A DNA stretch of 64,000 nucleotides from Lachnoclostridium sp. Marseille-P6806. GTDB taxonomy: Bacteria; Bacillota; Clostridia; Lachnospirales; Lachnospiraceae. Below, in pieces: positions 1 to 64,000 of this stretch. Positions within the stretch are counted from its first letter, which is position 1. Every line of letters starts with the position of its first letter. Both the position numbers and the translations under genes were made by a program. The notes below the pieces were generated by a model. That model did not search any database, was not told the DNA's origin, and saw only the letters and a program-made list of their open reading frames with translations. The stretch spans positions 62,001 to 126,000 of the forward strand of contig NZ_LR130581.1 in the NCBI RefSeq assembly GCF_900625025.1. Reading direction: 5' to 3'.

Positions 1-1
1 G

Positions 2-682
2 CACCCCCGCATCATATTTCGCATACCGAAGACGCTGGTGCTCGATTTCATCCGCTACTCCGTCCCCGCGCTTGTCAACGATATCGCGTGGGGCGTCGCC
101 TATTCGATGTACTCCGTGATCATGGGGCATCTCGGCTCCGACATCGTCGCGGCAAACTCCGTCGTCACCGTATGCCGGAACCTCTGCACCACCATCGGAT
201 TCAGCCTTTCGGCCGCCTCCTCCATCCTCATCGGCAAGGAACTGGGCGAAAACAACATCGAGCAGGCGGGAAACGACGCAGACGCGATTCTCATGCTCTC
301 GTTCCTTTCGAGTGCGGCGACCGGGCTGATCCTTTTCCTCGTAAGTCCCGTCATTCCGGACCTCACCCGCCTCACCGAAACGGCCCGCGGTTATCTGCGC
401 ATCATGCTGTACATCAATGTCTTTTACCAGATTCCGCAGGTTGTCAACACGGTCATCATCAGCTCTCTCTTCCGGGCAGGCGGCGATTCCCGCTACGGCA
501 TGATTCTCGATATTCTTTCGATGTGGGCCTACGCTGTCCCGCTGGGCCTCATCAGCGCCTTTGTGCTGAAGCTCCCGCCGATCTGGGTCTACTTTCTGCT
601 CTGCACCGATGAATACGTCAAGCTCCTGCCCGAATTCATCCATTACCGAAGCGGCAGGTGGCTGCGGAATCTGACGCGGTAG
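2..682 (+). CDS. MATE family efflux transporter, C-terminal part (5' end outside window)
   Basis: The reading frame is open from the first bases of the window, so the gene starts upstream. The visible ~226 residues are hydrophobic and arranged as paired membrane helices. They match the second half of MATE transporters in pattern: a VNDIAWG-like helix start, then an NSVVTVCRNL helix, and a long loop with LGENNIEQA resembling the LG-N-A block after helix 8. MATE proteins export drugs or metabolites by Na+ or H+ antiport in the cytoplasmic membrane. The substrate cannot be told. The GTG at 38 is an internal codon, not a start. The gene ends 27 bp from the convergent nagB. Confidence 0.8.
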   Translation, partial: HPRIIFRIPKTLVLDFIRYSVPALVNDIAWGVAYSMYSVIMGHLGSDIVAANSVVTVCRNLCTTIGFSLSAASSILIGKELGENNIEQAGNDADAILMLSFLSSAATGLILFLVSPVIPDLTRLTETARGYLRIMLYINVFYQIPQVVNTVIISSLFRAGGDSRYGMILDILSMWAYAVPLGLISAFVLKLPPIWVYFLLCTDEYVKLLPEFIHYRSGRWLRNLTR

Positions 683-709
683 GTTCGCCTTTGACTTATC
701 AGAGACCTC

Positions 710-1444
710 TTACTTCACATCCGTGAGCGAAAGCGCTTCTTCGTCGCACACGACGACCACATTCGGGTGAAGCTGGAGAACCGACGCCGGAACCGCAGGC
801 GTCACCGGCCCGAAGAACGAATTGCAGATCGCCTCCGCCTTTGCCCGGCCGCTCGCCACAAGAACAACCATTTTCGCCCGCATGATGGTGCCGACGCCCA
901 TGGTGATCGCTTCCCCCGGCACCTCCTCCCGGCTCGCAAAGAAGCGCTTGTTCGCCTCGATCGTGCTGTCCGTCAGCTTTACGATATGCGTTCCGTCTGC
1001 AAAGGTCTCCGCCGGCTCATTGAAGCCGATGTGGCCGTTGTTGCCGATGCCGAGGAGCTGAATATCCACGCCCCCTGTCCGCCGCACCGTCTCATCGTAT
1101 GCGCGGCAGGCCGCCTCCGCATCCGCCGCAAGACCGTCCGGGACAAAGGTGCACTCCCGGCGGATATTGATGTGACGGAACAGATTCTCGTTCATAAAAT
1201 AACGGTAGCTCTGGTCATGCTCCGGCGAAAGGCCGCAGTACTCATCAAGATTGACCGTCGTCACCGCGCTGAAATCGAGATCTCCCTGCTCGTACCACTT
1301 CGCCAGATACTGATACAGGCCGATCGGCGTGGAGCCGGTGGCAAGTCCCAGCACACAGTCCGGCTTCAGCACAACCTGTGCCGCCAGAAGCTCCGCTGCC
1401 TTCCTGCTGATTTCGTCGTAGTTCTTCCCTCTGATGATGCGCAT
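710..1444 (-). CDS. nagB: glucosamine-6-phosphate deaminase
   Basis: This 244-residue protein converts glucosamine-6-phosphate to fructose-6-phosphate plus ammonia, the last step of amino-sugar catabolism in the cytosol. Family signatures are present: LGLATGSTPIGLY near the N-terminus, VNLDEYCGL, and GIGNNGHIGFNEP around the active site. An upstream ATG at 1474 would add ten residues. The ATG at 1444 is chosen because an AAAGGAGAG ribosome site lies five bases before it and the protein then begins MRIIRG, as is usual. A sigma-A-like promoter lies just upstream (1503-1531), so it is probably transcribed alone. A GH20 hexosaminidase about 21 kb away could feed the same pathway. Confidence 0.95.
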   Translation of the reverse strand: MRIIRGKNYDEISRKAAELLAAQVVLKPDCVLGLATGSTPIGLYQYLAKWYEQGDLDFSAVTTVNLDEYCGLSPEHDQSYRYFMNENLFRHINIRRECTFVPDGLAADAEAACRAYDETVRRTGGVDIQLLGIGNNGHIGFNEPAETFADGTHIVKLTDSTIEANKRFFASREEVPGEAITMGVGTIMRAKMVVLVASGRAKAEAICNSFFGPVTPAVPASVLQLHPNVVVVCDEEALSLTDVK

Positions 1445-1502
1445 GACGCTCTCCTTTTTGGAATACTCTTCCATGCATAATTATGTGAAGAATTTTTCTT
1501 TC

Positions 1503-1531
1503 ATTATACCGAATTACACGGAGCCTCACAA
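1503..1531 (-). promoter_or_regulatory. promoter of nagB
   Basis: On the minus strand a -35 TTGTGA (1526-1531) and a -10 TATAAT (1503-1508) are separated by exactly 17 bases. They lie about 60 bp upstream of the chosen nagB start. Confidence 0.7.
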
Positions 1532-1601
1532 TGCTTCACAGATGTCTTGCCTGCCGCAGTGACCTCACCTGCCGCCGCGCAGCCCCGCCGCCGGAAAGCG
1601 C

Positions 1602-2621
1602 TCAATCTTCCACGTCCGCGATGATGGCCTGCGTCGTGCGGGATGCCTCTCTCGTCACTTTGCTGCTCTCGGGAGTCAGGCAGGGATCCTCCTTGGGCTG
1701 CGGCTGCGGCTTCGGCGTTCTGTCCACCGGCGTCGCGTCACCGATTCCCAGAGACTCGGCCATCACGCCGAGCGATGACACCACGCCCGCAATATCCGAC
1801 GGCATGTAAATCTTCGTGGCCCGACCGTCCGCGACGTCCTTGAGCGCCTCGAGCCCTTTCAGGCGGAGAACGGAATCGCTGACATTCGCGTTCTTGAGGG
1901 CCTCAAGACCATCGGCCTCCGCCTCGTAAACCATCTTGATCGAGCGCGCGCGGCCCTCTGCCAGAGCAATCTGTGCGTCCCTCTCCGCCTCCGCCGCAAG
2001 GATCTTGGCCCGCTTGTCTCCCTCGGCGCGGGAAACCACGGCCTCCTGATGCGCCTGTGCCTCGAGAACCGTCTGGCGGCGCTCACGCTCAGCACGCATC
2101 TGCTTGGTCATAACCTCCTCGATCTCTTTTGGCGGCTGAATGTTTTTGATCTCGACACGGGTCACTTTCATGCCCCACGGGTCGGTCGCCTCGTCAAGAA
2201 TCGCCTGCATCCGGTTATTGATCGTCTCGCGCGAGGTCAGGGTCTGATCGAGCTCCATGTCGCCGATGATACTGCGGAGCGTCGTGGCCGAGAGGTTCTG
2301 CAGGCCGGCGATCGGATTCTCCACGCCGTAGGTATAGAGGTTCGCATCAAAAACGCGCATGAACACGACAGAATCGATCATCATGGTCACGTTGTCCTTC
2401 GTGATGACGGGCTGCGGAGGGAAGTCGAGCACCTGCTCCTTGAGGGAAACCGTACGCACCACACGATCGAGCAGCGGAATCTTGATGTGGATGCCGGCAC
2501 CCCAGATACATTTGAATTTTCCCAGATGCTCAACAACCGCCTCCTTGCTCTGATTGACAATGCGGATGTTCGGAATGAGAATGACAAGAGCAATAACAAG
2601 CACAATAAGAAAGATGGGCAT
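1602..2621 (-). CDS. SPFH/band 7 domain membrane protein (stomatin-like)
   Basis: This 339-residue protein begins with one strong hydrophobic helix (residues 2-17) followed by a band 7 domain. Blocks typical of the QmcA/stomatin group are visible, including a VVEHLGKF-like segment, DNVTMMIDSVVFMRV and a long charged helical region rich in AEAERDAQIALAEG. These proteins form large ring-like oligomers at the inner membrane and are linked to proteases or membrane organisation. The exact role is unknown. The C-terminal ~40 residues are polar and unconserved in look. No NfeD-type partner gene is next to it, which is the usual companion of one subgroup. The start has an AAGGAG site and is well supported. 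Confidence 0.88.
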   Translation of the reverse strand: MPIFLIVLVIALVILIPNIRIVNQSKEAVVEHLGKFKCIWGAGIHIKIPLLDRVVRTVSLKEQVLDFPPQPVITKDNVTMMIDSVVFMRVFDANLYTYGVENPIAGLQNLSATTLRSIIGDMELDQTLTSRETINNRMQAILDEATDPWGMKVTRVEIKNIQPPKEIEEVMTKQMRAERERRQTVLEAQAHQEAVVSRAEGDKRAKILAAEAERDAQIALAEGRARSIKMVYEAEADGLEALKNANVSDSVLRLKGLEALKDVADGRATKIYMPSDIAGVVSSLGVMAESLGIGDATPVDRTPKPQPQPKEDPCLTPESSKVTREASRTTQAIIADVED

Positions 2622-2733
2622 TCTGTTTTCTCCTTTTCTGGCTGTCGCAAAGTCTCTGATACACCTTTATTATTTTATCATATCGAAACGGACGCCACGC
2701 ATTTTTTGACGCGCTTCTTCTCCCTTTCCGCTC

Positions 2734-3651
2734 TTAGCGGAAATTCTCCGTCTCGAGCGTACCCTCGAATACCGTCCGTACCGGACCCGTCATGAAAACC
2801 TCATCCGCTTCCCTGTCCCACTCGATGAAAAGCTCTCCGCCGGGCACACGCACATGAACCCGGTTCCCAGTCACGCCGTTCAGGGCCCCTGCCACCGCCG
2901 CCGCACAGCACCCGGTCCCGCAGGCCAGCGTCTCACCGCTTCCCCGCTCCCAGACGCGGAGCTCCACATGGCTCTCATCCACCGGGCGCACAAATTCCGT
3001 ATTCGTTTTGTTCGGGAAATGCGGGTCGGATTCAAAGGCCGGCCCTATCCTCATGATATCAAAATCCGCAAGGGAGACATCCTCTGGGAGAAATACGACC
3101 GCGTGCGGATTTCCCATGGAGACGCAGGTGATCTCATAACTTTCTCCGAGAACCATAATCGGCTCCGCAATCACGAACACCTTCCCTCCCGTTCCCGCGC
3201 CCCCCGGCTCGCTCCCCAAAAGCTCCGCAGCCGGCAGAATCACCGGAATCCTCTCCGGCGCAAGCACCGGCGCTCCCATATTGACGCGTACGGAGCGGGC
3301 GCGGCCGTCCTCCCCCGGGAACACCTGCACCGGATGCTTTTGTCCCGCGCTCTCCACCTCAAATTCCACGCCGGCCGCTATGCCGCGGTCATAGAGATAG
3401 GCGGCGACACAGCGCATCCCGTTCCCGCACATCTCGCCCCGGGAGCCGTCCATATTGTACATCTCCATCTCGAACGGCGCGGTCATGCCGGGATTGATGA
3501 AAATGACGCCGTCGCCGCCGACACCGAAATGACGGTCGGCGATCCTGCTCACCAGCTCCGGCTTCTCCTCCTGCGGGAGCTTCTCCGCAAAGCCGTTCAC
3601 ATAGACATAATCGTTCCCGCAGCCTTCCATCTTCGTAAAATGCAGCAGCAT
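2734..3651 (-). CDS. dapF: diaminopimelate epimerase
   Basis: DapF interconverts LL- and meso-diaminopimelate for lysine and peptidoglycan synthesis. Both catalytic cysteines are in context: EMCGNGMRC (Cys75 from the chosen start) and TLACGTGCC (Cys244), along with MEGCGNDY near the N-terminus. A Gly-rich insertion (about residues 147-157) is somewhat unusual. The frame is open to an ATG at 3705, but the ATG at 3651 has a GGAAAGGA site six bases upstream and begins at the conserved N-terminus, so it is preferred. The gene follows nadE on the same strand and the two are probably co-transcribed. Confidence 0.93.
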   Translation of the reverse strand: MLLHFTKMEGCGNDYVYVNGFAEKLPQEEKPELVSRIADRHFGVGGDGVIFINPGMTAPFEMEMYNMDGSRGEMCGNGMRCVAAYLYDRGIAAGVEFEVESAGQKHPVQVFPGEDGRARSVRVNMGAPVLAPERIPVILPAAELLGSEPGGAGTGGKVFVIAEPIMVLGESYEITCVSMGNPHAVVFLPEDVSLADFDIMRIGPAFESDPHFPNKTNTEFVRPVDESHVELRVWERGSGETLACGTGCCAAAVAGALNGVTGNRVHVRVPGGELFIEWDREADEVFMTGPVRTVFEGTLETENFR

Positions 3652-3714
3652 CCGTTCCTTTCCGTCCGCCGGAATCCGCGGACACCGATCCTCACTTTCA
3701 GACAAGCTCCATCC

Positions 3715-5664
3715 TTACCGCAGAGCGTCCAGTTCCCGGATCCAGAGCTGTACGCTCGCATCGGAGGGCATGCGCCAGTCCCCGCGGGGAGACAGGGCAA
3801 CCGATCCGACTTTCGGCCCGTCCGGCACGCAGGAGCGCTTGAACTGCTGCGTGAAGAAACGCCAATAGAACTTTCGCAGCCAGAAAAGTATCGCCTCTTT
3901 GTCGTAGTCGTCCGAAAACGCGGCCTGCGCGAGGCGAAGTATCTTTGCCGGCGCACTCCCCCAGCGGAGCATATGATAGAGGAAGAAATCGTGCAGCTCG
4001 TAGGGGCCGACGATCTCCTCCGTCTTCTGCGCAATCGCGCCGTCCTCCGACGGAGGAAGAAGCTCCGGCGAAACAGGCGTATCAAGGACGTCGAGAAGAA
4101 TGTCCCGGAGCGCGCCGTCCTCCGCCGTATCCGCGCAGTAGCGGACAAGATGGCGCACCAGCGTCTTCGGCACACCCGCGTTGACCGCATACATGGACAT
4201 ATGATCTCCATTGTAGGTCGCCCAGCCCAGTGCGAGCTCAGACATGTCGCCCGTCCCGATGACAAGACCGTTCACCTGATTGGCAAAATCCATCAGGATC
4301 TGTGTCCGCTCACGCGCCTGACTGTTCTCGTAGGTGACGTCGCGCACCGCCGGATCGTGCCCGATATCGCGGAAATGGAGGCTCACGGCCTCGCGAATAT
4401 TGATCTCTTTCAGCGTGGCTCCCAGCGCCCGCGCCATGTCACAGGCATTCCGGCAAGTCCTGTCGGTCGTTCCAAAGCAGGGAAGCGTCACCGCCAGAAT
4501 ATTCTCGCGTCCGATGGCAAGCATATCAAAGGCCCGGGCCGTCACCAGCAGCGCCAGCGTGGAATCGAGGCCGCCCGAAACGCCGAGTACCGCAGCTTTC
4601 GTCCCCACATGCCCGCAGCGCTTCGCAAGTCCGCGCGACTGAATCGCAAAAATCTCCTCGCAGCGGCTTTTCCGCTGCGCCTCGTCAGACGGCACAAAGG
4701 GGTGCGGATCAAAGCGGCGCTCCAGCGGCGTGCGGGCGCTCTCCATATGCACCGGAATGTGCAGATACTCCGGCTCTCCGCAGAGGGCCGCCCCCCTCTC
4801 CGGAAGGCCGAACGAATTCATTCTCTGCCGCTCATGCACAAGCCTCGCAATATCAAGATCCGCATAGCAGACGTTTGCGTCAAACAGCGGAGATTCCGCG
4901 AGTATCGTCCCGTTTTCCGCGATGATGTTCTGGCTGCCGAACACAAGATCGGTGGAGGACTCGTCGTCCCCCGCATTGGCATAAATATACGCACAGATGC
5001 TCTTTGCACTCGTCGCGGAAATCAGAAGCCTCCTGTACTGCCCCTTGCCGACCGCCTCGTCGGAGGCCGACAGATTGACTACTACGGTCGATCCCGCCAG
5101 CGCATGCTCCGCACCGGGCGAGACCGTGGTCCACGCGTCCTCACAGATCTCTACTGATACACAAAGTCCCTCTACCGCGTCCAGATCCAGAAGTATCCTG
5201 CTGCCAAAGGGCAGCTCCACGGGCTCCCCTTTTCCGCGGAAGAGGAACGGCTCCGCCGTAAGGTTCCCCGGCGCAAAGTGCCGCAGCTCGTAAAATTCAG
5301 AATAATTCGGAAGAAAACGCTTCGGAATAAAGGCGAGGATGCGCCCGTCCTGCACAGCCGCCGCTGTGTTATAAAGCTTTCCGTTTCGGCGCAGAGGCAG
5401 GCCCACAAAGCTGAGCGCATCCGTCCCCCGTGTATGCTCCGCATAGGCCTCAAGCTGTTCGGCCGCTCCGCGGAGCAGGAGCTCCTGCCCGAACAGATCC
5501 CCGCAGGTGTACCCTGTAACCGCAAGCTCCGGAAATACGATCAGCCTCGCACCGTGCGACACCGCCTCGTCATAACACTGCATGAGCTCCGACACATTAT
5601 ATTCCGGATCCGCCACACGGAGCTTCGGAGTGATCGCTGCTGCCTTAATAAAACCGTCTTTCAT
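3715..5664 (-). CDS. nadE: glutamine-dependent NAD+ synthetase
   Basis: This 649-residue two-domain enzyme makes NAD+ from deamido-NAD+, ATP and glutamine. The N-terminal nitrilase-type glutaminase carries the Glu-Lys-Cys set: VFPELAVTGY, IPKRFLPNY and VEICEDAW. The C-terminal NAD synthase domain has the ATP-pyrophosphatase loop SGGLDST. Length is normal for the long bacterial form. The start ATG is preceded by TCGGCATGGAGAATTAGT, a partial copy of the dispersed ribosome-binding element described in the findings. dapF lies immediately downstream. Confidence 0.96.
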   Translation of the reverse strand: MKDGFIKAAAITPKLRVADPEYNVSELMQCYDEAVSHGARLIVFPELAVTGYTCGDLFGQELLLRGAAEQLEAYAEHTRGTDALSFVGLPLRRNGKLYNTAAAVQDGRILAFIPKRFLPNYSEFYELRHFAPGNLTAEPFLFRGKGEPVELPFGSRILLDLDAVEGLCVSVEICEDAWTTVSPGAEHALAGSTVVVNLSASDEAVGKGQYRRLLISATSAKSICAYIYANAGDDESSTDLVFGSQNIIAENGTILAESPLFDANVCYADLDIARLVHERQRMNSFGLPERGAALCGEPEYLHIPVHMESARTPLERRFDPHPFVPSDEAQRKSRCEEIFAIQSRGLAKRCGHVGTKAAVLGVSGGLDSTLALLVTARAFDMLAIGRENILAVTLPCFGTTDRTCRNACDMARALGATLKEINIREAVSLHFRDIGHDPAVRDVTYENSQARERTQILMDFANQVNGLVIGTGDMSELALGWATYNGDHMSMYAVNAGVPKTLVRHLVRYCADTAEDGALRDILLDVLDTPVSPELLPPSEDGAIAQKTEEIVGPYELHDFFLYHMLRWGSAPAKILRLAQAAFSDDYDKEAILFWLRKFYWRFFTQQFKRSCVPDGPKVGSVALSPRGDWRMPSDASVQLWIRELDALR

Positions 5665-5684
5665 ACTAATTCTCCATGCCGACT
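5665..5684 (-). repeat. partial copy of dispersed ribosome-binding element (before nadE)
   Basis: The minus strand reads GTCGGCATGGAGAATTAGT directly before the nadE ATG. This matches the core of the element found complete at 51057-51150 and 63030-63106, but no hairpin is obvious upstream. Confidence 0.5.
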
Positions 5685-5702
5685 TTTTATGCTGATTTGT
5701 CC

Positions 5703-6605
5703 TTATCGTGATCCGTTCAGGAGCTCCCTCAGCTCACCCGGAGAAAATGTATAGCTCCGGCTGCAGAACTGGCAGTTCAGTTCGGTGTCCTTTCCTCCCG
5801 CAATCATCTCCTCCAGATCACTGCGCCCGATGCTCATGAGAACCCCCGCCACACGCTCCCGGCTGCACCCGCAGTGATACTGCACCGGCATGCTCTTCGT
5901 GACTTGTACCGGAAAACCGGCCAGCGCCTGCTCCAGAAACTGCTCCGGCGCATCGCCCGCCTCAAGAAGCATCGTCACATGCGCAAGACGCCCGACGTTC
6001 TCCTCGATCCGGCTGATGAGGCTGTCATCCGCGAACGGCATAAGCTGGATCAGAAAGCCGCCGGCCTGCCGCACCGTGCCGTCCGTATCCACCAGCACGC
6101 CGAGGCTCACTGCGGAGGGAATCTGCTCGGAGGAGACGTAATACCAGGCCAGATCCTCGGCGATCTCACCGCTGAGAAGCTGCACCGTCCCGGAATAGGG
6201 CTCTTTCAGCCCCATGTCCCGGATCACCGTAAGAGAGCCGCGGCCGACAGCGCCTCCTACATCCAGATGTCCGCTCCCGTTCGGCGGCAGAACCACATCT
6301 GGATTGTCCGCATAGCCCTTGACATTGCCATTTCCGTCCGCCGTGACCGTGAGACCGCGCATCGGTCCGTCCCCACAGATCCGGAGAGTCAGAAGATCTC
6401 CGTCCGACTTCATCATACTCCCCATCATCAGCGCGCCGCACAGAAGCCTCCCCAGCGCCGCCGTACAGACCGGCGCCGTATTGTGGATACGCCGCGCCTC
6501 CTCGGCAAGCTGCCTTGCGGTGACGGCAAACGCGCGGATCTGCGGCTCGCCCTGCGCATTCGGCGCCGCGGTCGCCTGCACCAGATAATCTCTGTATTCT
6601 TTCAT
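5703..6605 (-). CDS. hslO: Hsp33 redox-regulated chaperone
   Basis: This 300-residue cytosolic holdase chaperone is activated when oxidation releases zinc from a C-terminal four-cysteine centre. That centre is visible as CGCSRERV followed by CQFCSRSY, the CxC and CxxC pairs of the family. The central region (GHLDVGGAVG-RGSLTVIRDMGL) is also typical. A TTG directly before the ATG extends the open frame by one codon. The ATG at 6605 with an AGGAG site five bases upstream is preferred. It lies 38 bp upstream of nadE on the same strand and may share its transcript. Confidence 0.94.
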   Translation of the reverse strand: MKEYRDYLVQATAAPNAQGEPQIRAFAVTARQLAEEARRIHNTAPVCTAALGRLLCGALMMGSMMKSDGDLLTLRICGDGPMRGLTVTADGNGNVKGYADNPDVVLPPNGSGHLDVGGAVGRGSLTVIRDMGLKEPYSGTVQLLSGEIAEDLAWYYVSSEQIPSAVSLGVLVDTDGTVRQAGGFLIQLMPFADDSLISRIEENVGRLAHVTMLLEAGDAPEQFLEQALAGFPVQVTKSMPVQYHCGCSRERVAGVLMSIGRSDLEEMIAGGKDTELNCQFCSRSYTFSPGELRELLNGSR

Positions 6606-6668
6606 CAACTCTCCTGTTCTTTAAAAGCACCGCCGTTCCCTCCTCCCGGTTCCCGCGGCAACGGCAAA

Positions 6669-6699
6669 GCCCGGGAGCCGCATCCGCGACCTCCCGGGC
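6669..6699 (-). terminator. stem-loop downstream of the GNAT gene, possible terminator
   Basis: A 9-bp stem (GCCCGGGAG paired with CTCCCGGGC) encloses a 13-base loop just after the GNAT stop. On the minus strand only TTT follows, so terminator strength is uncertain. Confidence 0.5.
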
Positions 6700-6707
6700 C
6701 TATTGTA

Positions 6708-7196
6708 TCACACCGCTTCGATCCGGTCGCGGAATATGCTGTGCTCCGGACCGCCGCCATCAATAAATTCCGCTCCGAGGAACTTTCTGTAAAACGGCGC
6801 CGCGTCGTCCACCCAGCCGATGACCGCATAGACATAGCCCTGCTCGCGCATAGCGCGGAGCGTGCGGACGAGAAGCGCTGCGCCGACGCCCTTTCCCCGC
6901 TCCTCTCCGGCAACGCCGATCGGGCCGAAGAAATCCGGCGCTGTCGCGTCATAGCAGGCAAAACCGATCACCTGCCTGTTTCGAATCGCAATATAGCAGC
7001 CGGAGGGCTGATGAAGCAGCGCGGCCTCACATTCGCCGAGCCATCCCTCCCCGAAATTTTCCCGCACAAAATCAAGAACCTTGCCTTTATCCAGCGCAAG
7101 AGCCCGCACGATGCGGACCCCCTCCGGCAGCGTTTCCGCCGGAAGCTCCATGAGACGCGTCAGCATATCGCCGGAGCGGCGTCCGTTTTCTTCCAT
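6708..7196 (-). CDS. GNAT family N-acetyltransferase
   Basis: This 162-residue protein has the acetyl-CoA binding signature of the GNAT fold: IGVAGEERGKGVGAALL (the Q/RxxGxG/A loop) followed by VIGWVDDAAPFYRKFLGA, the usual C-terminal strand-helix with the YRK-type tyrosine. The substrate cannot be inferred. The open frame continues far upstream over the next gene. The ATG at 7196 is chosen for its ATAGGAGGAT site and because the preceding residues look non-coding. The neighbours (hslO, small membrane exporter) do not suggest a pathway. Confidence 0.82.
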   Translation of the reverse strand: MEENGRRSGDMLTRLMELPAETLPEGVRIVRALALDKGKVLDFVRENFGEGWLGECEAALLHQPSGCYIAIRNRQVIGFACYDATAPDFFGPIGVAGEERGKGVGAALLVRTLRAMREQGYVYAVIGWVDDAAPFYRKFLGAEFIDGGGPEHSIFRDRIEAV

Positions 7197-7294
7197 AACT
7201 ATCCTCCTATCATTACACCTTGTGTCATACGCCCACCGTTTTCCCGCACCGGAGCACCGTGTACAGAAGCGTTCTGCGTCCATGCATGGCCTCG

Positions 7295-7771
7295 TCACTG
7301 CAGCACGTTGATTCCCACCGCGGACAGCATGCCGATGATGAGGCCTGCAAGAAGCACGCCGCCCATGACGGCCCGCACGCTCTTCTTGAAATCCATATCG
7401 AGGAAAGAAGCCGCCAGCGTCCCCGTCCACGCGCCTGTTCCGGGGAGGGGAATCCCCACAAAGAGGAGCAGCGCCCAGTAGAGACCATGTCCGGCGGAGG
7501 CCCTGAGCTTTTCCCCGCCGCGGTGCCCCTTTTTCAGACACCAACTGAAAAAGCAGCCGATCACCGGCTTATCCGCTCCCCATTCCAGCACCCTGCGGGC
7601 AAAGAAAAAAATAAACGGAACCGGCAGCATATTCCCGACAATCGCAAGGATATAAGCCTGCACCAAAGGAACCGGAGGATTGCAGGCCAGCGTTCCGTAG
7701 GGAATCGCTCCCCGGAGCTCAATCACCGGCACCATGGAAATCAAAAAGGTCAGAATATAACTTTTCAGCAT
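7295..7771 (-). CDS. small multidrug export family protein (COG2426 type)
   Basis: This 158-residue integral membrane protein has about four hydrophobic segments. It shows the family pattern VPVIELRGAIPYG near the N-terminus and GIPLPGTGAWTGTLAA in the second half. The family is annotated as a small multidrug exporter, but function is poorly proven. An ATG at 7783 lacks a ribosome site. The ATG at 7771 follows GGCATGGGGATTTTT, which resembles the dispersed element core, so it is preferred. The gene lies between hisC and the GNAT gene on the same strand. Confidence 0.8.
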   Translation of the reverse strand: MLKSYILTFLISMVPVIELRGAIPYGTLACNPPVPLVQAYILAIVGNMLPVPFIFFFARRVLEWGADKPVIGCFFSWCLKKGHRGGEKLRASAGHGLYWALLLFVGIPLPGTGAWTGTLAASFLDMDFKKSVRAVMGGVLLAGLIIGMLSAVGINVLQ

Positions 7772-7805
7772 AAAAATCCCCATGCCAAAGCATTTTGTGT
7801 AAGGC

Positions 7806-7834
7806 GCCCGCGATGCGGAGTGGCTCCGGCGGGC
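7806..7834 (-). terminator. stem-loop downstream of hisC
   Basis: On the minus strand GCCCGC pairs with GCGGGC around an inner CGGAG/CTCCG stem. It sits about 45 bp after the hisC stop. Only a short CCTT follows, so it may be a weak terminator or a 3'-end protecting hairpin. Confidence 0.45.
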
Positions 7835-7877
7835 ATAGGTATGCGTCGTGCAGGGCCCTCTTCACGCTGCCGTCCGG

Positions 7878-8957
7878 TCAGCACGCCTCCGGGTGCTCTA
7901 CAATATCACGGAGCGCCCGCGCGACCTCGCGCATATCCCTGGACGTGCCGATGGTGATGCGCAGATAGTCCGAGATGCGCTCCTTGTTCCACCACCGGAT
8001 CAATATTCCCCGTTCACGGAGCGCGCGGTACAGCTCCTCCCCGCGAAAATCCGGATGCCGGGCAAAGACAAAATTGCTCCGGGATCGGCAGAAGCGAAAG
8101 CCCAACCCGCTCAGTTCCTCCTCGAAGCGCTCGCGCGTCTCTGAAATACACCCGCAGATGCTCCGAAAATAATCGTCGTCCCGGACCGCCGCCGCACCGC
8201 AGAGAATCGACGGCAGGTTCATCGTATAGGAATTAAACGAACGCCTGACATCCCTGAGACATCGGATCAGCCTCTCATTTGCCATCGCGTAGCCGATGCG
8301 CATTCCCGCCATGGCACGCGACTTGGAAAAAGTCTGCACGACCATGAGATTATCATAACGATCAATCAGAGGCAGGGCACTCTCCGCGCCGAAATCGACA
8401 TACGCCTCATCGATGATGACGACACTCCCCGGATTCGCCGCGGCGATTTCCTCAATGGCGGAAACCGGCAGCTCCACGCCTGTCGGCGCATTCGGATTCG
8501 GGAAAATAATACCGCCGTTTTCCCGGAAATAATCCTCCTTACGCAGGCAAAAGTTTTCATCAAGGGGAATCTGCTCATAGGGGATCCCATACAGCTCCGC
8601 CCAGACATCGTAAAAGGAATAGGTGATGTCCGGAAACAGCACGGGACGCCGCGAGCAGAAAAAGGTCAGAAAGCACATGGCAAGGACGTCATCCGAGCCG
8701 ACCCCCACGTAGATTTCCTCCGGCCGCCGGTCGTATTTTTCCGCCAGTGCGCGGACAAGCGGTGCGGCATCCGTATCCGGATAGAGCCGCAGATCCGGCC
8801 AGCGGCCGTCCTCCGTCAGCTCCCGGAGCACCCGCTGCGCCTCCGGAGACGGCGGATAAGGATTTTCGTTCGTATTCAGCTTGATGATATTACGCTCTTT
8901 CGGCTGCTCTCCCGGAATGTAGGGTACCACCCGGCGCACATTTTCTTCCCACTTCAT
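7878..8957 (-). CDS. hisC: histidinol-phosphate aminotransferase (or related aromatic aminotransferase)
   Basis: This 359-residue PLP-dependent fold-type I aminotransferase shows LNTNENPYPPSP at the N-terminus, the substrate-loop motif NPNAPTG and the PLP-lysine segment QTFSKSRAMAGMRIGYA. HisC transfers an amino group to imidazole-acetol phosphate in histidine synthesis, and homologues also act on aromatic amino acids. The ATG at 8957 has a GGAGAGAG site, while the longer frame to 9056 overlaps the upstream gene. It follows the amino-acid ABC transporter by 46 bp on the same strand and no other his genes are here. It may therefore serve amino-acid salvage rather than a full his operon. Confidence 0.87.
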   Translation of the reverse strand: MKWEENVRRVVPYIPGEQPKERNIIKLNTNENPYPPSPEAQRVLRELTEDGRWPDLRLYPDTDAAPLVRALAEKYDRRPEEIYVGVGSDDVLAMCFLTFFCSRRPVLFPDITYSFYDVWAELYGIPYEQIPLDENFCLRKEDYFRENGGIIFPNPNAPTGVELPVSAIEEIAAANPGSVVIIDEAYVDFGAESALPLIDRYDNLMVVQTFSKSRAMAGMRIGYAMANERLIRCLRDVRRSFNSYTMNLPSILCGAAAVRDDDYFRSICGCISETRERFEEELSGLGFRFCRSRSNFVFARHPDFRGEELYRALRERGILIRWWNKERISDYLRITIGTSRDMREVARALRDIVEHPEAC

Positions 8958-9003
8958 CGACAGCTCTCTCCGCAGAAAAACGGCCGCACGGACCGCACGG
9001 CAT

Positions 9004-9726
9004 TTACAGCACCTTTGACAGGAAATCCCGGAGCCGTTCACACTGCGGGCTGTCAAAGAAAGCCTGCGGCGTATTCTCCTCCATGATCACACCCTCATCC
9101 ATGAAGATCACTTTGCTGGCAGCCTCTCTGGCAAAGGCCATCTCATGCGTGACGCAGATCATCGTCATGCCGGACTCCGCGAGCTCCTTCATGACCTCGA
9201 GCACCTCGCCGACCATCTCGGGATCGAGGGCGGAGGTGGGCTCGTCGAACAGCATGACCTCCGGATTCATCGCAAGAGAGCGGACAATCGCGATGCGCTG
9301 CTTCTGTCCGCCGGAGAGCTGCGCCGGATAGGCGTCCGCCTTGTCCACAAGGTTCACCCGCCCGAGAAGCTGCAGCGCTTTCTCCTTCGCCTCCTCGCGG
9401 CTCATGATGCCCAGCTTGACCGGAGCCAGCGTGATGTTGTTCATAATGGTCAGATTGTTGAACAGGTTGAAATGCTGAAACACCATCCCCATCTTCCGGC
9501 GGATCCGGTTGATGTCCGTCTTCGGATCGGTGATTTCCTGTCCATCAATCCATATTTGTCCGCCGGTTGGCGTCTCCAGCAGATTGAGACAGCGCAGAAA
9601 CGTGGATTTGCCCGAGCCGGACGGCCCGACGATGACGATTTTCTGCCCTTTTTCAATTCTATAATTGATGCCGCGGAGAACCTCATTATCCCCGAAGCTC
9701 TTTCTCAGCTCTTTAACGGTTATCAC
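9004..9726 (-). CDS. polar amino-acid ABC transporter, ATP-binding protein
   Basis: This 240-residue ATPase of the GlnQ/HisP group powers import together with the permease and lipoprotein encoded just upstream. Walker A ([15 protein letters not shown]), signature ([15 protein letters not shown]), Walker B ([14 protein letters not shown]) and the switch histidine ([12 protein letters not shown]) are all intact. The GTG at 9726 is taken as start. It has an AGGAGG site about nine bases before it and overlaps the permease stop by 14 bases, a sign of translational coupling. Confidence 0.94.
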
Positions 9727-10414
9727 TCTTGCGCAGCCTCCTCTCAAGGATCCCGAGCAGAATCGTCAGGATTTTGATGATAACGAAATAAATGACCGCC
9801 GCACCGATGAGGGGCATGAATGCCTCGTACGTGCGGGTCGTGATCTGATTGGCCACGCGGGTAAGATCAGAGAGACCGACATAGCCCAAGATCGCCGTCT
9901 CCTTGATGAGCGTGATAAACTCATTCCCGATGGGCGGCAGTGCATTCTTGAATGCCTGGGGCAGCACAATGCAGCGAAGCGTCTGCCAGCTGGAGAGCCC
10001 CACGCTTCGTCCCGCCTCGGTCTGCCCGGCATCGACGGCCAGAATCCCTCCGCGGATGATCTCCGCCACATAGGCGCCCGAGTTGATTCCGAACGCGAGA
10101 CTTGCGACCAGAACGCTGTTGGTGCTGCTCTTCATAATGACAAACCACATGATGAGAAGCTGCAGAACAGAGGGTGTCCCCCGGATCACATCAATGTAAA
10201 TCTCCGCGATCCGTGAAAAAGCCGTCTCTTTTCCGCCGCGCGTTCTGGTAAGCTTCATCAGTGCAATCGCCGTCCCGATCACAACGCCGATGATTCCGGC
10301 GAATACCGCAACCTCCAGCGTCAGCCCGAGTCCTCTGAAATACAGCTTCCACCGGTCTCCAGTGATAAAAGCCGCTGTAAATTTCATCTGGACATCCGCC
10401 CACCATTGTGCCAT
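9713..10414 (-). CDS. polar amino-acid ABC transporter, permease
   Basis: This 233-residue membrane protein has about five helices. It carries the EAA-loop pattern of amino-acid permeases ([20 protein letters not shown]) that contacts the ATPase, and the family block [14 protein letters not shown]. The ATG at 10414 directly follows a copy of the dispersed ribosome-binding core with GGAGG five to six bases upstream. The open frame continues to 10447 but without a better site. The gene lies between the binding-protein gene and its ATPase. A large intercistronic hairpin separates it from the binding protein. Confidence 0.92.
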
Positions 10415-10435
10415 GACTATCCTCCATGCCGAACC
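10415..10435 (-). repeat. partial copy of dispersed ribosome-binding element (before amino-acid permease)
   Basis: The minus strand reads GGTTCGGCATGGAGGATAGT immediately before the permease ATG. It contains the conserved core, with GGAGG serving as the ribosome site. Confidence 0.65.
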
Positions 10436-10485
10436 GCTCTTCCGCACGCTTCCCCTGCCGCGGAGCGCCGGCGCTTCTCATGATA

Positions 10486-10533
10486 ACACGCCACGGGGAT
10501 CGTCTTCAATTCCAAACGGTTCCCATGGCGTGT
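10486..10533 (-). promoter_or_regulatory. intercistronic stem-loop between binding protein and permease
   Basis: ACACGCCA pairs with TGGCGTGT, extended by GGGA/TCCC after a small bulge. No T-run follows on the minus strand. The position after the binding-protein stop suggests an mRNA-processing or stabilising hairpin that lets the binding protein be made in excess of the membrane parts. Confidence 0.55.
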
Positions 10534-10563
10534 ATGATGCCGGAACAAAATAACTGTTTTCCG

Positions 10564-11403
10564 TCAGTTTTCGCTGCTGTTGATATACTGCTCAACCAGA
10601 GCGTCATAGCTGCCGTCGCTCCTCAGCTCCGCCAGCGCCGCATTGACCGCCTCCGCCAGCGCCGCGTCGTCCTTGGGCATCGCGATGGCATACTGCTCTG
10701 CCTCAAAGCCGAAGTCCGCACCCGGAATCAGACGGATCTCGTCCGGATGATTTTTCACAAAAACCTCCGCCGGATTCTGGTCGATGATCACCGCCTCCAG
10801 CTTGCCGTTGATGAGATCATTCACCGCGTCGATCGCCTTGTTGTAGGTCTGCGCCGCGGCCCCCTCGATGCTGTCCTCAATCAGATAGTTTCCGGTGGTG
10901 CCGAGCTGACAGCCGATATTTTTCCCTTTCAGGTCTTCGATTGATGCGATAGAGGAACCCGCGGGAAGAATGACGTACTGCACCGCATCATAATACGGAT
11001 CGGAGAACGTCACCATCGCCTTTCTCTCCTCCGTAACGGTCATTCCGGCAATCGCGACATCGATCTTGCTGCCGATGGAGGTCACAAGGGAATCAAACTC
11101 CATATCCCGCACTTCGACCTCGACGCCGAGTTTCTCGCCAATCGCCCGGATCAGCGCGATATCGAAGCCCTCCGGCTTTCCGTCGTCGCCCACATATTCA
11201 AAGGGAGGGAAAGCCGCATTGGTTCCCGCCGTGAGAACGCCGTCCGCAAGCGCTTCGCTCGCCTCCTCCGCAGAGCTCGCCTCCTCCACAGAGCTTGCGT
11301 CCGCCGCAAAGCTCGCGTCCGCCGGCGCCGCCGTTCCTCCGCAGCCGGCCAGCGCTGCCATCATCGCCGCCACCAAGACCAGTGCAGTTATTTTCTTTTT
11401 CAT
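10564..11403 (-). CDS. amino-acid ABC transporter substrate-binding lipoprotein
   Basis: This 279-residue extracellular lipoprotein is the receptor of the transporter encoded downstream. It has a signal peptide with a lipobox ending LAGC (Cys21) and a short Ala/Ser-rich linker. The family-3 solute-binding domain follows, with FPPFEYVGDDGKPEGFDIALI and the block DVAIAGMTVTEERK. The exact amino acid bound is unclear. The ATG at 11403 has a GGAGGAGT site and begins the signal peptide. A promoter lies 50-80 bp upstream. Confidence 0.93.
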   Translation of the reverse strand: MKKKITALVLVAAMMAALAGCGGTAAPADASFAADASSVEEASSAEEASEALADGVLTAGTNAAFPPFEYVGDDGKPEGFDIALIRAIGEKLGVEVEVRDMEFDSLVTSIGSKIDVAIAGMTVTEERKAMVTFSDPYYDAVQYVILPAGSSIASIEDLKGKNIGCQLGTTGNYLIEDSIEGAAAQTYNKAIDAVNDLINGKLEAVIIDQNPAEVFVKNHPDEIRLIPGADFGFEAEQYAIAMPKDDAALAEAVNAALAELRSDGSYDALVEQYINSSEN

Positions 11404-11454
11404 AATACTCCTCCGTTTCGAAGTTCTCTTTCCGCATGTCTGTTGACAGTGGAT

Positions 11455-11483
11455 ATTATATGCATTTGATTTGAATATTTCAA
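11455..11483 (-). promoter_or_regulatory. promoter of the amino-acid transporter operon
   Basis: On the minus strand TTGAAA (11478-11483) and TATAAT (11455-11460) are spaced by 17 bases. The -35 lies within the short palindrome TTGAAATATTCAA, which could be a repressor site. That role is inferred from symmetry only. Confidence 0.65.
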
Positions 11484-11560
11484 GTATAAATTTTATATTT
11501 ATGCATAAATTCCATTTTTTATACAGCATTGATCCCCGCTCAGGGAGTGCGGACCAACAC

Positions 11561-11597
11561 AAAAACAACGGTCCGAAACGAAAACTGTTTCAGACCG
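11561..11597 (-). terminator. Rho-independent terminator of the CPBP/redox operon
   Basis: On the minus strand CGGTC and GAAAC arms pair with GTTTC and GACCG (one mismatch) around an AGTTTTC-type loop. A TTGTTTTTG run follows. It starts ten bases after the CPBP gene stop. Confidence 0.75.
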
Positions 11598-11606
11598 CCG
11601 TCCGGT

Positions 11607-12443
11607 TTACTTCCTGTCGCTTTCATCACCAACCGGAAGACTACCGCTCCCGCAGCTGCACGGACGCAGGCGAAAGATAACGACTCCCAGAGGAAGGATC
11701 ATAATAAGAGAAAGAATATTGATGATTGCTCCTGCCGATGGAGGAACGCGGCCCTGTATCATAGCCAAAAAATTGTTTGCCATATGCACCAGTATCGGAA
11801 GAAGCAGGTTCTTTTTTTTCTCGTAAATGATACCGGCGACCACCCCCATAAAGGTGGCATAGACTACCTGAACCACATTCATATGATAGGCTCCGAACAA
11901 TACAGAGGACAGCAGTATTGCCACCCAGGCAGGGCTGATCCGGCGTAAGGAGCGAAGAACAATCCCGCGAAACAGAATTTCCTCTATGAGAGGTGCCGCA
12001 ATAACGGCAATCAGAATTTCGCCGATAATGGTTCCTCCGCCGATATTCTCATTTCCCCGGTTCATCGCGTCAATGCTTCTCTGAAAGCCGGGGATACGCT
12101 CCGCCAGCCTGATCCAGAGAAAGGAAACTCCCGATACGCCTGTTCCCGCTATCACGCTCATCGCCGAATTCTTAAAATCCGTCTGCTCCCTTCTCTCGCT
12201 CCCTTCCCCTTTCCAGATCAGTCTGTAAATGGCAAAAAATATAAGGAACAGCGCAATGGATATAAGGATTTCACCTAAATATGCAACTTTCATGAACTGC
12301 TTTTCCGGTATCCGCAGGACATACAGGAACAGCTTTTCAACAGAGTAATAGAGTAGATTCGACAGTATAAAATGTACTCCTATCGCGAGAACGGGAAGCG
12401 CTATATAGCGCTTCACATGCCGCCTGCCCGCACCGCTTTCCAT
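11607..12443 (-). CDS. CPBP family intramembrane glutamic endopeptidase
   Basis: This 278-residue membrane protein has about seven hydrophobic segments. The catalytic motifs of the CAAX/bacteriocin-processing (Abi) family are complete: EEILFRG (EExxxR), FGAYHMN (FxxxH) and HMANNF (HxxxN). In bacteria such proteases may process peptides or regulate other membrane proteins; the substrate here is unknown. A GTG three bases upstream is an alternative start sharing the GGAGGTGA site. It is the last gene of the redox operon, 17 bp after the TlpA-like gene, and has its own terminator downstream. Confidence 0.88.
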   Translation of the reverse strand: MESGAGRRHVKRYIALPVLAIGVHFILSNLLYYSVEKLFLYVLRIPEKQFMKVAYLGEILISIALFLIFFAIYRLIWKGEGSERREQTDFKNSAMSVIAGTGVSGVSFLWIRLAERIPGFQRSIDAMNRGNENIGGGTIIGEILIAVIAAPLIEEILFRGIVLRSLRRISPAWVAILLSSVLFGAYHMNVVQVVYATFMGVVAGIIYEKKKNLLLPILVHMANNFLAMIQGRVPPSAGAIINILSLIMILPLGVVIFRLRPCSCGSGSLPVGDESDRK

Positions 12444-12460
12444 CACATCTCACCTCCGGA

Positions 12461-13318
12461 TCAGTCCTTCTGGCCAAGTTCCTGAATCTGTTTTTCAATT
12501 TCTTCAATTTTTTTAAGATCATCGTACAGAGTATTCCGTTCTTCCTCGGAAAAAGAATCCTTTATTCCTTCTATCTGTGACTTCAGAAACTCAACATAAG
12601 ACGCATCCTCTCCCTGCACCGCCTTATCCTTTTCAACTTTGGCGAACAGCTTGTCCCAGACCTCCTTGTGCTCAGAGAAAATATTACTTTCCTCTTTCAG
12701 AAGCTCCATCGCTTTATCCGTTTCAGGATCCTCAGAGACAACGGAGGTTCCTGAAACATCCCCGCCCGCTTTCAATTCATCCACTATATTAAGAATCTTA
12801 TCTATTCTTTCCTTACTCTCAATGCTTCCCAGAATAGGCTTTCCTACAATATTGCCCTGCTTATCTACTATAACGGTTGTCGGAAAGCTGAAAATTTCCC
12901 TGACGTAATCCTGGGCCTCCTGTCCGCCGTTAATATATATGTTTCTGTAGCTGACCCCCTGCTTTGAAAGGATGCCCCTTGCTTCCTCAAGAACTTCCCC
13001 TTGCTCTGTCACCTGTACATTCACGCCGATAAGCTCAGCTCCTCTTTCTCGAAGCTCGGCGTTCAGCTTTTCAAGCGCGGACATCTCATTCACGCAGGCA
13101 GCACAGCCGTTGAACCAGAAATTGAGAAGCGTCGCTTCATTTTTGGCAAACACGGATTCGTCGATATCATTCCCATCGAAATCTTTTCCCTGAAACGCAG
13201 GAAAAACCTCCTTTTTCTCTGCTCCGGCTGGCGAACCGTTCCCGGCTCCGCAGGCCACCAGTGAAACTGTCAGCATTGCTGCCGCAATGATAAGCATTAT
13301 CTTTTTTACAGCGTTCAT
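12461..13318 (-). CDS. TlpA-like thiol-disulfide oxidoreductase lipoprotein
   Basis: This 285-residue protein has a lipoprotein signal (lipobox LVAC, Cys23) and a thioredoxin-like domain (about residues 35-190). The redox motif is C72-A-A-C75 (NGCAACVNEM) and the cis-proline is in FSFPTTVIV. It should sit on the outer face of the membrane and exchange electrons with protein thiols. The C-terminal ~90 residues are a charged helical extension not usual for TlpA. The start at 13318 has an AGGAGG site. It directly follows the NapH-like iron-sulfur gene, suggesting that protein is its electron source. Confidence 0.87.
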   Translation of the reverse strand: MNAVKKIMLIIAAAMLTVSLVACGAGNGSPAGAEKKEVFPAFQGKDFDGNDIDESVFAKNEATLLNFWFNGCAACVNEMSALEKLNAELRERGAELIGVNVQVTEQGEVLEEARGILSKQGVSYRNIYINGGQEAQDYVREIFSFPTTVIVDKQGNIVGKPILGSIESKERIDKILNIVDELKAGGDVSGTSVVSEDPETDKAMELLKEESNIFSEHKEVWDKLFAKVEKDKAVQGEDASYVEFLKSQIEGIKDSFSEEERNTLYDDLKKIEEIEKQIQELGQKD

Positions 13319-13335
13319 CTTACTTTTCCTCCTGA

Positions 13336-14226
13336 TCATGACTTTTCGCAATTTGTTGTTTTTTTTGCTTCGGCGGTTTTCTCAAACCCCCAGCGCACAC
13401 TGATTGCCTTCGTAGGACACACCTCTACGCACTCGCCGCAGCGAATGCACTCTGTGTGCGCGCTGTTTTTGGTAATATCCACGTCCATCCTGCAGGTTCT
13501 GCTGCATTTTCCGCAGGAGATGCACTTGTGCTGATCCACATGGTAGCTGAGAAGGGAAAATCTGTTAAACAATGCATAAAATGCGCCGAGCGGACATATC
13601 CATTTGCAGAACGGACGGTAAAAAAACACCGCAAGAATGATGACAGTCACCAGTATTCCGAGTTTCCAGGTAAAGAGAGCCCCGAGCGTTGCCCTGATGC
13701 CTCCATTAACGATGGAAAGCGGTATGCCGCCCTCCAATATCCCCTGCGGACAGATGTACTTACAAAAATAAGGCGAAGCGATTCCCGCTTTATTTGTAAG
13801 CAGGATCGGCAATGCGACAACCGCCGTCAGAAGAATTCCATATTTTATGTATGTCAGCCCCTTAAGCCTTTTTGTACTGAATTTTCTGGTCGGCAGCTTA
13901 TGCAGCAAATCCTGAAACCATCCGAACGGACAGAGAAAGCCGCAGATAAATCTCCCGAACATGACACCGAAAAAAATCAGTATGCCTGTTACGTAGTACG
14001 AAAAATTGAATTTGGACGAACCGACCACAGCCTGAAAGGAACCGATGGGGCAGGCTCCCGTCGCCGCCGGACACGAATAGCAGTTGAGTCCGGGCACACA
14101 CAGCCGTTTCACTTTCCCGTTGTACAAAACTCCTTTTAAAAAATTCGGGAGATGAATATTTGTTAAAAAAGCAGCAAATATTTGAACAGAATTCCTTTTT
14201 TTAAGGAATTTCCCTAATGAAACCAT
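13336..14226 (-). CDS. NapH/NosR-like membrane 4Fe-4S protein
   Basis: This 296-residue protein has four to five membrane helices, the three CxxxCP membrane motifs of the NapH/NosR/RdxA group (CGFLCP, CKYICP, CKWICP) and a C-terminal pair of ferredoxin clusters (CISCGKCSRTC and CIRCGECVEVC). An extra N-terminal set, GLNCYSCP with a further GACP, could bind another centre. Such proteins pass electrons from the cytosol across the membrane. Here the likely acceptor is the TlpA-like lipoprotein encoded next, or the small CXXC protein upstream. The ATG at 14226 has a GGAGGAG site. Confidence 0.9.
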   Translation of the reverse strand: MVSLGKFLKKRNSVQIFAAFLTNIHLPNFLKGVLYNGKVKRLCVPGLNCYSCPAATGACPIGSFQAVVGSSKFNFSYYVTGILIFFGVMFGRFICGFLCPFGWFQDLLHKLPTRKFSTKRLKGLTYIKYGILLTAVVALPILLTNKAGIASPYFCKYICPQGILEGGIPLSIVNGGIRATLGALFTWKLGILVTVIILAVFFYRPFCKWICPLGAFYALFNRFSLLSYHVDQHKCISCGKCSRTCRMDVDITKNSAHTECIRCGECVEVCPTKAISVRWGFEKTAEAKKTTNCEKS

Positions 14227-14245
14227 CTTCTCCTCCGCTCCCGCT

Positions 14246-14410
14246 TCATCCGATTCCCACGCATTCCAGACACAGGCGAATCGCCTTGCTGAACACCGTT
14301 TCCGCCTCGCCGCGATATGCGCCCACACACACAAACACGACTGAAGTGAGAATCAGTATCAGCTGTACCGCATATTTTGTCCGGATCGGACATTTTTTCG
14401 CAAAACCCAT
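14246..14410 (-). CDS. CD1871A-type small CXXC membrane protein
   Basis: This 54-residue gene is easily missed because of its length. It has a very good AAAGGAGGG site before the ATG. The protein is one membrane helix (about residues 13-32), then the segment GAYRGEAETVF and a C-terminal CLEC motif (Cys47, Cys50) near the end. This pattern matches a small clostridial family named after C. difficile CD1871A, which is found beside NapH-like and TlpA-like genes. The NapH-like gene starts 19 bp downstream. Inference: it is a thiol carrier or small subunit of the electron relay. Confidence 0.85.
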   Translation of the reverse strand: MGFAKKCPIRTKYAVQLILILTSVVFVCVGAYRGEAETVFSKAIRLCLECVGIG

Positions 14411-14516
14411 GTGTTATCCCTCCTTTGTTTTCTTCGCATCCGCAATATAGCAAATCCGATATAAAATCTTTGTTAAGATCAAAAACTTTTTGCCCTCCTC
14501 GGAAAAATCTTATTCC

Positions 14517-14525
14517 TGCTATAAT
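14517..14525 (+). promoter_or_regulatory. possible extended -10 promoter of the two-component pair
   Basis: TGCTATAAT is an extended -10 box about 90 bp before the response-regulator start. No convincing -35 is at the normal distance, as is common for activator-dependent promoters. Confidence 0.4.
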
Positions 14526-14613
14526 GAATAAGCGGAAAGCTCCCTTGCATACGGCAGCTTCCGAAAATCGGATGAACATTCCTCAGACAGCAGAGAAGGA
14601 GAGTATATCAGCG

Positions 14614-15294
14614 ATGAGAATATTGGTGGTTGAAGACGAAAAGACCCTTTGCGAGACAATCGCAAAGGGCCTGCGCCTCGACGGGTATGAGGTGGATACC
14701 TGCTTTGACGGAAAGACCGCCCGGGACACAATACTGTCAGAAAGCTATGATCTTATCATATTGGATCTGAATCTTCCGGAAATGGACGGCATGGAAGTGC
14801 TTCGGAATATCCGCGAGGAGGACGAAGAAACCGGCGTGCTTATCCTTTCCGCAAGGGGACAGCTGCAGGATAAAATTGACGGACTTGACAGCGGGGCGAA
14901 CGATTATCTCTGTAAGCCGTTTCATTTTGAGGAGCTGGAGGCACGGGTGCGCAGCCTCACGCGAAGGCGCGTCATTCAGAACAATCTCATCCTCATGTGC
15001 GGAGAGCTTTCACTTGATACAAAAGCACGCACCATATTCGCGCGGGGAACAGAGCTGTCGCTGACGCGGAAGGAATTCGGGGTACTGGAGTATCTTATGC
15101 TCCATCAGGAGCGTCCGGTAAGTCAGGAGGAGCTTATACAGCATGTATGGGATGGAAGCGTCGACAGCTTCAGCAATTCCATCCGCGTCCATATTTCAGC
15201 ACTCCGCAAAAAAATAAGAGCCGTCCTGGGCTATGATCCCGTTACGAACCGCATCGGACAGGGCTATGTGATAGGAGGGCGCCCGAATGAATAA
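14614..15294 (+). CDS. OmpR/PhoB family response regulator
   Basis: This 226-residue protein has a receiver domain (acidic pair in VVEDEK, phospho-acceptor Asp51 in ILDLNLPEMDG, conserved Lys101 in CKPFHFEEL). A winged-helix DNA-binding domain follows, ending GYDPVTNRIGQGYVI. The frame is open upstream to 14377, but the ATG at 14614 begins the conserved MRILVVEDE and has a GAAGGAGAG site. It overlaps the kinase gene by eight bases. It is divergent from the redox operon and may control it, since the two share a ~200 bp intergenic region. Confidence 0.92.
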   Translation: MRILVVEDEKTLCETIAKGLRLDGYEVDTCFDGKTARDTILSESYDLIILDLNLPEMDGMEVLRNIREEDEETGVLILSARGQLQDKIDGLDSGANDYLCKPFHFEELEARVRSLTRRRVIQNNLILMCGELSLDTKARTIFARGTELSLTRKEFGVLEYLMLHQERPVSQEELIQHVWDGSVDSFSNSIRVHISALRKKIRAVLGYDPVTNRIGQGYVIGGRPNE

Positions 15295-16459
15295 AAGTCG
15301 TTCACTGCAATGGAGGCTCACGGCCGTAACTGCGTTCATGGTGATTGCGTCCTGCCTTGCCATCAGCTGTTTCATCAGCAGATCCGCCATCTTTTATATG
15401 GGCGAAATTAAGGATTCCGCGACGTCAATCTTCCCGAAAGAAAGCTTTTCCGAACGTTCATCCGACGTGATCGAGGTGTATATTGATCCCCAGTCCATGC
15501 TTTCCGAGATGATAAAAAACACGCAGGCGGAATTCTGGACAAAGAGCCTGCTTATCACGCTTATCATCACTTTGCTGAGCTGCTCCATGATGTACTTTAT
15601 TATGGGATATGTTCTGCATCCGCTGCAGAAACTGAGCAAACAGATTGAAGATATTCAGGCCAGAAACCTGCAGCGCCTCGTCATTTCAGACAGCAGCTCC
15701 ATTGAAATTGTACGTCTTACCAACAGCTTTAATGAAATGCTTAAAAGACTGAATAATACTTTTTCCGCACAGAGGCAATTTTCCGCCAATGCCGCGCACG
15801 AGCTCCGCACCCCTCTTGCAGTTATCCGGACCAGGCTTGAGGTGTTTGAAAAAAAACGCAGTCCTGTGCTCAGCGATTATCAGGAAACCGTTAATATGGT
15901 GAGAACGCAGACAGACCGTTTATCGCACGTAATTGATATCCTTCTGGAAATGACGGAGCTTCAGTCCGCAAAAAAAAGCGATCGCATCCTGCTTGCCGAG
16001 ATGACAGAGGAGGTTGTCTGCGATTTAACGGCTGTCGGAGACAAAAAGGGAGTACGGATTATTCAGAAGCCCGGCGATGCGCAGATTACGGGCAATGACA
16101 CCCTGATATACAGAGCAATTTATAATCTGATCGAAAACGCAATCAAATATAATCATCCGGGCGGAGAGGTCTCCATTGAAATTACAGAAAGTGGTGAATT
16201 TGCAAAAGTAATTGTTTCCGACACAGGTACGGGCATTGACAGAAGCGACTGGGAGCAGATATTCGACCCGTTTTTCAGAGCGGATAAATCAAGGAGCCGT
16301 GATATGGGAGGCGCGGGTCTGGGGCTCGCGCTTGTAAAAGAAATTTCACATCAGCATGGGGGCGACGTCCGGGTCGTTCGGAGTTCAGAGCATGGTACGC
16401 AAATTGAGCTGACGCTGCGTGCCGCCCCTCCGGCAATCACCGCAACCGCAGGGGTATGA
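15287..16459 (+). CDS. sensor histidine kinase
   Basis: This 390-residue kinase has two membrane helices (about residues 12-33 and 86-108), a short ~50-residue outside loop and a HAMP-like linker. The H box is SANAAHELRTPL (His171). The N box is NLIENAIKYN, and the G boxes are DTGTGI and GGAGLGLAL. All catalytic motifs are intact. The very short sensor loop suggests that it senses the membrane or a partner protein, not a large ligand. Partner is the response regulator whose gene it overlaps. Its end is 30 bp from the convergent prfB. Confidence 0.93.
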   Translation: MNKSRSLQWRLTAVTAFMVIASCLAISCFISRSAIFYMGEIKDSATSIFPKESFSERSSDVIEVYIDPQSMLSEMIKNTQAEFWTKSLLITLIITLLSCSMMYFIMGYVLHPLQKLSKQIEDIQARNLQRLVISDSSSIEIVRLTNSFNEMLKRLNNTFSAQRQFSANAAHELRTPLAVIRTRLEVFEKKRSPVLSDYQETVNMVRTQTDRLSHVIDILLEMTELQSAKKSDRILLAEMTEEVVCDLTAVGDKKGVRIIQKPGDAQITGNDTLIYRAIYNLIENAIKYNHPGGEVSIEITESGEFAKVIVSDTGTGIDRSDWEQIFDPFFRADKSRSRDMGGAGLGLALVKEISHQHGGDVRVVRSSEHGTQIELTLRAAPPAITATAGV

Positions 16460-16488
16460 GCTGCCGTCCGCCCGGTATTTTCCCTGTT

Positions 16489-17607
16489 TTACCTGTCTTT
16501 CCCCTGCTGGCTGACCATGCGGAGGTAGGAATTGATAAAAAGGTCCAAATCGCCGTTCAGCACGCCGTCCGTATTGCTGGTTTCGGCCTCCGTCCGCGTG
16601 TCCTTGACCATCTGATAGGGCTGCAGAACATAGGAGCGGATCTGGCTGCCCCACGCATTGTCTTTGACCTCGCCGCGGATTGCCGCGCGCTTCGCCTCCT
16701 CCTCCTCCAGCTTTTTCATGTAAAGCCTGGCTCTCAGCATCTCGAATGCCTTGTCCTTGTTCTGGAACTGGGAGCGCTCGTTCTGGCAGGTGACGACGAT
16801 GCCCGTCGGGAAGTGCGTGATGCGGATCGCCGAGGAGGTTTTGTTGATGTGCTGTCCGCCCGCGCCGCTCGAGCGGTAGGTGTCGATGCGGATGTCGTCC
16901 GGATTGATCTCGATATCAATGCTCTTGTCGATCTCCGGCATAACCTCACAGGAAACAAACGAGGTCTGCCGCTTGCCCTGCGCGTTAAAGGGCGAGATCC
17001 GAACAAGGCGGTGCACGCCGTGCTCGGACTTGAGATAGCCGTAGGCATTGGTTCCGTTCATCTGAAAATCAACGTTCTTGATGCCGGCCTCATCCCCGTC
17101 CACCATGTTCAGTATTTCCATCGAAAAGCCGTGCTTATCGGCATACTTGGAATACATGCGGTAGAGCATCGCGCACCAGTCGCAGGCCTCTGTTCCGCCC
17201 GCGCCGGCATTCAGCGAAATGATCGCGTTGCAGTGATCGTACTCCCCGGTAAGCAGCGTAGAAAGCCGCAGCGTTTCCAGTCTTTCCTTGAAATCATCCA
17301 GCTCCGCCTGCACGTCGGGAATGATCGCCGGATCGCTGTCCTCGTTGCCCATGGCGATCAGATCCAGAATGTCGCCGTAGAGAGCCGACAGGCCGTCCGC
17401 CTCACCCACGGTTTTCTGCAGGTCCTTGAGCTGCTTCATTCTGGTATTGGCCCGTTCGGCATCCGACCAGAAGTCCGGAGATTCCGATTCTTTGGACAGC
17501 TCCTCGATCTGCTGCGCCTTGTGCTCGAGGTCGAGGGAAGCCCTCACCTCTTCCAGCGACTGCGCATACTGCTGCAGCTCAATTTTCATGGCGTCAAGCT
17601 CAACCAT
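16489..17607 (-). CDS. prfB: peptide chain release factor 2, without programmed frameshift
   Basis: This 372-residue RF2 recognises UGA and UAA stop codons. The SPF codon-recognition tripeptide (RISPFNAQGKRQTSF) and the GGQ hydrolysis motif (SSGAGGQHINKT) are present. The reading frame is continuous from the ATG at 17607. At the position where most bacteria have an in-frame UGA and +1 shift (about codon 26) this gene reads CTCGACCTC. The autoregulatory frameshift is therefore absent. The ribosome site is GGAGAAAA. It follows secA by 44 bp, the common secA-prfB order of Firmicutes. Confidence 0.96.
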   Translation of the reverse strand: MVELDAMKIELQQYAQSLEEVRASLDLEHKAQQIEELSKESESPDFWSDAERANTRMKQLKDLQKTVGEADGLSALYGDILDLIAMGNEDSDPAIIPDVQAELDDFKERLETLRLSTLLTGEYDHCNAIISLNAGAGGTEACDWCAMLYRMYSKYADKHGFSMEILNMVDGDEAGIKNVDFQMNGTNAYGYLKSEHGVHRLVRISPFNAQGKRQTSFVSCEVMPEIDKSIDIEINPDDIRIDTYRSSGAGGQHINKTSSAIRITHFPTGIVVTCQNERSQFQNKDKAFEMLRARLYMKKLEEEEAKRAAIRGEVKDNAWGSQIRSYVLQPYQMVKDTRTEAETSNTDGVLNGDLDLFINSYLRMVSQQGKDR

Positions 17608-17651
17608 ACATTTTCTCCATGCTTGTCTGTTTTTTACACAATCCTGTTTTT

Positions 17652-20231
17652 TTACACAATCCCGGCGCCCGCGCCGTGGCAGTTCTTGAACTTCTTTCCG
17701 CTGCCGCAGGGGCAGGGGTCATTCGGATATATCTTCTTCTGGGAGCGCATCTTCGGCGCTCTCACCGCGCTCTCGTCCTTGTTGGTGCCCGTGACCTTGG
17801 CAACCTGCTCGCGCTCCACCTTCTGCTCGATGCGGATGTGCATCAGAAGACGCACCGTGTCCTCACGGACGCTGGCGAGCATCCCGCTGAACATCTCGTA
17901 GCCGGCCATCTTGTACTCGACCAGCGGATCGCGCTGCCCGTAGGACTGGAGGCCGATGCCCTGACGGAGCTGCTCCATATCGTCGATGTGATCCATCCAC
18001 TTCTGATCAATGACCTTGAGCAGGACGACGCGCTCGATCTCCCGGATCTGCTCCGGATTCGGGAACTCCGCCTCCTTGCTCTCATAAAAGCGGACAGCCT
18101 CCTCCTTGAGCTGCTGCTTCAGTCCGTTCTTCGTCCGGTCGCTGATCCGCTCCGGCGTGACGACCTGCAGGGGAATAATCGGAAGCAGGCGCTCATTGAG
18201 TCCCTTGAGATCCCAGTCGTCGCTGTTGCTGTTCTCTCCCACCGTATCGTCGACGGTCTCCTCGACGATGTCCGCAATCATCTTGTAGATCGAATCGCGC
18301 ATGGATTCCCCGTCCAGTACCTTGCGGCGGTCATCGTAGATGATCTCACGCTGCTCGTTCATGACCTCGTCGTAATCCAGCAGATTCTTGCGGATCCCGA
18401 AGTTGTTCGTCTCGATCTTCTTCTGCGCGTTCTCGATGGCGCGGGACAGCGCCTTGTGTTGAATCTCCTGTCCCTCCGGTATTCCCAGCGCGTTGAACAT
18501 GGCGATCATGCGGTCCGAGCCGAAAAGACGCATCAGATCGTCCTCCAGCGAGATATAGAACCTCGATTCGCCCGGGTCCCCCTGCCGCCCGGAACGGCCT
18601 CGGAGCTGATTATCGATGCGCCTCGATTCATGGCGCTCCGTGCCGATGATGCAGAGCCCGCCGGCAGCGCGCGCCTCCTCATCAAGCTTGATGTCGGTTC
18701 CGCGTCCCGCCATGTTGGTCGCGATTGTGACCGCGCCGTGCTGTCCGGCATCCGCGACGATCCCCGCCTCCAGCTCATGGTACTTGGCGTTCAGAACGTT
18801 GTGAGGGATGCCCTCCTTTTTCAGCATCTTCGAGAGCGTCTCGGAGGCCTCGATCGTGATGGTGCCGACAAGCACCGGCTGGCCGGCCTCATGGCGCTCT
18901 CTGACCGCGTCCACGACGGCTTTCAGCTTTTCCGCGCGGGTCTTATAGACCGAATCCTGATGGTCGATGCGAATCACGGGACGGTTCGTCGGAATCTCGA
19001 CCACGTCCATGTTGTAGATCTCACGGAACTCGCGCTCCTCGGTGAGCGCCGTTCCGGTCATGCCGCACTTCTTTGTGAATTTATTGAAGAAATTCTGGAA
19101 CGTGATGGTCGCGAGCGTCTTGCTCTCCTGCTTGACGCGTACATGCTCCTTGGCCTCGATCGCCTGATGCAGGCCGTCCGAAAAGCGTCTGCCCGGCATG
19201 ACGCGCCCGGTAAACTCGTCGACGATCAGAACCTCGTCGTCCTTTACGATGTAATCGTGATCCCGGTGCATCAGGTTGTTGGCACGCAGCGCCAGCGTCA
19301 TGCAGTGCTGAATCTCCAGATTCTCCGGATCCGCATAGTTTTCAAGATGGAAGAAGCGTTCGACCTTTTCCACGCCGTCCGCCGTCAGATTGACGATCTT
19401 GTCTTTTTCATTGACGATGAAGTCGCCGGTTTCTTCCCGTTCGATGCCCATGATGGCATCCATCTTGGAAAGATCCTCCATATCCTCGCCGCGGGTAAGC
19501 TGTCTGGCGAGAATGTCGCAGGCCTCGTAAATTTTTGTCGATTTTCCGCTCTGGCCGGAAATGATGAGCGGCGTGCGGGCCTCGTCGATGAGGATGGAGT
19601 CGACCTCGTCGATGACGGCATAATGAAGCCCCCGCAGAACGAGCTGCTTCTTGTAGATCGCCATGTTATCGCGCAGATAATCAAAGCCCAGCTCATTGTT
19701 GGTGACATAGGTGATGTCGCAGTTATAGGCGGCTCTGCGCTCCTCCGGCGTCATGCTATTAAGCACCACGCCGCAGGACAGACCCATGAAGCGAAACGCC
19801 TCGCCCATCTGCTCCGAGTCGCGCTTCGCCAGATAATCGTTCACCGTGACGATGTGCGCACCCTTTCCGTCCAGCGCATTCAGATAGGCCGGAAGCGTCG
19901 CCACCAGCGTCTTGCCCTCACCGGTGCGCATTTCCGCAATGCGCCCCTGATGAAGAATCACGCCGCCGATCACCTGCACGCGAAACGGCTCCATGCCAAG
20001 AACGCGCCGGTCGCCCTCGCGGATGGCCGCAAATGCCTCCGGAAGCAGATCATCGAGCGTCTCGCCCTCCGCAAGACGCCGGCGAAATTCCTCCGTCTTG
20101 CCGCGAAGGGCCTCGTCCGAAAGCGCCTGCATGGCGTCCCGGAGAGCCTCCACCTTATCCACCAGCGGCATGATGCGTTTCAGCTCGTGCTCGCTGTGCG
20201 TACCAAAAATTTTATCGACAATTCTTGCCAT
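17652..20231 (-). CDS. secA: preprotein translocase ATPase SecA
   Basis: This 859-residue motor pushes unfolded proteins through SecYEG. Motifs in order are [19 protein letters not shown] (Walker A), [33 protein letters not shown] (DEAD-like box), [12 protein letters not shown] and [11 protein letters not shown]. The C-terminal SEC-C zinc motif ([13 protein letters not shown]) for SecB or ribosome contact is present. Length is normal. An ATG at 20243 is an alternative start. The one at 20231 begins [10 protein letters not shown], has GAGG six bases upstream and is preferred. prfB follows on the same transcript. Confidence 0.97.
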
Positions 20232-20279
20232 AGACGACCTCATGCCGCTCCCGCGTCCGGAATGCGGCGGTGCTGCTTC

Positions 20280-21347
20280 TCAATATTCTTTCGCTGCTTC
20301 CTCGCCGTTCATGACGCGGAGAGCGCCCTGCGCCAGCGCAAGCAGCTCGTCCTCGCCGGCGTAGACGGTAATCGGCGCGATAAACGAAACTTTCTTCTCG
20401 ATTTCCGCCGTGACATAGCTGTCATGCGCGATCCCGCCGGTCAGCACGATGCGGTCGACCCGGCCGCCCAGCACCGCCGCCATGGCGCCGATGTTCTTGC
20501 AGAGCTGATAGACAAAGGCATCGCGGACAAGAATCGCTTTCTCATCGCCGACCTCGCACATTTTGTCCACGTCTCTCGCGTCGTTCGTGCCGAGATAGGC
20601 GTTGAAGCCGCCGTTTCCGACGATTTTGCGCCGAACCTCCTGCTCCGTGAGGCCGCTCTCGAAGCAGAGCTTTACCAGAGCGCCTGACGGCAGACCGCCA
20701 GCTCTCTCCGGCGAAAACGCGCCGTCGCCGTCAAGTGCGTTGAACACATCCACGACCCGGCCTCTCTCATGCGCGCTGACCGAGACGCCGCCGCCCATGT
20801 GCGCCACGATTACATTGATGTCCGTGTACTTCACACCGGTCTCGCGGGCATAGCGCCGTGCCATCGCCTTGGCGTTCAGCGCGTGGAAAATAGAAACTCT
20901 CTCGATCTCCGGAACGCCGGAAATACGCGCAACCGGCGCCAGCTCATCCACGACGACGGGATCGACGATGTAGGACGGGACGCCGATCGTCTCCGCAATC
21001 TCCCGCGCGAGGAGGCCGCCGAGGTTCGAGGCATGCTCGCCCTGCACACCGGCCCGCAGATCCGCCGCAAGCTTATCGGTGACCGCATAGGTGCCGCCCT
21101 CGATGGGCTTCAGGAGACCGCCGCGGCCGACGACGACGTTCAGCGACGAGACGTCGATGCTATTCTCCCGCAGCGCCGTGAGAATGATGTCCCGGCGGAA
21201 GCTCATCTGATCGACGATGTGCTCAAACGCCGCGATCTCCTCGGTGCTGTGGCGCAGCGTCCGGTCAAACACCTGCGTTTCATCATCAAAAACACCGATC
21301 TTGGTTGACGTGGAACCCGGATTGATAATCAGACTTCTGATCGACAT
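20280..21347 (-). CDS. buk: butyrate kinase (acetokinase family)
   Basis: This 355-residue enzyme makes ATP and butyrate from butyryl phosphate, or works in reverse on branched acids. The acetokinase-fold signatures are present: INPGSTSTKIGVF at the N-terminus, VIVAHMGGGVSVSAH, and RIVLTGGIAHD near the C-terminus. The ATG at 21347 is normal for the family. It follows ptb by 47 bp and the pair forms the phosphotransbutyrylase-kinase route. No butyryl-CoA synthesis genes are in the window, so butyrate production itself is only suggested. Confidence 0.94.
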   Translation of the reverse strand: MSIRSLIINPGSTSTKIGVFDDETQVFDRTLRHSTEEIAAFEHIVDQMSFRRDIILTALRENSIDVSSLNVVVGRGGLLKPIEGGTYAVTDKLAADLRAGVQGEHASNLGGLLAREIAETIGVPSYIVDPVVVDELAPVARISGVPEIERVSIFHALNAKAMARRYARETGVKYTDINVIVAHMGGGVSVSAHERGRVVDVFNALDGDGAFSPERAGGLPSGALVKLCFESGLTEQEVRRKIVGNGGFNAYLGTNDARDVDKMCEVGDEKAILVRDAFVYQLCKNIGAMAAVLGGRVDRIVLTGGIAHDSYVTAEIEKKVSFIAPITVYAGEDELLALAQGALRVMNGEEAAKEY

Positions 21348-21394
21348 GGCAAAACTCCTTTTTCAATATAATATATGGATATAGCATCCGGCCG

Positions 21395-22327
21395 TCAGTC
21401 CCAGCCGGTCTCTTTCAGACGCTCGGCGACGACCGCCGCGACCGCGAGGGAATTGAGCTTTACCTCCACCGAATCGGAGCGCGAGGTCAGAACCACCGGG
21501 GCCTTGGTGCCCATGAGAATGTTTCCGTTCCGGACGCCCGGCGTCAGGTGGGTGATGGATTTGTACACAAGATTGCCCGCGTGGATATCCGGGAAGAGAA
21601 GGATATCCGCATCGCCGACAATACGGCGGTTCTCCGCGCCGGGCTTATGCGCTGCCGCGGTCGGATCGATCGCGAGATCAAGAGAGAGAGGGCCGTCCAC
21701 AATGCAGTTTGCAATGCGGCCCTCGAGGTTCCACTTCGTGAGCTGATCCGCCTCGACCGTCACCGGCATCTTGGGATTCACCACCTCCACCGCGGCAAGG
21801 GGCGCAACCTTCGGTTCCTCAACGCCGCAGGCGGATGCCACGCGTACGCACATATTGATGATCTGCTCCTTATCCTCGAGCGTCGGATACGGCAGGAACG
21901 CCACATCCGAAAAGAAGAGCAGGCGATCGATTCCGGGGATCTCGAAGATACAGACATGCGAGAGCGTCTTGCCGGTCCGCAGTCCCACTTCCTTATTGAG
22001 GACGCTCTTTAAGAACATCGAGGTGGGAAGCTCGCCCTTCATGTACATCTCCGCACCGCCGTCATGCACCCTCTTGACCGCTTTCAGGGAGGCCTGCTCT
22101 ACATCCTCCTCGTTTACAATCTCCATGCCCTCGATGGAAACGCCGCGATCCGCCGCGATCTCGCGAATCTCTCTCTCATTTCCGAACAGCACCGGATCCG
22201 CAATTCCCAGCTCCCGCGCTCTGGACGCCGCTTCCAGCACCCGGCCGTCCTGCGCCACCGCAACGGAGAGCTTCTTCATCGGAAGCGACTTGACTTTGGC
22301 GATGATTCCATCGAATGATGCACTCAT
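21395..22327 (-). CDS. ptb: phosphate butyryltransferase
   Basis: This 310-residue protein belongs to the phosphate acyltransferase (PTA/PTB) fold and converts butyryl-CoA plus phosphate to butyryl phosphate. Family segments include EGMEIVNEEDVEQAS, KGELPTSMFLKSVLNKE and the C-terminal block GNILMGTKAPVVLTSRSDS. The start ATG has an AGGAGGATTTTC site. Directly upstream of that site lie three tandem 17-base repeats (22341-22391) that could shape its translation. buk follows. Confidence 0.93.
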   Translation of the reverse strand: MSASFDGIIAKVKSLPMKKLSVAVAQDGRVLEAASRARELGIADPVLFGNEREIREIAADRGVSIEGMEIVNEEDVEQASLKAVKRVHDGGAEMYMKGELPTSMFLKSVLNKEVGLRTGKTLSHVCIFEIPGIDRLLFFSDVAFLPYPTLEDKEQIINMCVRVASACGVEEPKVAPLAAVEVVNPKMPVTVEADQLTKWNLEGRIANCIVDGPLSLDLAIDPTAAAHKPGAENRRIVGDADILLFPDIHAGNLVYKSITHLTPGVRNGNILMGTKAPVVLTSRSDSVEVKLNSLAVAAVVAERLKETGWD

Positions 22328-22340
22328 GAAAATCCTCCTG

Positions 22341-22391
22341 AAATTTATAAACCCGTGAAATTTATGAACCTATAAAATTTATGAACCTGTG
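22341..22391. repeat. three tandem 17-bp direct repeats in the ptb leader
   Basis: The copies are at 22341-22357, 22358-22374 and 22375-22391. On the plus strand each is close to AAATTTATGAACCTRTG, the first reading AAATTTATAAACCCGTG. They abut the ptb ribosome site. The ~190 bp beyond, up to the GH20 stop, holds no gene and no clear signal. Confidence 0.85.
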
Positions 22392-22588
22392 AACGCATTT
22401 ACGAAGCTGCCAGCCCCGGGATGCGGCGTATAAAAGGGCACAGAAATCCCGCTGCGGCCATATCGGTTAGAATCATAGCATAATCCGGCGGAATCTTCCA
22501 TCCCTGTCCTGCGTCTGCGCCGCCCGTTTACCTCTGCCGCCGGCAGGCATCCTTCTCTGCACAGTCATAGAGTTCCGGCATGATCGCA

Positions 22589-24490
22589 TCATACGCCGCC
22601 AAAGGTCAGCCTCGACGCCGACGTCATGTCGGTCCAGCGATTGTAGCCGAGCTTCCCAAGAGGCTTATCTTTTCCACTATATCCATAAGGGAGCTGCGGC
22701 TCCTCAAGTTCCTCAATGGAGGTCAGCGTCCCGTCAAGATAGCTTTCCACGAGCCGAATGATGTCTGCAAGGCGCTGCCGGAGGCCTCCGATCCGTATGG
22801 TCTGCACCTCGAAGCCGAACGATCGGTTGTCCCGGTGCCACTGTGCCCGGAACAGATCATAGAAGCGGTCCAGCCGGACAAGAAGCTCCGGCAGCTCGCA
22901 CCGCGACAGCGCCGCAAGCGCCTTCCGGTCCCCCGCAAGGTACGCGTCCCGGAGCCGGATCCCCAGATCCGCTTTCTTCTCCAGCACCCTGCACAGCGCC
23001 CCCGCCGTCTCAAACAGGAATGCGTATGGTCCTTCTTTCTGTACCGCAAGCGCCTCCAGCCGCGCCGCCGTCTGCCCGAATTCCTGCGCCGCCGCCTGAT
23101 CGACGACAGAGTCAAAGGCCCCCTGAAGGGGATCCTGATAAAGAAGATATTTACTGCTGTTGCTGCAGCTTTCCTCGCTGCGGCTGCGGATATTCACATC
23201 GTCGAGCGCAAGGAATTCCTCCATGGAATAACCCCCGGAAAGGGTTCTGAACGCCTCCTCCGGCAGCCCGTCCCCGTAGGCGGCCGCAGCATCCGCAAAA
23301 AGTACGGGCAGCACGCTGAACATATCCGCCTCCGCGCCGTCGTCTCCCCAGCAGGTGAGCACGACATCCGGAATCCGATTGTCCCGGCAGGCCCGGATGG
23401 CCGCCGCGCCGCAGCGGATGCTGAACTGATTGTGCGGGGCAAAGCCGCTCCACTTCCACGCACCGCCGGCAAACGCGATCCGGTCCGTCAGCTTCTGGTG
23501 CAGACGGAGCTTGCGGTCGTAATTTTCATAATCCTTTGAATAATAATCCCAGTAGCACAGCGAAATCCCCTCGGGAATGCGAACCGCCTCCAGTCGTGCC
23601 GGATCCGACACATCATAGGCGCCGCCGGAGACGATTTTGAGGAACATATCGCTCCACATCTGCGGAATCAGCCCGTACTCGCGGCACAGTCCCAACACCA
23701 TGTCAAGATGCTCCTGCATGACCTCCATCTGACCTCGGTAGCCGTGCTCCTGAAGATAACTGCCAAGACCCACCAGCTCGGCCTCGTCCATGCCGATGTT
23801 GACCCGGCGGGTGCTGTAATCCTCCGACACCTGACGGATGAGATGACGAAGAAGCCGTTCTGTCCTCTCCGCACCCGCTTTCAAAATATCGCCGGTGTCC
23901 ACCGCCGGAAAATAGTCCTGATAGCGGACAATCTGATTGATGTGCGCAAGCGTCTGGATATAGGGGCGAAGCTCCAGTCCGAGGCTGGCCGCACAGGCAT
24001 CGCATTCCCGGATCTCCTCCCGCGAAAAGGCCCCGCGCATATAGCCGAAATACGGCTCATCCTGCACTCGCAGCGTGTCCTCGGTGTAAAGTCCCACATA
24101 AGAATAGCCCAGAAGCGCGGCGATGCGGAGCATCTGCTTCACCGCCGATACGCGGGGCACCGCGTTCCGGGAGCAGTCCAGCATAATCCCGAAATCAGGA
24201 AAGGGACAGGCTCCGGAGACCCGTCTCAGCGCCCCGGTTCCGTCTCCCGCATTCGGCTCCTTAAGAAGCGCGTCCGCCATGAGCAGCGCCCGCCCCAACG
24301 TGCGAAGCTCATCGCAGCGGACTGTCACGCGGCCCGCATCGGGATCATAGACGGCCTCATAACCATGCGGTTCTGCCGTCTCTCCCAGCGCGATCACAAG
24401 CTCTGCACTTTTTCCACCCCGGAAAAAGCTCTCCAGCAGCTCTCTGGCCGCCGTCCTTGCCGCATTGTCACATTCCGTCAGTCGAAACAT
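22589..24490 (-). CDS. glycoside hydrolase family 20 protein (beta-N-acetylhexosaminidase type)
   Basis: This 633-residue protein lacks a signal peptide, so it is probably cytosolic. The N-terminal ~110 residues resemble the domain that precedes the GH20 barrel. The barrel shows FPDFGIMLDCSRNAVP and the catalytic pair in VNIGMDEAELVGLG. A long C-terminal helical region (about 400-633) is typical of the group acting on short oligosaccharides or glycoconjugates. GH20 enzymes release terminal GlcNAc or GalNAc. The ATG at 24490 follows GGAGGACGCT. Remnants of two mannosidase genes lie just upstream, so it may come from an N-glycan or mannoside locus. Confidence 0.85.
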   Translation of the reverse strand: MFRLTECDNAARTAARELLESFFRGGKSAELVIALGETAEPHGYEAVYDPDAGRVTVRCDELRTLGRALLMADALLKEPNAGDGTGALRRVSGACPFPDFGIMLDCSRNAVPRVSAVKQMLRIAALLGYSYVGLYTEDTLRVQDEPYFGYMRGAFSREEIRECDACAASLGLELRPYIQTLAHINQIVRYQDYFPAVDTGDILKAGAERTERLLRHLIRQVSEDYSTRRVNIGMDEAELVGLGSYLQEHGYRGQMEVMQEHLDMVLGLCREYGLIPQMWSDMFLKIVSGGAYDVSDPARLEAVRIPEGISLCYWDYYSKDYENYDRKLRLHQKLTDRIAFAGGAWKWSGFAPHNQFSIRCGAAAIRACRDNRIPDVVLTCWGDDGAEADMFSVLPVLFADAAAAYGDGLPEEAFRTLSGGYSMEEFLALDDVNIRSRSEESCSNSSKYLLYQDPLQGAFDSVVDQAAAQEFGQTAARLEALAVQKEGPYAFLFETAGALCRVLEKKADLGIRLRDAYLAGDRKALAALSRCELPELLVRLDRFYDLFRAQWHRDNRSFGFEVQTIRIGGLRQRLADIIRLVESYLDGTLTSIEELEEPQLPYGYSGKDKPLGKLGYNRWTDMTSASRLTFGGV

Positions 24491-24561
24491 AGCGTCCTCC
24501 ATTCTGAAACATTTTGCGCGAGCCGTACAAGAAACCAGCGCATCCGCATGGTTTTTCACAC
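24491..24561 (-). repeat. copy of dispersed ribosome-binding element (before GH20)
   Basis: The minus strand begins GTGTGAAAAACCATGCGG, has a hairpin with AAACC pairing with GGTTT, and ends with TTTCAGAATGGAGGACGCT just before the ATG. The first part matches the copies at 26457-26612 and 57595-57666 except for changes that keep the pairing. Confidence 0.7.
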
Positions 24562-24716
24562 TGCTCCTTTCCATCCTCCGGGATCACCCGGAATGTTCTG
24601 ACCTCAAGGGGCGCAGCGTCCCACGAGGTGTTGCCATGCATAGGACGGCGGATATAACCGAACTGAATCTCATAATCGGCCTCGCCGCTCTTTTCAGCGT
24701 TCCAACGATATTCCGC
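24562..24716 (-). pseudogene. remnant of a GH38 alpha-mannosidase gene
   Basis: About 50 codons on the minus strand encode a fragment with EADYEIQFGYIRRPMHGNTSW, or in shorter form YEIQFG-RRP-H-NTSWD. This is the well-conserved barrel-to-beta-domain segment of GH38 alpha-mannosidases, which normally exceed 800 residues. Nothing else of that gene remains. It follows directly on the GH125 remnant and runs into the repeat before GH20. The identification rests on family recall from one short block, but the block is distinctive. Confidence 0.65.
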
Positions 24717-25352
24717 ACAGCGCCAGCAGCATTTCACAGAATACGGAATTGGCCCATGAAAACCACGGCCGCGTGTACTGCGAGGGGTCGTCGGCGCAGA
24801 CGCTCTCGTGCATCAGAAAGGTGCCCGCATTGCCCCGCCCCGGTAATAAAACGGGTTCCCGTCGCTCAGCATGAACTCTCTCGTGGCAAGATAGCCCGGA
24901 TCATCCCGGCCGCAATAGCCGATATACGGCATGGACAGGAGGCTTGGCAGATTGGCGTCGTCACATACATTGTACTCCCCGAAGCCGTCCACCTCATAGG
25001 CATAAATTTTTTCTTTCATGCCGGGAAGAACGCCCCATGTCTCGATCGCCGCTCGAAGCGCAGGGGCAAAGCCGGACGCCTCGAGGCAGAGCTCCCCGTC
25101 GCGATACACCGCCTCCGCAATCCTTTACAAGCGCGCCGCGCCCTCCCCGGGAGAGCGATCCGTCCACGGACAGTCCGAGCGCTCAAAGCGGTAGGAAGAC
25201 AGCTCCTCGTGGCGCTGTTCCGTGCGGAATACCCAAAGCACCGTCCGTACCGCCTCCGCCAGCGCTCCGTGAAATGCCCCGTCTCTCCGGTATTTCTCCA
25301 ACCTGCCGCGGGATGCCCGGCAGAGCCTTTCTGATAATTTCCGCCATTCTCC
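24694..25352 (-). pseudogene. decayed GH125 exo-alpha-1,6-mannosidase gene
   Basis: Three GH125 blocks survive in order. The first runs from about 25352 with VWVFRTEQRHEE-like and YRFERSDCPWTD text and ends at an in-frame TAA (25125-25127). The second (to about 24840) has KIYAYEVDGFGEYNVCDDA and LATREFMLSDGNPFYYRG. The third is in another frame, with FLMHESVCADDPSQYTRPW and FSWANSVF, ending at 24694. Segments between the blocks, about 50 residues each, are missing. The gene is therefore broken by a stop, a frameshift and internal deletions. Confidence 0.8.
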
Positions 25353-25370
25353 AAAAACTAACAAAACCGC

Positions 25371-25407
25371 AAAAACCGTCTGCCCCTCATCGCAGAGAGG
25401 CAGGCGG
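25371..25407 (-). terminator. Rho-independent terminator of the phosphoribosyltransferase gene
   Basis: On the minus strand CCGCCTGCC pairs with GGGCAGACGG (one bulge) and is followed by TTTTTGCGGTTTT. It lies about 50 bp after the stop at 25458. Confidence 0.75.
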
Positions 25408-25457
25408 TTCCTTACCGTCATCACGTATATGATATGTTCATCACCCTGCTGCCGGAG

Positions 25458-26099
25458 TCACCCCAACCTCGAGAAGCCGAAGCCGTTGCAGATGGCGTCG
25501 ACCGCCTCTCCGCGGCGGCACAGATCGCAGCGGTCCGGCGCGTAGTTCCGGTAATCCGGGAGGTCCGCCGGGCCGAACAGCGCGTGGATGTCCATCCCGC
25601 CGATCCGGCTCGCTGCGGAGAAGATCGCTGAGATGCCGCTGACCCGCCCGCCGTAATAGCGGATGCCGTCGATTGCCCGTCCGAGGGTCGTCCCGGTGGT
25701 CGTCGAGGCGAGGAGGATCAGCACGTTCTTGTCGCGCACCATCATCTGCATATTCTCGCGGAAGATCATCTGCCCGGAGAGATCGTATTCCGGCGTCACG
25801 ACATAGATGGTCTTATGCTGATTCATGGAAAGAACACCGGCTCGCGTCAGCTCCTCCGCAAGAAACGCGCCGATCACCTCGCAGCCGTCCATGCAGATGA
25901 CAGAGTCCACAATGGTCGTCGCCACGTAGTCCTGTGCCAGCGCTTTCGCTGCGTTCTGCGCTTCGCTCAGACGCGCTTTCATCGTCGTCATATCAATATA
26001 GTAATTGATATGCGAGTTCGGCGTGACAAAGTGCCCCGGAATCACTTTCATGAAAACCTCCGGCGCTCTCTTACAGTTGATCTTCCTGTACCCCTGCAT
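25458..26099 (-). CDS. orotate phosphoribosyltransferase-like protein
   Basis: This 213-residue protein has a type I phosphoribosyltransferase core. VLILLASTTTGTTLGRAI sits where the PRPP loop occurs, preceded by hydrophobic strands. The usual two acidic residues before the loop are not seen, so catalytic activity is doubtful or altered. The C-terminus has a cysteine pair (RCDLCRRG) that may bind metal. Lachnospiraceae carry such PyrE-like proteins as stand-alone genes. The substrate is unknown. The ATG at 26099 has a perfect AGGAGGTGA site, so the longer frame to 26189 is rejected. Confidence 0.72.
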   Translation of the reverse strand: MQGYRKINCKRAPEVFMKVIPGHFVTPNSHINYYIDMTTMKARLSEAQNAAKALAQDYVATTIVDSVICMDGCEVIGAFLAEELTRAGVLSMNQHKTIYVVTPEYDLSGQMIFRENMQMMVRDKNVLILLASTTTGTTLGRAIDGIRYYGGRVSGISAIFSAASRIGGMDIHALFGPADLPDYRNYAPDRCDLCRRGEAVDAICNGFGFSRLG

Positions 26100-26205
26100 A
26101 AAGTCACCTCCTGCTTTTGTTATGCTGCAGCAAATTTCAGCGGGTCTCACAGTCGCAAAAACGGATGCCGGCATCCATTCCGTGACCATTTGTCCCTTGA
26201 TTTAT

Positions 26206-26214
26206 ATTATAACA
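26206..26214 (-). promoter_or_regulatory. possible extended -10 box of the phosphoribosyltransferase gene
   Basis: The minus strand reads TGTTATAAT about 105 bp before the start codon. No good -35 was found. Confidence 0.35.
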
Positions 26215-26456
26215 TTTCCTGCTGTACTTTATGCCTTTTTTACTGTATACGTCCCCTGTCAAACGATGAAATGGACGCCATGCCGGCATGAGAGGACATT
26301 TCAGCATTTGACAGGACAACCGGTATGAGCCAAGCAGGACGACAACCCGGATTTCTCATACCTGTCAGCGCTGCGGGAGCTGCCGAAAGCAGAGAAGCAG
26401 CGCTGGGACTTATACCTATGGCGGCGCCGACGCAGCCGGCATGCGCGTTTACTTTA
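26215..26456. other. gene-free stretch
   Basis: This stretch of about 240 bp lies between the phosphoribosyltransferase promoter region and the repeat copies. It has no open frame with a ribosome site on either strand. Weak inverted repeats such as CATGCCGGCATG-type sequence near 26278-26289 are the only structure seen. Confidence 0.5.
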
Positions 26457-26612
26457 ATCCTCCATGCCGAAGCGTTCCTTTGCGAGGCACGCGCTGTAAG
26501 CACCCTGCGCCGGCGCGCAGAGATGCAAGCCGCTTCGCGTCTCATGCCGTCCCACTACGTAACAGCACTTTTCGCTCACGGAGCAAATCAGCGCATCAGC
26601 GTGATTTTTCAC
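26457..26612 (-). repeat. dispersed ribosome-binding element, long orphan copy
   Basis: The minus strand starts GTGAAAAATCACGCTGATGC, forms AAATC/GATTT pairing and ends CTTCGGCATGGAGGATTAA. No gene follows. Between the ends the frame is open for 52 codons from the GTG to the TAA. It could be read as a short peptide whose last codons, Met-Glu-Asp-stop, contain the GGAGGA. A second copy abuts it upstream. Confidence 0.7.
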
Positions 26613-26683
26613 ATTATCCTCCATTGCCGCGTTCCCTGCGGCGCCCGAGAGAAAAATTCCGCGCAGGCGAATTCCCCTGCGAT
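26613..26683 (-). repeat. dispersed ribosome-binding element, second orphan copy in tandem
   Basis: The minus strand reads ATCGCAG, then an AATTC/GAATT hairpin around CGCCTGCGCG, and ends CGGCAATGGAGGATAAT directly before the GTG of the neighbouring copy. The loop matches the copy before the TetR gene (63030-63106). Confidence 0.65.
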
Positions 26684-26737
26684 CAAAATTTCCTCTGGTG
26701 ATCGAGAAGCTTCGAAAGCTCCGTATCAACGCGACTG

Positions 26738-27112
26738 TCAGGCTTCCTCCCAGATCGTGTCCCACATCGCAAGCAGCTCCTCCCTGTCAAGACCCGCCGA
26801 GGCCGCAAGCACCCGAATCTGCTCCATCTTCTCTTCGATGCTCCGCAGGCTGTTCTCCCGCACCAGCGCCTCGTTCCGCCTCGCGACATAGCAGCCCTTG
26901 CCCGCTATCTTATACAGAAAGCCCTCCTTTTCGAGCTCCTCATACGCCCGCTTAGTGGTTATGACGCTGATCCGCAGATCCTTTGCCAGATTCCGGATGG
27001 AGGGCAGCGGATCGTCCGTATCCAGTTCTCCGGCCATGATCTGGTTTTTCATCTGCGTACAGATCTGCTCATAAATCGGTATGCCGCTGTAATAGTCCAG
27101 TAATATTTCCAT
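26738..27112 (-). CDS. GntR family (YtrA-type) transcriptional regulator
   Basis: This 124-residue repressor has an N-terminal winged helix (IYEQICTQMKNQIMAGEL, PSIRNLAKDLRISVITTKRAYEEL) and a short helical tail for dimerisation. It lacks a ligand-binding domain, the form called YtrA. Such genes normally precede an ABC transporter they control, but here none is adjacent. The start has a GGGGACG site. Its own promoter overlaps a palindrome, so autoregulation is likely. Confidence 0.9.
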   Translation of the reverse strand: MEILLDYYSGIPIYEQICTQMKNQIMAGELDTDDPLPSIRNLAKDLRISVITTKRAYEELEKEGFLYKIAGKGCYVARRNEALVRENSLRSIEEKMEQIRVLAASAGLDREELLAMWDTIWEEA

Positions 27113-27126
27113 GACGTCCCCTTATC

Positions 27127-27162
27127 TATACTCAGTATATACAGTATAAACAGATGATGCAA
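27127..27162 (-). promoter_or_regulatory. promoter and operator of the GntR gene
   Basis: On the minus strand TTGCAT and TATACT are spaced by 17 bases (27134-27162). The palindrome 27127-27148 has TATACT/AGTATA outer arms and a central GTATATAC, and it covers the -10. It is the probable site of the YtrA-type regulator. The rest of 27163-27412 holds no gene or clear signal. Confidence 0.65.
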
Positions 27163-27412
27163 TCCCTGATTTATAAATATGTTTGCCGCAGACGGTGAAT
27201 TGCCGGATGCACGCGATGCCCTTTGCTCGTGTCTGCAGGGATTTGGACGGAATCTATGCCCTCATCTATCACGCGCTGAAAGAAAAGAAAGAGGTGCATA
27301 TCATCACAGTGAGATATACACCAAACAATTTCTGACAACTGAATATCAAAGAAGACAACCTGAACAATTTGGGGAAAATGTATATTCCCTTACAATATGC
27401 CAATAGTGACTC

Positions 27413-28354
27413 TCATAACAGTCCGGCACCGCTTTTAAGCGACGAACGGATCTTCCGTACAAGATCCTCCATCTGCTCCACTTCAGAAATAATGGTATCA
27501 TTCATCTTCGCGCAGTCCTGCGTACGGCTGACAAGCTCGATCGGTACATTCCGAAGATGAGACAGATGCCATTTGGCATTGACCGGGTACAGCTGTCCCT
27601 CAATAAAGGAGCACATGGTCAGGATATCTGATACGGTGTCCGCGTTGGGATCATCAATATGGCTGCAAAGCCACTCATACAATTCCGGATGAAAATTTAC
27701 CATGACGCCACAGTATCCATCCGCACCGTCGCGAAGGGACTCCAGAAGCGTCGCCGTATTTGCATTGAAGAGCCTGATCATACTGCCTTTGATCTGTGAG
27801 AGCTTTCTGCGGATCGTTGCCGCGTCGCAGCAGGTGTCCTTGACAAAATAGAACCTTTCCGTATCCACCATTGCTTTCATTTCTTCCTCGCTAATGACTC
27901 TTTTATAGGGATAGGGACATTCGTAGATGCCCAGCTTCATATCAGGATCGAGCTTATCGAGGAGCTTATGAAGATTGGAGATCCACACTTCACTCCCCTC
28001 ACTCTGCTTTGCCAGACGATTGGAAAGGAGAATAACGGCATCTGCTCCGAGCCCCCATATTGCATTGAGCTCTTTGGCCTGATCCTCAATGCTGTCTGAT
28101 GTATTGCCGCTGGCAATGACAGGAACTCTCCCTGCTGTCGCCTTGATTGTAATCTCTGTAATCTTCAGTCTCTCGCGAAACGTCAGATAAAAGATCTCGC
28201 TGGACTGGCAAGCGGCAAAAAGCCCGTTCACCCCGTTATTGATATACCACTCAGTCAGCCGACATAGTCCATCCTCGTCGATGCTGTTCTCCTTTGTGAA
28301 AGGAGTCAGCATGACAGGCCACACCTCACCGGCAAAATTGCTTGTCCCGCTCAT
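27413..28354 (-). CDS. dihydrodipicolinate synthase/N-acetylneuraminate lyase family aldolase
   Basis: This 313-residue class I aldolase forms a Schiff base with a 2-oxo acid. The catalytic lysine is in FYFVKDTCCD, the tyrosine in GIYECPYPYKR, and the GNTSDS region lies at the pyruvate site. The placement beside a glycosidase, a carbohydrate importer and an IclR regulator argues for sugar-acid breakdown rather than lysine synthesis. The exact substrate (sialic acid, a 2-keto-3-deoxy acid or other) cannot be told. A GTG six bases upstream of the ATG at 28354 is an alternative start. Confidence 0.82.
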   Translation of the reverse strand: MSGTSNFAGEVWPVMLTPFTKENSIDEDGLCRLTEWYINNGVNGLFAACQSSEIFYLTFRERLKITEITIKATAGRVPVIASGNTSDSIEDQAKELNAIWGLGADAVILLSNRLAKQSEGSEVWISNLHKLLDKLDPDMKLGIYECPYPYKRVISEEEMKAMVDTERFYFVKDTCCDAATIRRKLSQIKGSMIRLFNANTATLLESLRDGADGYCGVMVNFHPELYEWLCSHIDDPNADTVSDILTMCSFIEGQLYPVNAKWHLSHLRNVPIELVSRTQDCAKMNDTIISEVEQMEDLVRKIRSSLKSGAGLL

Positions 28355-28431
28355 AATCACTTATTCTCCATTTTGTATTCCTGTTCCCCGGATCAGAAGC
28401 CTCTGATAGTATAAAATATTCGGCAAGTCCT

Positions 28432-30834
28432 CTATTTTCTGATGATCCGGATCTCACTGACGGCAAATGCTTTCCGTGTTCCATAAACCTGCCATTTCAG
28501 TCTCAAGGTACCGCTGCTGTATGATTCTTTCGGAAGATCATAGATCCAGCAGGCCGCTTCGGACAATCCCTGACCGGGAATGCTGTCCGCCAGCAGGCAG
28601 TTTCCGGCCCAGAAATGGACCTGCATCTCTTCCCGCGGCGCCTGCATGAGGGATACTGATTTCTGAAGAGAATGCGGGTAGAAAACCCGAAGCTCATACT
28701 CAGCGTCCGGATCAAGAGAATCAAAGGTCACTTCCAGCGGAGTCCCATACAGTACTGTCGCATTGGCCGCCCAGCTGAGAGGCATGGGGAACTCGTAATA
28801 CCAGCCATCCATCTCACGAAAAAGTGCAACGAGACCATAAATGCTGTGATCCATAAGAGGAGTCCTCAGATATCCGGGATCCTCTTTCCATGTCCTGTAA
28901 TGTGTCACATGAGAAAAGCCCTCATAGCTTCCAAGATTACAGTAGATATTACCATCTCCGACGTTCCGTCCTGCATTCAGATGCTGAAGCGCTTTCGCCC
29001 TCTCCTCTTCACTGTCAAGCCTCTCGATCCTCTTAAAGCTCTGCATCAGATACTGATATTCATTAAGTGGCATCCCCGCCGTCTCAAGATAGGCTCCGCG
29101 AATCCAGTTCTGTCCCATATGACGCTTTACGGTCAGCTGGATACGGCAGGTCTGGTACAGCAGGTCTGCCAGCTTTTCCATTTCAAAGAGCAGCTCTTCT
29201 GCTGCCGGATGGTCCCTGCACTCGTTGAGCAGACTTCTGGCCTCTTTGATGACACAGACAGAACCTTTTTCCGTCACTTCATCGATAACTGCTCTCGCTT
29301 CTTTTTCTTTCTTCTGATCGAACCCGTATTTTTTTCTGATCCAGTAATCACTGAGGACTCTTAAATGCAGCATCTGATAGCGGTAATTCTTTTTGACGCG
29401 ATTGCTGACCCTTTTGTCAATGATCTGTATCTTCCGATACATCTCATCGATATGTTCATTTTTAAGAACCGGTCCTTCCCAGTTCTTTTCCAGTCCCATC
29501 ATGATCTCTGAGAGAGGCCCCACCAGCTCCGAATCGATGAACATGCGAATATAGTCCTCGATGGTCTCTCTTGCGCAGACGAAACTGTCAAAATCCTGAT
29601 CTCCCCAGATCACCTTGTTGACATCATCATGAATCCCCTCTGAATAGGTAATTGCACCGCAGGTATAAGGCTCAATCTGATTGTGGATATATTTCATTCC
29701 CTCCGGGCGGGCATTATAGCTTTCTCTTCCCTCCGTCAGGGCAAATGCGTCATCCCATTCCGGGACAGGAAACTGACAATTCGTGTTATGGGAAATATCC
29801 GGATAGTTTCGGATATTATGCTGATATTTCGCAGGAAGCCTTGCGGCCATCTCCGCGATCTCATGTTGTTCCCACGGAGCAAAGCATACTCCCTCGACCC
29901 AGTCCGGTTCCTTGGCGATCTCCGCATAAAACTCATCATACCATCCGGGCTCCGGCTGGAAATGCTGGGGCGCAACCCAAACCTTTGCATCGGGATGGAA
30001 CTTATGAAGGATGCGCACAAATTCCTCGGTCACTCTAAAAGCTTTCGCCGGCCAAAGAGAACCCGGATCCCCCAGCGGAACCAAAATGGCATCCAAATAA
30101 GGAATAGAAGAAAAGATCCTCTCTCTTTCCCTCAGCTCCCTGTACATACACTCCGGATCGTCATAATCCTTTCCTGTATTCGGATACCAGAGCCATACAT
30201 CCATATGATAAGAACGGATCATCTTCGATGCCTCTATCATGAGCTCGAAAGGATCCTCCTTAAACTTCGCGGAATAGAGATTGTCATCCGTTTTCGGAGG
30301 AAGCAGCTCGATGGAATTGGCGCCGAACAGGGCCATATCGCGGATATAGCGCTCGTAGTCTGCAATGGTCCACGCAGAATACGTATTATTCTTATCACGA
30401 TATCCCAGCTGATGTCCTCTCAGCGGGTATTGCGGAGTGATGGAAATACCATCCAGACTTTCCGGAATCAGAAGTTTTCTTTCGTGGAAAGAGAGCTTTC
30501 GAAGAATCCTGGCCATGCCATAAAACTCTCCTCTTTCGTCCCTGCCAAGAACGATAACGCGGACCCTGCCGTTTTCAGCAGTGACAATGCGGATCCTGAA
30601 GCCTTCTTTCCGACTTTCCTGTATGTCTTTGAACAGCTCGGGAATTTCCGGATACTCCCGAAGATTTTCTTCATGGTAAAATTCAAGGCTGACCTTTCCC
30701 GCCTCAGCACTCTGAGGCAGTTCGATTCCGCTCTTTCGCTTTACTTCCTCACAGAATACTTTCCGGATTTTGAGTTCAAAGACTGACGCAGAGGCCGCTG
30801 TAAACACGATCGAGGCTGTAATATCAATCATCAT
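28432..30834 (-). CDS. large putative glycoside hydrolase with zincin-like N-domain
   Basis: This ~800-residue protein has no signal peptide. The first ~130 residues look like the zincin-like domain in front of GH20, GH67 and GH115 barrels (RGEFYGMARILRKL). A barrel-like part follows (LRGHQLGYRDKNNTYSAW, FGANSIELLPPKTDD, MDVWLWYPNTGKDYDDPE, VWVAPQHFQPEPGWYDEF, RNYPDISHNTNCQFP). A helical region and a beta-rich C-terminal domain complete it. It does not fit GH20 or GH67 closely. The operon context (carbohydrate importer, aldolase) supports a cytosolic glycosidase. GTG at 30840 and ATG at 30831 are other possible starts. Confidence 0.65.
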   Translation of the reverse strand: MMIDITASIVFTAASASVFELKIRKVFCEEVKRKSGIELPQSAEAGKVSLEFYHEENLREYPEIPELFKDIQESRKEGFRIRIVTAENGRVRVIVLGRDERGEFYGMARILRKLSFHERKLLIPESLDGISITPQYPLRGHQLGYRDKNNTYSAWTIADYERYIRDMALFGANSIELLPPKTDDNLYSAKFKEDPFELMIEASKMIRSYHMDVWLWYPNTGKDYDDPECMYRELRERERIFSSIPYLDAILVPLGDPGSLWPAKAFRVTEEFVRILHKFHPDAKVWVAPQHFQPEPGWYDEFYAEIAKEPDWVEGVCFAPWEQHEIAEMAARLPAKYQHNIRNYPDISHNTNCQFPVPEWDDAFALTEGRESYNARPEGMKYIHNQIEPYTCGAITYSEGIHDDVNKVIWGDQDFDSFVCARETIEDYIRMFIDSELVGPLSEIMMGLEKNWEGPVLKNEHIDEMYRKIQIIDKRVSNRVKKNYRYQMLHLRVLSDYWIRKKYGFDQKKEKEARAVIDEVTEKGSVCVIKEARSLLNECRDHPAAEELLFEMEKLADLLYQTCRIQLTVKRHMGQNWIRGAYLETAGMPLNEYQYLMQSFKRIERLDSEEERAKALQHLNAGRNVGDGNIYCNLGSYEGFSHVTHYRTWKEDPGYLRTPLMDHSIYGLVALFREMDGWYYEFPMPLSWAANATVLYGTPLEVTFDSLDPDAEYELRVFYPHSLQKSVSLMQAPREEMQVHFWAGNCLLADSIPGQGLSEAACWIYDLPKESYSSGTLRLKWQVYGTRKAFAVSEIRIIRK

Positions 30835-30860
30835 ATTCACCTGTTATGGATTGAACAAAG

Positions 30861-30890
30861 CCAGGCTGCCCAATCGGACAGCCCAGCCTC
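30861..30890 (-). promoter_or_regulatory. stem-loop between binding protein and glycosidase genes
   Basis: GGCTG pairs with CAGCC, flanked by further AGGCT/AGCCT complementarity, about 35 bp after the binding-protein stop. Without a T-run it is more likely an mRNA-stabilising or attenuating hairpin than a full terminator. Confidence 0.45.
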
Positions 30891-30923
30891 TTACTCAGTG
30901 CGCTGACGATTACATGACTCAGA

Positions 30924-32573
30924 TTACTGTAATGAACGCTGATAAGCGGTGTTATAGAGCTCTGCCAGTCTTTCTGTTCCTTGATCTTTCAGCGATTGAA
31001 CAAAATCCGTCCACTCATTCAGGGTCCTGTTGCCATTAATGAACGAATCAATTTCCTGAGAGAAGACATTATCAATCGCCTGCTCAAGCTCAGTGACCTC
31101 TTCCTGCTCTTCTGTTGTGAATGTAGGTGCCGGCGTGTTGTAGCAGACTTCTCCTGCCTCAGTCCATTCACGGATCAGCTTGCCCTCTTCAATCATGGAG
31201 GGATCAGAGACCTGTGCGTACAGAGACTCATCAATGTAGTGACCAATTCCGAGGAGTCCGGCACCGAGAGCGCCTTGAATACCGGAGAAAACATCGGCGT
31301 CATTCCTGTGCCTGTCAATCAGATCCTGGCTGGTAATGATGTTTCCATCAAAATCTACGGTATAATCGACACCCTCCTCGCCAAAGTTGGTGACCATTCT
31401 TCCCTCTTCCGTATACATCCAGTTAATTGCCTGAAGAACCCTTTCCGGATACTCGGTATTAACATTCACGCAGGTGAACTCAGTCCAGTCTCTCTCATAG
31501 CGAAGAGCTCTCCTCGTATTATTTTCGCTCTCCATGGGCTCAATAATATCAAAATATGTGTCCTTGTTAAGCTGTTTCAGAACAGGATTGTAGACACGTC
31601 CGACGAAAGAGTTATTATCATAGACGACAGAGAGTCCGCCATTTGAGAGCTTCTCCTGCTCTGTATCCTTATCCATGGAAGCATAGTCGGGATCGAGAAG
31701 TCCATCCTTATAAGCATTTGCCATGAACGTAATAACCGAGAAGAAAGAATCCTCCGTCGGTCCATACAGCCACTTGTCCTGATCCGGCTCATAATACATA
31801 CCGGACTTACTGAACGTCGGAAATCCACCGCTGCCCATGCTGAATGCGAACTGACCAAGCATGTATTTCGTCCCATTTCTGGTAGAAAAAACATAATTAT
31901 CAGGATAGAGCTCCTTGATCTTAAGCATTACCTGATAGAACTCACCCCATGTCCCGGGCGTTTCCATTTTGGTCTCTGCCAGACGATCCATCCGAATAGC
32001 AGGAAGAGACGCGATATCGACACGGTCATATTCCAATGTCTGGAATCCATACATGCCTCCCTCTACTTCATAATTGCGAGTGGCCTTTGCTCGATCATCC
32101 GCCTGAACGATATCAAGGTAATCCCTGACATCCTCCTGATAATCATACAGATTCACGAACATCCCTGTAGGCGCATACTGCCTGAGTTCATCAATCGTGA
32201 GTCCCTGAATGACATCGGGAAGGTCATCTGATGCAAGTGCAACGGACTTCTTGGTTGCAAAATCCGCATCAGGAATCAGCTGGAGCTTAATCTTGACATT
32301 CAGAGCTTTCTCGATCATGGAGACGATCTTGTTCTCCTCGGACATAGGCTGAACCGAAGACTGGGACCTCATCCAGGTAATGGTGATCAGCTCTTCCGAA
32401 GAGCTGCTCTCTGCCTGGGCTCCGGCTGCGGCAGTCGATGTTTCAGATTCCGTGCCGTCATCTGAAACATTGCTGCCTGATGCGGAAGATGCCCCGCAGC
32501 CTGCCATCAATCCGACTGTCATCATCGCTGAGACAGCACCGGCCATGATTCGCTGTAAATTATGCTTTTTCAT
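30924..32573 (-). CDS. extracellular carbohydrate-binding lipoprotein (LplA/YtcQ type)
   Basis: This 549-residue lipoprotein (lipobox LMAGC) with an Asp/Glu/Ser-rich linker is the receptor for the importer encoded upstream. Length and segments such as LPDVIQG-like (DDLPDVIQGL), GTKYMLGQFAF and YPERVLQAINWMYTEEGR fit the family-1 long oligosaccharide receptors of Firmicutes. The ATG at 32573 has an AGGAGGAGAG site. It is the third gene of the cluster. The ligand is unknown but should match the glycosidase encoded next. Confidence 0.9.
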   Translation of the reverse strand: MKKHNLQRIMAGAVSAMMTVGLMAGCGASSASGSNVSDDGTESETSTAAAGAQAESSSSEELITITWMRSQSSVQPMSEENKIVSMIEKALNVKIKLQLIPDADFATKKSVALASDDLPDVIQGLTIDELRQYAPTGMFVNLYDYQEDVRDYLDIVQADDRAKATRNYEVEGGMYGFQTLEYDRVDIASLPAIRMDRLAETKMETPGTWGEFYQVMLKIKELYPDNYVFSTRNGTKYMLGQFAFSMGSGGFPTFSKSGMYYEPDQDKWLYGPTEDSFFSVITFMANAYKDGLLDPDYASMDKDTEQEKLSNGGLSVVYDNNSFVGRVYNPVLKQLNKDTYFDIIEPMESENNTRRALRYERDWTEFTCVNVNTEYPERVLQAINWMYTEEGRMVTNFGEEGVDYTVDFDGNIITSQDLIDRHRNDADVFSGIQGALGAGLLGIGHYIDESLYAQVSDPSMIEEGKLIREWTEAGEVCYNTPAPTFTTEEQEEVTELEQAIDNVFSQEIDSFINGNRTLNEWTDFVQSLKDQGTERLAELYNTAYQRSLQ

Positions 32574-32621
32574 ACCTCTCCTCCTATACATCATGAATCT
32601 ATATTGTGCGGATTCCCGCAA

Positions 32622-33542
32622 TTAACCCTTAATAGATCCGACCATAACGCCCTTGACAAAATACTTCTGAACGAAAGGATATACGACCAGGATCGGAGCC
32701 GTCGTAATGAAGATGACCGCGTATTTGATGTTCTTGCCGAGAACAGCGGAATCTCCCGCAACGGTAGCGGTGCCGGTCGCCGCATTGTTGCTGCCCATAA
32801 CGATATTTCTGAGCAGCAGCTGCATCGGATATTTATTGGAATCATCCAGATAAAGAAGAGCCGGAATAAAAGCGTTCCATATCTGAACGGCATAAAACAG
32901 AACGATGGTCGCAATAACCGCTTTGGACAGAGGGAGAATAATCTTTATGAAGATCGTCCAGTCATTTCCACCATCAAGATAAGCTGACTCATACAGCTCT
33001 TCCGGTATTCCCTGAAAGAACGTCCTCATGATAATCATGTACCAGACACTGATGGCTCCCGGAACAACCATAGCCCAGATCGTGTTCTTGATGTGCAGTG
33101 ATGACACTATCATGTAATTGGCGACCAGCCCGGAATCAAAGAACATGGTAAATGTGACAATAAAAGTAATCATTCCTCTCCCGAACATTTTTTTCCTTGA
33201 TAAAGGATATGCGCACAGGGCCGTCATAACGACCGCGATCAGCGTTCCTACAACGGTATACAGGACAGAGTTCCAGAAAGACCGGACAACGGAAGAATAT
33301 CCGAGCGCAATTTTATATGCTTTGAAATTAACGCCGATCGGGTATAGGACGACCTCTCCTCTTGTGACGGCATAACCATCACTGATCGAGACGATGAACA
33401 TATAGTAGATCGGGTAAATGACCATCACACAGCAGAAGATCAGGATGATGGCAGTGATGATCCCAAACGCATGCTCACCGGGTGTTTTTCGCATCCTGTG
33501 AGGCTTCTTACTGTAATTCGATCGCATTAATATTTGTTCCAT
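32622..33542 (-). CDS. carbohydrate ABC transporter permease (LplC/YtcP type)
   Basis: This 306-residue protein has six membrane helices and the EAA loop ESAYLDGGNDWTIFIKIILPLSK, which docks the ATPase. It ends with QKYFVKGVMVGSIKG, a usual terminus for this permease type. The start has an AGAGGGAATT site. It pairs with the next upstream permease. No ATPase gene is present in the cluster, so a shared MsmK/UgpC-like ATPase from elsewhere must energise it. Confidence 0.93.
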   Translation of the reverse strand: MEQILMRSNYSKKPHRMRKTPGEHAFGIITAIILIFCCVMVIYPIYYMFIVSISDGYAVTRGEVVLYPIGVNFKAYKIALGYSSVVRSFWNSVLYTVVGTLIAVVMTALCAYPLSRKKMFGRGMITFIVTFTMFFDSGLVANYMIVSSLHIKNTIWAMVVPGAISVWYMIIMRTFFQGIPEELYESAYLDGGNDWTIFIKIILPLSKAVIATIVLFYAVQIWNAFIPALLYLDDSNKYPMQLLLRNIVMGSNNAATGTATVAGDSAVLGKNIKYAVIFITTAPILVVYPFVQKYFVKGVMVGSIKG

Positions 33543-33561
33543 AATTCCCTCTCATCCGGAT

Positions 33562-34518
33562 TTACCAAAGGCTCGCAGCGCCAATCTTATCTGCCGCTTT
33601 GTTCGCTGCAAAAATAAGGATCAGTGACAGCATTGCCTGAAATATACTGATTGCTGCTCCGTAGCTGTAATTCGCGTTGATCAGGCCTCTGCGATAAACA
33701 TATGTTGAAATGACATCTGCTGTGGAATAGGTGGATCCGGTGTAGAGCAGCAGTATCTTCTCATACCCTACGGTAAGCATTCTTCCGACCATCAGAAGAA
33801 ATTGAATGGAAATAATCGAGGCGATTCCCGGAAGACTGACGTGCAGAACCTGCTGCCATCTTGTCGCTCCGTCGATCGAAGCCGCTTCATAAAGCTGCTG
33901 GTCGACCCCGGACAGAGCTGCCAGATAGATAATGGATCCCCATCCCGCATGCTGCCAGATTTCGGTAATAACATAAATCGGACGAAACCATGAGGGATCG
34001 GACATATACGTTTTTGCCTCTCCCCCGAAAAAGACAACCGCCTCATTGATCAGTCCGTCCGTTGCAAAGATATTCACTACCAAGCTGCAGACAACGACCG
34101 TTGAAATGAAATAGGGAAGATAGGTAATCGTCTGGACCAGTTTTTTCGCCATATAATTCTTTACTTCGTTGATCAGAAGCGCCAGGATAATCGGCACCGG
34201 GAAGTAAAAAACCAGGCACCAGAGACTGATCAGGACAGTATTCTTCAGGATGCTGTAAAAATAAGGATCTTTGAGGAACATCTTAAAGTACTTGAGTCCT
34301 ACCCATTTGCTCTTCCAGAATCCGGCATGAGCATTGAAGTTCTTAAATGCAATACCCAGCCAGCCGATTGCTCCATACTTAAAAATGATAAAGTACAGGA
34401 TTGGAAATGCGATCATTGCATAAAGACAGCGGTTCTTATAAAGCTGTTTCTTTACATATTTCCATCCATGTGCCGAGCCGCCTCTTCCTGTATTTCCGGT
34501 CATTTCCCCTGCTTTCAT
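33562..34518 (-). CDS. carbohydrate ABC transporter permease (LplB/YteP type)
   Basis: This 318-residue protein has six membrane helices. The EAA loop is YEAASIDGATRWQQVLHVSLPG and the N-terminal block is KNRCLYAMIAFPILYFIIFKYG. It is the first gene of the carbohydrate operon. The ATG at 34518 follows a partial copy of the dispersed element with GGAGG six bases before it. The longer frame to 34623 reads through the intergenic region and is rejected. An IclR gene is divergent from it. Confidence 0.92.
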   Translation of the reverse strand: MKAGEMTGNTGRGGSAHGWKYVKKQLYKNRCLYAMIAFPILYFIIFKYGAIGWLGIAFKNFNAHAGFWKSKWVGLKYFKMFLKDPYFYSILKNTVLISLWCLVFYFPVPIILALLINEVKNYMAKKLVQTITYLPYFISTVVVCSLVVNIFATDGLINEAVVFFGGEAKTYMSDPSWFRPIYVITEIWQHAGWGSIIYLAALSGVDQQLYEAASIDGATRWQQVLHVSLPGIASIISIQFLLMVGRMLTVGYEKILLLYTGSTYSTADVISTYVYRRGLINANYSYGAAISIFQAMLSLILIFAANKAADKIGAASLW

Positions 34519-34536
34519 ATGAATCCTCCATGCCAG
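34519..34536 (-). repeat. partial copy of dispersed ribosome-binding element (before LplB-like permease)
   Basis: The minus strand reads CTGGCATGGAGGATTCAT directly before the ATG, matching the core but not the upstream hairpin. Confidence 0.5.
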
Positions 34537-34658
34537 TACCAGCATTTGTCTGCTTTTGCAATCGGGACACTCCTGATGCTGCCTGCGCAAAGCTTGTCCG
34601 CAATTCTCCCGGCGTTTTATCAATTGTTTTCATCTGTACAGATCGCCTCAAAATTTAT

Positions 34659-34677
34659 TGTTTATTATTAATAAACA
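34659..34677. promoter_or_regulatory. candidate IclR operator 1
   Basis: TGTTTATTATTAATAAACA is a perfect 9+1+9 palindrome in the divergent region. On the minus strand it lies just after a TATAAT box (34689-34694), that is near the start point of the carbohydrate operon. Confidence 0.6.
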
Positions 34678-34792
34678 TCGTTTTATTTATTATACAATTA
34701 CATTATATCTCTCTATTTTTCTGGTGTCATCGCGTGGGTATGCACATATTTATATTGATTTATTGTGCATGTTTACTACTTTTATGTACTTC

Positions 34793-34811
34793 TATTTATT
34801 ATTATTAAACA
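34793..34811. promoter_or_regulatory. candidate IclR operator 2
   Basis: TATTTATTATTATTAAACA is an imperfect match of operator 1. It overlaps the -35 region before a TATAAT box (34827-34832) of the IclR gene, consistent with autoregulation. The rest of the 350-bp divergent region is AT-rich without a gene. Confidence 0.5.
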
Positions 34812-34869
34812 TTTTTTATTTTATGTTATAATATCTATTAATAATTCATTTTCTTTTCTGGAGGAAAAT

Positions 34870-35619
34870 ATGAAAGAAGAAGCTAAGGTAAAGTCCCTGA
34901 TCAAGGCAATTCAGGTACTGGAATGCTTTACAACAAAAGATCCGGTTCTGGGCGTATCGGAAATTGCCCGAAAACTCGGATATAATAAAGCAACCGTCTA
35001 TAACATCATGGATACTTACGCATCCATGGGATATCTGGTACAGGATCCTGCGACATCCAAGTATCATCTTGGGCTGAAGCTGCTTCAATTCAGCTATGTG
35101 ATCAATCAGCAGATGGACCTGACCCGCCGTATGGAGCCTTATCTGCAGCAGATTGCCAACAAAACGTCGGAAACGGTATTTCTGGCAGTGCCTTATGAGG
35201 ATCAGGTTCTCTATCTTGCAACAAGAACGCCCCATACTACCGTTCCCCGCACCATTCTTGGAGAAAAAGCACCCATGTATTGTACCGGGCTCGGGAAATG
35301 CCTGCTGGCTTTCACCTCTGAGGATAAAAGACCTGCTCTTCCGGACACTTTTCCTGCTTTTACCAACAATACCATCACGACGGGAGCGCGCCTGAAAGAC
35401 GAGCTCAAACTGATCCGCGCCAGAGGCTATGCCATTGATAATATGGAGCATGAGTTCGGTGTATCCTGCGTTGCCGTACCTGTCTTTGACCACGACAAGG
35501 AGCCTGTCTGTGCCGTCAGCGTTTCCGGCCCCTCTCTGCGTTTTGACGTCAGTACCATTGAGAACATCTACAAAATCTGCAGCGAGGTTCTCCGAGAAGT
35601 TCAATATGCCATTTGGTAA
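34870..35619 (+). CDS. IclR family transcriptional regulator
   Basis: This 249-residue protein has an N-terminal winged helix (VLGVSEIARKLGYNKATVYNIMDTYASMGYL) and the IclR effector domain (GEKAPMYCTGLGKCLLA, GYAIDNMEHEFGVSCVAVPVF). The effector is probably a breakdown product of the imported sugar. The ATG at 34870 has a CTGGAGGAAAAT site. The frame upstream is AT-rich promoter DNA. It is divergent from the importer-glycosidase-aldolase operon, which it likely controls together with itself. Confidence 0.92.
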   Translation: MKEEAKVKSLIKAIQVLECFTTKDPVLGVSEIARKLGYNKATVYNIMDTYASMGYLVQDPATSKYHLGLKLLQFSYVINQQMDLTRRMEPYLQQIANKTSETVFLAVPYEDQVLYLATRTPHTTVPRTILGEKAPMYCTGLGKCLLAFTSEDKRPALPDTFPAFTNNTITTGARLKDELKLIRARGYAIDNMEHEFGVSCVAVPVFDHDKEPVCAVSVSGPSLRFDVSTIENIYKICSEVLREVQYAIW

Positions 35620-35681
35620 CTAAGTCAATGCTGTCGCGCATAAAGGTAAGTGTTTTTCGAGAACTTTTGTTATCGTAAAGG

Positions 35682-35711
35682 AAAAAGCCCCGGAGCAAAA
35701 CGCCCCGGGGC
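35682..35711 (-). terminator. Rho-independent terminator of the GH31 gene
   Basis: GCCCCGG/CCGGGGC stem with TTTTT following on the minus strand, 73 bp after the GH31 stop. It may also slow transcripts arriving from the convergent IclR gene. Confidence 0.8.
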
Positions 35712-35783
35712 AAAGCCGCCGATATGATCCGATATGCCTTTTCCGCGCCGGAATACGCGGCTTCCCCGCTCCCGGCTCAGGCT

Positions 35784-38111
35784 TCAGATTTCCGTGATCT
35801 CCTGCGTGAGCGCGCCCTCTCTCTCCGTGCCGTCGGCATCGTGAATGACATAGGAGACGCCAAAGCCGGCGTCCGAGAGCGTGAAGCGGATCCGGCCGTT
35901 CTCTGTGCGCTCCGCGGCGGCGCGCAGGATGGTCCGCCCCTTGGTATCGGGAATCTCACAGACCGCCCGCCGCTCCTCTCCGGCCCGCTCCGCCGGCAGG
36001 TAATAATGGAGCGTCACGCCCTCTGCATACTCGTAATCCGGCTTTTCGCCGTTCCTGCCGATGGCCAGCAGAGTATTTTCCCGGACAAAAACCGGCATAT
36101 GGAAATAATCATAGCTCCGGCGGTGCCAGCGGCCGCCCTCTCTCCGCTCTCCGTCAAGGAGATTCATCCAGCGTCCCTCCGGCAGATAGAACTCCGCCTC
36201 GCCCCGGTCGTTGAAAATCGGCGCGACGAGCAGAGAATCCCCCAGCATATACTGCTGATCGAGGTATTTGCAGGCGGGATCGCCGGGGAACTCGAACGGC
36301 ATCGGCCGCATAACCGGCGTACCTTTTTCGTGCGCCCTGACCGCCATCGAGAAGAGGTAGGGCATCAGACGGCATTTGAGCGCGCTGAACGTCTTCGCCA
36401 CCTCGCAGGCCTCCTCATCAAAGATCCACGGCACGCGATAGCTGTCCGAGCCGTGCAGGCGGCTGTGCGTCGAAAAAATGCCGAACTGGAGCCATCTCTT
36501 GTAAAGGTCCGGCGTCGCCGTACTCTCAAAGCCCGAGATATCATGGCTCCAGAACGAAAAGCCGCTCATCGCAAACGAAAGGCCGCCGCGCAGCGTCTCC
36601 GCCATGGAGCCGTAGCTTGCAAAGCAGTCTCCTCCCCAGTGCACCGGAAACTGCTGCGAGCCGGCGGTCGCGCTGCGGGCGAAGAGAACCGCATCGCTCC
36701 GTCCCCTCTCCTCCTCAAGAAGAGAGAACACGGTTCTGTTATACAGATAGGTATAGTAATTGTGCATCGTCATCGGATCGCTGCCGTCGGAATATTCCAC
36801 GTCGATCGGGATACGCTCGCCGAAATCCGTCTTGAAGCAGTCGACGCCGGCCTCCAGCAGACCCCGGAGTTTATTTTGATACCATGCCGCAGCATCCGGA
36901 TTCGTGAAATCGACAAGCGCCATGCCGGGCTGCCATGAGTCGAGCTGCTTCACGCCCCGCCCGTCGCTCCGCATCAGGAAATATCCGCCCTCCACTCCCT
37001 CGCGGAACGCCTGCGTGTTCTGCGCGATGTACGGATTAATCCACGCGCAGATGCAAAGCCCTTTCGCGTGATACCTCTCCAGCATCCCCTTTACATCGGA
37101 AAACTGCTCATCATCCCACTCGAAATCGCACCACTGGAGCGCTTTCATCCAGTAGCAGTCGAAGTGGAACACCCGGAACGGGATCTCCCTCTCCTGCATA
37201 CCGTCAATCATTTCCGTGACCGTCTTTTCATCGTACTGCGGCTTGAAGCAGGTAGACAGCCACAGGCCGAAGCTCCATGCCGGCGGAAGCGCGGGTTTCC
37301 CGGTCAGCGCCGTATAAGCCCCCACGATATCCGCCGGCGTTCTGCCGTAAAACAGGTGATACCGGAGCTGCTCCCCCTCAATGGAAAAGCCGACATACTC
37401 GACCTTTTCGCTGCCGACCTCAAAGGAGACCGGGCCCGCGTGATCGACAAAAACGCCATAGCTCTCGCTCGTCATATAGAACGGGATGTTCTTGTAGGCA
37501 ACGCCGGAGGCCGTGCCGCCGTCCTCGTTCCACATATCGACGGTCTGTCCGTTCTTTACAAAGGGCGTAAAGCGCTCGCCGAGGCCGTACACCGTCTCTC
37601 CCGGCTTCAGCGACAGCTCGTTCACCATGTAGGGCGTATAGTCCTCCATGAGATAATCGGCCTCCGGCCCTTTGGAGGCCGGGATGCGGTCGCGCCGCAT
37701 ATAGCCGAGATTGCGGAAGCCGCAGGAGGTGAGGAGCTTCCCCTCCGCCTCGAAGCGGTATGACCAGTTCTCCCGGTTCACGCGGACCGTGATATCGCCC
37801 GCCCGCATAAGCACCTCGCCCTCCGTCTCCGTGATCGTGACCGGGTCCGGATTCTCATGCAGCGCAAAGCGGGGCTCCCCGGAATCATAGCCCTGATAGT
37901 GCGTCGCCGTCACCGCAATGTCGTTGTGTCCCGCGGACTGAAAATCCACGAGAAGAACCGTCAGATCAAGCGCATCCGCGCGGGAGCGGATCGGACGCTC
38001 CGGCGCGACGATGCGCATGCCGTTCGGAATGCGCTCGACACGGAACGCCTGCGAGGCGTAGGATGCCTGTACTCTTTCACTGCGAAGCCAGTAGCCGTCT
38101 GTAAATTTCAT
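35784..38111 (-). CDS. GH31 alpha-xylosidase-type glycosidase (YicI-like)
   Basis: This 775-residue cytosolic enzyme of family GH31 shows the catalytic nucleophile motif KTDFGERIP, the acid/base region HWGGDCFASY and the downstream GFSFWSHDISGF. The GERIP context is that of YicI alpha-xylosidases, which remove alpha-1,6-xylose from xyloglucan fragments, so that activity is preferred over alpha-glucosidase. The ATG at 38111 has an AGGAAAGGA site. The longer frame to 38168 runs into the preceding terminator. No transporter is adjacent; the cluster on its left may be functionally related. Confidence 0.9.
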   Translation of the reverse strand: MKFTDGYWLRSERVQASYASQAFRVERIPNGMRIVAPERPIRSRADALDLTVLLVDFQSAGHNDIAVTATHYQGYDSGEPRFALHENPDPVTITETEGEVLMRAGDITVRVNRENWSYRFEAEGKLLTSCGFRNLGYMRRDRIPASKGPEADYLMEDYTPYMVNELSLKPGETVYGLGERFTPFVKNGQTVDMWNEDGGTASGVAYKNIPFYMTSESYGVFVDHAGPVSFEVGSEKVEYVGFSIEGEQLRYHLFYGRTPADIVGAYTALTGKPALPPAWSFGLWLSTCFKPQYDEKTVTEMIDGMQEREIPFRVFHFDCYWMKALQWCDFEWDDEQFSDVKGMLERYHAKGLCICAWINPYIAQNTQAFREGVEGGYFLMRSDGRGVKQLDSWQPGMALVDFTNPDAAAWYQNKLRGLLEAGVDCFKTDFGERIPIDVEYSDGSDPMTMHNYYTYLYNRTVFSLLEEERGRSDAVLFARSATAGSQQFPVHWGGDCFASYGSMAETLRGGLSFAMSGFSFWSHDISGFESTATPDLYKRWLQFGIFSTHSRLHGSDSYRVPWIFDEEACEVAKTFSALKCRLMPYLFSMAVRAHEKGTPVMRPMPFEFPGDPACKYLDQQYMLGDSLLVAPIFNDRGEAEFYLPEGRWMNLLDGERREGGRWHRRSYDYFHMPVFVRENTLLAIGRNGEKPDYEYAEGVTLHYYLPAERAGEERRAVCEIPDTKGRTILRAAAERTENGRIRFTLSDAGFGVSYVIHDADGTEREGALTQEITEI

Positions 38112-38170
38112 AGTCGTTCCTTTCCTGTCTGTTCTGTTTTCCCCGGCACGCAAAAAATATGGAAGCATAT

Positions 38171-38229
38171 AAAAAGCGTGTGTTCCGGAGTGATCCGCCT
38201 GCTGCGGCCCTGTCTCCAGAATACACGCT
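38171..38229 (-). terminator. Rho-independent terminator of the nrdG transcript
   Basis: A 16-bp stem with one mismatch (AGCGTGTGTTCCGGAG paired with CTCCAGAATACACGCT) is followed by TTTTTATA on the minus strand. It is about 140 bp after nrdG and just before the GH31 leader. Confidence 0.8.
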
Positions 38230-38370
38230 CTGTCTGTAAAAAGTTGTATAAATCTCTTTGAAAAATGTACGCGTCCTCCCGCACGCCGGGCCGATATCCG
38301 CCGCAGGTATCAGCGCGGCACAGGCCGCTGCCGTTGTGACCCGCCGGCCTCCGGTAATGAATCTGCCGTG

Positions 38371-38892
38371 TCAGTCGAGGTATTTCACCGGCACGCCTGT
38401 CTCCCGGGTTTTCCTGAGATCGAGCACCCGCTGATTTTCCGAACCGCGGAACGCGAGGGAAAGGTTCTTTTTCTCCTCAACAAAGGGACCGTCCACCAGA
38501 ATGTCGATATACGAGAGCATTTCATCCGTCACCTCGCAGTGGCGGCGCTGTCCCTCCTGCAGATCCTTTTCGTAGACAAAGCCGGTATAGCTCCAGACCG
38601 TCTTGTCCGGAAAGCGCTCTTTCACTTTCCGCAGGAGTCCTACCAGCACGCGCTGATTCTGCGGCTCGAACGGCTCCCCCCCAAGCAGCGTGAGGCCGTC
38701 GATCATCGGCCGGTCCAGCAGAGAAAGAAGCTTTGCCTCGGTCTCCTCCGTGTATTCCTGCCCGTAGCAGAAATCCCATGTCTGGGGCTGAAAGCAGCCC
38801 TTGCAGCAGTTGGTGCAGCCGGAGACAAAGAGCGTCACGCGGACTCCCTCGCCGTCTGCAATATCAAGATCCTTGATGTTCCCGTAGTACAT
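38371..38892 (-). CDS. nrdG: anaerobic ribonucleotide reductase activating protein
   Basis: This 173-residue radical SAM activase installs the glycyl radical on NrdD. The CxxxCxxC cluster motif is in SGCTNCCKGCFQPQTW, and LTLLGGEPF is the SAM-binding GGE block. The start has an AGGAGTAAGCA site. In most Clostridia nrdG directly follows nrdD; here two unrelated genes lie between them on the same strand. A terminator after nrdG and none after the intervening genes suggests that nrdG may be read with the deacetylase gene. Confidence 0.94.
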   Translation of the reverse strand: MYYGNIKDLDIADGEGVRVTLFVSGCTNCCKGCFQPQTWDFCYGQEYTEETEAKLLSLLDRPMIDGLTLLGGEPFEPQNQRVLVGLLRKVKERFPDKTVWSYTGFVYEKDLQEGQRRHCEVTDEMLSYIDILVDGPFVEEKKNLSLAFRGSENQRVLDLRKTRETGVPVKYLD

Positions 38893-38910
38893 TGCTTACT
38901 CCTGACTGGC

Positions 38911-39792
38911 TCACATTTCCTTTTTGGACAGAAGCCGTACCGTCTCTCCCGCTCCGACGCAGACCGTCTCCCGGTCAAAGGAGCTTCCGAGCCACACCGG
39001 TGTGGCGGACGGGTTCTGCACACTCGAGGAATCCGCGCTGAAAATCAGGCTCTTCCATGCCGCCACATAGCTCTCAATCTCGCCGTTTGTCGCATACCAG
39101 ACGTCGTCCCGGCCGCCGAGGAGCTCCAGCAGCTTCTCCATGCGCTTCCAGTTGTCGTCCTGATCGAACTCATAGGCATGTCCCCAGATATAAAAGAGCT
39201 TTGCCGGACTGAAAAAGGAAAAATACGACTTATCCGACAAAAATTCCTCCGCAAGCTCGAACAGCTTTTCCGCGTTGTGGTGACAGGTCGGATCCCAGCG
39301 CAGGAAGTCCTGCGGAATGTCAAAGCGCTCCGTCGATACGACCGTTCTCGCATAGCGCAGCCCGCTCGCCTGCGCGGCCTTTACGATCGTATCGTCATTG
39401 GTTCCGAACGCGTAGGCGTAGCCGGTGACCGGCTGCCGGAGGAGCTCCTCCAGCGCGGCGCGACTCTTTAAGATCTCGTTCACACAACGGGCCGTATCCA
39501 TGCCGGACATAGCCGCGTGCTCCCAGCCGTGCGCGGCGATCTCCTGCCCGCGGTAGACCTCCGGAACACGCTCTGCTGAAAGCTTGTTGTGGGCGACCTC
39601 CCGCTTGCCGCCCGTCACCCGTCCGTTCCTGCCGAACAGTCCCGGGTTCAGATTGAACGTCCCCCGTACGCCGTGCGCGCGCATCACCTCCGTGAGGCGC
39701 AGATCCTGCTCCACGCCGTCGTCATAGCTGAATGTCAGACATTTTGTTTTTCCGCCCGGCCAGTAAATCCGGTCCCTTGCCATAAAGCTCAT
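38911..39792 (-). CDS. polysaccharide deacetylase family protein
   Basis: This 293-residue protein has the NodB-type fold with the metal site visible: catalytic and metal aspartates in TFSYDDGVEQD and the metal histidines in AAHGWEHAAM (HxxxH). The barrel closes with YIWGHAYEFDQDDNW. No signal peptide is present, so it would act inside the cell on a small substrate or is exported otherwise. A beta-rich extra domain fills the last ~50 residues. The ATG at 39792 has an AGAGGAAAAG site. It lies between nrdG and a hairpin array. Confidence 0.83.
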   Translation of the reverse strand: MSFMARDRIYWPGGKTKCLTFSYDDGVEQDLRLTEVMRAHGVRGTFNLNPGLFGRNGRVTGGKREVAHNKLSAERVPEVYRGQEIAAHGWEHAAMSGMDTARCVNEILKSRAALEELLRQPVTGYAYAFGTNDDTIVKAAQASGLRYARTVVSTERFDIPQDFLRWDPTCHHNAEKLFELAEEFLSDKSYFSFFSPAKLFYIWGHAYEFDQDDNWKRMEKLLELLGGRDDVWYATNGEIESYVAAWKSLIFSADSSSVQNPSATPVWLGSSFDRETVCVGAGETVRLLSKKEM

Positions 39793-39810
39793 GCTTTTCC
39801 TCTTTCCCGC

Positions 39811-39904
39811 GAGGCGAATTTCAAATTCGCCGATGCGATCTACGACTCGGTGCATCGCACCGAGGTCGGAGCTTGAACGTTCTGCATCAGCAGAACGTTC
39901 AAGC
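39811..39904. repeat. array of three consecutive inverted repeats
   Basis: Three palindromes follow each other. They are GGCGAATTTCAAATTCGCC near 39813-39831, then CGACTCGGTGC/GCACCGAGGTCG around ATC, then GCTTGAACGTTCTG/CAGAACGTTCAAGC (39871-39904, 14-bp perfect stem with a CATCAG loop). They fill the gap between the MmcQ-EVE gene and the deacetylase gene. No T-run is present, so this is a repeat element rather than a terminator. Confidence 0.85.
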
Positions 39905-39965
39905 TTATACTCCCCGCCGCGTCCCCTGCGGCATTGATATCGGTCCCGTTTCTATCGTTTCATTA

Positions 39966-41150
39966 TTATCGGTTCCGCTCAATATACTCGATCAGCTCCC
40001 GGGGCATAAAGCGCGGCCCCCGCACCGTCGTCACGCCGAATTTCGACATGACGGTTTTCAGGCCGAACTTCCCTTTCTCGTAGCGCTCCATGATGTGGAC
40101 ATTCATTCCCTCACTCTCCCAGTCGGGATAGTGAATATGCGTCCCGGTCACCTGACACTTATAGAGAATCGCGGAATACGGCACGCCGACGTACAGGTAG
40201 ACAATATCACCGACCTCGATTCCTTTCCCCTGCTTCCAGTCGGAATCGTCATTGCTGTCGAAGTCGCTGCATACGTCATAATATTTCAGATTGGCGGGAA
40301 CGACCCAGTCGCGGCAGCCCGCGGGCCGTCTGAGCCCCGCCCTTCCGCCCGTGAGGCGCCGGCTCTGCGCAACCAGCTCCATGATCCTCTTATCGCTCAG
40401 CGTATCGTCGAGCCGCACGGAAATCCATGTCCGGTGATTCATATGAAACGCGGGGGTGATGCCCCTCTCGCAATGCAGCGCCGCGCCGTCCTCCGGAGGG
40501 ATTTTGAGATTCATGACATCAATGAGGACCGCTTCCCCGGGCGCTTCCTGCTCCCCTTTCTCTGTCTCCCCGGCTTCCGGCTTCTCTGTTTCCGCCCCCG
40601 CTCTCTTCCGCTTCCCGGGCCCTTTGCCCGGGCCGTCTCTCTTCTTCTCCGGCGCCTCGCTCTTTGCGATCTCGGACTGGAGCTTGCGCTCATCAATCCG
40701 CATGATGAGTCCGTACCACTTCCGGTCCGCCGCGTGGCGGAACACACCGCTCGCCTTATTTCCATCGTCCCACGGAAAATCCGGCCGGTCGCCGTAAAGC
40801 GCGCGAATCCGCTCGGTGATCCGGTTCGCCTGCGGCGATACAAACGGAAGCTCCGTTCCGCAGTGCTCCGCAATATCCCGGAGGAGCTCCTCGTATTCAT
40901 AGCGGAGCGTGCTGACATACGGTCCGGTCTGCCATGCCGCGCGGAGCGGCAGGTATTCCTCGTCCGTCATCCGATCAATGACTGATCCGGTTAATAACCC
41001 GTCCTCCGAAACATGGATCGCCGCCCGGAAGTCTCCGTCCATCAGCTCTCTGCCGTAATCATAGCCGTTCTCCGTCCGGACAAAGCCGTACGGAACGAGC
41101 TTCTCCGGATGAATCACGGTTCTTTCAAACACATCGCTCTCAATGCTCAT
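39966..41150 (-). CDS. MmcQ/YjbR domain protein with C-terminal EVE-like domain
   Basis: This 394-residue protein has three parts. Residues ~1-160 and ~205-260 have MmcQ/YjbR-like features (EEYLPLRAAW, DFPWDD-GVFRH-KWYGLIM; ITPAFHMNHRTWISVRLD). A linker of ~45 residues rich in Lys, Glu, Gly and Pro lies between them. The C-terminus (WVVPANLKYYDVCSDF, DWKQGKGIEVGDIVYLYVG) looks like an EVE/PUA-like fold, a domain known to bind modified bases. Role unknown; a nucleic-acid reader is the plausible inference. It stands between nrdD and the deacetylase gene, behind the nrdD terminator. Confidence 0.7.
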   Translation of the reverse strand: MSIESDVFERTVIHPEKLVPYGFVRTENGYDYGRELMDGDFRAAIHVSEDGLLTGSVIDRMTDEEYLPLRAAWQTGPYVSTLRYEYEELLRDIAEHCGTELPFVSPQANRITERIRALYGDRPDFPWDDGNKASGVFRHAADRKWYGLIMRIDERKLQSEIAKSEAPEKKRDGPGKGPGKRKRAGAETEKPEAGETEKGEQEAPGEAVLIDVMNLKIPPEDGAALHCERGITPAFHMNHRTWISVRLDDTLSDKRIMELVAQSRRLTGGRAGLRRPAGCRDWVVPANLKYYDVCSDFDSNDDSDWKQGKGIEVGDIVYLYVGVPYSAILYKCQVTGTHIHYPDWESEGMNVHIMERYEKGKFGLKTVMSKFGVTTVRGPRFMPRELIEYIERNR

Positions 41151-41300
41151 CGCTGTCTTTCCGGAAACCGCCTCCTCTCACAACGATCATATGCTTTTTA
41201 TCGGCGTTATTCAATCGGCAGGACGCAGCGCCGGATATAAAAATACAGGTGCCGCTTCAAACAGGTTCCGTTTCAAAGCACAGCCTGCATCCGGCGGATA

Positions 41301-41335
41301 TAAAAAGCAGGGACCGCCGATACGCGTGTCCCTGC
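41301..41335 (-). terminator. Rho-independent terminator of nrdD
   Basis: GCAGGGAC/GTCCCTGC 8-bp stem followed on the minus strand by TTTTTATA. It is about 90 bp after the nrdD stop. Part of the stem belongs to a tandem 18-bp repeat (41328-41345 and 41346-41363, GTCCCTRCYGTTACRYCT). The CGGATATAAAAA segment is also duplicated near 41233. Confidence 0.78.
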
Positions 41336-41421
41336 CGTTACGTCTGTCCCTACTGTTACACCTGTCAGAAAAATCTAATCTGCCTTTATTCTTTCTGATA
41401 TCTGCCCGAATACCGGCCATC

Positions 41422-43677
41422 TTACAGATGCAGCACCCGGTCCGCAATCTCCGCGGTTCTCCCCTGATTCCAGTACTGCGTACCGATGTAGCCGCAGGTG
41501 CGCCTTGCCACGTGCATCTTCGTCTGATCCGTGTTTCCGCAGTTGGGGCACTGCCATATGAGCTTTCCGGTGTCGTCCTTCACAATCCGGATCTCCCCGT
41601 CAAAGCCGCAGACATCGCAGTAATCACTCTTGGTATTGAGCTCCGCATAGAGAATCGAATCATAAATGTGCCGCAGGATCCGCATGACCGCCGGAATGTT
41701 CTGGTTCATATCCGGCACCTCAACGTAGCTGATCGCGCCGCCCGGAGAGAGCTTCTGGAACTCCGCCTCTTTCGTGAGCTTGGAAAACGCGTCGATGTTC
41801 TCGGTCACGTGAATGTGATAGCTGTTGGTGATATAGTTCCGGTCCGTCACGCCCGGGATCTTGCCGAAGCGCTTCTGCAGGCACTTTGCAAACTTATAGG
41901 TCGTGGATTCCAGCGGCGTCCCGTAGACCGAATAATCGATGTTTTCCGCCTTTTTCCATGCCGCACAGCTGTCGTTCAGAAGCTGCATGACCTTTATGCC
42001 GAACTCTTTGCCCGCCTCGCTGGTGTGCGAGACGCCTTTCATGTAATAGACGCACTCCGCAAGCCCCGCATAGCCGAGCGAAATCGTGGAATATCCGTCG
42101 TACAGCAGCCTGTCGATCGTCTCTCCCGGCTCAAGACGGGCCAGAGCGCCGTCCTGCCAGAGTATCGGCGCGACGTCCGAGGGCGTCCCGAGAAGCCGCT
42201 CATGGCGGATGCGGAGCGCGCGGTGGCACATATCGAGGCGTTCTTTCATAATCTCCCAGAACTTCTCCTCGTCGCCGCCGGAGCTGCACGCCGCGTCCAC
42301 AAGGTTGATCGTGACCACCCCTTGATTGAAGCGCCCGTAGTACTTATGCTTCTTCTCATCATAATTCGCCGCCCGCGCAATATTGCCGATCCCCGCGTCG
42401 GTGAAGCGGTCGGGCGTGAGGAAAGAACGGCAGCCCATGCAGGGATAGACGTCCCCCTTGAGCTCAAGGGCCTTTTTCTCGGAAATATAGTCCGGAACCA
42501 GTCTCTTCGCCGTGCACTTCGCGGCGAGCTCCGTGAGATAATAGTATTTGCTCCCCTCCGTGATATTGTCCTCCTGCAGGACATAGATCAGCTTCGGGAA
42601 CGCCGGGGCAATATACACGCCGCTCCGGTCCTTGACGCCGAGGATGCGCTGCGCGAGCATGACCTCGATGATCATGGCGAGGTCCTCTCGCGTGCGCCCC
42701 TCCGGCACCTCGTTCAGATAGAGGAAAACCGTGACGAAAGGCGCCTGTCCGTTGGTGGACTGAAGCGTAATGAGCTGATACTGGATCGTCTGACAGCCGG
42801 ACTCCACCTCCTTGCGGACCTCTTTTTCCACAAGAACCGCAAACTTATCCTCCGGAAGCTCCACGCCCGCAGCCTGCAGCTCGCTCGCAAGTCTCCTGCG
42901 GATCTTCTGCCGGCTGACGTCGACATAGGGCGCCAGATGGGACATGGTGATGGTCTGCCCGCCGTACTGCGAGGAGGCCACCTGCGCGACGATCTGGCTC
43001 GCCACTGTGCAGGCCGTGTTGAAGCTGTGCGGGGTGTCGATCCTCGTTCCGCTGATGCAGGTCCCGTTGTCCAGCATATCCTCGAGATTGACCAGATCGC
43101 AGTTGTGCATGTGCTGCGCAAAATAGTCCGCGTCGTGGAAGTGGATCACGCCCTCCTTGTGTGCCCGGACGATGTCCTCGGGCAGAAGATAGCGGTCCGT
43201 GTAGTAGCGGCTCCACTCGCCGGCCATGTAGTCTCTCTGTACGGAGAGCACGGTCGGGTTCTTATTGGAGTTCTCCTGCTTGACCTCCTCATTGTCGCGC
43301 TCGACGACGCCCGCGATCTTCTGATCGATGTCGCTCATCTTGCGCATTTCATTGTGCTTGTAGCGATAGGTAATGTAGAGGCGCGCGACCTTCGTCTTCC
43401 CCGAGGCCATGAGGGCATCCTCCACCTTATCCTGTATCTCCTCGACCGAGAGATCGCGGCCCGCATTGCCGGCATCCTTGGCAATGCCGTCCACGATGAG
43501 GCGGATCTGCTCCTCCGTCAGACGCTCGCTGACGATCCCCTCCTCGTTGTTGGCCTTGACGATCGCTCCGGCGATCTTCTCCGCGTCAAAGGGCACACGC
43601 TCCCCCGAACGCTTCATAACACACATTTTTCTGCTATCCTCAACGGATGCGTTTCCATCCAATGTCTCGTTATACAT
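41422..43677 (-). CDS. nrdD: anaerobic ribonucleoside-triphosphate reductase
   Basis: This 751-residue class III enzyme makes deoxynucleotides without oxygen. It starts with an ATP-cone regulatory domain (MCVMKRSGERVPFDAEKI). The C-terminus has the zinc ribbon (CDVC and CPNC) and the glycyl-radical loop RRTCGYIGTQ. The ATG at 43677 follows GGAGGGGACT, whereas the longer frame to 43848 covers the promoter. An NrdR box and a second palindrome lie upstream. Its activase NrdG is encoded two genes downstream. Confidence 0.96.
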   Translation of the reverse strand: MYNETLDGNASVEDSRKMCVMKRSGERVPFDAEKIAGAIVKANNEEGIVSERLTEEQIRLIVDGIAKDAGNAGRDLSVEEIQDKVEDALMASGKTKVARLYITYRYKHNEMRKMSDIDQKIAGVVERDNEEVKQENSNKNPTVLSVQRDYMAGEWSRYYTDRYLLPEDIVRAHKEGVIHFHDADYFAQHMHNCDLVNLEDMLDNGTCISGTRIDTPHSFNTACTVASQIVAQVASSQYGGQTITMSHLAPYVDVSRQKIRRRLASELQAAGVELPEDKFAVLVEKEVRKEVESGCQTIQYQLITLQSTNGQAPFVTVFLYLNEVPEGRTREDLAMIIEVMLAQRILGVKDRSGVYIAPAFPKLIYVLQEDNITEGSKYYYLTELAAKCTAKRLVPDYISEKKALELKGDVYPCMGCRSFLTPDRFTDAGIGNIARAANYDEKKHKYYGRFNQGVVTINLVDAACSSGGDEEKFWEIMKERLDMCHRALRIRHERLLGTPSDVAPILWQDGALARLEPGETIDRLLYDGYSTISLGYAGLAECVYYMKGVSHTSEAGKEFGIKVMQLLNDSCAAWKKAENIDYSVYGTPLESTTYKFAKCLQKRFGKIPGVTDRNYITNSYHIHVTENIDAFSKLTKEAEFQKLSPGGAISYVEVPDMNQNIPAVMRILRHIYDSILYAELNTKSDYCDVCGFDGEIRIVKDDTGKLIWQCPNCGNTDQTKMHVARRTCGYIGTQYWNQGRTAEIADRVLHL

Positions 43678-43813
43678 AGTCCCCTCCAGAATTATCTGCG
43701 CCGGGCTCCCTCTGCGAAATGTGCCGCTCCCTGTCCGGAATAGGCGGGAAGCTCCCCGTGCAAGAGCTATTATAGCCAGCGCCGGACGAAATATCCAGTC
43801 CATTTTTAACAAA

Positions 43814-43863
43814 ACACAATATTTAGTGGTTTTATACAAAAATCCCATCTACAAGTTGTAGAT
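43814..43863 (-). promoter_or_regulatory. NrdR box and second palindrome upstream of nrdD
   Basis: ACACAATATTTAGTGG (43814-43829) fits the NrdR box consensus. ATCTACAAGTTGTAGAT (43847-43863) is a perfect 8+1+8 palindrome about three helical turns away, where a second NrdR box is expected. NrdR represses ribonucleotide reductase genes when (d)ATP is high. A TATAAA box (43831-43836, minus) lies between them. Confidence 0.7.
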
Positions 43864-43932
43864 AAATCTATGTAAGAGCCGCGTCTTCCCGAACTTTCCG
43901 GAAGAAACGCCACACGGTATTGTAGAATCAAC

Positions 43933-43968
43933 GCGGGCGCACCCACTATATCCTGTGGCTGCGCCCGC
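43933..43968 (-). terminator. long stem-loop at the end of the polysaccharide operon
   Basis: GCGGGCGCA and CCAC pair with GTGG and TGCGCCCGC around a short loop, about 90 bp after the GtrII-like gene. The following GTTGATTCT is a weak T-run. The remaining part of 43678-44055 is the nrdD leader. Confidence 0.55.
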
Positions 43969-44055
43969 TTCCCGCATGGCTCTTTCCGCTGTCCGCGCGG
44001 CTCCATCCGCTGTCCCGCCGCGGATTTTTTCCCGGCTGTACCCTCTTCCCGGTAT

Positions 44056-45684
44056 TCAGCGTATCTTCACGACCCATATGCCGTCAATCTGCCGTACACA
44101 TCCCTCCTCCGGGTACGCCGCCATCTCCGCAAATTCCCCGGAGGCGAGAATCGCCTCATATTCCTCTTCGCTCGCATACGGCGCGTCGATTCCCAGATAG
44201 CTCCGGATAAAATCACGGCGCACCCCCGAGGTAAACAGGCCGTTCTCTATCGCAAGGCCCTCCAGATCGGCGAACCGTCCCTCCAGCAGATCATAGGAGG
44301 AGAGGATGTTCTTCTCCGGCCAGAAATCTCCTGCAATCGCGTAGCGCTCCCCGTAATTCCAGCCGCCCTCTCCCTCAAGACGCGAGATGATGCGCTCATA
44401 GTAGCTGCTGACCCTCTGGAATGCCAGCCCGGTCCGGAAATACGCCTCATTCGCCATGCGGTAATTGCTGCACGCGATAAGGAGCACGATCAGCGCTGCC
44501 GCAGCGGGAAGAATGCACGGAAAGGCAAGGCCCGAAAGCCGCGTAAGCCGCGCTCCGGCTCCGGCCCCGGAGGACCTGCGGCTGCGGGAACGGGCGGGGC
44601 GCTGTGTCCGAGAAAACGGGGCGGGCGCCGCCGGTGCCGCGGCTTCTCCCGCGCAGAGCTCCGCAAGCCCCGCCGCGAGAAAATAGACCGTCATATAGGA
44701 AAAGATCATCAGCGTGGAGGCATTCGTCACCTCCGGCGCCATGAGATAGACGAGCGACATGCCGAGAGGCGTAAGAAAGACCGTGAGCGCGAGGGCCGCC
44801 GCCGTGGCCGGCCTTTCCGGGAGCCTGCGCCGGGCCGTGAGACGGAGCAGGAGCAGCGCGATCAGCGGCAGAAGCAGCAGATGAAGAGCATGCTGAAAGC
44901 CGGAGGTATAGCTCATCGGTTCTGTCACGAAATATTGCAGAATGCGGTGATACGCCCGGAGAAACGCCTCCAGAAAATCGGCAGGCGCCGTCTTTCCGAC
45001 GCTGCTGATCCCGCGGTAATCCGACAGTTGATAGCGGCTCAGCATGGCGAGATAGCCGGCAAGGCCCCCCCCCAGCGCCAGCGCCTCCCGAAACGCCGTG
45101 CGAAGCACCTCCCGGAGAGGGGCTCCCCGCAGAATGCGAAGCTGCACCGCGATGAGAAAGACCGACACGGCAAAGGGCAGATATGCCTGATAGATCCCGA
45201 GACAGAAGCACAGCAGCACCGCGCCCGGGATCCAGCCAAAGCGCCGCCGCAGCGTGCAGAACACCGCCGCGCCCGCAAACAGCACCGCGACGGAATACGA
45301 GGCCACGGTGAACATGAACAGCATACCGCTCGTCACGGCGGGGAACGTCGTCATGGTGACGCCGATGAGGACCGCCGAGGTCATGCTCCGGAGCTCCAGC
45401 GCGCGGAGCACCAGAACCGCCGTCAGCGAGAGCAGGGCAATCGTCACCACACCTTTCAGCGCCGGAACGCTGTATGAGGAAATCCACGGCTGCACAAAGC
45501 GCAGAAACCAGCGCCCGAAATCGTTCATCGCGCCGGGCTTGTCGATATTGCTGATATCGTCCCAGTTCGGGAGCTTATTGGTCAGCACATACAGATGCGT
45601 GAGGAGGCCTGCCGCAAACGCGCTGAAAAAGCAGACCCCTGCGTATGCCGGTATCCGATCCCGGAGCTCTTTCATGAGATCCAT
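44056..45684 (-). CDS. GtrII-like glucosyltransferase-domain membrane protein
   Basis: This 542-residue protein has about ten to twelve membrane helices. The N-terminal third has NKLPNWDDISNIDKPG followed by GRWFLRFVQ, typical of the GtrII family that modifies surface polymers with a lipid-linked sugar outside the membrane. An Ala/Pro/Arg-rich loop (about residues 345-375) interrupts the helices. It is the last gene of the surface-polymer operon. The start ATG lies inside a partial dispersed-element core; an ATG nine bases later (45675) is an equally possible start. Confidence 0.8.
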   Translation of the reverse strand: MDLMKELRDRIPAYAGVCFFSAFAAGLLTHLYVLTNKLPNWDDISNIDKPGAMNDFGRWFLRFVQPWISSYSVPALKGVVTIALLSLTAVLVLRALELRSMTSAVLIGVTMTTFPAVTSGMLFMFTVASYSVAVLFAGAAVFCTLRRRFGWIPGAVLLCFCLGIYQAYLPFAVSVFLIAVQLRILRGAPLREVLRTAFREALALGGGLAGYLAMLSRYQLSDYRGISSVGKTAPADFLEAFLRAYHRILQYFVTEPMSYTSGFQHALHLLLLPLIALLLLRLTARRRLPERPATAAALALTVFLTPLGMSLVYLMAPEVTNASTLMIFSYMTVYFLAAGLAELCAGEAAAPAAPAPFSRTQRPARSRSRRSSGAGAGARLTRLSGLAFPCILPAAAALIVLLIACSNYRMANEAYFRTGLAFQRVSSYYERIISRLEGEGGWNYGERYAIAGDFWPEKNILSSYDLLEGRFADLEGLAIENGLFTSGVRRDFIRSYLGIDAPYASEEEYEAILASGEFAEMAAYPEEGCVRQIDGIWVVKIR

Positions 45685-45696
45685 GCCGAACCATTC
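45678..45696 (-). repeat. degenerate copy of dispersed ribosome-binding core (before GtrII-like gene)
   Basis: The minus strand reads ATGGTTCGGCATGGATCTC, which matches the core except that GGAGG is GGATC. Confidence 0.4.
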
Positions 45697-45725
45697 CTTT
45701 CACTTTACTGATTCTGTTCCCGACT

Positions 45726-46805
45726 TCACTGACCCTGTTCCTGACAGGCAAGACTCCCCATCAGCCGCCGGTAGCAGTCCTCCAGACTGTACTCCGGCTC
45801 CCAGCCGAGGGCGCGGAGCTTCGCCGAGGAAAGCGTCATTTTCGTGTCCGCCGCATAGCCGAAGGTATTGGTTTCGGGGATATCGAAGACCACGCGGATG
45901 CGGCCCTCCGCCAGAACCCGCGCGGCAAAGTCCGCCATGCCGGCGATCGTCGTGTGCGCCGCCTCGTTGCTGACATTATAGGCCTGTCCGCTTTCCCCCC
46001 GCAGCAGGATGGTGAGCAGCGCCCGCACGGTATCCGCCGTGTAGCAGTAATTCCCCTCCGACTGACCGGCCGTGTGCAGGACGATATCCTCGCCGCGCAT
46101 CACCGCCCGGGCGAACTGCGCAAACACGCGGTTTTCCCCGGGGAGCACCCCCGCGCCGAACGTCTGCGCGAGCCGGGCGATGCGCACATTCACACCGTAT
46201 TCCGACCGGTAGCAGGCGCAGAGGTTTTCGCACATGCGCTTGCTCATCGGGTAATTGCTGCGCACCACAAGCGGATCGACATAGCCCATGACATCCTCGG
46301 TCACCATGCGGCTGCCGTCCCATTGCCCGTAGACCTCCATCGAGGACAGGTAGCAGAACGCGGCGACGTTCTTCTCCCGCGCAAGCTCGAGGATACTGCG
46401 CGTACCGTCGAGGGCCGTCCCGATTGTCTCCACGGGCCTCGTCACCATCGTCTTCGACGCCGTGACCGCCGCGCAGTGAATGATGTAGTCGATCGGCGCC
46501 GCGATCGTGAGCTCCGCGGTGAGATCGGCGATGACCGGATATATGTCGCCCCGCTGCAGAAGATCCCCGAAAATCTGCTCCGCCTTGCGGATGTTCCGGA
46601 CAAGCGCGAGAATCCGGATATTCATGCGGCGCAGGCGGTTGACTGCCGCCAGCGCCCGGACAGTCTGCGAGCCGATAAGACCCGTCGCCCCCGTCACGAG
46701 AACCGCCCGGCCCTCCAGCTCCTGCAGCGGCAGATCACTTGCCGCCAGTCTTTCCAGATCCTCCTGCAGCCACGGGTCATTCGGGCTTTCCAGTATATTC
46801 CGCAT
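45726..46805 (-). CDS. NAD-dependent sugar epimerase/dehydratase
   Basis: This 359-residue short-chain dehydrogenase of the extended type has the nucleotide-binding loop VTGATGLIGSQTV, the serine region CYLSSMEVYG and the catalytic YPMSK (YxxxK). It probably makes a nucleotide-sugar for the surface polymer. Exact product unknown. An N-terminal ~35-residue extension (PNDPWLQEDLERLAAS) precedes the fold. The start overlaps the preceding ATPase stop (TGATG), so the two are coupled. Confidence 0.85.
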   Translation of the reverse strand: MRNILESPNDPWLQEDLERLAASDLPLQELEGRAVLVTGATGLIGSQTVRALAAVNRLRRMNIRILALVRNIRKAEQIFGDLLQRGDIYPVIADLTAELTIAAPIDYIIHCAAVTASKTMVTRPVETIGTALDGTRSILELAREKNVAAFCYLSSMEVYGQWDGSRMVTEDVMGYVDPLVVRSNYPMSKRMCENLCACYRSEYGVNVRIARLAQTFGAGVLPGENRVFAQFARAVMRGEDIVLHTAGQSEGNYCYTADTVRALLTILLRGESGQAYNVSNEAAHTTIAGMADFAARVLAEGRIRVVFDIPETNTFGYAADTKMTLSSAKLRALGWEPEYSLEDCYRRLMGSLACQEQGQ

Positions 46806-47728
46806 CAACGCCTTTCCTCCCCTCCCGCCCCCTTGAGCGCCTCCTGCATCCGCTTCTCTTCCTCCCGCCGCTTGCGCCGGAGATGTCCCTCCGCCAGCTT
46901 CTCCACGGCCGCATGATCCTTCGGCAGCTTCTTCGTCATAAGAAACTCCTCGTAGGCGTCGCAGTAGAGCGCCACCTCGTCCGTAAACGTGACCTGTCTG
47001 CCGTGATCCAGCCAGAGTATCCTGCTGCACAGCTCCCGTACCTGATCGATGGAATGACTGACGAGAATCCCCGTCACCCCGCTGGCAAGAATTTCTTTCA
47101 TCTTATCGCCGCTCTTTTTGCGGAACGCGCCGTCCCCCACGCTCAGCACCTCGTCGAGAATGATGATGTCGGGGTTGACGAGACAGGCGATGGAAAAGGC
47201 GAGCCGGCTCTTCATCCCGCTCGAGAGCTGTTTGAACTGGTAGTCCTGAAATTCCTCCAGCTCGGCAAAGCGGATGATCTCCTCGTATTTTTCATCCATA
47301 AACGCCCGCGTATAGCCCAGCAGCGCACCGCGCAGATAGGCGTTTTCCTTTACCGTCATATCGCCGTCAAAGCCGCTCCCCAGCTCGAGGAGAGCCGCGA
47401 TGCTGCCCTCCGCGTGCAGCGTTCCCTCCGTCGGCACCATAATTCCCGTGACGGCCTTTAAGAGCGTGCTCTTTCCCGCTCCGTTCGAGCCGATGATGCC
47501 GAGCATCTCGCCCCGGCCGAGACGGAACGTCACATCTCTGTCGGCCCAGAACTCCCTCACCTTGTATCGGCCCGTCAGACGGCGGATCAGATACTCCTTA
47601 AGGCCGATGGCCCGGAAATCTCCCGTTATGTAGCGGATGCTGACATGCTCGCATGCAATGACTGCTCCGCCGCTCTGCCCTGCTTGTTCCTCCGGGCCCC
47701 GCGACGCAAAATCCTCATGATTTTTCAC
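46805..47728 (-). CDS. polysaccharide/teichoic acid exporter ATPase (Wzt/TagH type)
   Basis: This 307-residue ATPase has Walker A IGSNGAGKSTLLK, signature LSSGMKSRLAFSIA and Walker B IIILDEVLSVGD, the wording of polymer exporters. It has no extra C-terminal carbohydrate-binding domain, only a basic helical tail. It works with the permease encoded just upstream. The GTG at 47728 with a GGGAGG site is taken as start. The first codons (GTGAAAAATCATGAGGAT) resemble the 5' part of the dispersed element, perhaps by chance. Confidence 0.92.
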   Translation of the reverse strand: MKNHEDFASRGPEEQAGQSGGAVIACEHVSIRYITGDFRAIGLKEYLIRRLTGRYKVREFWADRDVTFRLGRGEMLGIIGSNGAGKSTLLKAVTGIMVPTEGTLHAEGSIAALLELGSGFDGDMTVKENAYLRGALLGYTRAFMDEKYEEIIRFAELEEFQDYQFKQLSSGMKSRLAFSIACLVNPDIIILDEVLSVGDGAFRKKSGDKMKEILASGVTGILVSHSIDQVRELCSRILWLDHGRQVTFTDEVALYCDAYEEFLMTKKLPKDHAAVEKLAEGHLRRKRREEEKRMQEALKGAGGEERR

Positions 47729-47750
47729 AAACGCCTCCCGATAACGCGGC

Positions 47751-48533
47751 TTACAGATAATACAGGAAAGAATGATTGTGCCTGCGGTACACAAGTCCGC
47801 CCGCCGCGACGAAAATCAGCGCATAAAAGGCGCAGAGCAGATGGTACGGCAGCGACGGGATTTTTCCGTCAATCACAATCAACCGGAAATACTTGATATA
47901 GACATACACCGGATTCAGGAGAAACAGCTCCGGATGCGCAAAGCGGTCCACCGAGTAGAAAATGGCTGACAGGTAGGTGATCATGGTCAGGAACACATCG
48001 TAGAGATAGCGGATGTCGCGAAAAAAAACGAACATGGCCGACAGCACCAGCCCCACGCCGATATTGAACAGAAGCAGGCACAGCACCGGGTAGACAAGCA
48101 GGAGCATCCTCGGGTGAAACAGGATTCCGTCAAACAGGCAGAAAATAAAATAGACGAGAACCGTAAGGCCGAAATTGACGAGCGCCGATACGTTTTTCGA
48201 CAGCAGAAACATGTACTTCGGCACATTGATTTTCGTAAAGATCTTCGCGTTGTCGACGAGCGAGCTCATGCCGTTTTTCGTGGCCTCCTTGTAATAGGAA
48301 AGCACGATGTTACCGCTCAGCAGATAAATCGTGTAGTGCGGAATATGCTTTGCAAAGAAGCTGCTGAACACGATTTTCATGATGAGAAGCGTAAGCAGCG
48401 GCGACAGCACGCTCCAGCCCATGCCGAGTATGCTCCGCTTGTATTTCTGCGTGAAATCCCGGTGCACCAGCTGCTCGAACAGAAAGTGATTTTTTCGGAT
48501 GCCCTGCATCAGTCTTGTCACAGAGTTGTTCAT
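47751..48533 (-). CDS. polysaccharide exporter permease (Wzm/TagG type)
   Basis: This 260-residue ABC-2 permease has six membrane helices. The cytoplasmic N-terminus includes LVHRDFTQKYKRSILGMGW, as in O-antigen and teichoic acid permeases, and the helix pattern ends in RRHNHSFLYYL. It flips lipid-linked polymer across the membrane with the Wzt-like ATPase. The ATG at 48533 has a GAGGAATCC site. The longer frame to 48716 is shadow sequence of the neighbouring acyltransferase region. Confidence 0.92.
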   Translation of the reverse strand: MNNSVTRLMQGIRKNHFLFEQLVHRDFTQKYKRSILGMGWSVLSPLLTLLIMKIVFSSFFAKHIPHYTIYLLSGNIVLSYYKEATKNGMSSLVDNAKIFTKINVPKYMFLLSKNVSALVNFGLTVLVYFIFCLFDGILFHPRMLLLVYPVLCLLLFNIGVGLVLSAMFVFFRDIRYLYDVFLTMITYLSAIFYSVDRFAHPELFLLNPVYVYIKYFRLIVIDGKIPSLPYHLLCAFYALIFVAAGGLVYRRHNHSFLYYL

Positions 48534-48588
48534 TTCGGATTCCTCATTCTGCCGCCGCCCGGCGCCTGCGTCCGGCCCGGGTTCCGGC

Positions 48589-49791
48589 TCACGCCTTCCG
48601 CTCCCGAAGCCTGCCGGAGCGCCGGCGAAGCGCCTCCGACACCACAAGCACAAAAAGTGCCGTCGCAAACGAGCAGAAAAGATATACGGCCGTCCTCGCC
48701 GCGTCCCCCATGGCATCCGGCAGAATGCGGTTCAGATTCTGCGCGTAATAAATATGAGAAAAATAGAACGCCGTGCTGAGCTTTGCAAGAAACGAACATA
48801 CCGGCCCCCGAAGCCGCGCCGCCGCAAGACTCTGTCCGCTGAAGCTGACCGCGGCCGCGCCGCACAGAAGAAACAGAAAGAAAAAGTCGCTCCGGGACGG
48901 TTTCTTCGCATACATATACCAGATCACCGCAAGATAGCTCCCCCACTCCGCGAGGGATAAAAGCAGGCGCGCGGGCCGGGTCAGTCTCCGCTCTTTCAGG
49001 CGCTGTACGAAAGGGAAAATCGAAATTCCGAGGCAGAGCTCCGCCATCGCGCGCACGACGCCCTTGTAGCAAAAGCCCAGCCAGACGGCCGGATCGCGGG
49101 GATGGTCAAAGTTACGGCACAGATACCCCAGAAGCAGAAGCGCCGTGAGCGGCGCGCCGATCCGCATCGTGAAATCCGTATGCGCGCGGAGGATAGGATA
49201 CAGCACGGCCATGCAGAGAAGCATCGCCGATACGTACCAGATCACTCCGTCGAAGCCGCCGGTAAACAGGCCGGTCATTTTCAGCAGCGTGAGCTCCCAG
49301 AAATCCCGGACGAGCATCTGCAGCATCTCCGCCCCGGACAACTCCCTCGCCGCAGAAACGAAGACAAAGCCCACGGCCCACGCAATCGGAAATTCCGGGC
49401 ATATCCCCGACAGCTTGCGCCAAAGAAACGCCGCCGTTTCTGTTCCGAGGGGCGTTTTGAGAAACGGCGTCTCCCCGGGCAGAGCCCCCGGGCCGGGGGC
49501 TCCCGCATCGGCGGCGCATCCTGCCACGCCCCCTGTCCCGGCGGCCTCTGTCCCGGCAGCCCCTGCCGCCGGAAGCAGCGTGTGCAGACCCGCGCGCCGG
49601 GCGGCCGTGTTCATGAGCAGATACCCCGACACCACAAAGAAAAACTCGACGCCCAGAGAGCCGCCGAGAAAAAGGCATTTCTCATCGCCCAGCAGATATC
49701 GCGTATGATGCAGCACGATGATCAGAGCAAAGACAAAGCGCAGAAAATCGATCTCGCCGTTCCGGCGGTTCTCCCTCCCGGCCCGGCTCAT
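48589..49791 (-). CDS. acyltransferase family 3 membrane protein
   Basis: This 400-residue protein has about ten membrane helices. The start IDFLRFVFALIIVLHHTR with the conserved histidine pair region and FFFVVSGYLLM are hallmarks of the OatA/OafA acyltransferase-3 family. It transfers acetyl or other acyl groups to surface sugars. A Gly/Ala/Pro-rich loop (about residues 70-110) is inserted between the first helices. Its start overlaps the preceding stop by ATGA, showing coupling to the CDP-glycerol transferase gene. Confidence 0.88.
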   Translation of the reverse strand: MSRAGRENRRNGEIDFLRFVFALIIVLHHTRYLLGDEKCLFLGGSLGVEFFFVVSGYLLMNTAARRAGLHTLLPAAGAAGTEAAGTGGVAGCAADAGAPGPGALPGETPFLKTPLGTETAAFLWRKLSGICPEFPIAWAVGFVFVSAARELSGAEMLQMLVRDFWELTLLKMTGLFTGGFDGVIWYVSAMLLCMAVLYPILRAHTDFTMRIGAPLTALLLLGYLCRNFDHPRDPAVWLGFCYKGVVRAMAELCLGISIFPFVQRLKERRLTRPARLLLSLAEWGSYLAVIWYMYAKKPSRSDFFFLFLLCGAAAVSFSGQSLAAARLRGPVCSFLAKLSTAFYFSHIYYAQNLNRILPDAMGDAARTAVYLFCSFATALFVLVVSEALRRRSGRLRERKA

Positions 49792-51056
49792 TTCTTCAGA
49801 TACCTGCAGAGCTCGTCCGCGATCCTCTCTGAGGAATGACCGTCGTCCACACTCCCACGCTCCGCCAGCCACGCATCGACCTCCCGGACATATTTTTCTT
49901 CATCAAAGGCAAGAATATTGGCGACCATCTCATCGTTGTCGGACGCCACCGGGAACGGCGTGCTCTCCAGCGTGAAATAGAAGCCCCTCTCATCGTTGTA
50001 GAGCTCCTTGTCCCGCGCATAGAGAAAGCCGGGGCGGCGGCTGTTCATGAAATCATAGATCCACGAGGAATAATCCGTGATACCGGCATCGCAGAATGCC
50101 AGCAGCTCCTGGATGTCGGGATACGAGGTGACATTGATCACGTCCCCCGAGCGGACGCGGTTCTTCCGTTCAGCGTTCTTCTTATCGTTGTCATGATAGC
50201 GTACCAGCAGCTTCCAGTTCCCGCCGAAGCGCTGTTCAAAGGCGTGGAGCACGCGGTCCGCCTTAAGATCGTAGACCGCAAAATTGTGCGTGTCGCGGAA
50301 CGTCGGCGCATACAAAACAAATTTCACGTCCTCTTCCAGATCGTTATCCTCGATAAAGGCCTGCCTCCACTTTGCCCGCTGTCCGGCATAGCTGTCAAAA
50401 AAGACATCGTTGCGGGCGTGTCCCAGACGCAGGAGAGGCGTTTTCTCCCAGAATGTCTCGCGGAAGACGACCTCCTCGAACCGGCTGTTGGTGATGCAGA
50501 GCGTCGTGAGCCTGCCCGTACGCGCCGCCGCCACCGGCCATGAAGCATTGGTGTTGTAATGCGCCGGGTCAAAGCGCTTGATGCCGAGAGACCCGTGCCA
50601 TGTCTCGCAGATAATCTGATCCGGCTTTACGGGAAACGGATAGAACTTATCCCCGAGGAGACCGTTGATGACAATGACCCGCGCCGAGCAGGCCGCCTCA
50701 AAATATTCGTAGCTGTTCATCCAGACCACGCGGACATTCGGCAGCTCCGGCACACCGTCGCGGCCGAGGGGATCCGACACGCCCCAGCAGATGTCGAGGT
50801 CTTCGCCGCGGCGGAGCAGCTCCTCGCAGATATATTTGGGATTGCAGGCGTAGGCGTGCTGAAAGGTAATGAACATAATGCGGTTCGGAGCCGTCGCCAT
50901 GCGGCGGGAAAGCCCTTTCCTGCACTGGTAGCCGATCGAACGGTCCACCCATGTCTTGAACTGCTTCCATGCCACGCCGATGCGGCGGAAGAAGACGCCC
51001 TCCACCGCGGCCGGATAAAAACGGCTCCACTTGCGCTTCATGATCTTTCCCAGCAT
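49788..51056 (-). CDS. CDP-glycerol:poly(glycerophosphate)-type glycerophosphotransferase
   Basis: This 422-residue protein of the TagB/TagF family shows the two active-site blocks CETWHGSLGIKRF and ITDYSSWIYDF with phosphate-binding YAPTFRDTHNF. These enzymes transfer polyol phosphate from CDP-glycerol or CDP-ribitol to a growing wall polymer. An N-terminal basic amphipathic region (about residues 1-50) would hold it at the membrane. No CDP-glycerol synthase (TagD) is in the window. The start follows a complete dispersed element whose GGAGG is the ribosome site. Confidence 0.9.
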   Translation of the reverse strand: MLGKIMKRKWSRFYPAAVEGVFFRRIGVAWKQFKTWVDRSIGYQCRKGLSRRMATAPNRIMFITFQHAYACNPKYICEELLRRGEDLDICWGVSDPLGRDGVPELPNVRVVWMNSYEYFEAACSARVIVINGLLGDKFYPFPVKPDQIICETWHGSLGIKRFDPAHYNTNASWPVAAARTGRLTTLCITNSRFEEVVFRETFWEKTPLLRLGHARNDVFFDSYAGQRAKWRQAFIEDNDLEEDVKFVLYAPTFRDTHNFAVYDLKADRVLHAFEQRFGGNWKLLVRYHDNDKKNAERKNRVRSGDVINVTSYPDIQELLAFCDAGITDYSSWIYDFMNSRRPGFLYARDKELYNDERGFYFTLESTPFPVASDNDEMVANILAFDEEKYVREVDAWLAERGSVDDGHSSERIADELCRYLKK

Positions 51057-51150
51057 ATTAATCCTCCATGCCGAAGCACTCCGTGCAAGGCACGCGCCGT
51101 AAAACCACCCTGCGCCGGCGGTTTTACGGCTGCGATCAGGGGCGGTTTGG
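51057..51150 (-). repeat. complete dispersed ribosome-binding element (before CDP-glycerol transferase)
   Basis: The minus strand has GCAGCCGTAAAACC, a loop and GGTTTTACGGC (11-bp stem, 51096-51106 with 51120-51130). GCGTGCCTTGC follows, then GTGCTTCGGCATGGAGGATT and the ATG. Against the copy at 63030-63106 the stem shows a T-A to C-G exchange on both sides. Confidence 0.75.
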
Positions 51151-51166
51151 GCTTCGGCACAAATCG

Positions 51167-51889
51167 CTATAATCCGAAAATCTTCCGGCTCTCGCCCGCA
51201 TCGACGATGGCCCGGAAAATATAGAAATCGACCGGTGTCGTGATCTTGATGTTCTCTGTCTGCCCCTGCACGGTGTAGAGCGGCATATCGTAGTGCCGCG
51301 CCATGCTGGCGGAGTCAATGAAATCGTTCCGGCCCTCGAGCGCGGCCCTCTGATGAAGATTCAGCAGGTCCATCAGAAGAAAGCACTGAGGGGCGCGCGC
51401 CATTTCGCACTGCCGCCGGTCCAGTATCGTCCCGACCATGCCGTCCGTGCTGTCCAGAAAGATCGTCTCCGTCGCCGGGACGACCGTGATGGCGTTGCCG
51501 TGCTTGTCCGCGCACGCAATTGCCCTGCTGATCGTCTCCGGCGCAACCAGAGGCCGCACGCCGTCGTGAATCAGCATCAGCGAGTCCTGCGGGAAATACT
51601 GCGTTGCCGCGACAAGACCGTTGCGAATCGAGTCCTGCCCGCTCGCGCCGCCGGGCACCACCGCTTTCACCTTGGTGATCCCGAATTTGCGGATATATTT
51701 CCACATCCTCGTAATCCATGCTTCGAGGCAGACGACGATGATCCCGTCGATCTCCTCATGGTTTTCAAATTTTTCCAATGTATATATGATGATCGGCTTG
51801 CCGTACAGTTCGAGAAACTGTTTGGGAACCGAGGTATTCTTCATACGGGTTCCGGTTCCGCCGGCAAAGATCAGCGCACAGTTCTTCAT
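51167..51889 (-). CDS. IspD/TarI family cytidylyltransferase
   Basis: This 240-residue nucleotidyltransferase has the signature FAGGTGTRMKNTSVPKQFLEL and HDGVRPLV, followed by TENIKITTPVDFYIF. IspD makes CDP-methylerythritol, while TarI/Bcs1 homologues make CDP-ribitol for wall polymers. Location between LicD and the glycerophosphotransferase gene argues strongly for TarI-like polyol-phosphate activation. No TarJ reductase is present, so the substrate is open. It ends 110 bp before the next gene, in front of the dispersed element. Confidence 0.85.
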   Translation of the reverse strand: MKNCALIFAGGTGTRMKNTSVPKQFLELYGKPIIIYTLEKFENHEEIDGIIVVCLEAWITRMWKYIRKFGITKVKAVVPGGASGQDSIRNGLVAATQYFPQDSLMLIHDGVRPLVAPETISRAIACADKHGNAITVVPATETIFLDSTDGMVGTILDRRQCEMARAPQCFLLMDLLNLHQRAALEGRNDFIDSASMARHYDMPLYTVQGQTENIKITTPVDFYIFRAIVDAGESRKIFGL

Positions 51890-51943
51890 ATCCGCCTCCG
51901 TGCAGGCGCACCTCCCACAGGACGTGCTGCCCTCCGTTTTACC

Positions 51944-52879
51944 CTAACTTTCGCGGTCTGTCAAGCCGAGCCCTCCCAGATCAAAGGGTCGGAAAAAAAC
52001 ATGCCTCTCCCTCTGCTCCGGAGGAGGCGGCGTCATAAAATCGCTCCCGTAGAGCCTCGAAAGGTAGCGCTCGATGGCGGCCGGACACCGGCGGAGCTTC
52101 CCGCCGTAGAGATATTCCCGCGTCTCGCACAGCTCCTCGCGCCGGTAGAGCTCTCCGCGAAAGAGGCGGCGCCCCGTCGGAATGACCACATAGCGGGAGC
52201 ACTCGTTCCTGCATCGGCCGTTCCAGCGGTCGCCCCGCCGGACAAGCGCATCCAGACTTCTCCACGCCAGAAGCCTCCCAATACGGATTTTTACGCGGAA
52301 CTTCCGGATCAGCTCCGCATCTCCGGTGCTCCGGGCCAGCTCCATAAGTGGCTTCCGGTCGCGGTAAAACTTCCGGCAGGACACGAGAAAACCGTAGGCC
52401 ATGCAGCCGAGCTCATGGATCCGGCGCAGAACCGGGCTGTCATAGGTATTCTCAATCACAAAAACATCCACAAAGGCGCCCGCCTCCCGGTTGTAGAAGT
52501 CCTCCCGCGTCACCACCGAGGTCCCCTTCCGCACGACGCGGGACAGCAAAAGCCCATGATCTGGTGTATCCTGCGGCGTGTGCACCCAGTAGCGGCTGCC
52601 GAAGCGTTCCCGGAACAGCGGAACAAAGCGCTCGTAATCCGCCCGCGGCATGTTGATGTCAATATCGTCGTCCCACGCGATGAAATCATGCTCGCGATAG
52701 CACCCCAGTGCCGAGCCGCCGCCCAGCTCGTAGAGTATTCCGTTTTCATCGCAGATCGTGCAGATATCATCCAGAATATCCATGAGCACACGCTGAAGCT
52801 GCCGGAGCTGCACGTCGTTCAGCTCTATGCAGCGGTCAGAACGGATATGCTTGAACGCATCGACAGTGGACAAAGACAC
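51944..52879 (-). CDS. LicD family phosphotransferase
   Basis: This 311-residue protein of the LicD/fukutin family shows YELGGGSALGCYREHDFIAW and DDDIDINMPRADYERF, the nucleotidyltransferase-like metal site. LicD enzymes add phosphocholine or another CDP-linked alcohol to sugars of surface polymers. No choline uptake or LicC gene is visible, so the donor is more likely the CDP-polyol made by the TarI-like enzyme in the same operon. The start is a GTG with a GGGAGGGAG site. Confidence 0.87.
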   Translation of the reverse strand: MSLSTVDAFKHIRSDRCIELNDVQLRQLQRVLMDILDDICTICDENGILYELGGGSALGCYREHDFIAWDDDIDINMPRADYERFVPLFRERFGSRYWVHTPQDTPDHGLLLSRVVRKGTSVVTREDFYNREAGAFVDVFVIENTYDSPVLRRIHELGCMAYGFLVSCRKFYRDRKPLMELARSTGDAELIRKFRVKIRIGRLLAWRSLDALVRRGDRWNGRCRNECSRYVVIPTGRRLFRGELYRREELCETREYLYGGKLRRCPAAIERYLSRLYGSDFMTPPPPEQRERHVFFRPFDLGGLGLTDRES

Positions 52880-52967
52880 GGCGTTCTCCCTCCCCGGAGC
52901 TCAGATTTGCCTCACGCAGACCCGGAATCCGCAGGCCACGCATGCGACTCCGGGCAGTGCGCCGCAG

Positions 52968-53795
52968 TCAGAATTCATATTTCTCATGCAAAAACTTGGC
53001 TTTCAGAAAAGATACGGCTTTCCTCCGCCAGTTGACCGGCTCCGTATACAGAAACGGCAGTTCGCGGATCTCGCTTCGCAGCAGTTCTCCCGCTTCGATC
53101 TGATACTCCAGCCAGACGTTGAAGATCAGCTCCCCAACCCTGCCGCAGTAACGCCCCTGATAATACGAGAGCTCCGTGGTGTCGACGCGGCGCTCCAGCT
53201 CCCCGAGAATCGAGAACAGCCAGTCCGCATAGGCGGAGAAAAGTTCTCTTTCCATAATCATCATGTTGAACATATAGCCGCCGGTCTGCATCATGACGCG
53301 GTCGAACGCCGCGAGATATTCCGGACAGCGGTTCGCGAGAATCTCCCGCGTTTCGTCGAGATGCCTCACATAATGCGTATGCTCGTAATGGGAGTACAGC
53401 GTCTCGATATAGTAGCGCCGCCTTGTCGGCACAAAGACACGGTATCTGCGGAGCATCGGCTCCAGCTCCTCGCTCCGCAGAATCTGATCAAAGGGATCCT
53501 CCGTCTTCAGCGAGTGAAAGGAACCGAAATGGCGGCGGTAATGCACAAGACCTATATAGTCCGCCTCCATATGCTTCCACGCCCAGTACAGCCCCGTCAG
53601 CTCGCAGTAGAGAGGATTCTTTTCGGAAATGTTGTCGCCGGCATCATCCCGGAGATACCCGAGATCGAGCGGAGCGCCGCTTTCATCGCGTGCCAGCGCC
53701 GCCCCCACCTGCATCGGAAGATACATGCTGTCATCCGGCATGCGGTACGCCTTGTGGGTCGTCACTATGATATTGACCGTCGCGTTATCTGTCAT
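52968..53795 (-). CDS. DUF4422 family glycosyltransferase-like protein
   Basis: This 275-residue protein has the family motif YIGLVHYRRHFG and the starting segment NIIVTTHKAYRMPDD. It ends with an IPFLYTEPVNW-type segment. DUF4422 proteins are found in capsule and wall-polymer loci and are thought to be glycosyltransferases. The ATG at 53795 has only a weak GATAGG site ten bases after the LCP gene stop, which points to coupling with it. No membrane helix is seen. Confidence 0.83.
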   Translation of the reverse strand: MTDNATVNIIVTTHKAYRMPDDSMYLPMQVGAALARDESGAPLDLGYLRDDAGDNISEKNPLYCELTGLYWAWKHMEADYIGLVHYRRHFGSFHSLKTEDPFDQILRSEELEPMLRRYRVFVPTRRRYYIETLYSHYEHTHYVRHLDETREILANRCPEYLAAFDRVMMQTGGYMFNMMIMERELFSAYADWLFSILGELERRVDTTELSYYQGRYCGRVGELIFNVWLEYQIEAGELLRSEIRELPFLYTEPVNWRRKAVSFLKAKFLHEKYEF

Positions 53796-53805
53796 CCTAT
53801 CTGCC

Positions 53806-55662
53806 CTACGGGGCGGCATTCGCCGCCCCTGCCGTCTCCGCTGTTCCGGAGGCTCCGGCCGTCCCCACAGAGGGCACCGCTGTCACACCGCTGGTTTCGG
53901 CTTCCGCTCCGGCGTTTCCTGCGGCTCCGCCCGAGACGCCGGGCGCCGCCCCCTCCGAGGCCCCGGATGGGGCCGTACTGCCGGAAACGTTTCCTGCCGC
54001 TCCACCGGTCGCAGGCGGGGCAGCGCCCGCATTCGGATCCACCCCTCCGCTCCCCGGGTCTGCACCTCCTGTATTTGCAGTATTCGGAGCCGTATTCAAA
54101 GTGGCATCGCCTGCGGTGTTCCCCGCAGGAGCAGAGCCCTCGGAATGCGCCGTCACCGTCTCTCCCGTCGAAGGGTCCTGTACCGTCGTTGTTTGCGCGC
54201 CGGTGCTCGGATTGACCGCCGTCACGGTCAGCGCGCCGGTCGCCGGATCCCGATATGTGATAGTGACTACTCCGGTCAACGGGTCGGTTTCTGTCGAAAC
54301 CACCTCGAGCGGAACCGAAGCGCCGGTTCCCGCCGTGCCCGCCGCAGGCTGAGCCGGTGCGGAAGAGGCCGCGCCGGAGCTGCTTCCTCCGCTCCGATAG
54401 GCGGAGGAACCTCCCATACCTCTCCGGTACGTAGGCGTTTCCAGATTTTCATAATATGCGGTCGTCTCCTCGGCAGAATCATCACCATAGAGCACGGACT
54501 TCAGAGCCTTGGAATTGGTGTCGAAGTCGATGGCGAACATGCTCCGCCCCCCGAGGCCTCGCATGACGCCGTAGGTATGTGCGAGCGGAACCGTCATCTG
54601 CTGGAAATCCGCATTGAGGATCGCGGGGGCGTTGGTCAGCAGATTCGCGATATCCCGCTCCGTCAGATTCGTCTGCACCAGCGGCAGAACCTCATTGAAG
54701 AGCTTATCGAGCTGCAGCGCGTTCAAATGCTTTACCTGATCGACGCAGGCCAGGATGACCTTGCGCTGGCGCTCGATCCGCCGCCAGTCGCTGTCAATGG
54801 AGCGAAGACGGGCGTAGACCATCGCCGTCGCGCCGTTCAGATGATTCACCCCAGGCTCGAGGTCCTGCTGAATGCTGTCCTCCACGTGCATGCCCCTGAT
54901 ATAGCCGACCGTATAGGAGCCCTCGGGGTGATTGATGTTGTTCACCTCCGCCTCGGTCATATCCATATCGATCCCGCCGACCGAATCCACAAGCTGCATA
55001 TAGGTCCAGAGATTGACACGCACATATTTATCCACGTCCAGCTTAAAGCATTCCCGGATCTCCTGCATCATCAGGTCGGCCCCGCCGTAGCGGAAGCAGT
55101 GCGTCAGCCAGTCATACTGTCCCTCGTATTCCCCGTCCAGAACCGGCATACCCATGCCGCGCTCAAAGCTGACCAGCGTGATCCGGCCCGTTCTGGTATT
55201 GATGGAGCAGAGGATGCAGGAGTCCCCTCTCGCATTATCGCTGAATGCCTTTGTCCTGTCGTCGGTTCCGATCAGAAGAATATTGTAGACCGCATCGTCG
55301 TTCTCGATATTTCCGCGCGCCTCCACCGACGCCGCCTCCTCCATATCCGCGGTCTGCTTTGCCATTTCCTCCGCGTTCCGGTCGTCCTCCGCTTTCATCG
55401 CGGCAAGCTCCTCCTCCGTCAGGGCGGCTCCGCGAAGCCCGCTGCTGAACTGAAGCAGCAGATATTTGCTGTGGAAGTAACCATATGCCGCGCCGAGCAG
55501 CAGATCAATCGCCAGAAAAACGCACACCAGCGAGGTCAGCACCCGGTGGCGCTTCCGAAAGCTGCCGCCCCGCCGCGCTCCGGATTCCCCTGCCGCTGAG
55601 CTGATCTGCTCGCGGATCTCCGGGGTCTCCGCCTGATGTTTTTTTTCTCCGAATCGAATCAT
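53806..55662 (-). CDS. LytR-CpsA-Psr family protein with long repeat-bearing tail
   Basis: This 618-residue protein has a cytosolic basic N-terminus, one membrane helix (about residues 42-62) and an extracellular LCP domain (about 125-300). The domain shows NILLIGTDDRTK, ARGDSCILCSINTRTGRI and MVYARLRSIDSDWRRIERQR. LCP proteins attach polymers to peptidoglycan from lipid carriers. From about residue 385 a low-complexity Ala/Gly/Ser/Thr tail follows, with four 12-residue repeats (460-507). It is the first gene of the surface-polymer operon and its product is the probable ligase for that polymer. Confidence 0.92.
   Translation of the reverse strand: MIRFGEKKHQAETPEIREQISSAAGESGARRGGSFRKRHRVLTSLVCVFLAIDLLLGAAYGYFHSKYLLLQFSSGLRGAALTEEELAAMKAEDDRNAEEMAKQTADMEEAASVEARGNIENDDAVYNILLIGTDDRTKAFSDNARGDSCILCSINTRTGRITLVSFERGMGMPVLDGEYEGQYDWLTHCFRYGGADLMMQEIRECFKLDVDKYVRVNLWTYMQLVDSVGGIDMDMTEAEVNNINHPEGSYTVGYIRGMHVEDSIQQDLEPGVNHLNGATAMVYARLRSIDSDWRRIERQRKVILACVDQVKHLNALQLDKLFNEVLPLVQTNLTERDIANLLTNAPAILNADFQQMTVPLAHTYGVMRGLGGRSMFAIDFDTNSKALKSVLYGDDSAEETTAYYENLETPTYRRGMGGSSAYRSGGSSSGAASSAPAQPAAGTAGTGASVPLEVVSTETDPLTGVVTITYRDPATGALTVTAVNPSTGAQTTTVQDPSTGETVTAHSEGSAPAGNTAGDATLNTAPNTANTGGADPGSGGVDPNAGAAPPATGGAAGNVSGSTAPSGASEGAAPGVSGGAAGNAGAEAETSGVTAVPSVGTAGASGTAETAGAANAAP
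54142..54285 (-). repeat. four 36-bp repeats encoding 12-residue DPxTG units
   Basis: Residues 460-507 of the LCP protein are four consecutive 12-mers: DPLTGVVTITYR, DPATGALTVTAV, NPSTGAQTTTVQ and DPSTGETVTAHS. The D/N-P-x-T-G start and alternating Thr/hydrophobic strand are kept while nucleotides differ, so the peptide pattern is selected. Confidence 0.85.
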
Positions 55663-55718
55663 AAGCCGCCTCGTGCCGACGCATTTTTACAGAATATCCG
55701 GACATACATAATCATAAT

Positions 55719-55749
55719 ACTATACCCACCGACTCTCCCGGATTGTCAA
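55719..55749 (-). promoter_or_regulatory. candidate promoter of the surface-polymer operon
   Basis: On the minus strand a perfect TTGACA (55744-55749) is followed by TATAGT (55719-55724) after 19 bases, longer than ideal. It lies about 60 bp before the LCP gene, the first gene of the run. Confidence 0.45.
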
Positions 55750-55798
55750 GCACATTCTGGGCAGAGGCCCGCGCGTGGGGAGCTCCTGAGAGCAGCGA

Positions 55799-55840
55799 AC
55801 CGGCGCAGGCCGGGGCGAATGCCCTCGATTCTGCGCCGGT
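55799..55840 (-). terminator. stem-loop after the lipoprotein gene
   Basis: ACCGGCGCAG pairs perfectly with CTGCGCCGGT around a 22-base loop. There is no T-run, so termination is uncertain. Confidence 0.4.
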
Positions 55841-55903
55841 CAGAGCAAAATATGATTTTATGACAGTCTCACAGACGAACCGTTTTCACCGCACCGCCGC
55901 TTT

Positions 55904-57352
55904 TTATCGCACCCTTTCGTAAAGAACGGTCTCTGCACCGGTCTCACAGTCGACCCGGATCGCCTGCATGGACTGCCGCCGATACGCCATTCTCCATCCG
56001 ATATCATCCTCCGGCACCCGTTCGCACACATTGCGGACCGCATAAATTGCTCCGTCTACAAGCTCCGCGACCTCAATATCCGTAAGCGGCCCGTCATTCT
56101 CCTTTCCGACCCTGCGCGCATAACCTTGAGGCGCCGCCTCCACCCACTCTCCTCTCTCATCATAATATCCGAGCGCGTCCTCTTTCACGCCGGCACTCAG
56201 AGGAATCCCGGCGCACCAAGCCGGTTTTCCCTCTGTCATTCGAAACGCAGGAGATGAAGAAAGCCCCTTTCCGCCCATGAATTCTTCCTGACAGAGCAGA
56301 GAATCCGGCGCACCAAGCCGGGCGCCCATAAGCCACCCGCCGCTGTAGAAACGGCCGGTCCCCTCGTATCTTCCATAGGAAAAATACAGGTCGCTGTCCC
56401 GCAGCTCGATCTGATCCACCTCACAGCCGCCATATTCCGGTTTCGGCAGCCGTCCCAGCGCAATCTTCGTCCCGTCATTCATACCGATCTGCATGAGATA
56501 CCTGTCATACTGATCTGGCCGTTCCGGATCTTTCTGCCAGATCATATAAATAAGCTGATCGCCGATGACCGCCACGCACTCTGCCCCGCTCCCGAGGACA
56601 ACACTCTCCATCGGCACCGCATCCTTATGCGGGACGAGATGAACTTCCCATACGCCCGACGTATCATTCCCCTCCGCATAAAACCAGCCGACAAGGTAAT
56701 GTCCTCCCCTGTCTCCACCAAAACAGACGCAATTCCCGGAATCTTTTCCCTCGTACGTCTCCCCGTTCAGACCGCATTTTACAATGGTTTCCTCCGGCGA
56801 ATCCGGAAATGCGCGGCCTGGGAAACAGAGAAAATTCCCGGAAACCGTCAGGCAGCCCCACGCATGATCATTCTGCACCGCCTTTGTATGACCCGTTCCG
56901 ACATCGTAGGCCATGAGTATCGTCGGTCCATGGTCACTGTCCGCAAATTCCCCAAACAGTGAACTCTCCTCCATGGCCTCTTCGTCCGGCACATGGAAAT
57001 AGACCGTATCCCCGTATTGCACAAAATGACCGTTGTTATTGATCGGCGCCGCCGGGGTCTCCGGATCATGCTCCTCCGCCTCACCCGGTCGGTTTTCTCC
57101 GCTGTCTTTTCCTGTGCCGTCCGGTCGGTTCTCATCCGCCTCTGCACCGCTTTCATTCTCCGAAGCAGTCTGAGAAGCGGTCGGAGTGCTTTCGGAGTCC
57201 GCCGGAGCGTCATCAGAGGCCGTGACGCCATCGGAAACGGAAGCTACGGAGCCGCCTTCAGAGCCTCCGTAAGAAGCGGACGCTTTGCCGCAGGCAGCTG
57301 CGGATATGACAGACAGAATGAGCCCCACTGTAAGAAAACAGATTTTCCGCAT
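55904..57352 (-). CDS. putative lipoprotein of unknown function (beta-propeller-like)
   Basis: I do not recognise a named family. The 482-residue product has a signal peptide with lipobox SAAAC. An acidic Ser/Glu/Asp-rich linker of about 75 residues follows, then a globular part of repeated strands with aromatic and Gly motifs (DTVYFHVPDEE, GNFLCFPG, DQLIYMIWQKD, DLYFSYGRYEG, GAIYAVRN). This spacing is like that of DUF5050/propeller-type surface proteins. The ATG at 57352 has a GGAGG six bases before. It precedes the polymer operon on the same strand but has its own leader. Confidence 0.7.
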   Translation of the reverse strand: MRKICFLTVGLILSVISAAACGKASASYGGSEGGSVASVSDGVTASDDAPADSESTPTASQTASENESGAEADENRPDGTGKDSGENRPGEAEEHDPETPAAPINNNGHFVQYGDTVYFHVPDEEAMEESSLFGEFADSDHGPTILMAYDVGTGHTKAVQNDHAWGCLTVSGNFLCFPGRAFPDSPEETIVKCGLNGETYEGKDSGNCVCFGGDRGGHYLVGWFYAEGNDTSGVWEVHLVPHKDAVPMESVVLGSGAECVAVIGDQLIYMIWQKDPERPDQYDRYLMQIGMNDGTKIALGRLPKPEYGGCEVDQIELRDSDLYFSYGRYEGTGRFYSGGWLMGARLGAPDSLLCQEEFMGGKGLSSSPAFRMTEGKPAWCAGIPLSAGVKEDALGYYDERGEWVEAAPQGYARRVGKENDGPLTDIEVAELVDGAIYAVRNVCERVPEDDIGWRMAYRRQSMQAIRVDCETGAETVLYERVR

Positions 57353-57530
57353 ATACATCCTCCCTGTTGATGCTTTGGCAGACAGTGCCCAAAGGGAATA
57401 CCGCCCTCTCTTTCACTCCGTAATATGTTTTCATTCTTTGATGTTAATATGATACTACACCACATGGGGAAAGTTATGCTTGATGTTGAAAATGCTCTGG
57501 AACTGCGCTGAGGGATTTTCCTCCCACCGC
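57353..57530. other. lipoprotein gene leader, nothing further recognised
   Basis: This stretch of about 180 bp lies between the lipoprotein start and the terminator of the AraC-like gene. It must hold the lipoprotein promoter but no convincing -35/-10 pair was found. Confidence 0.5.
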
Positions 57531-57565
57531 AAAACGGCACAGCCGGATGTGATTCCGGCCATGCC
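57531..57565 (-). terminator. terminator downstream of the AraC-like pseudogene
   Basis: GGCA and GCCGGA arms pair with TCCGGC and TGCC (CA/CA internal loop) and are followed by TTTTG on the minus strand. Confidence 0.65.
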
Positions 57566-57594
57566 GTCCAAGAAGCGCTGCTGCCCTCGCATCA

Positions 57595-57666
57595 ATCCTC
57601 CATGCCGAAGCATTCCCCAGCGAGGCACACGCTGTAAAATCCGCGCATCAGCGTGATTTTTCACAC
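57595..57666 (-). repeat. dispersed ribosome-binding element after the AraC-like gene
   Basis: The minus strand starts GTGTGAAAAATCACGCTGAT at the stop of the pseudogene, has AAAATC/GATTTT pairing and ends TGCTTCGGCATGGAGGATTG. No real gene follows; a 45-codon frame after it runs through the terminator. Confidence 0.7.
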
Positions 57667-58432
57667 TATTCTCTCCGGACAATCGGAATCCAGAGCTCCA
57701 TCATATAATCCGGGCTGTACATATCTCCCTCGGAATGGACCTCGAAGTCCGGCGATCCCGCGTGCATATAGCCCTGCTCCGGCAAAAACACTTCCATGGC
57801 ATATTTCCAGCCCCATCTCCTCTGCCGTCGCCGCATCACCGACATGATAACAGGCCATGTAATTGATTCTGTTTTCATCTTTCACATCAAAGCACATCCC
57901 ATAGCTCTGACCGTTCCCCATGCGGGAAAGCGCGGCGTGATCATATTTTGCATACAGTTCCTCCCAGACCGCCGGACAGGAGGACGAATCAATGTTCTCC
58001 GATTTGATCCCGGCCACCGTGAATCTGCTCTTCCTCTGAATTCTTACATCCATGTTTTTTCCTCCTTTCACACTCAGCATCAGCCGAACGGGAGAGACAG
58101 TCCGATACGCCTCTCCGCTGCGTACCTCCGTAGGCGTCGCATGATGAAAGCTCTTAAAAGCGTTCGCAAAGGAATCCGATGATTCATAGCCGTACTTCAC
58201 GGCGATCTCTATGATTTTATCGTCGGTTTCCCTGATCTCCGCCGCGGCTTTCGTCAGCCTCCTGAGCCGTATGTATTCCGACAGCGTCATGCCTGTCAGA
58301 ATGGAAAACAGTCTGCTGAACATGGCATAGGAATAACCGGAAAGACGGGCGATCCTGCTCTCATCAATCTCTCCGTCCAATACGCTTTCCATATAGCGTA
58401 TCGTCTCATTAGAACGCTTTCATCATCTGCAT
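57666..58432 (-). pseudogene. AraC-type regulator with GyrI-like domain, two frameshifts
   Basis: The intact form would be ~255 residues: an AraC helix-turn-helix pair (LSEYIRLRRLTKAAAEI, GYESSDSFANAFKSFHHATP) and a GyrI-like effector domain ending EGDMYSPDYMMELWIPIV. The start at 58432 has an AGGAGGGAA site and reads MQMMKAF, then hits TAA. One base too many near 58411 breaks the frame. Near 57804, in an AAA run on the minus strand, a second extra base moves the C-terminus to another frame. Two single-base insertions could be mutation or sequence error. Confidence 0.8.
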
Positions 58433-58559
58433 GGGAATTCCCTCCTGCAACACAGATTTTACCGGACCGCTCCGGCAAATGCCCTATATTTTCCGTACAA
58501 AAATATGCCGCTCCGGAAGTTTCCGGCCGGATGATCACCTGCTATCGGATAATAATACT

Positions 58560-58598
58560 CCCGGGCTGTCTGATTTCTATATTGTCAGACAGCCCGGG
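58560..58598 (-). terminator. stem-loop after the polyol dehydrogenase gene
   Basis: CCCGGGCTGTCTGA pairs perfectly with TCAGACAGCCCGGG (14 bp). It lies about 80 bp after the dehydrogenase stop. The following GAGTATTATTAT is T-rich but not a run. The rest of 58433-58676 shows no gene. Confidence 0.65.
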
Positions 58599-58676
58599 AG
58601 CCCGTGGCTTACCCTTGTCTTTATCACCCGTCTTTACGATCTGCCTCTATGATCGCCTCTTTGTTCTTTCGCTCTA

Positions 58677-59726
58677 TCACTTAACCTTAATCATGATCTT
58701 CAGCGCGTCCGTTTTATTATTCAGCGCCTCCTGATAGGCGTCATTGATATGGTCGAAGTCGAACTGATGCGTGACCAGCGGCTTTACGTCAATCGCGCCC
58801 TTTGCAACCGCGGCAATCGCTTTCGGATAGATATTGCGGTAACGGAAGACCGATTTGATCGTGATCTCCTTATCCATGATCTGCGCAAAGTTATAGCTGA
58901 TCTCCGGCTTTACGGAAATACCTACCAGCGTGATGGTGCCGCCGCGCTTTACCATAAAGGGGGTCTGCGCGATGGTGACGGCGGAGCCTGCGGTCTCGAA
59001 AACTTTCTCGGCTCCCTGCCCGCCGGTAGCGCGGTTCACCGCTTCAAATACATCTTCCCTGCCGCTGTTTATGATGATATCCGCTCCCATCTTCTTTGCG
59101 AGCTCCAGCTTCGCGTCGATGAGATCCGCCACAATAATCTTTCCCGCACCGTGTGCCTTGCAGGACAGGAGCGTGGTCATGCCGATCGTGCCCGCGCCAA
59201 GGATGACGACGGTTTCTCCGACCTGCACATCGCCCTGATTGGCGGCGTGAAAGCCGACCGAGAGGGGCTCGATCAAAGCGCCTTCCATCGTCGTCATATT
59301 CTCAGGAAGCCGGAAGCAGTAATCCGCCGGAAACTCGATGAATTCCTCGTTGCAGCCCGGCACCGGAGGAGTCGCAAGAAACTGCACGTCAGGGCAGAGA
59401 TTATACTTCCCGGACTTGCAGAATTCACAGCTTCCGTCCGTGATCCCCGGCTCAAGGCAGACATGATCGCCGATCCTGAGGCCCTCTACGCCGTCGCCGG
59501 CCTCCACAACCGTGCCCGCACACTCATGGCCAAGCATATAGTCCTTGGAGAGATCCACCTCGTAGGCGCCGCAGCGTCCGCTGTGATAATAGTGAACATC
59601 CGAGCCGCAGACGCCGACATACTCAAGAGCTACGACGACGGTCCCCCGGTGAGCTTCCGGCTTCGGGATCTCCTTTATGATCATGTTGTCCAGTCCGCGC
59701 ATAAAAGCGCCTTTCATGAAAGCCAT
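58677..59726 (-). CDS. zinc-dependent polyol dehydrogenase (sorbitol/xylitol dehydrogenase type)
   Basis: This 349-residue medium-chain dehydrogenase has a catalytic zinc site (GVCGSDVHYYHSGRCG, GHECAGTVVEAGDGV) and structural zinc cysteines (CEFCKSGKYNLCPD). The nucleotide loop is VVILGAGTIGMTTLLSCKAHGA, and the Asp after it (VADLID) favours NAD+. The HYYHSGRCG wording is typical of L-iditol/xylitol dehydrogenases. No sugar transporter is next to it. The ATG at 59726 has an AAAGGGACAGG site; an ATG nine bases on is also possible. Confidence 0.9.
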   Translation of the reverse strand: MAFMKGAFMRGLDNMIIKEIPKPEAHRGTVVVALEYVGVCGSDVHYYHSGRCGAYEVDLSKDYMLGHECAGTVVEAGDGVEGLRIGDHVCLEPGITDGSCEFCKSGKYNLCPDVQFLATPPVPGCNEEFIEFPADYCFRLPENMTTMEGALIEPLSVGFHAANQGDVQVGETVVILGAGTIGMTTLLSCKAHGAGKIIVADLIDAKLELAKKMGADIIINSGREDVFEAVNRATGGQGAEKVFETAGSAVTIAQTPFMVKRGGTITLVGISVKPEISYNFAQIMDKEITIKSVFRYRNIYPKAIAAVAKGAIDVKPLVTHQFDFDHINDAYQEALNNKTDALKIMIKVK

Positions 59727-59912
59727 AGCCTGTCCCTTTCTGTCTTCTGAATGAGCTCCGGTCATGCACAGCCCTGCTGAAAGAATGACAGATGCTTCGA
59801 TGCGCGCCGGAGAACGCTGTTGTTAATCATCATATCACTTATTCGGCCATATCACATTCTGCATTTTAACCACGTCCTTTCCACACGCGCAGGCAGGGGC
59901 TCCCGAATCCTT

Positions 59913-60551
59913 CTATTTATGAATTTCCGCATTGACGCAGTGCTCTTCGACAAAGCGCCTCACAAATTCAAAATCCCTGTCTGAAGCATATATCTGATTC
60001 CTGCAAAACGGCGCATGCAGCTTGATGGTGTTCCTGCCCGGGCAGAACACGACGCGTTTCACCTTGCACCACTCCGAGGACAGGGACTGCCTGCTGCCGG
60101 CCAGAAGCCCGCTGCCGGCCGCGCCGACATTTCCGGCAGCGAGACCCGTAAGCACCACCGCCGCAGATAAGCTCTTTGCTCTTCGAAATTGTCCCGGCAG
60201 CTGCGTATGAACAATTCGATGCTCGTCCATTTCAAACAATACGCAGTATTTTCCGCCCATGACCGCGGCATAAAACAGATAGGCGATAAAGCCGAGCGCA
60301 AGCAGGCCTGCAAGGATCAGGGCAAATCCTTTCGCTTCGCTCCAGAAGCCCACCCACCAAAAGCCCGGATCGCCAAGAGACAGCAGCGTCACAAAAGCCC
60401 ATACGCCCCCAAGGGAAAACGCCAGTATCTTCCACAGCATAAACAGTATGAGCGGGTTCTTCAAAAGAGGAAATTCGTAAATCCATCGATACACGCCGTC
60501 TTCTCCGCGCAGGATTCTGTTTTCCCCGAGATCAGCCTTGTCTTTTTCCAT
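59913..60551 (-). CDS. membrane protein of unknown function
   Basis: Not recognised. This 212-residue protein has two strong membrane segments in the first half (about residues 28-55 and 70-98). A cytosolic domain with KYCVLFEMDEHRIVHTQLPGQF, an SLSSEWCKVKRVVF segment and ASDRDFEFVRRFVEEHC follows, a pattern resembling PH-like domains of bacterial membrane proteins. The ATG at 60551 follows AGAGGTGG. An ATG at 60572 is a possible earlier start. Neighbours (dehydrogenase, broken glycosyltransferase) give no role. Confidence 0.65.
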   Translation of the reverse strand: MEKDKADLGENRILRGEDGVYRWIYEFPLLKNPLILFMLWKILAFSLGGVWAFVTLLSLGDPGFWWVGFWSEAKGFALILAGLLALGFIAYLFYAAVMGGKYCVLFEMDEHRIVHTQLPGQFRRAKSLSAAVVLTGLAAGNVGAAGSGLLAGSRQSLSSEWCKVKRVVFCPGRNTIKLHAPFCRNQIYASDRDFEFVRRFVEEHCVNAEIHK

Positions 60552-60670
60552 AAATTCCACCTCTGTTTTCATTGTCCTCACAGAGGTTTTCCTGTTCAAG
60601 CGGGTGCGGCAAAATGATCGTTCCAAATTTACGGCATATGCTGTGCCGGCCAGGCCCCTCCGGCGCCTTG

Positions 60671-61688
60671 TCAGCAAATCCTTTGAGACTCAGGAGCAAC
60701 AGGCAGCCTCCCTTGTATGGCATCCCGATACATCTGCTGCAAACGCTTAACCGAATGATGAATATCATATTTTTCGCTTTCCATTTTATAGCGTTCCGCT
60801 TCGTTGATGCGCCTGAAATCATCTTTCAGCCAGTAGTCAATTCTCTCCGCAAGCATCTTTTCATTTTTATAAGGATACCTCAATAATCGCACAATGGATA
60901 TACAGATCCCTCTGACGGTAAATTGCCTGCATTTCCGGCAGTGTATAAAACCCGAAAATCGGCCTGTGTTGTAAAACACCGTCACGGAATAATCTGTCCG
61001 CTATCCGGCGCAGCTTCTTTTCGGTCGGGCCTTTTCCCGCCAATACCAATTGAATTTTTTGAGCATACCTGGAATAATTCATATCCTTGAGCAGGGTAAT
61101 CTGATCTTTTTCTTCAGAATATCTTCCGGTAGAAACAAGCAGAAATACTCCCTCTTCTTTCTGTACGGGAGGCTCCGCCCTTTCTGCATTGACCGGAAGC
61201 ATCCCGTTGGAGATCACACGTAATTCCGCTTTGCAGTGCCATTTCTCCAAGCGCCGCTTCGCGCTCTCCGTCGGGCATTGTACGATCACGCATTGATTGA
61301 ATACAAGATTGCGCCATGCAAGAAGCGTAATTGAATTAAAGAACAAATTTTTACGTAAATGTATTGTGGCGAAGATATTTTCCGGGTGTAAATGGTATGC
61401 CGCGGTCAGCGGTTTCTTTTCCTGCTTCACGATCTTCCCAATATACATTTCCAGAGAAAAAGGTTCTTCAAAATGGATCACATCTGCCCATCTGACTGCC
61501 GCCCGGATAACACTGTCCTTTCTCTTGGCAAAAGCATATCCCTGCTTTTTAATAATTTTATCAGCGATCGGAAAAACCAGACAGTCTCCAAAATCCCGTT
61601 TCTTCGGGCGATCAATAAATATATAAGCTATTGCACAGCCAAACACATACAAAGGAAGCAGAAAGTCATGACGCCAATAGAATATCAC
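60671..61688 (-). pseudogene. broken family 4 glycosyltransferase gene
   Basis: The first frame (61688-60867) carries mid-protein GT4 features: FPIADKIIKKQGYAFAKR, WADVIHFEEPFSLEM, AAYHLHPENI, LRVISNGM, VSTGRYSEEKDQ and FGFYTLPEM, then DLYIHCAIIEV followed by a stop. A second frame continues from about 60870 with KMLAERIDYWLKDD, the normal C-terminal helix. About 40 residues with the EGM-ME-I-G donor-binding block are missing at the join. The N-terminal ~55 residues (first Rossmann strand, Gly-rich loop) also seem absent. It has no ribosome site. Confidence 0.75.
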
Positions 61689-61761
61689 GAAATGAAACCG
61701 CTTTACTGTAAACTGATTTTCCTGTGCGTGTCAGAAATTCCATCCCCTTGGGCATATAGAA

Positions 61762-61809
61762 TCACCCCATTCGTCAGCAGTAAACCATACTGACTGACAA
61801 ATGGGGTGA
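61762..61809. repeat. inverted repeat between glycosyltransferase remnant and epimerase
   Basis: TCACCCCATT and GTCAG pair with CTGAC and AATGGGGTGA (one mismatch). It is 90 bp after the epimerase stop. The T-run on the minus strand is weak, so it is either a terminator or the scar of a small mobile element. The rest of 61689-61899 holds nothing recognised. Confidence 0.6.
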
Positions 61810-61899
61810 TATTCAACAGTTGAGATCAAACCGAGTGACGGCAGCATACAGGATGCCGCCTCAAGTCTGCCATATTCCAGAAGAATGTCGAAAAAGCTG

Positions 61900-62892
61900 T
61901 TACATTTTATCTTTCAGCCACAGCACCGTATCACGAATGCTGCTTTTTACAGAGCGCGGGGCATAGTGCAGAACTGCCTCTGCCTTTTTCCGGCTGAAAC
62001 GGCTGTTGGAGCTCAGAACATCGATCGCGTATGGGGTAAAATAAAGCGGCAGATGCTTTCGCAGACTCCATATTTCATAGATTGGCGCTGCAAGCCTTGC
62101 AAGACAAATCGGCAGGAAAGATACGGTTCGTTTAATAGACAACGCGCTTTTGGCCGCCTCTAATATATCCCGGATCGAGGCATACTGCCCGGACAGAATG
62201 TATCCCTGCCCGGAAAGGCCATACTCGGCACATGCCGCAATACCGGATGCCACATCCCGCACATCCACAAAATCATAGCCTCCCTTTACCGCAAAAGGGA
62301 GCTTCCCGGTGAGGAAAGACAGCAGCATCCCGGTGATGCTTCCTTTTCCAATGTCGCCGGGACCGATGATGCCCGACGGAAAAACCACGCTGGCATTCAA
62401 ACCGCGTTTTGCCGCCTCAAAAACCAGCTGCGTTGCGATGGCCTTGCTTTTTGCATAATCGCCCCGTACCCGTTCCGGGGCAAACACGGCATCCTCTGTA
62501 ATCACTTTTCCTTTCGGCTTTTCCGGGATTGCATGGACGGAGCTGACATATACCAGCTTTTCAATATTGCTGCGTTCACAATGCCGCAGAATGTTGTTCG
62601 TTCCGCCTGCATTGACTTTATAGATCCTGTCTCCCGGATGTGAGGCAACCGATACGATGCCCGCGCAATGGATGAGACAGGTCTGCTGATCCGCACAGGA
62701 AAAGAAGCGCTCCAACGAAGACTCATCACATACATCTCCGCAGATTTGATACACATCCGGCGGCAGTTCGCCCGCCAATGGATCACCTTCCATAACCAGC
62801 GCATAAATCTCCGCACTTTTTTCACGGAGCTCTGCAATCACGGCGCGGCCAAGGAATCCTGTTGCTCCTGTCACAAGATACTTAGAAAACAT
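61900..62892 (-). CDS. NAD-dependent epimerase/dehydratase (3-beta-HSD-like)
   Basis: This 330-residue short-chain dehydrogenase has the nucleotide loop VTGATGLFG-like VTGATGFLGRAV. DVYQICGDVCDESSL, the serine region VYVSSVHAIPEKPKG and a YAKSK (YxxxK) catalytic motif follow. The lack of a sugar-nucleotide context and GYDFVDVRDVA fit the dihydroflavonol/3-beta-HSD-like group acting on small hydrophobic ketones or sugars. The start has a GAGGTGGTG site. It is divergent from a TetR regulator, with a shared operator, so its transcription is probably induced by a small ligand. Confidence 0.87.
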   Translation of the reverse strand: MFSKYLVTGATGFLGRAVIAELREKSAEIYALVMEGDPLAGELPPDVYQICGDVCDESSLERFFSCADQQTCLIHCAGIVSVASHPGDRIYKVNAGGTNNILRHCERSNIEKLVYVSSVHAIPEKPKGKVITEDAVFAPERVRGDYAKSKAIATQLVFEAAKRGLNASVVFPSGIIGPGDIGKGSITGMLLSFLTGKLPFAVKGGYDFVDVRDVASGIAACAEYGLSGQGYILSGQYASIRDILEAAKSALSIKRTVSFLPICLARLAAPIYEIWSLRKHLPLYFTPYAIDVLSSNSRFSRKKAEAVLHYAPRSVKSSIRDTVLWLKDKM

Positions 62893-62908
62893 AACACCAC
62901 CTCGCTAA

Positions 62909-62969
62909 AAAGACAAACGTTGTTTATCTTTCACAAGTCCAGTATAATTTTTCTGAAAACCAGTGACAA
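62909..62969. promoter_or_regulatory. divergent promoters with TetR operator
   Basis: The inverted repeat 62909-62931 has arms AAAGA-AAAC and GTTT-TCTTT. The epimerase promoter (minus) is TTGTCA (62964-62969), 17 bases, TATACT (62941-62946). The TetR promoter (plus) is TTGTTT (62920-62925), 17 bases, TATAAT (62943-62948). The repeat covers the TetR -35 and the epimerase start point, so one bound repressor would shut both. Confidence 0.75.
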
Positions 62970-63029
62970 TCGGCAATATTCGACGAAACGAAAGAAAGCC
63001 GACAAAAAAAGCGCTTGTGTTGAAAAAAC

Positions 63030-63106
63030 CGAATCGCAGCCGCAAAACCGCCTGCGCGGATTTTGCGGCACGTACCTCGTCGGGGCGCTTCGGTATGGAG
63101 GTTTTT
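63030..63106 (+). repeat. complete dispersed ribosome-binding element (before TetR gene)
   Basis: ATCGCAGCCGCAAAACC pairs through GCCGCAAAA with TTTTGCGGC (9 bp). It is followed by GCACGTACCTCG and GCGCTTCGGTATGGAGG directly before TTTTT and the ATG at 63107. It is the only plus-strand copy. Confidence 0.75.
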
Positions 63107-63655
63107 ATGAAACGGACAGATGCAAGGGTGCGTTATACGCAGCATATATTGAAGCAGTCTTTTCTGACGCTGCTCAAGGAAAAGCCGGTCAATAAGATCA
63201 CGGTAAAGGAGGTCTGCGAACTCGCAGACCTGAACCGGGCAACCTTTTATGCGCACTACAGCGACTGCTTTGCACTCATGGAAAGCATCGAGCAGGAGTT
63301 GATCGATGAATTTGAACGCTTCCTGAAGCTGGTGGACTCTTATGATGTAAGTGCCCTGATCGAAGCGATCTATGAGATGGTCGAAAGGAATGAGGAGGCC
63401 TGTCAGATATTGATTTTCAGCGGGGCCAGCCCCTCTGTTCTCAGTCAGATGATCTCCCTTGCCCATGATGAGAGCATCCGGGCATGGAGGAAGCCGCTTC
63501 GCCACGCCACCGATAATGATTTGGAAATGCTGTATACGCACCTGTCAAACGGGCTGATGAATGTTGTCATCGGCGGATATGATAAATACAGCCGGGAGGA
63601 CGTCATCCGCTTCGTCAATCGCATTGTCCAGAGCAGTCTGTCGATATTCCAATGA
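63107..63655 (+). CDS. TetR/AcrR family transcriptional regulator
   Basis: This 182-residue regulator has the N-terminal three-helix DNA-binding domain (ILKQSFLTLLKEKPVNKITVKEVCELADLNRATFYAHY) and a helical ligand domain with the SLMESIEQELIDEF-type link. The C-terminal part resembles the TetR_C_7/DhaS-like group. The ATG at 63107 follows GGAGGTTTTT from the dispersed element. The longer frame to 62963 would read through that element. It is divergent from the epimerase gene, its likely target, and has a terminator 29 bp downstream. Confidence 0.9.
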   Translation: MKRTDARVRYTQHILKQSFLTLLKEKPVNKITVKEVCELADLNRATFYAHYSDCFALMESIEQELIDEFERFLKLVDSYDVSALIEAIYEMVERNEEACQILIFSGASPSVLSQMISLAHDESIRAWRKPLRHATDNDLEMLYTHLSNGLMNVVIGGYDKYSREDVIRFVNRIVQSSLSIFQ

Positions 63656-63683
63656 TCGGCTCATAGTCGCTTTGTCCCAAGGA

Positions 63684-63705
63684 GGGCGGGATATCCCGCC
63701 CTTTT
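63684..63705 (+). terminator. terminator of the TetR gene
   Basis: GGGCGGGAT pairs with ATCCCGCCC (no loop spare, so the tip opens) followed by TTTT. It is 29 bp after the stop. Confidence 0.75.
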
Positions 63706-63837
63706 GGCATTCACCCGATGACAAAAAGAAGACGGCTCATCCGATCAATTCTTTTTCCATCGTAATGTCATAAAGTAATTCCTTCTTTATCCGTTATATT
63801 ATAATCCCTGAGCGAGTAAACACTGTGTCCTTGCGGG
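63706..63837. other. short gene-free stretch with inverted repeat
   Basis: Between the TetR terminator and the DtxR-like end, ATCCCTGA (63805-63812ff) pairs with TCAGGGAT (63838-63845). It may act as the terminator of the DtxR-like gene. Nothing else is seen. Confidence 0.45.
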
Positions 63838-64000
63838 TCAGGGATCTCTTTCCTTTCCCGACACAAGATCACAGGTAGCAGCATATGGACAAGTTTTGTT
63901 CCTGTCCCCTGAGCTTATTAAAAAATCGTCGCTGATCGCATGCTCCATTTTGCAGGCCTCGGCTTTGGCAATGTCAGAGTCGACGCCCGCACAGGTGCAG
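63838..64000 (-). CDS. DtxR/MntR-like metal-dependent regulator, C-terminal end only (start outside window)
   Basis: The minus-strand frame is open from the window edge to a TGA at 63838. The first visible residues (CAGVDSDIAKAEACKMEHAISDD) match the metal-site segment of iron- or manganese-dependent regulators, in which Cys and Glu-His residues bind metal. After ISDD the usual SFEKI-type ending is replaced by about 27 unrelated residues with three cysteines. A GGGGACAGG/TTGTCC sequence lies at the join. The end may be natural or altered by an inserted or rearranged element. Confidence 0.6.
   Translation of the reverse strand, partial: CTCAGVDSDIAKAEACKMEHAISDDFLISSGDRNKTCPYAATCDLVSGKERDP

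Follow-up and report, generated by a model that had tools for sequence, protein, structure and literature searches.

A small folded non-coding DNA element has spread through a genus of gut bacteria. The explanation that we prefer, with a probability of about 0.8, is a small non-coding and non-autonomous mobile family whose members insert in sense orientation at or directly after the Shine-Dalgarno sequence (SD), a few bases before the start codon. The interrupted gene keeps a ribosome binding site (RBS) because the 3' end of the element is itself an SD; judged from the sequence, a gene with an insertion can probably still be translated. The window is a 64-kb stretch (positions 62001-126000 of contig C8) of a 3.13 Mb draft genome, in which the original prediction had described a dispersed structured element carrying the RBS of genes without shared function. 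Matches throughout the genome and unrelated downstream genes bear this description out, and so does the search of Rfam for its remark that the element was not recognised as a described family: no match reached the gathering score over the element in the window or in eight loci, and a sub-threshold match of AS-pc01 over one copy (L075; 30.2 bits against a gathering score of 79, E 0.13) was read as chance.

Structure of the element

Alignment of the copies together with their flanks resolved four palindromic modules, M1 to M4, which span about 140-150 bp and end on the 3' side in an SD before the start codon. M1 is a 13 bp palindrome (GTGTGAAAAATCA/TGATTTTTCACAC) with the loop CGCTGATGCGC, M2 consists of GGCTATTTG/CAAATAGCC with the loop TGCCGAAGCC, and M3 of GCCGCAAAA/TTTTGCGGC. 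M4 pairs GTGCC/GGCAT around GCAC/GTGC and is followed by GGTGATT or GGAGGATT and then by the start codon. Furthermore, a nine-base complementarity links the M2 loop to GCTTCGGCA, which forms the 3' strand of M4 and ends at the SD. By inspection, the left end (AGTGTGAAAAATCA) and the right end (GGCATGGNGGATT) of the element are not inverse to each other.

The copies in the window (Table 1) were scored with two covariance models, R1, built from copies of the window's genome, and the broader R2, whose E values for these copies come from a search of 384 kb. The two main copies of the original prediction are present with their shared layout as written, at 51063-51136 (-) and 63033-63101 (+); this layout is only the 3' half of the element, and lacked the second hairpin M2 (51141-51168) as well as the 5' hairpin M1 of full copies. 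In the first of these copies the M2 loop TGCCGAAGC (51151-51159) is complementary to GCTTCGGCA (51069-51077), and the stop codon of the preceding IspD-type gene touches the element at 51169. The gene behind the second copy starts at 63107 and is weakly TetR-like, with PF14278 below its cut-off. Eight further copies had been proposed. Those at 26457, 26613 and 57595 stand by sequence, with weak R2 support (E 0.012, 0.016 and 0.0019, respectively), those at 24491 (M1 and SD kept) and 10415 (an M4-SD-like end) are remnants only, the former without an R2 match at E<=0.1 and the latter without an R2 match, and those at 5665, 34519 and 45678 hold little beyond GGCATGG(AG) before a start codon, gave no R2 match at E<=0.1 and are indistinguishable from ordinary ribosome-binding sites. 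Likewise, the paired arms that had been assigned to a single hairpin belong to different modules, AAACC/GGTTT (24491) to M1 and GAATT (26613) to M3. The long copy at 26456 is inserted immediately behind the SD of the one at 26615-26712, a serial insertion within the window (26459-26690).

Table 1. Copies, hairpins and relics of the element in the window, with adjoining genes
Feature	Position	Strand	Basis
Copy without M1 (M2-M3-M4-SD)	51060..51169	-	R1 106 bits, R2 79 bits
Genes flanking the 51060 copy: IspD-type gene; start of CDP-glycerol transferase	51170-51889; 51056		Pfam
M2 hairpin of the 51060 copy	51141..51168	-	alignment, pair counts
M3 hairpin of the 51060 copy, GCCGTAAAA/TTTTACGGC	51096..51130	-	sequence, alignment, pair counts
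M4 and SD of the 51060 copy: M4 GTGCC/GGCAT (51068-51093), SD GGAGG (51063-51067)	51063..51093	-	sequence, alignment, pair counts
Copy with M3 (63039-63069), M4 (63072-63096, GTACC/GGTAT) and SD (63097-63101)	63014..63104	+	R2 E 5.6e-10, R1 66.9 bits
Copy with M1 and M4-SD, most of M2-M3 gone	57594..57668	-	sequence; R2 E 0.0019
Long copy: M1 with M0, then M4-SD; no clear gene downstream	26456..26616	-	sequence; R2 E 0.012
Older copy (M3-M4-SD) preceding the long copy	26615..26712	-	sequence; R2 E 0.016
Relic: M1 (arms AAACC/GGTTT) plus SD, upstream of a glycoside-hydrolase-20C-type gene	24495..24561	-	sequence; gene by Pfam
M4-SD-like relic before an ABC-transporter permease gene	10421..10446	-	sequence; gene by Pfam

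Some copies depart from the four-module layout. An additional module of about 85 bp, M0 (GTGCTGTTACGTAGTGGGACGGCA... with a CTCTGCGC/GCGCAGAG hairpin), was recognised by eye inside the M1 loop or the M3 loop of some copies (window 26459-26616 (-), L009, L045 and other copies of the window's genome), placed as if it were a separate insert of its own. A rearranged copy (L032:7636-7780, +) has M1 followed by GGCGATTTGGGCTTCGGCATGGGG, which looks like one M2 arm joined to the inverted M2 loop, and a copy common to the sister species G035 (L273) and G021 (L282) shows a change of 24 nt inside the M1 hairpin between them. A weak further R2 match in the window (39796-39869, -; E 0.0059) is possibly chance. 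In addition, a Clostridiales-1 RNA (RF01699) lies at 26248-26412 (+), just downstream of an element copy and on the opposite strand, and such a neighbourhood recurs in a second species (L115:1261-1428, +); the idea that it is the same RNA as the element was rejected, since it belongs to a family of its own and is encoded on the strand opposite to the element.

Genomic distribution

With up to two mismatches allowed, the end motif CTTCGGYATGGAGG has 315 sites in the genome, 57 of them exact, where the reversed pattern has 73, and the M3 pattern RTCGCAGCCG-N(12-40)-CGGCGYG occurs at 24 sites against none, one of which (L057) was dropped as by eye it is coding sequence and not a copy. The covariance-model search of the genome and its relatives, which the original prediction had suggested, found 87 R1 matches at E<=0.001 in the window's genome, with 150 of 2659 candidates scored; the best 67 of them (E<=1.9e-7), minus three outside the fetched sequence, make up our catalogue of 64 copies. 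All genomes compared are drafts. Of 61 genomes, 22 gave R1 matches, the window's own among them; 21 of these belong to the genus and one (G043) to another family of the order. With R2 the spread within the genus is patchy: of 62 genomes, 40 have copies, the maximum being at least 61 copies in one genome where at most 62 candidates per genome were scored, and several that are fairly complete have no copy, for instance G085, G072, G061, G016 and G017. Across a sample of the class, with 19 candidates scored per genome, the window's own genome was the only positive one of 196, and five other listed genomes of its family gave no copy. Exact M1 was found at ten loci of named genomes, assigned to Lachnospiraceae (eight), Lachnospira (one) and Eubacteriales (one), and R1 matched at all ten.

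Evidence for mobility

Orthologous loci with and without a copy, a comparison likewise suggested beforehand, were found between the sister species G021 and G035, with G083 as a more distant relative. Twelve G021 copies were examined against G035, of which eight were resolved, five being shared and three empty in G035. Before an RnfC-like gene, G035 reads GAAGAGGC-TC-AACATGG, and G021 carries, between the same GAAGAGGC and AACATGG, an element of 149-151 bp ending in GGTGGTA, with flanks that are 98-99% identical. The two other copies, before signal-peptidase-like and TrmD-like genes (all three gene names by recognition), are absent from G035 within flanks of 95-96% identity. All three insertions sit immediately ahead of the start codon, at or within the native SD; on the right side the three bases next to the ATG are preserved, differences affect 2-5 nt of spacer or SD, and none of the three sites has a target-site duplication. 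At the signal-peptidase-like gene the native SD is replaced and not kept on the left. At two of the three sites, those on C58, the spacing in G083 resembles that of an empty site, judged by coordinates only, which favours insertion over loss.

Other loci were compared over more genomes. Upstream of ClpB, 27 of 30 loci from 61 genomes were without an element (by eye, up to 230 nt), and G000, G010 and G079 carry different copies, that of G010 being two related units in series, each after an SD. Upstream of PyrB, the element is present only in the window's genome among 30 loci, with the start misplaced in L205, L210 and L217. A length difference of 208 bp between G036 and G025 near an element did not, by eye, resemble an element copy and was set aside. 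The element is mobile, and the prediction that it is mobile or amplified thus holds by its copy number and by the three filled and empty sites.

Insertion next to start codons

In 61 of the 64 catalogued copies a start triplet falls between -3 and +14 nt relative to the model end; this count requires no open reading frame (ORF), and we estimate that roughly half of all random stretches of equal length would satisfy it. An ORF of at least 60 amino acids starts no more than 25 nt away in 50 copies, and several of the remaining 14 hold M0, so that the model ends early. On the other side, a same-strand open frame of at least 80 codons ends at most 400 nt before the copy or inside it in 60 of 64. 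The downstream genes are unrelated in function and include LepA, PyrB, PyrI, HisH, PyrE, ClpB, GlmM, AroA, GuaB, ArgR, TrpRS, FtsY and RibF, names that rest on recognition of translated starts without a search. Copies in other species are less closely tied to gene starts: of 68 distinct copies, 45 lie before an ORF start, compared with 29% of random positions, and at least six of the 23 that do not have another copy behind them.

Of 41 full copies, 26 have an SD core on the left side of M1, where shuffles give 12.9 (and at most 21 in 1000 of them), the frequency in background 14-mers being 14%; the other 15 have no SD-like left flank. These left flanks bear on a further explanation, namely that the SD and a GTG left of M1 translate a leader peptide through the element, which overlaps the downstream start and couples translation. 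Besides the SD-like flanks, it would account for the frame from the left GTG, open to the model end in 22 of the 41 full copies, and for L099 (G000:C3:254497-254602), which reads in frame into a 3-hydroxyacyl-CoA-dehydrogenase-like gene (340 residues). However, the frame is broken in the other 19, on which count we rejected this reading as very improbable; moreover, the stops that close the other two frames are for the most part common by descent, the start codon is changed in several copies (GCG, GCA, GTA) and the peptide differs in other species.

Many copies are incomplete on the 5' side. The M1 pattern fails in 23 of the 64 catalogued copies, at least two of which (C7:134760 and C1:359828) carry a diverged M1 by eye, and in ten of the 23 the stop of the upstream open frame lies inside the modelled element. 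Many of the 57 exact end motifs CTTCGGYATGGAGG occur at sites without an R1 match. Such sequences are compatible with 5' modules that are lost and an RBS end that is retained; for the shortened copies, truncation from the 5' side by reverse transcription is an alternative. Most of the structure seems dispensable for the gene, as the downstream genes are unrelated and sites with the SD end alone are common, and on the same two grounds the earlier suggestion of a general translation control is not borne out.

Covariation

Paired changes are visible already within the window's own genome, where, among 24 copies, one M2 pair is UA in 12, AU in six and GC in four, and one M3 pair is CG in 14 and UA in nine. 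Eight of 30 pairs change on both sides against 4.0 in shuffles (one of 500 as high), with a covariation score of 0.138 against 0.079 (none of 500 as high); for the pairing of the M2 loop with the tail, 127 of 500 shuffles were as high. Relatives in other species, found with R1, gave a cross-species set of 80 matches from 66 loci (73 distinct rows). Here pairing holds in 93% of the cells, and both sides vary in 29 of the 30 pairs (21.5 in shuffles). As to the significance of covariation, which the original prediction had wished to see tested, the covariation score is 0.569, compared with 0.158 for shuffles and no more than 0.087 when the partners are slid, in an alignment that was fitted to the R1 structure and thus leans towards it. 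The loop-tail pairing is absent from the R1 structure used for the alignment, and its longest run averages 8.03 over 69 distinct sets, compared with 5.98 in shuffles (maximum of 300: 6.62). It is formed by loop and tail sequences as divergent as TGTTTCTGAGCGA/TCGCTCAGAAATG, GTCGAAGCGC/GCGCTTCGAC and TGTGCCGGAGCAC/GTGCTCCGGCATG; several cross-species copies are without a good loop-tail pairing. The stems and the pairing of the M2 loop with the stretch before the SD co-vary strongly across species.

The balance of G-U and A-C cells differs between modules. A stem of at least 9 bp occupies the M1 position in 66 of 80 rows (duplicates included), often with 13-17 bp around a GAT-containing loop, and across species M1 has 20 G-U against 5 A-C cells (54 distinct arm pairs). 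The counts are 17 against 13 in M2 and M3 and 14 against 14 in the long-range pairing (54 of 69 sets). The lack of a G-U excess in these two sets speaks against an RNA-only reading, because stems that act only as RNA should give more G-U than A-C; the palindromes may be active as DNA, or template switching during replication may keep them perfect. The selected structure that had been proposed is borne out only in part, as the paired changes are strong and the G-U excess over A-C is missing from M2 and M3 and from the long-range pairing.

These data touch two further explanations. It is unlikely that the paired changes are entirely the result of palindrome correction by template switching instead of selection for the fold, which would make the element a mobile repeat with a structure that is functionless in itself. 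Watson-Crick pairs do dominate, with G-U about as frequent as A-C and both rare in M2 and M3 and in the long-range pairing, and a palindrome-correcting replication could produce part of the pattern; yet the four-module layout and the loop-tail pairing persist across species despite different sequences, and M1 prefers G-U. Improbable to a greater degree is a cis-acting RNA for translation control (a thermometer, an attenuator or a ligand-bound pseudoknot), in which the M2 loop pairs beside the SD and switches access to it, spread over many genes. The conserved pairing beside the SD that co-varies across species, the G-U preference in M1 and the location before start codons would suit such an RNA, but its downstream genes have no common function, orthologues are mostly without the element, the SD end alone is kept at many sites and the G-U preference does not extend to M2, M3 or the long-range pairing. 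Nothing that we found requires a regulatory role.

Mobilisation

For the non-autonomous family that we prefer, an enzyme acting in trans would recognise the folded ends together with an SD-like target. Insertion would replace the RBS, the element entering the junction between SD and start codon and bringing its own SD. Afterwards the host would need only the RBS at the 3' end, so that M1 to M3 would decay and leave M4-SD relics. More tentatively, the element may represent a new class of mobile element with the RBS as its target, in which pairing between nucleic acids would guide the enzyme to the SD and, the SD being rebuilt, essential genes would be entered without loss; we regard this as possible, with the odds somewhat against it.

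A non-autonomous derivative of a known class of insertion sequence (IS200/IS605 with its hairpin ends or IS110 with its bridge RNA), or of a retroelement, mobilised in trans, would agree with the missing target duplication, the hairpins inside the element, the loop complementary to the element end and the 5'-shortened copies. This origin was followed with one family search each for Y1 transposase, IS110 and reverse transcriptase in 22 genomes. No Y1 transposase was found in the element-rich G000, G021, G031 and G035, which are drafts 87-97% complete in which a loss or a gap is possible. The IS110 domain was absent or below its cut-off in eight genomes with the element (G021, G014, G062, G064, G008, G031, G066 and G074), the recombinase being present in G000, G015, G027 and G035. 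Reverse transcriptase was not found in G021, G035, G014 and G064 and is present in G000, G015, G031, G066, G027 and G074. The window's own genome has one IS110 match, one reverse-transcriptase match and no Y1 match. Furthermore, none of the 70 loci around the best matches of the three families holds an element copy. A link to IS200/IS605, IS110 or reverse transcriptase was rejected, as there is no association with element content across the 22 genomes and no copy at the 70 loci, and descent from one of the known classes appears somewhat unlikely. As single observations, G085 has 29 IS110-type matches and no element copy, and G066 has six reverse-transcriptase matches and 34 element copies.

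Relation to known elements

Classical MITEs are short, multi-copy, non-coding and mobile, with target-site duplications and terminal inverted repeats. The element shares the former properties but has no target-site duplication at three of three sites and no terminal inverted repeats, which excludes classical MITEs as its home. Non-autonomous elements of the IS200/IS605 type and REP elements have folded ends and make no target duplication; the element likewise has hairpins near its ends and no duplication at the three sites, but the Y1 transposase is missing from four element-rich genomes. The IS110 bridge RNA is small and structured, with loops that pair with the DNA where its element ends, and the M2 loop complementary to the end of the present element may be likened to it by analogy only, as the element encodes no recombinase and is not associated with IS110 genes. 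A derivative of a retroelement or group II intron differs in that reverse transcriptase is missing from four element-rich genomes, and a riboswitch or other cis-regulatory RNA in that the genes downstream of the element are not related in function.

Nearest in type are small folded mobile repeats such as bcr1 and BOX. The bcr1-bcr3 repeats of the Bacillus cereus group are described as small, interspersed and MITE-like, often in UTRs or intergenic stretches of operons; compared by this description, the element differs by inserting at the SD-start junction and ending in an SD (PMC3446304). BOX, RUP and SPRITE of Streptococcus pneumoniae are small interspersed repeats with extensive predicted secondary structure that are co-transcribed with genes, some being modular and some having ORFs, and their description, as far as it goes, has neither insertion at the SD nor a supplied RBS (PMC3049150). 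RU-1 to RU-3 of enterobacteria (PMC2759123) and the Rickettsia palindromic elements (PMC10969869) are portrayed as small mobile palindromic repeats that can carry reading frames and that fuse with or insert into genes, in contrast to the three of three sites before start codons here. Among the open-licence papers listed, titles and the opening lines of abstracts pointed to no element that enters between SD and start codon, which is weak evidence.

The gap between SD and start codon is among the worst places for an insertion. If our reading is true, an entry that restores the RBS would explain the arrival of a selfish sequence in dozens of operons, also in those of housekeeping genes, and it would point to a mobilising enzyme with an unusual target. 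The element would then also leave ready-made ribosome binding sites behind, so that the origin of some 5' UTRs would be traceable. Its copies are, in addition, a natural test of how much structure beside its SD is tolerated by a gene.
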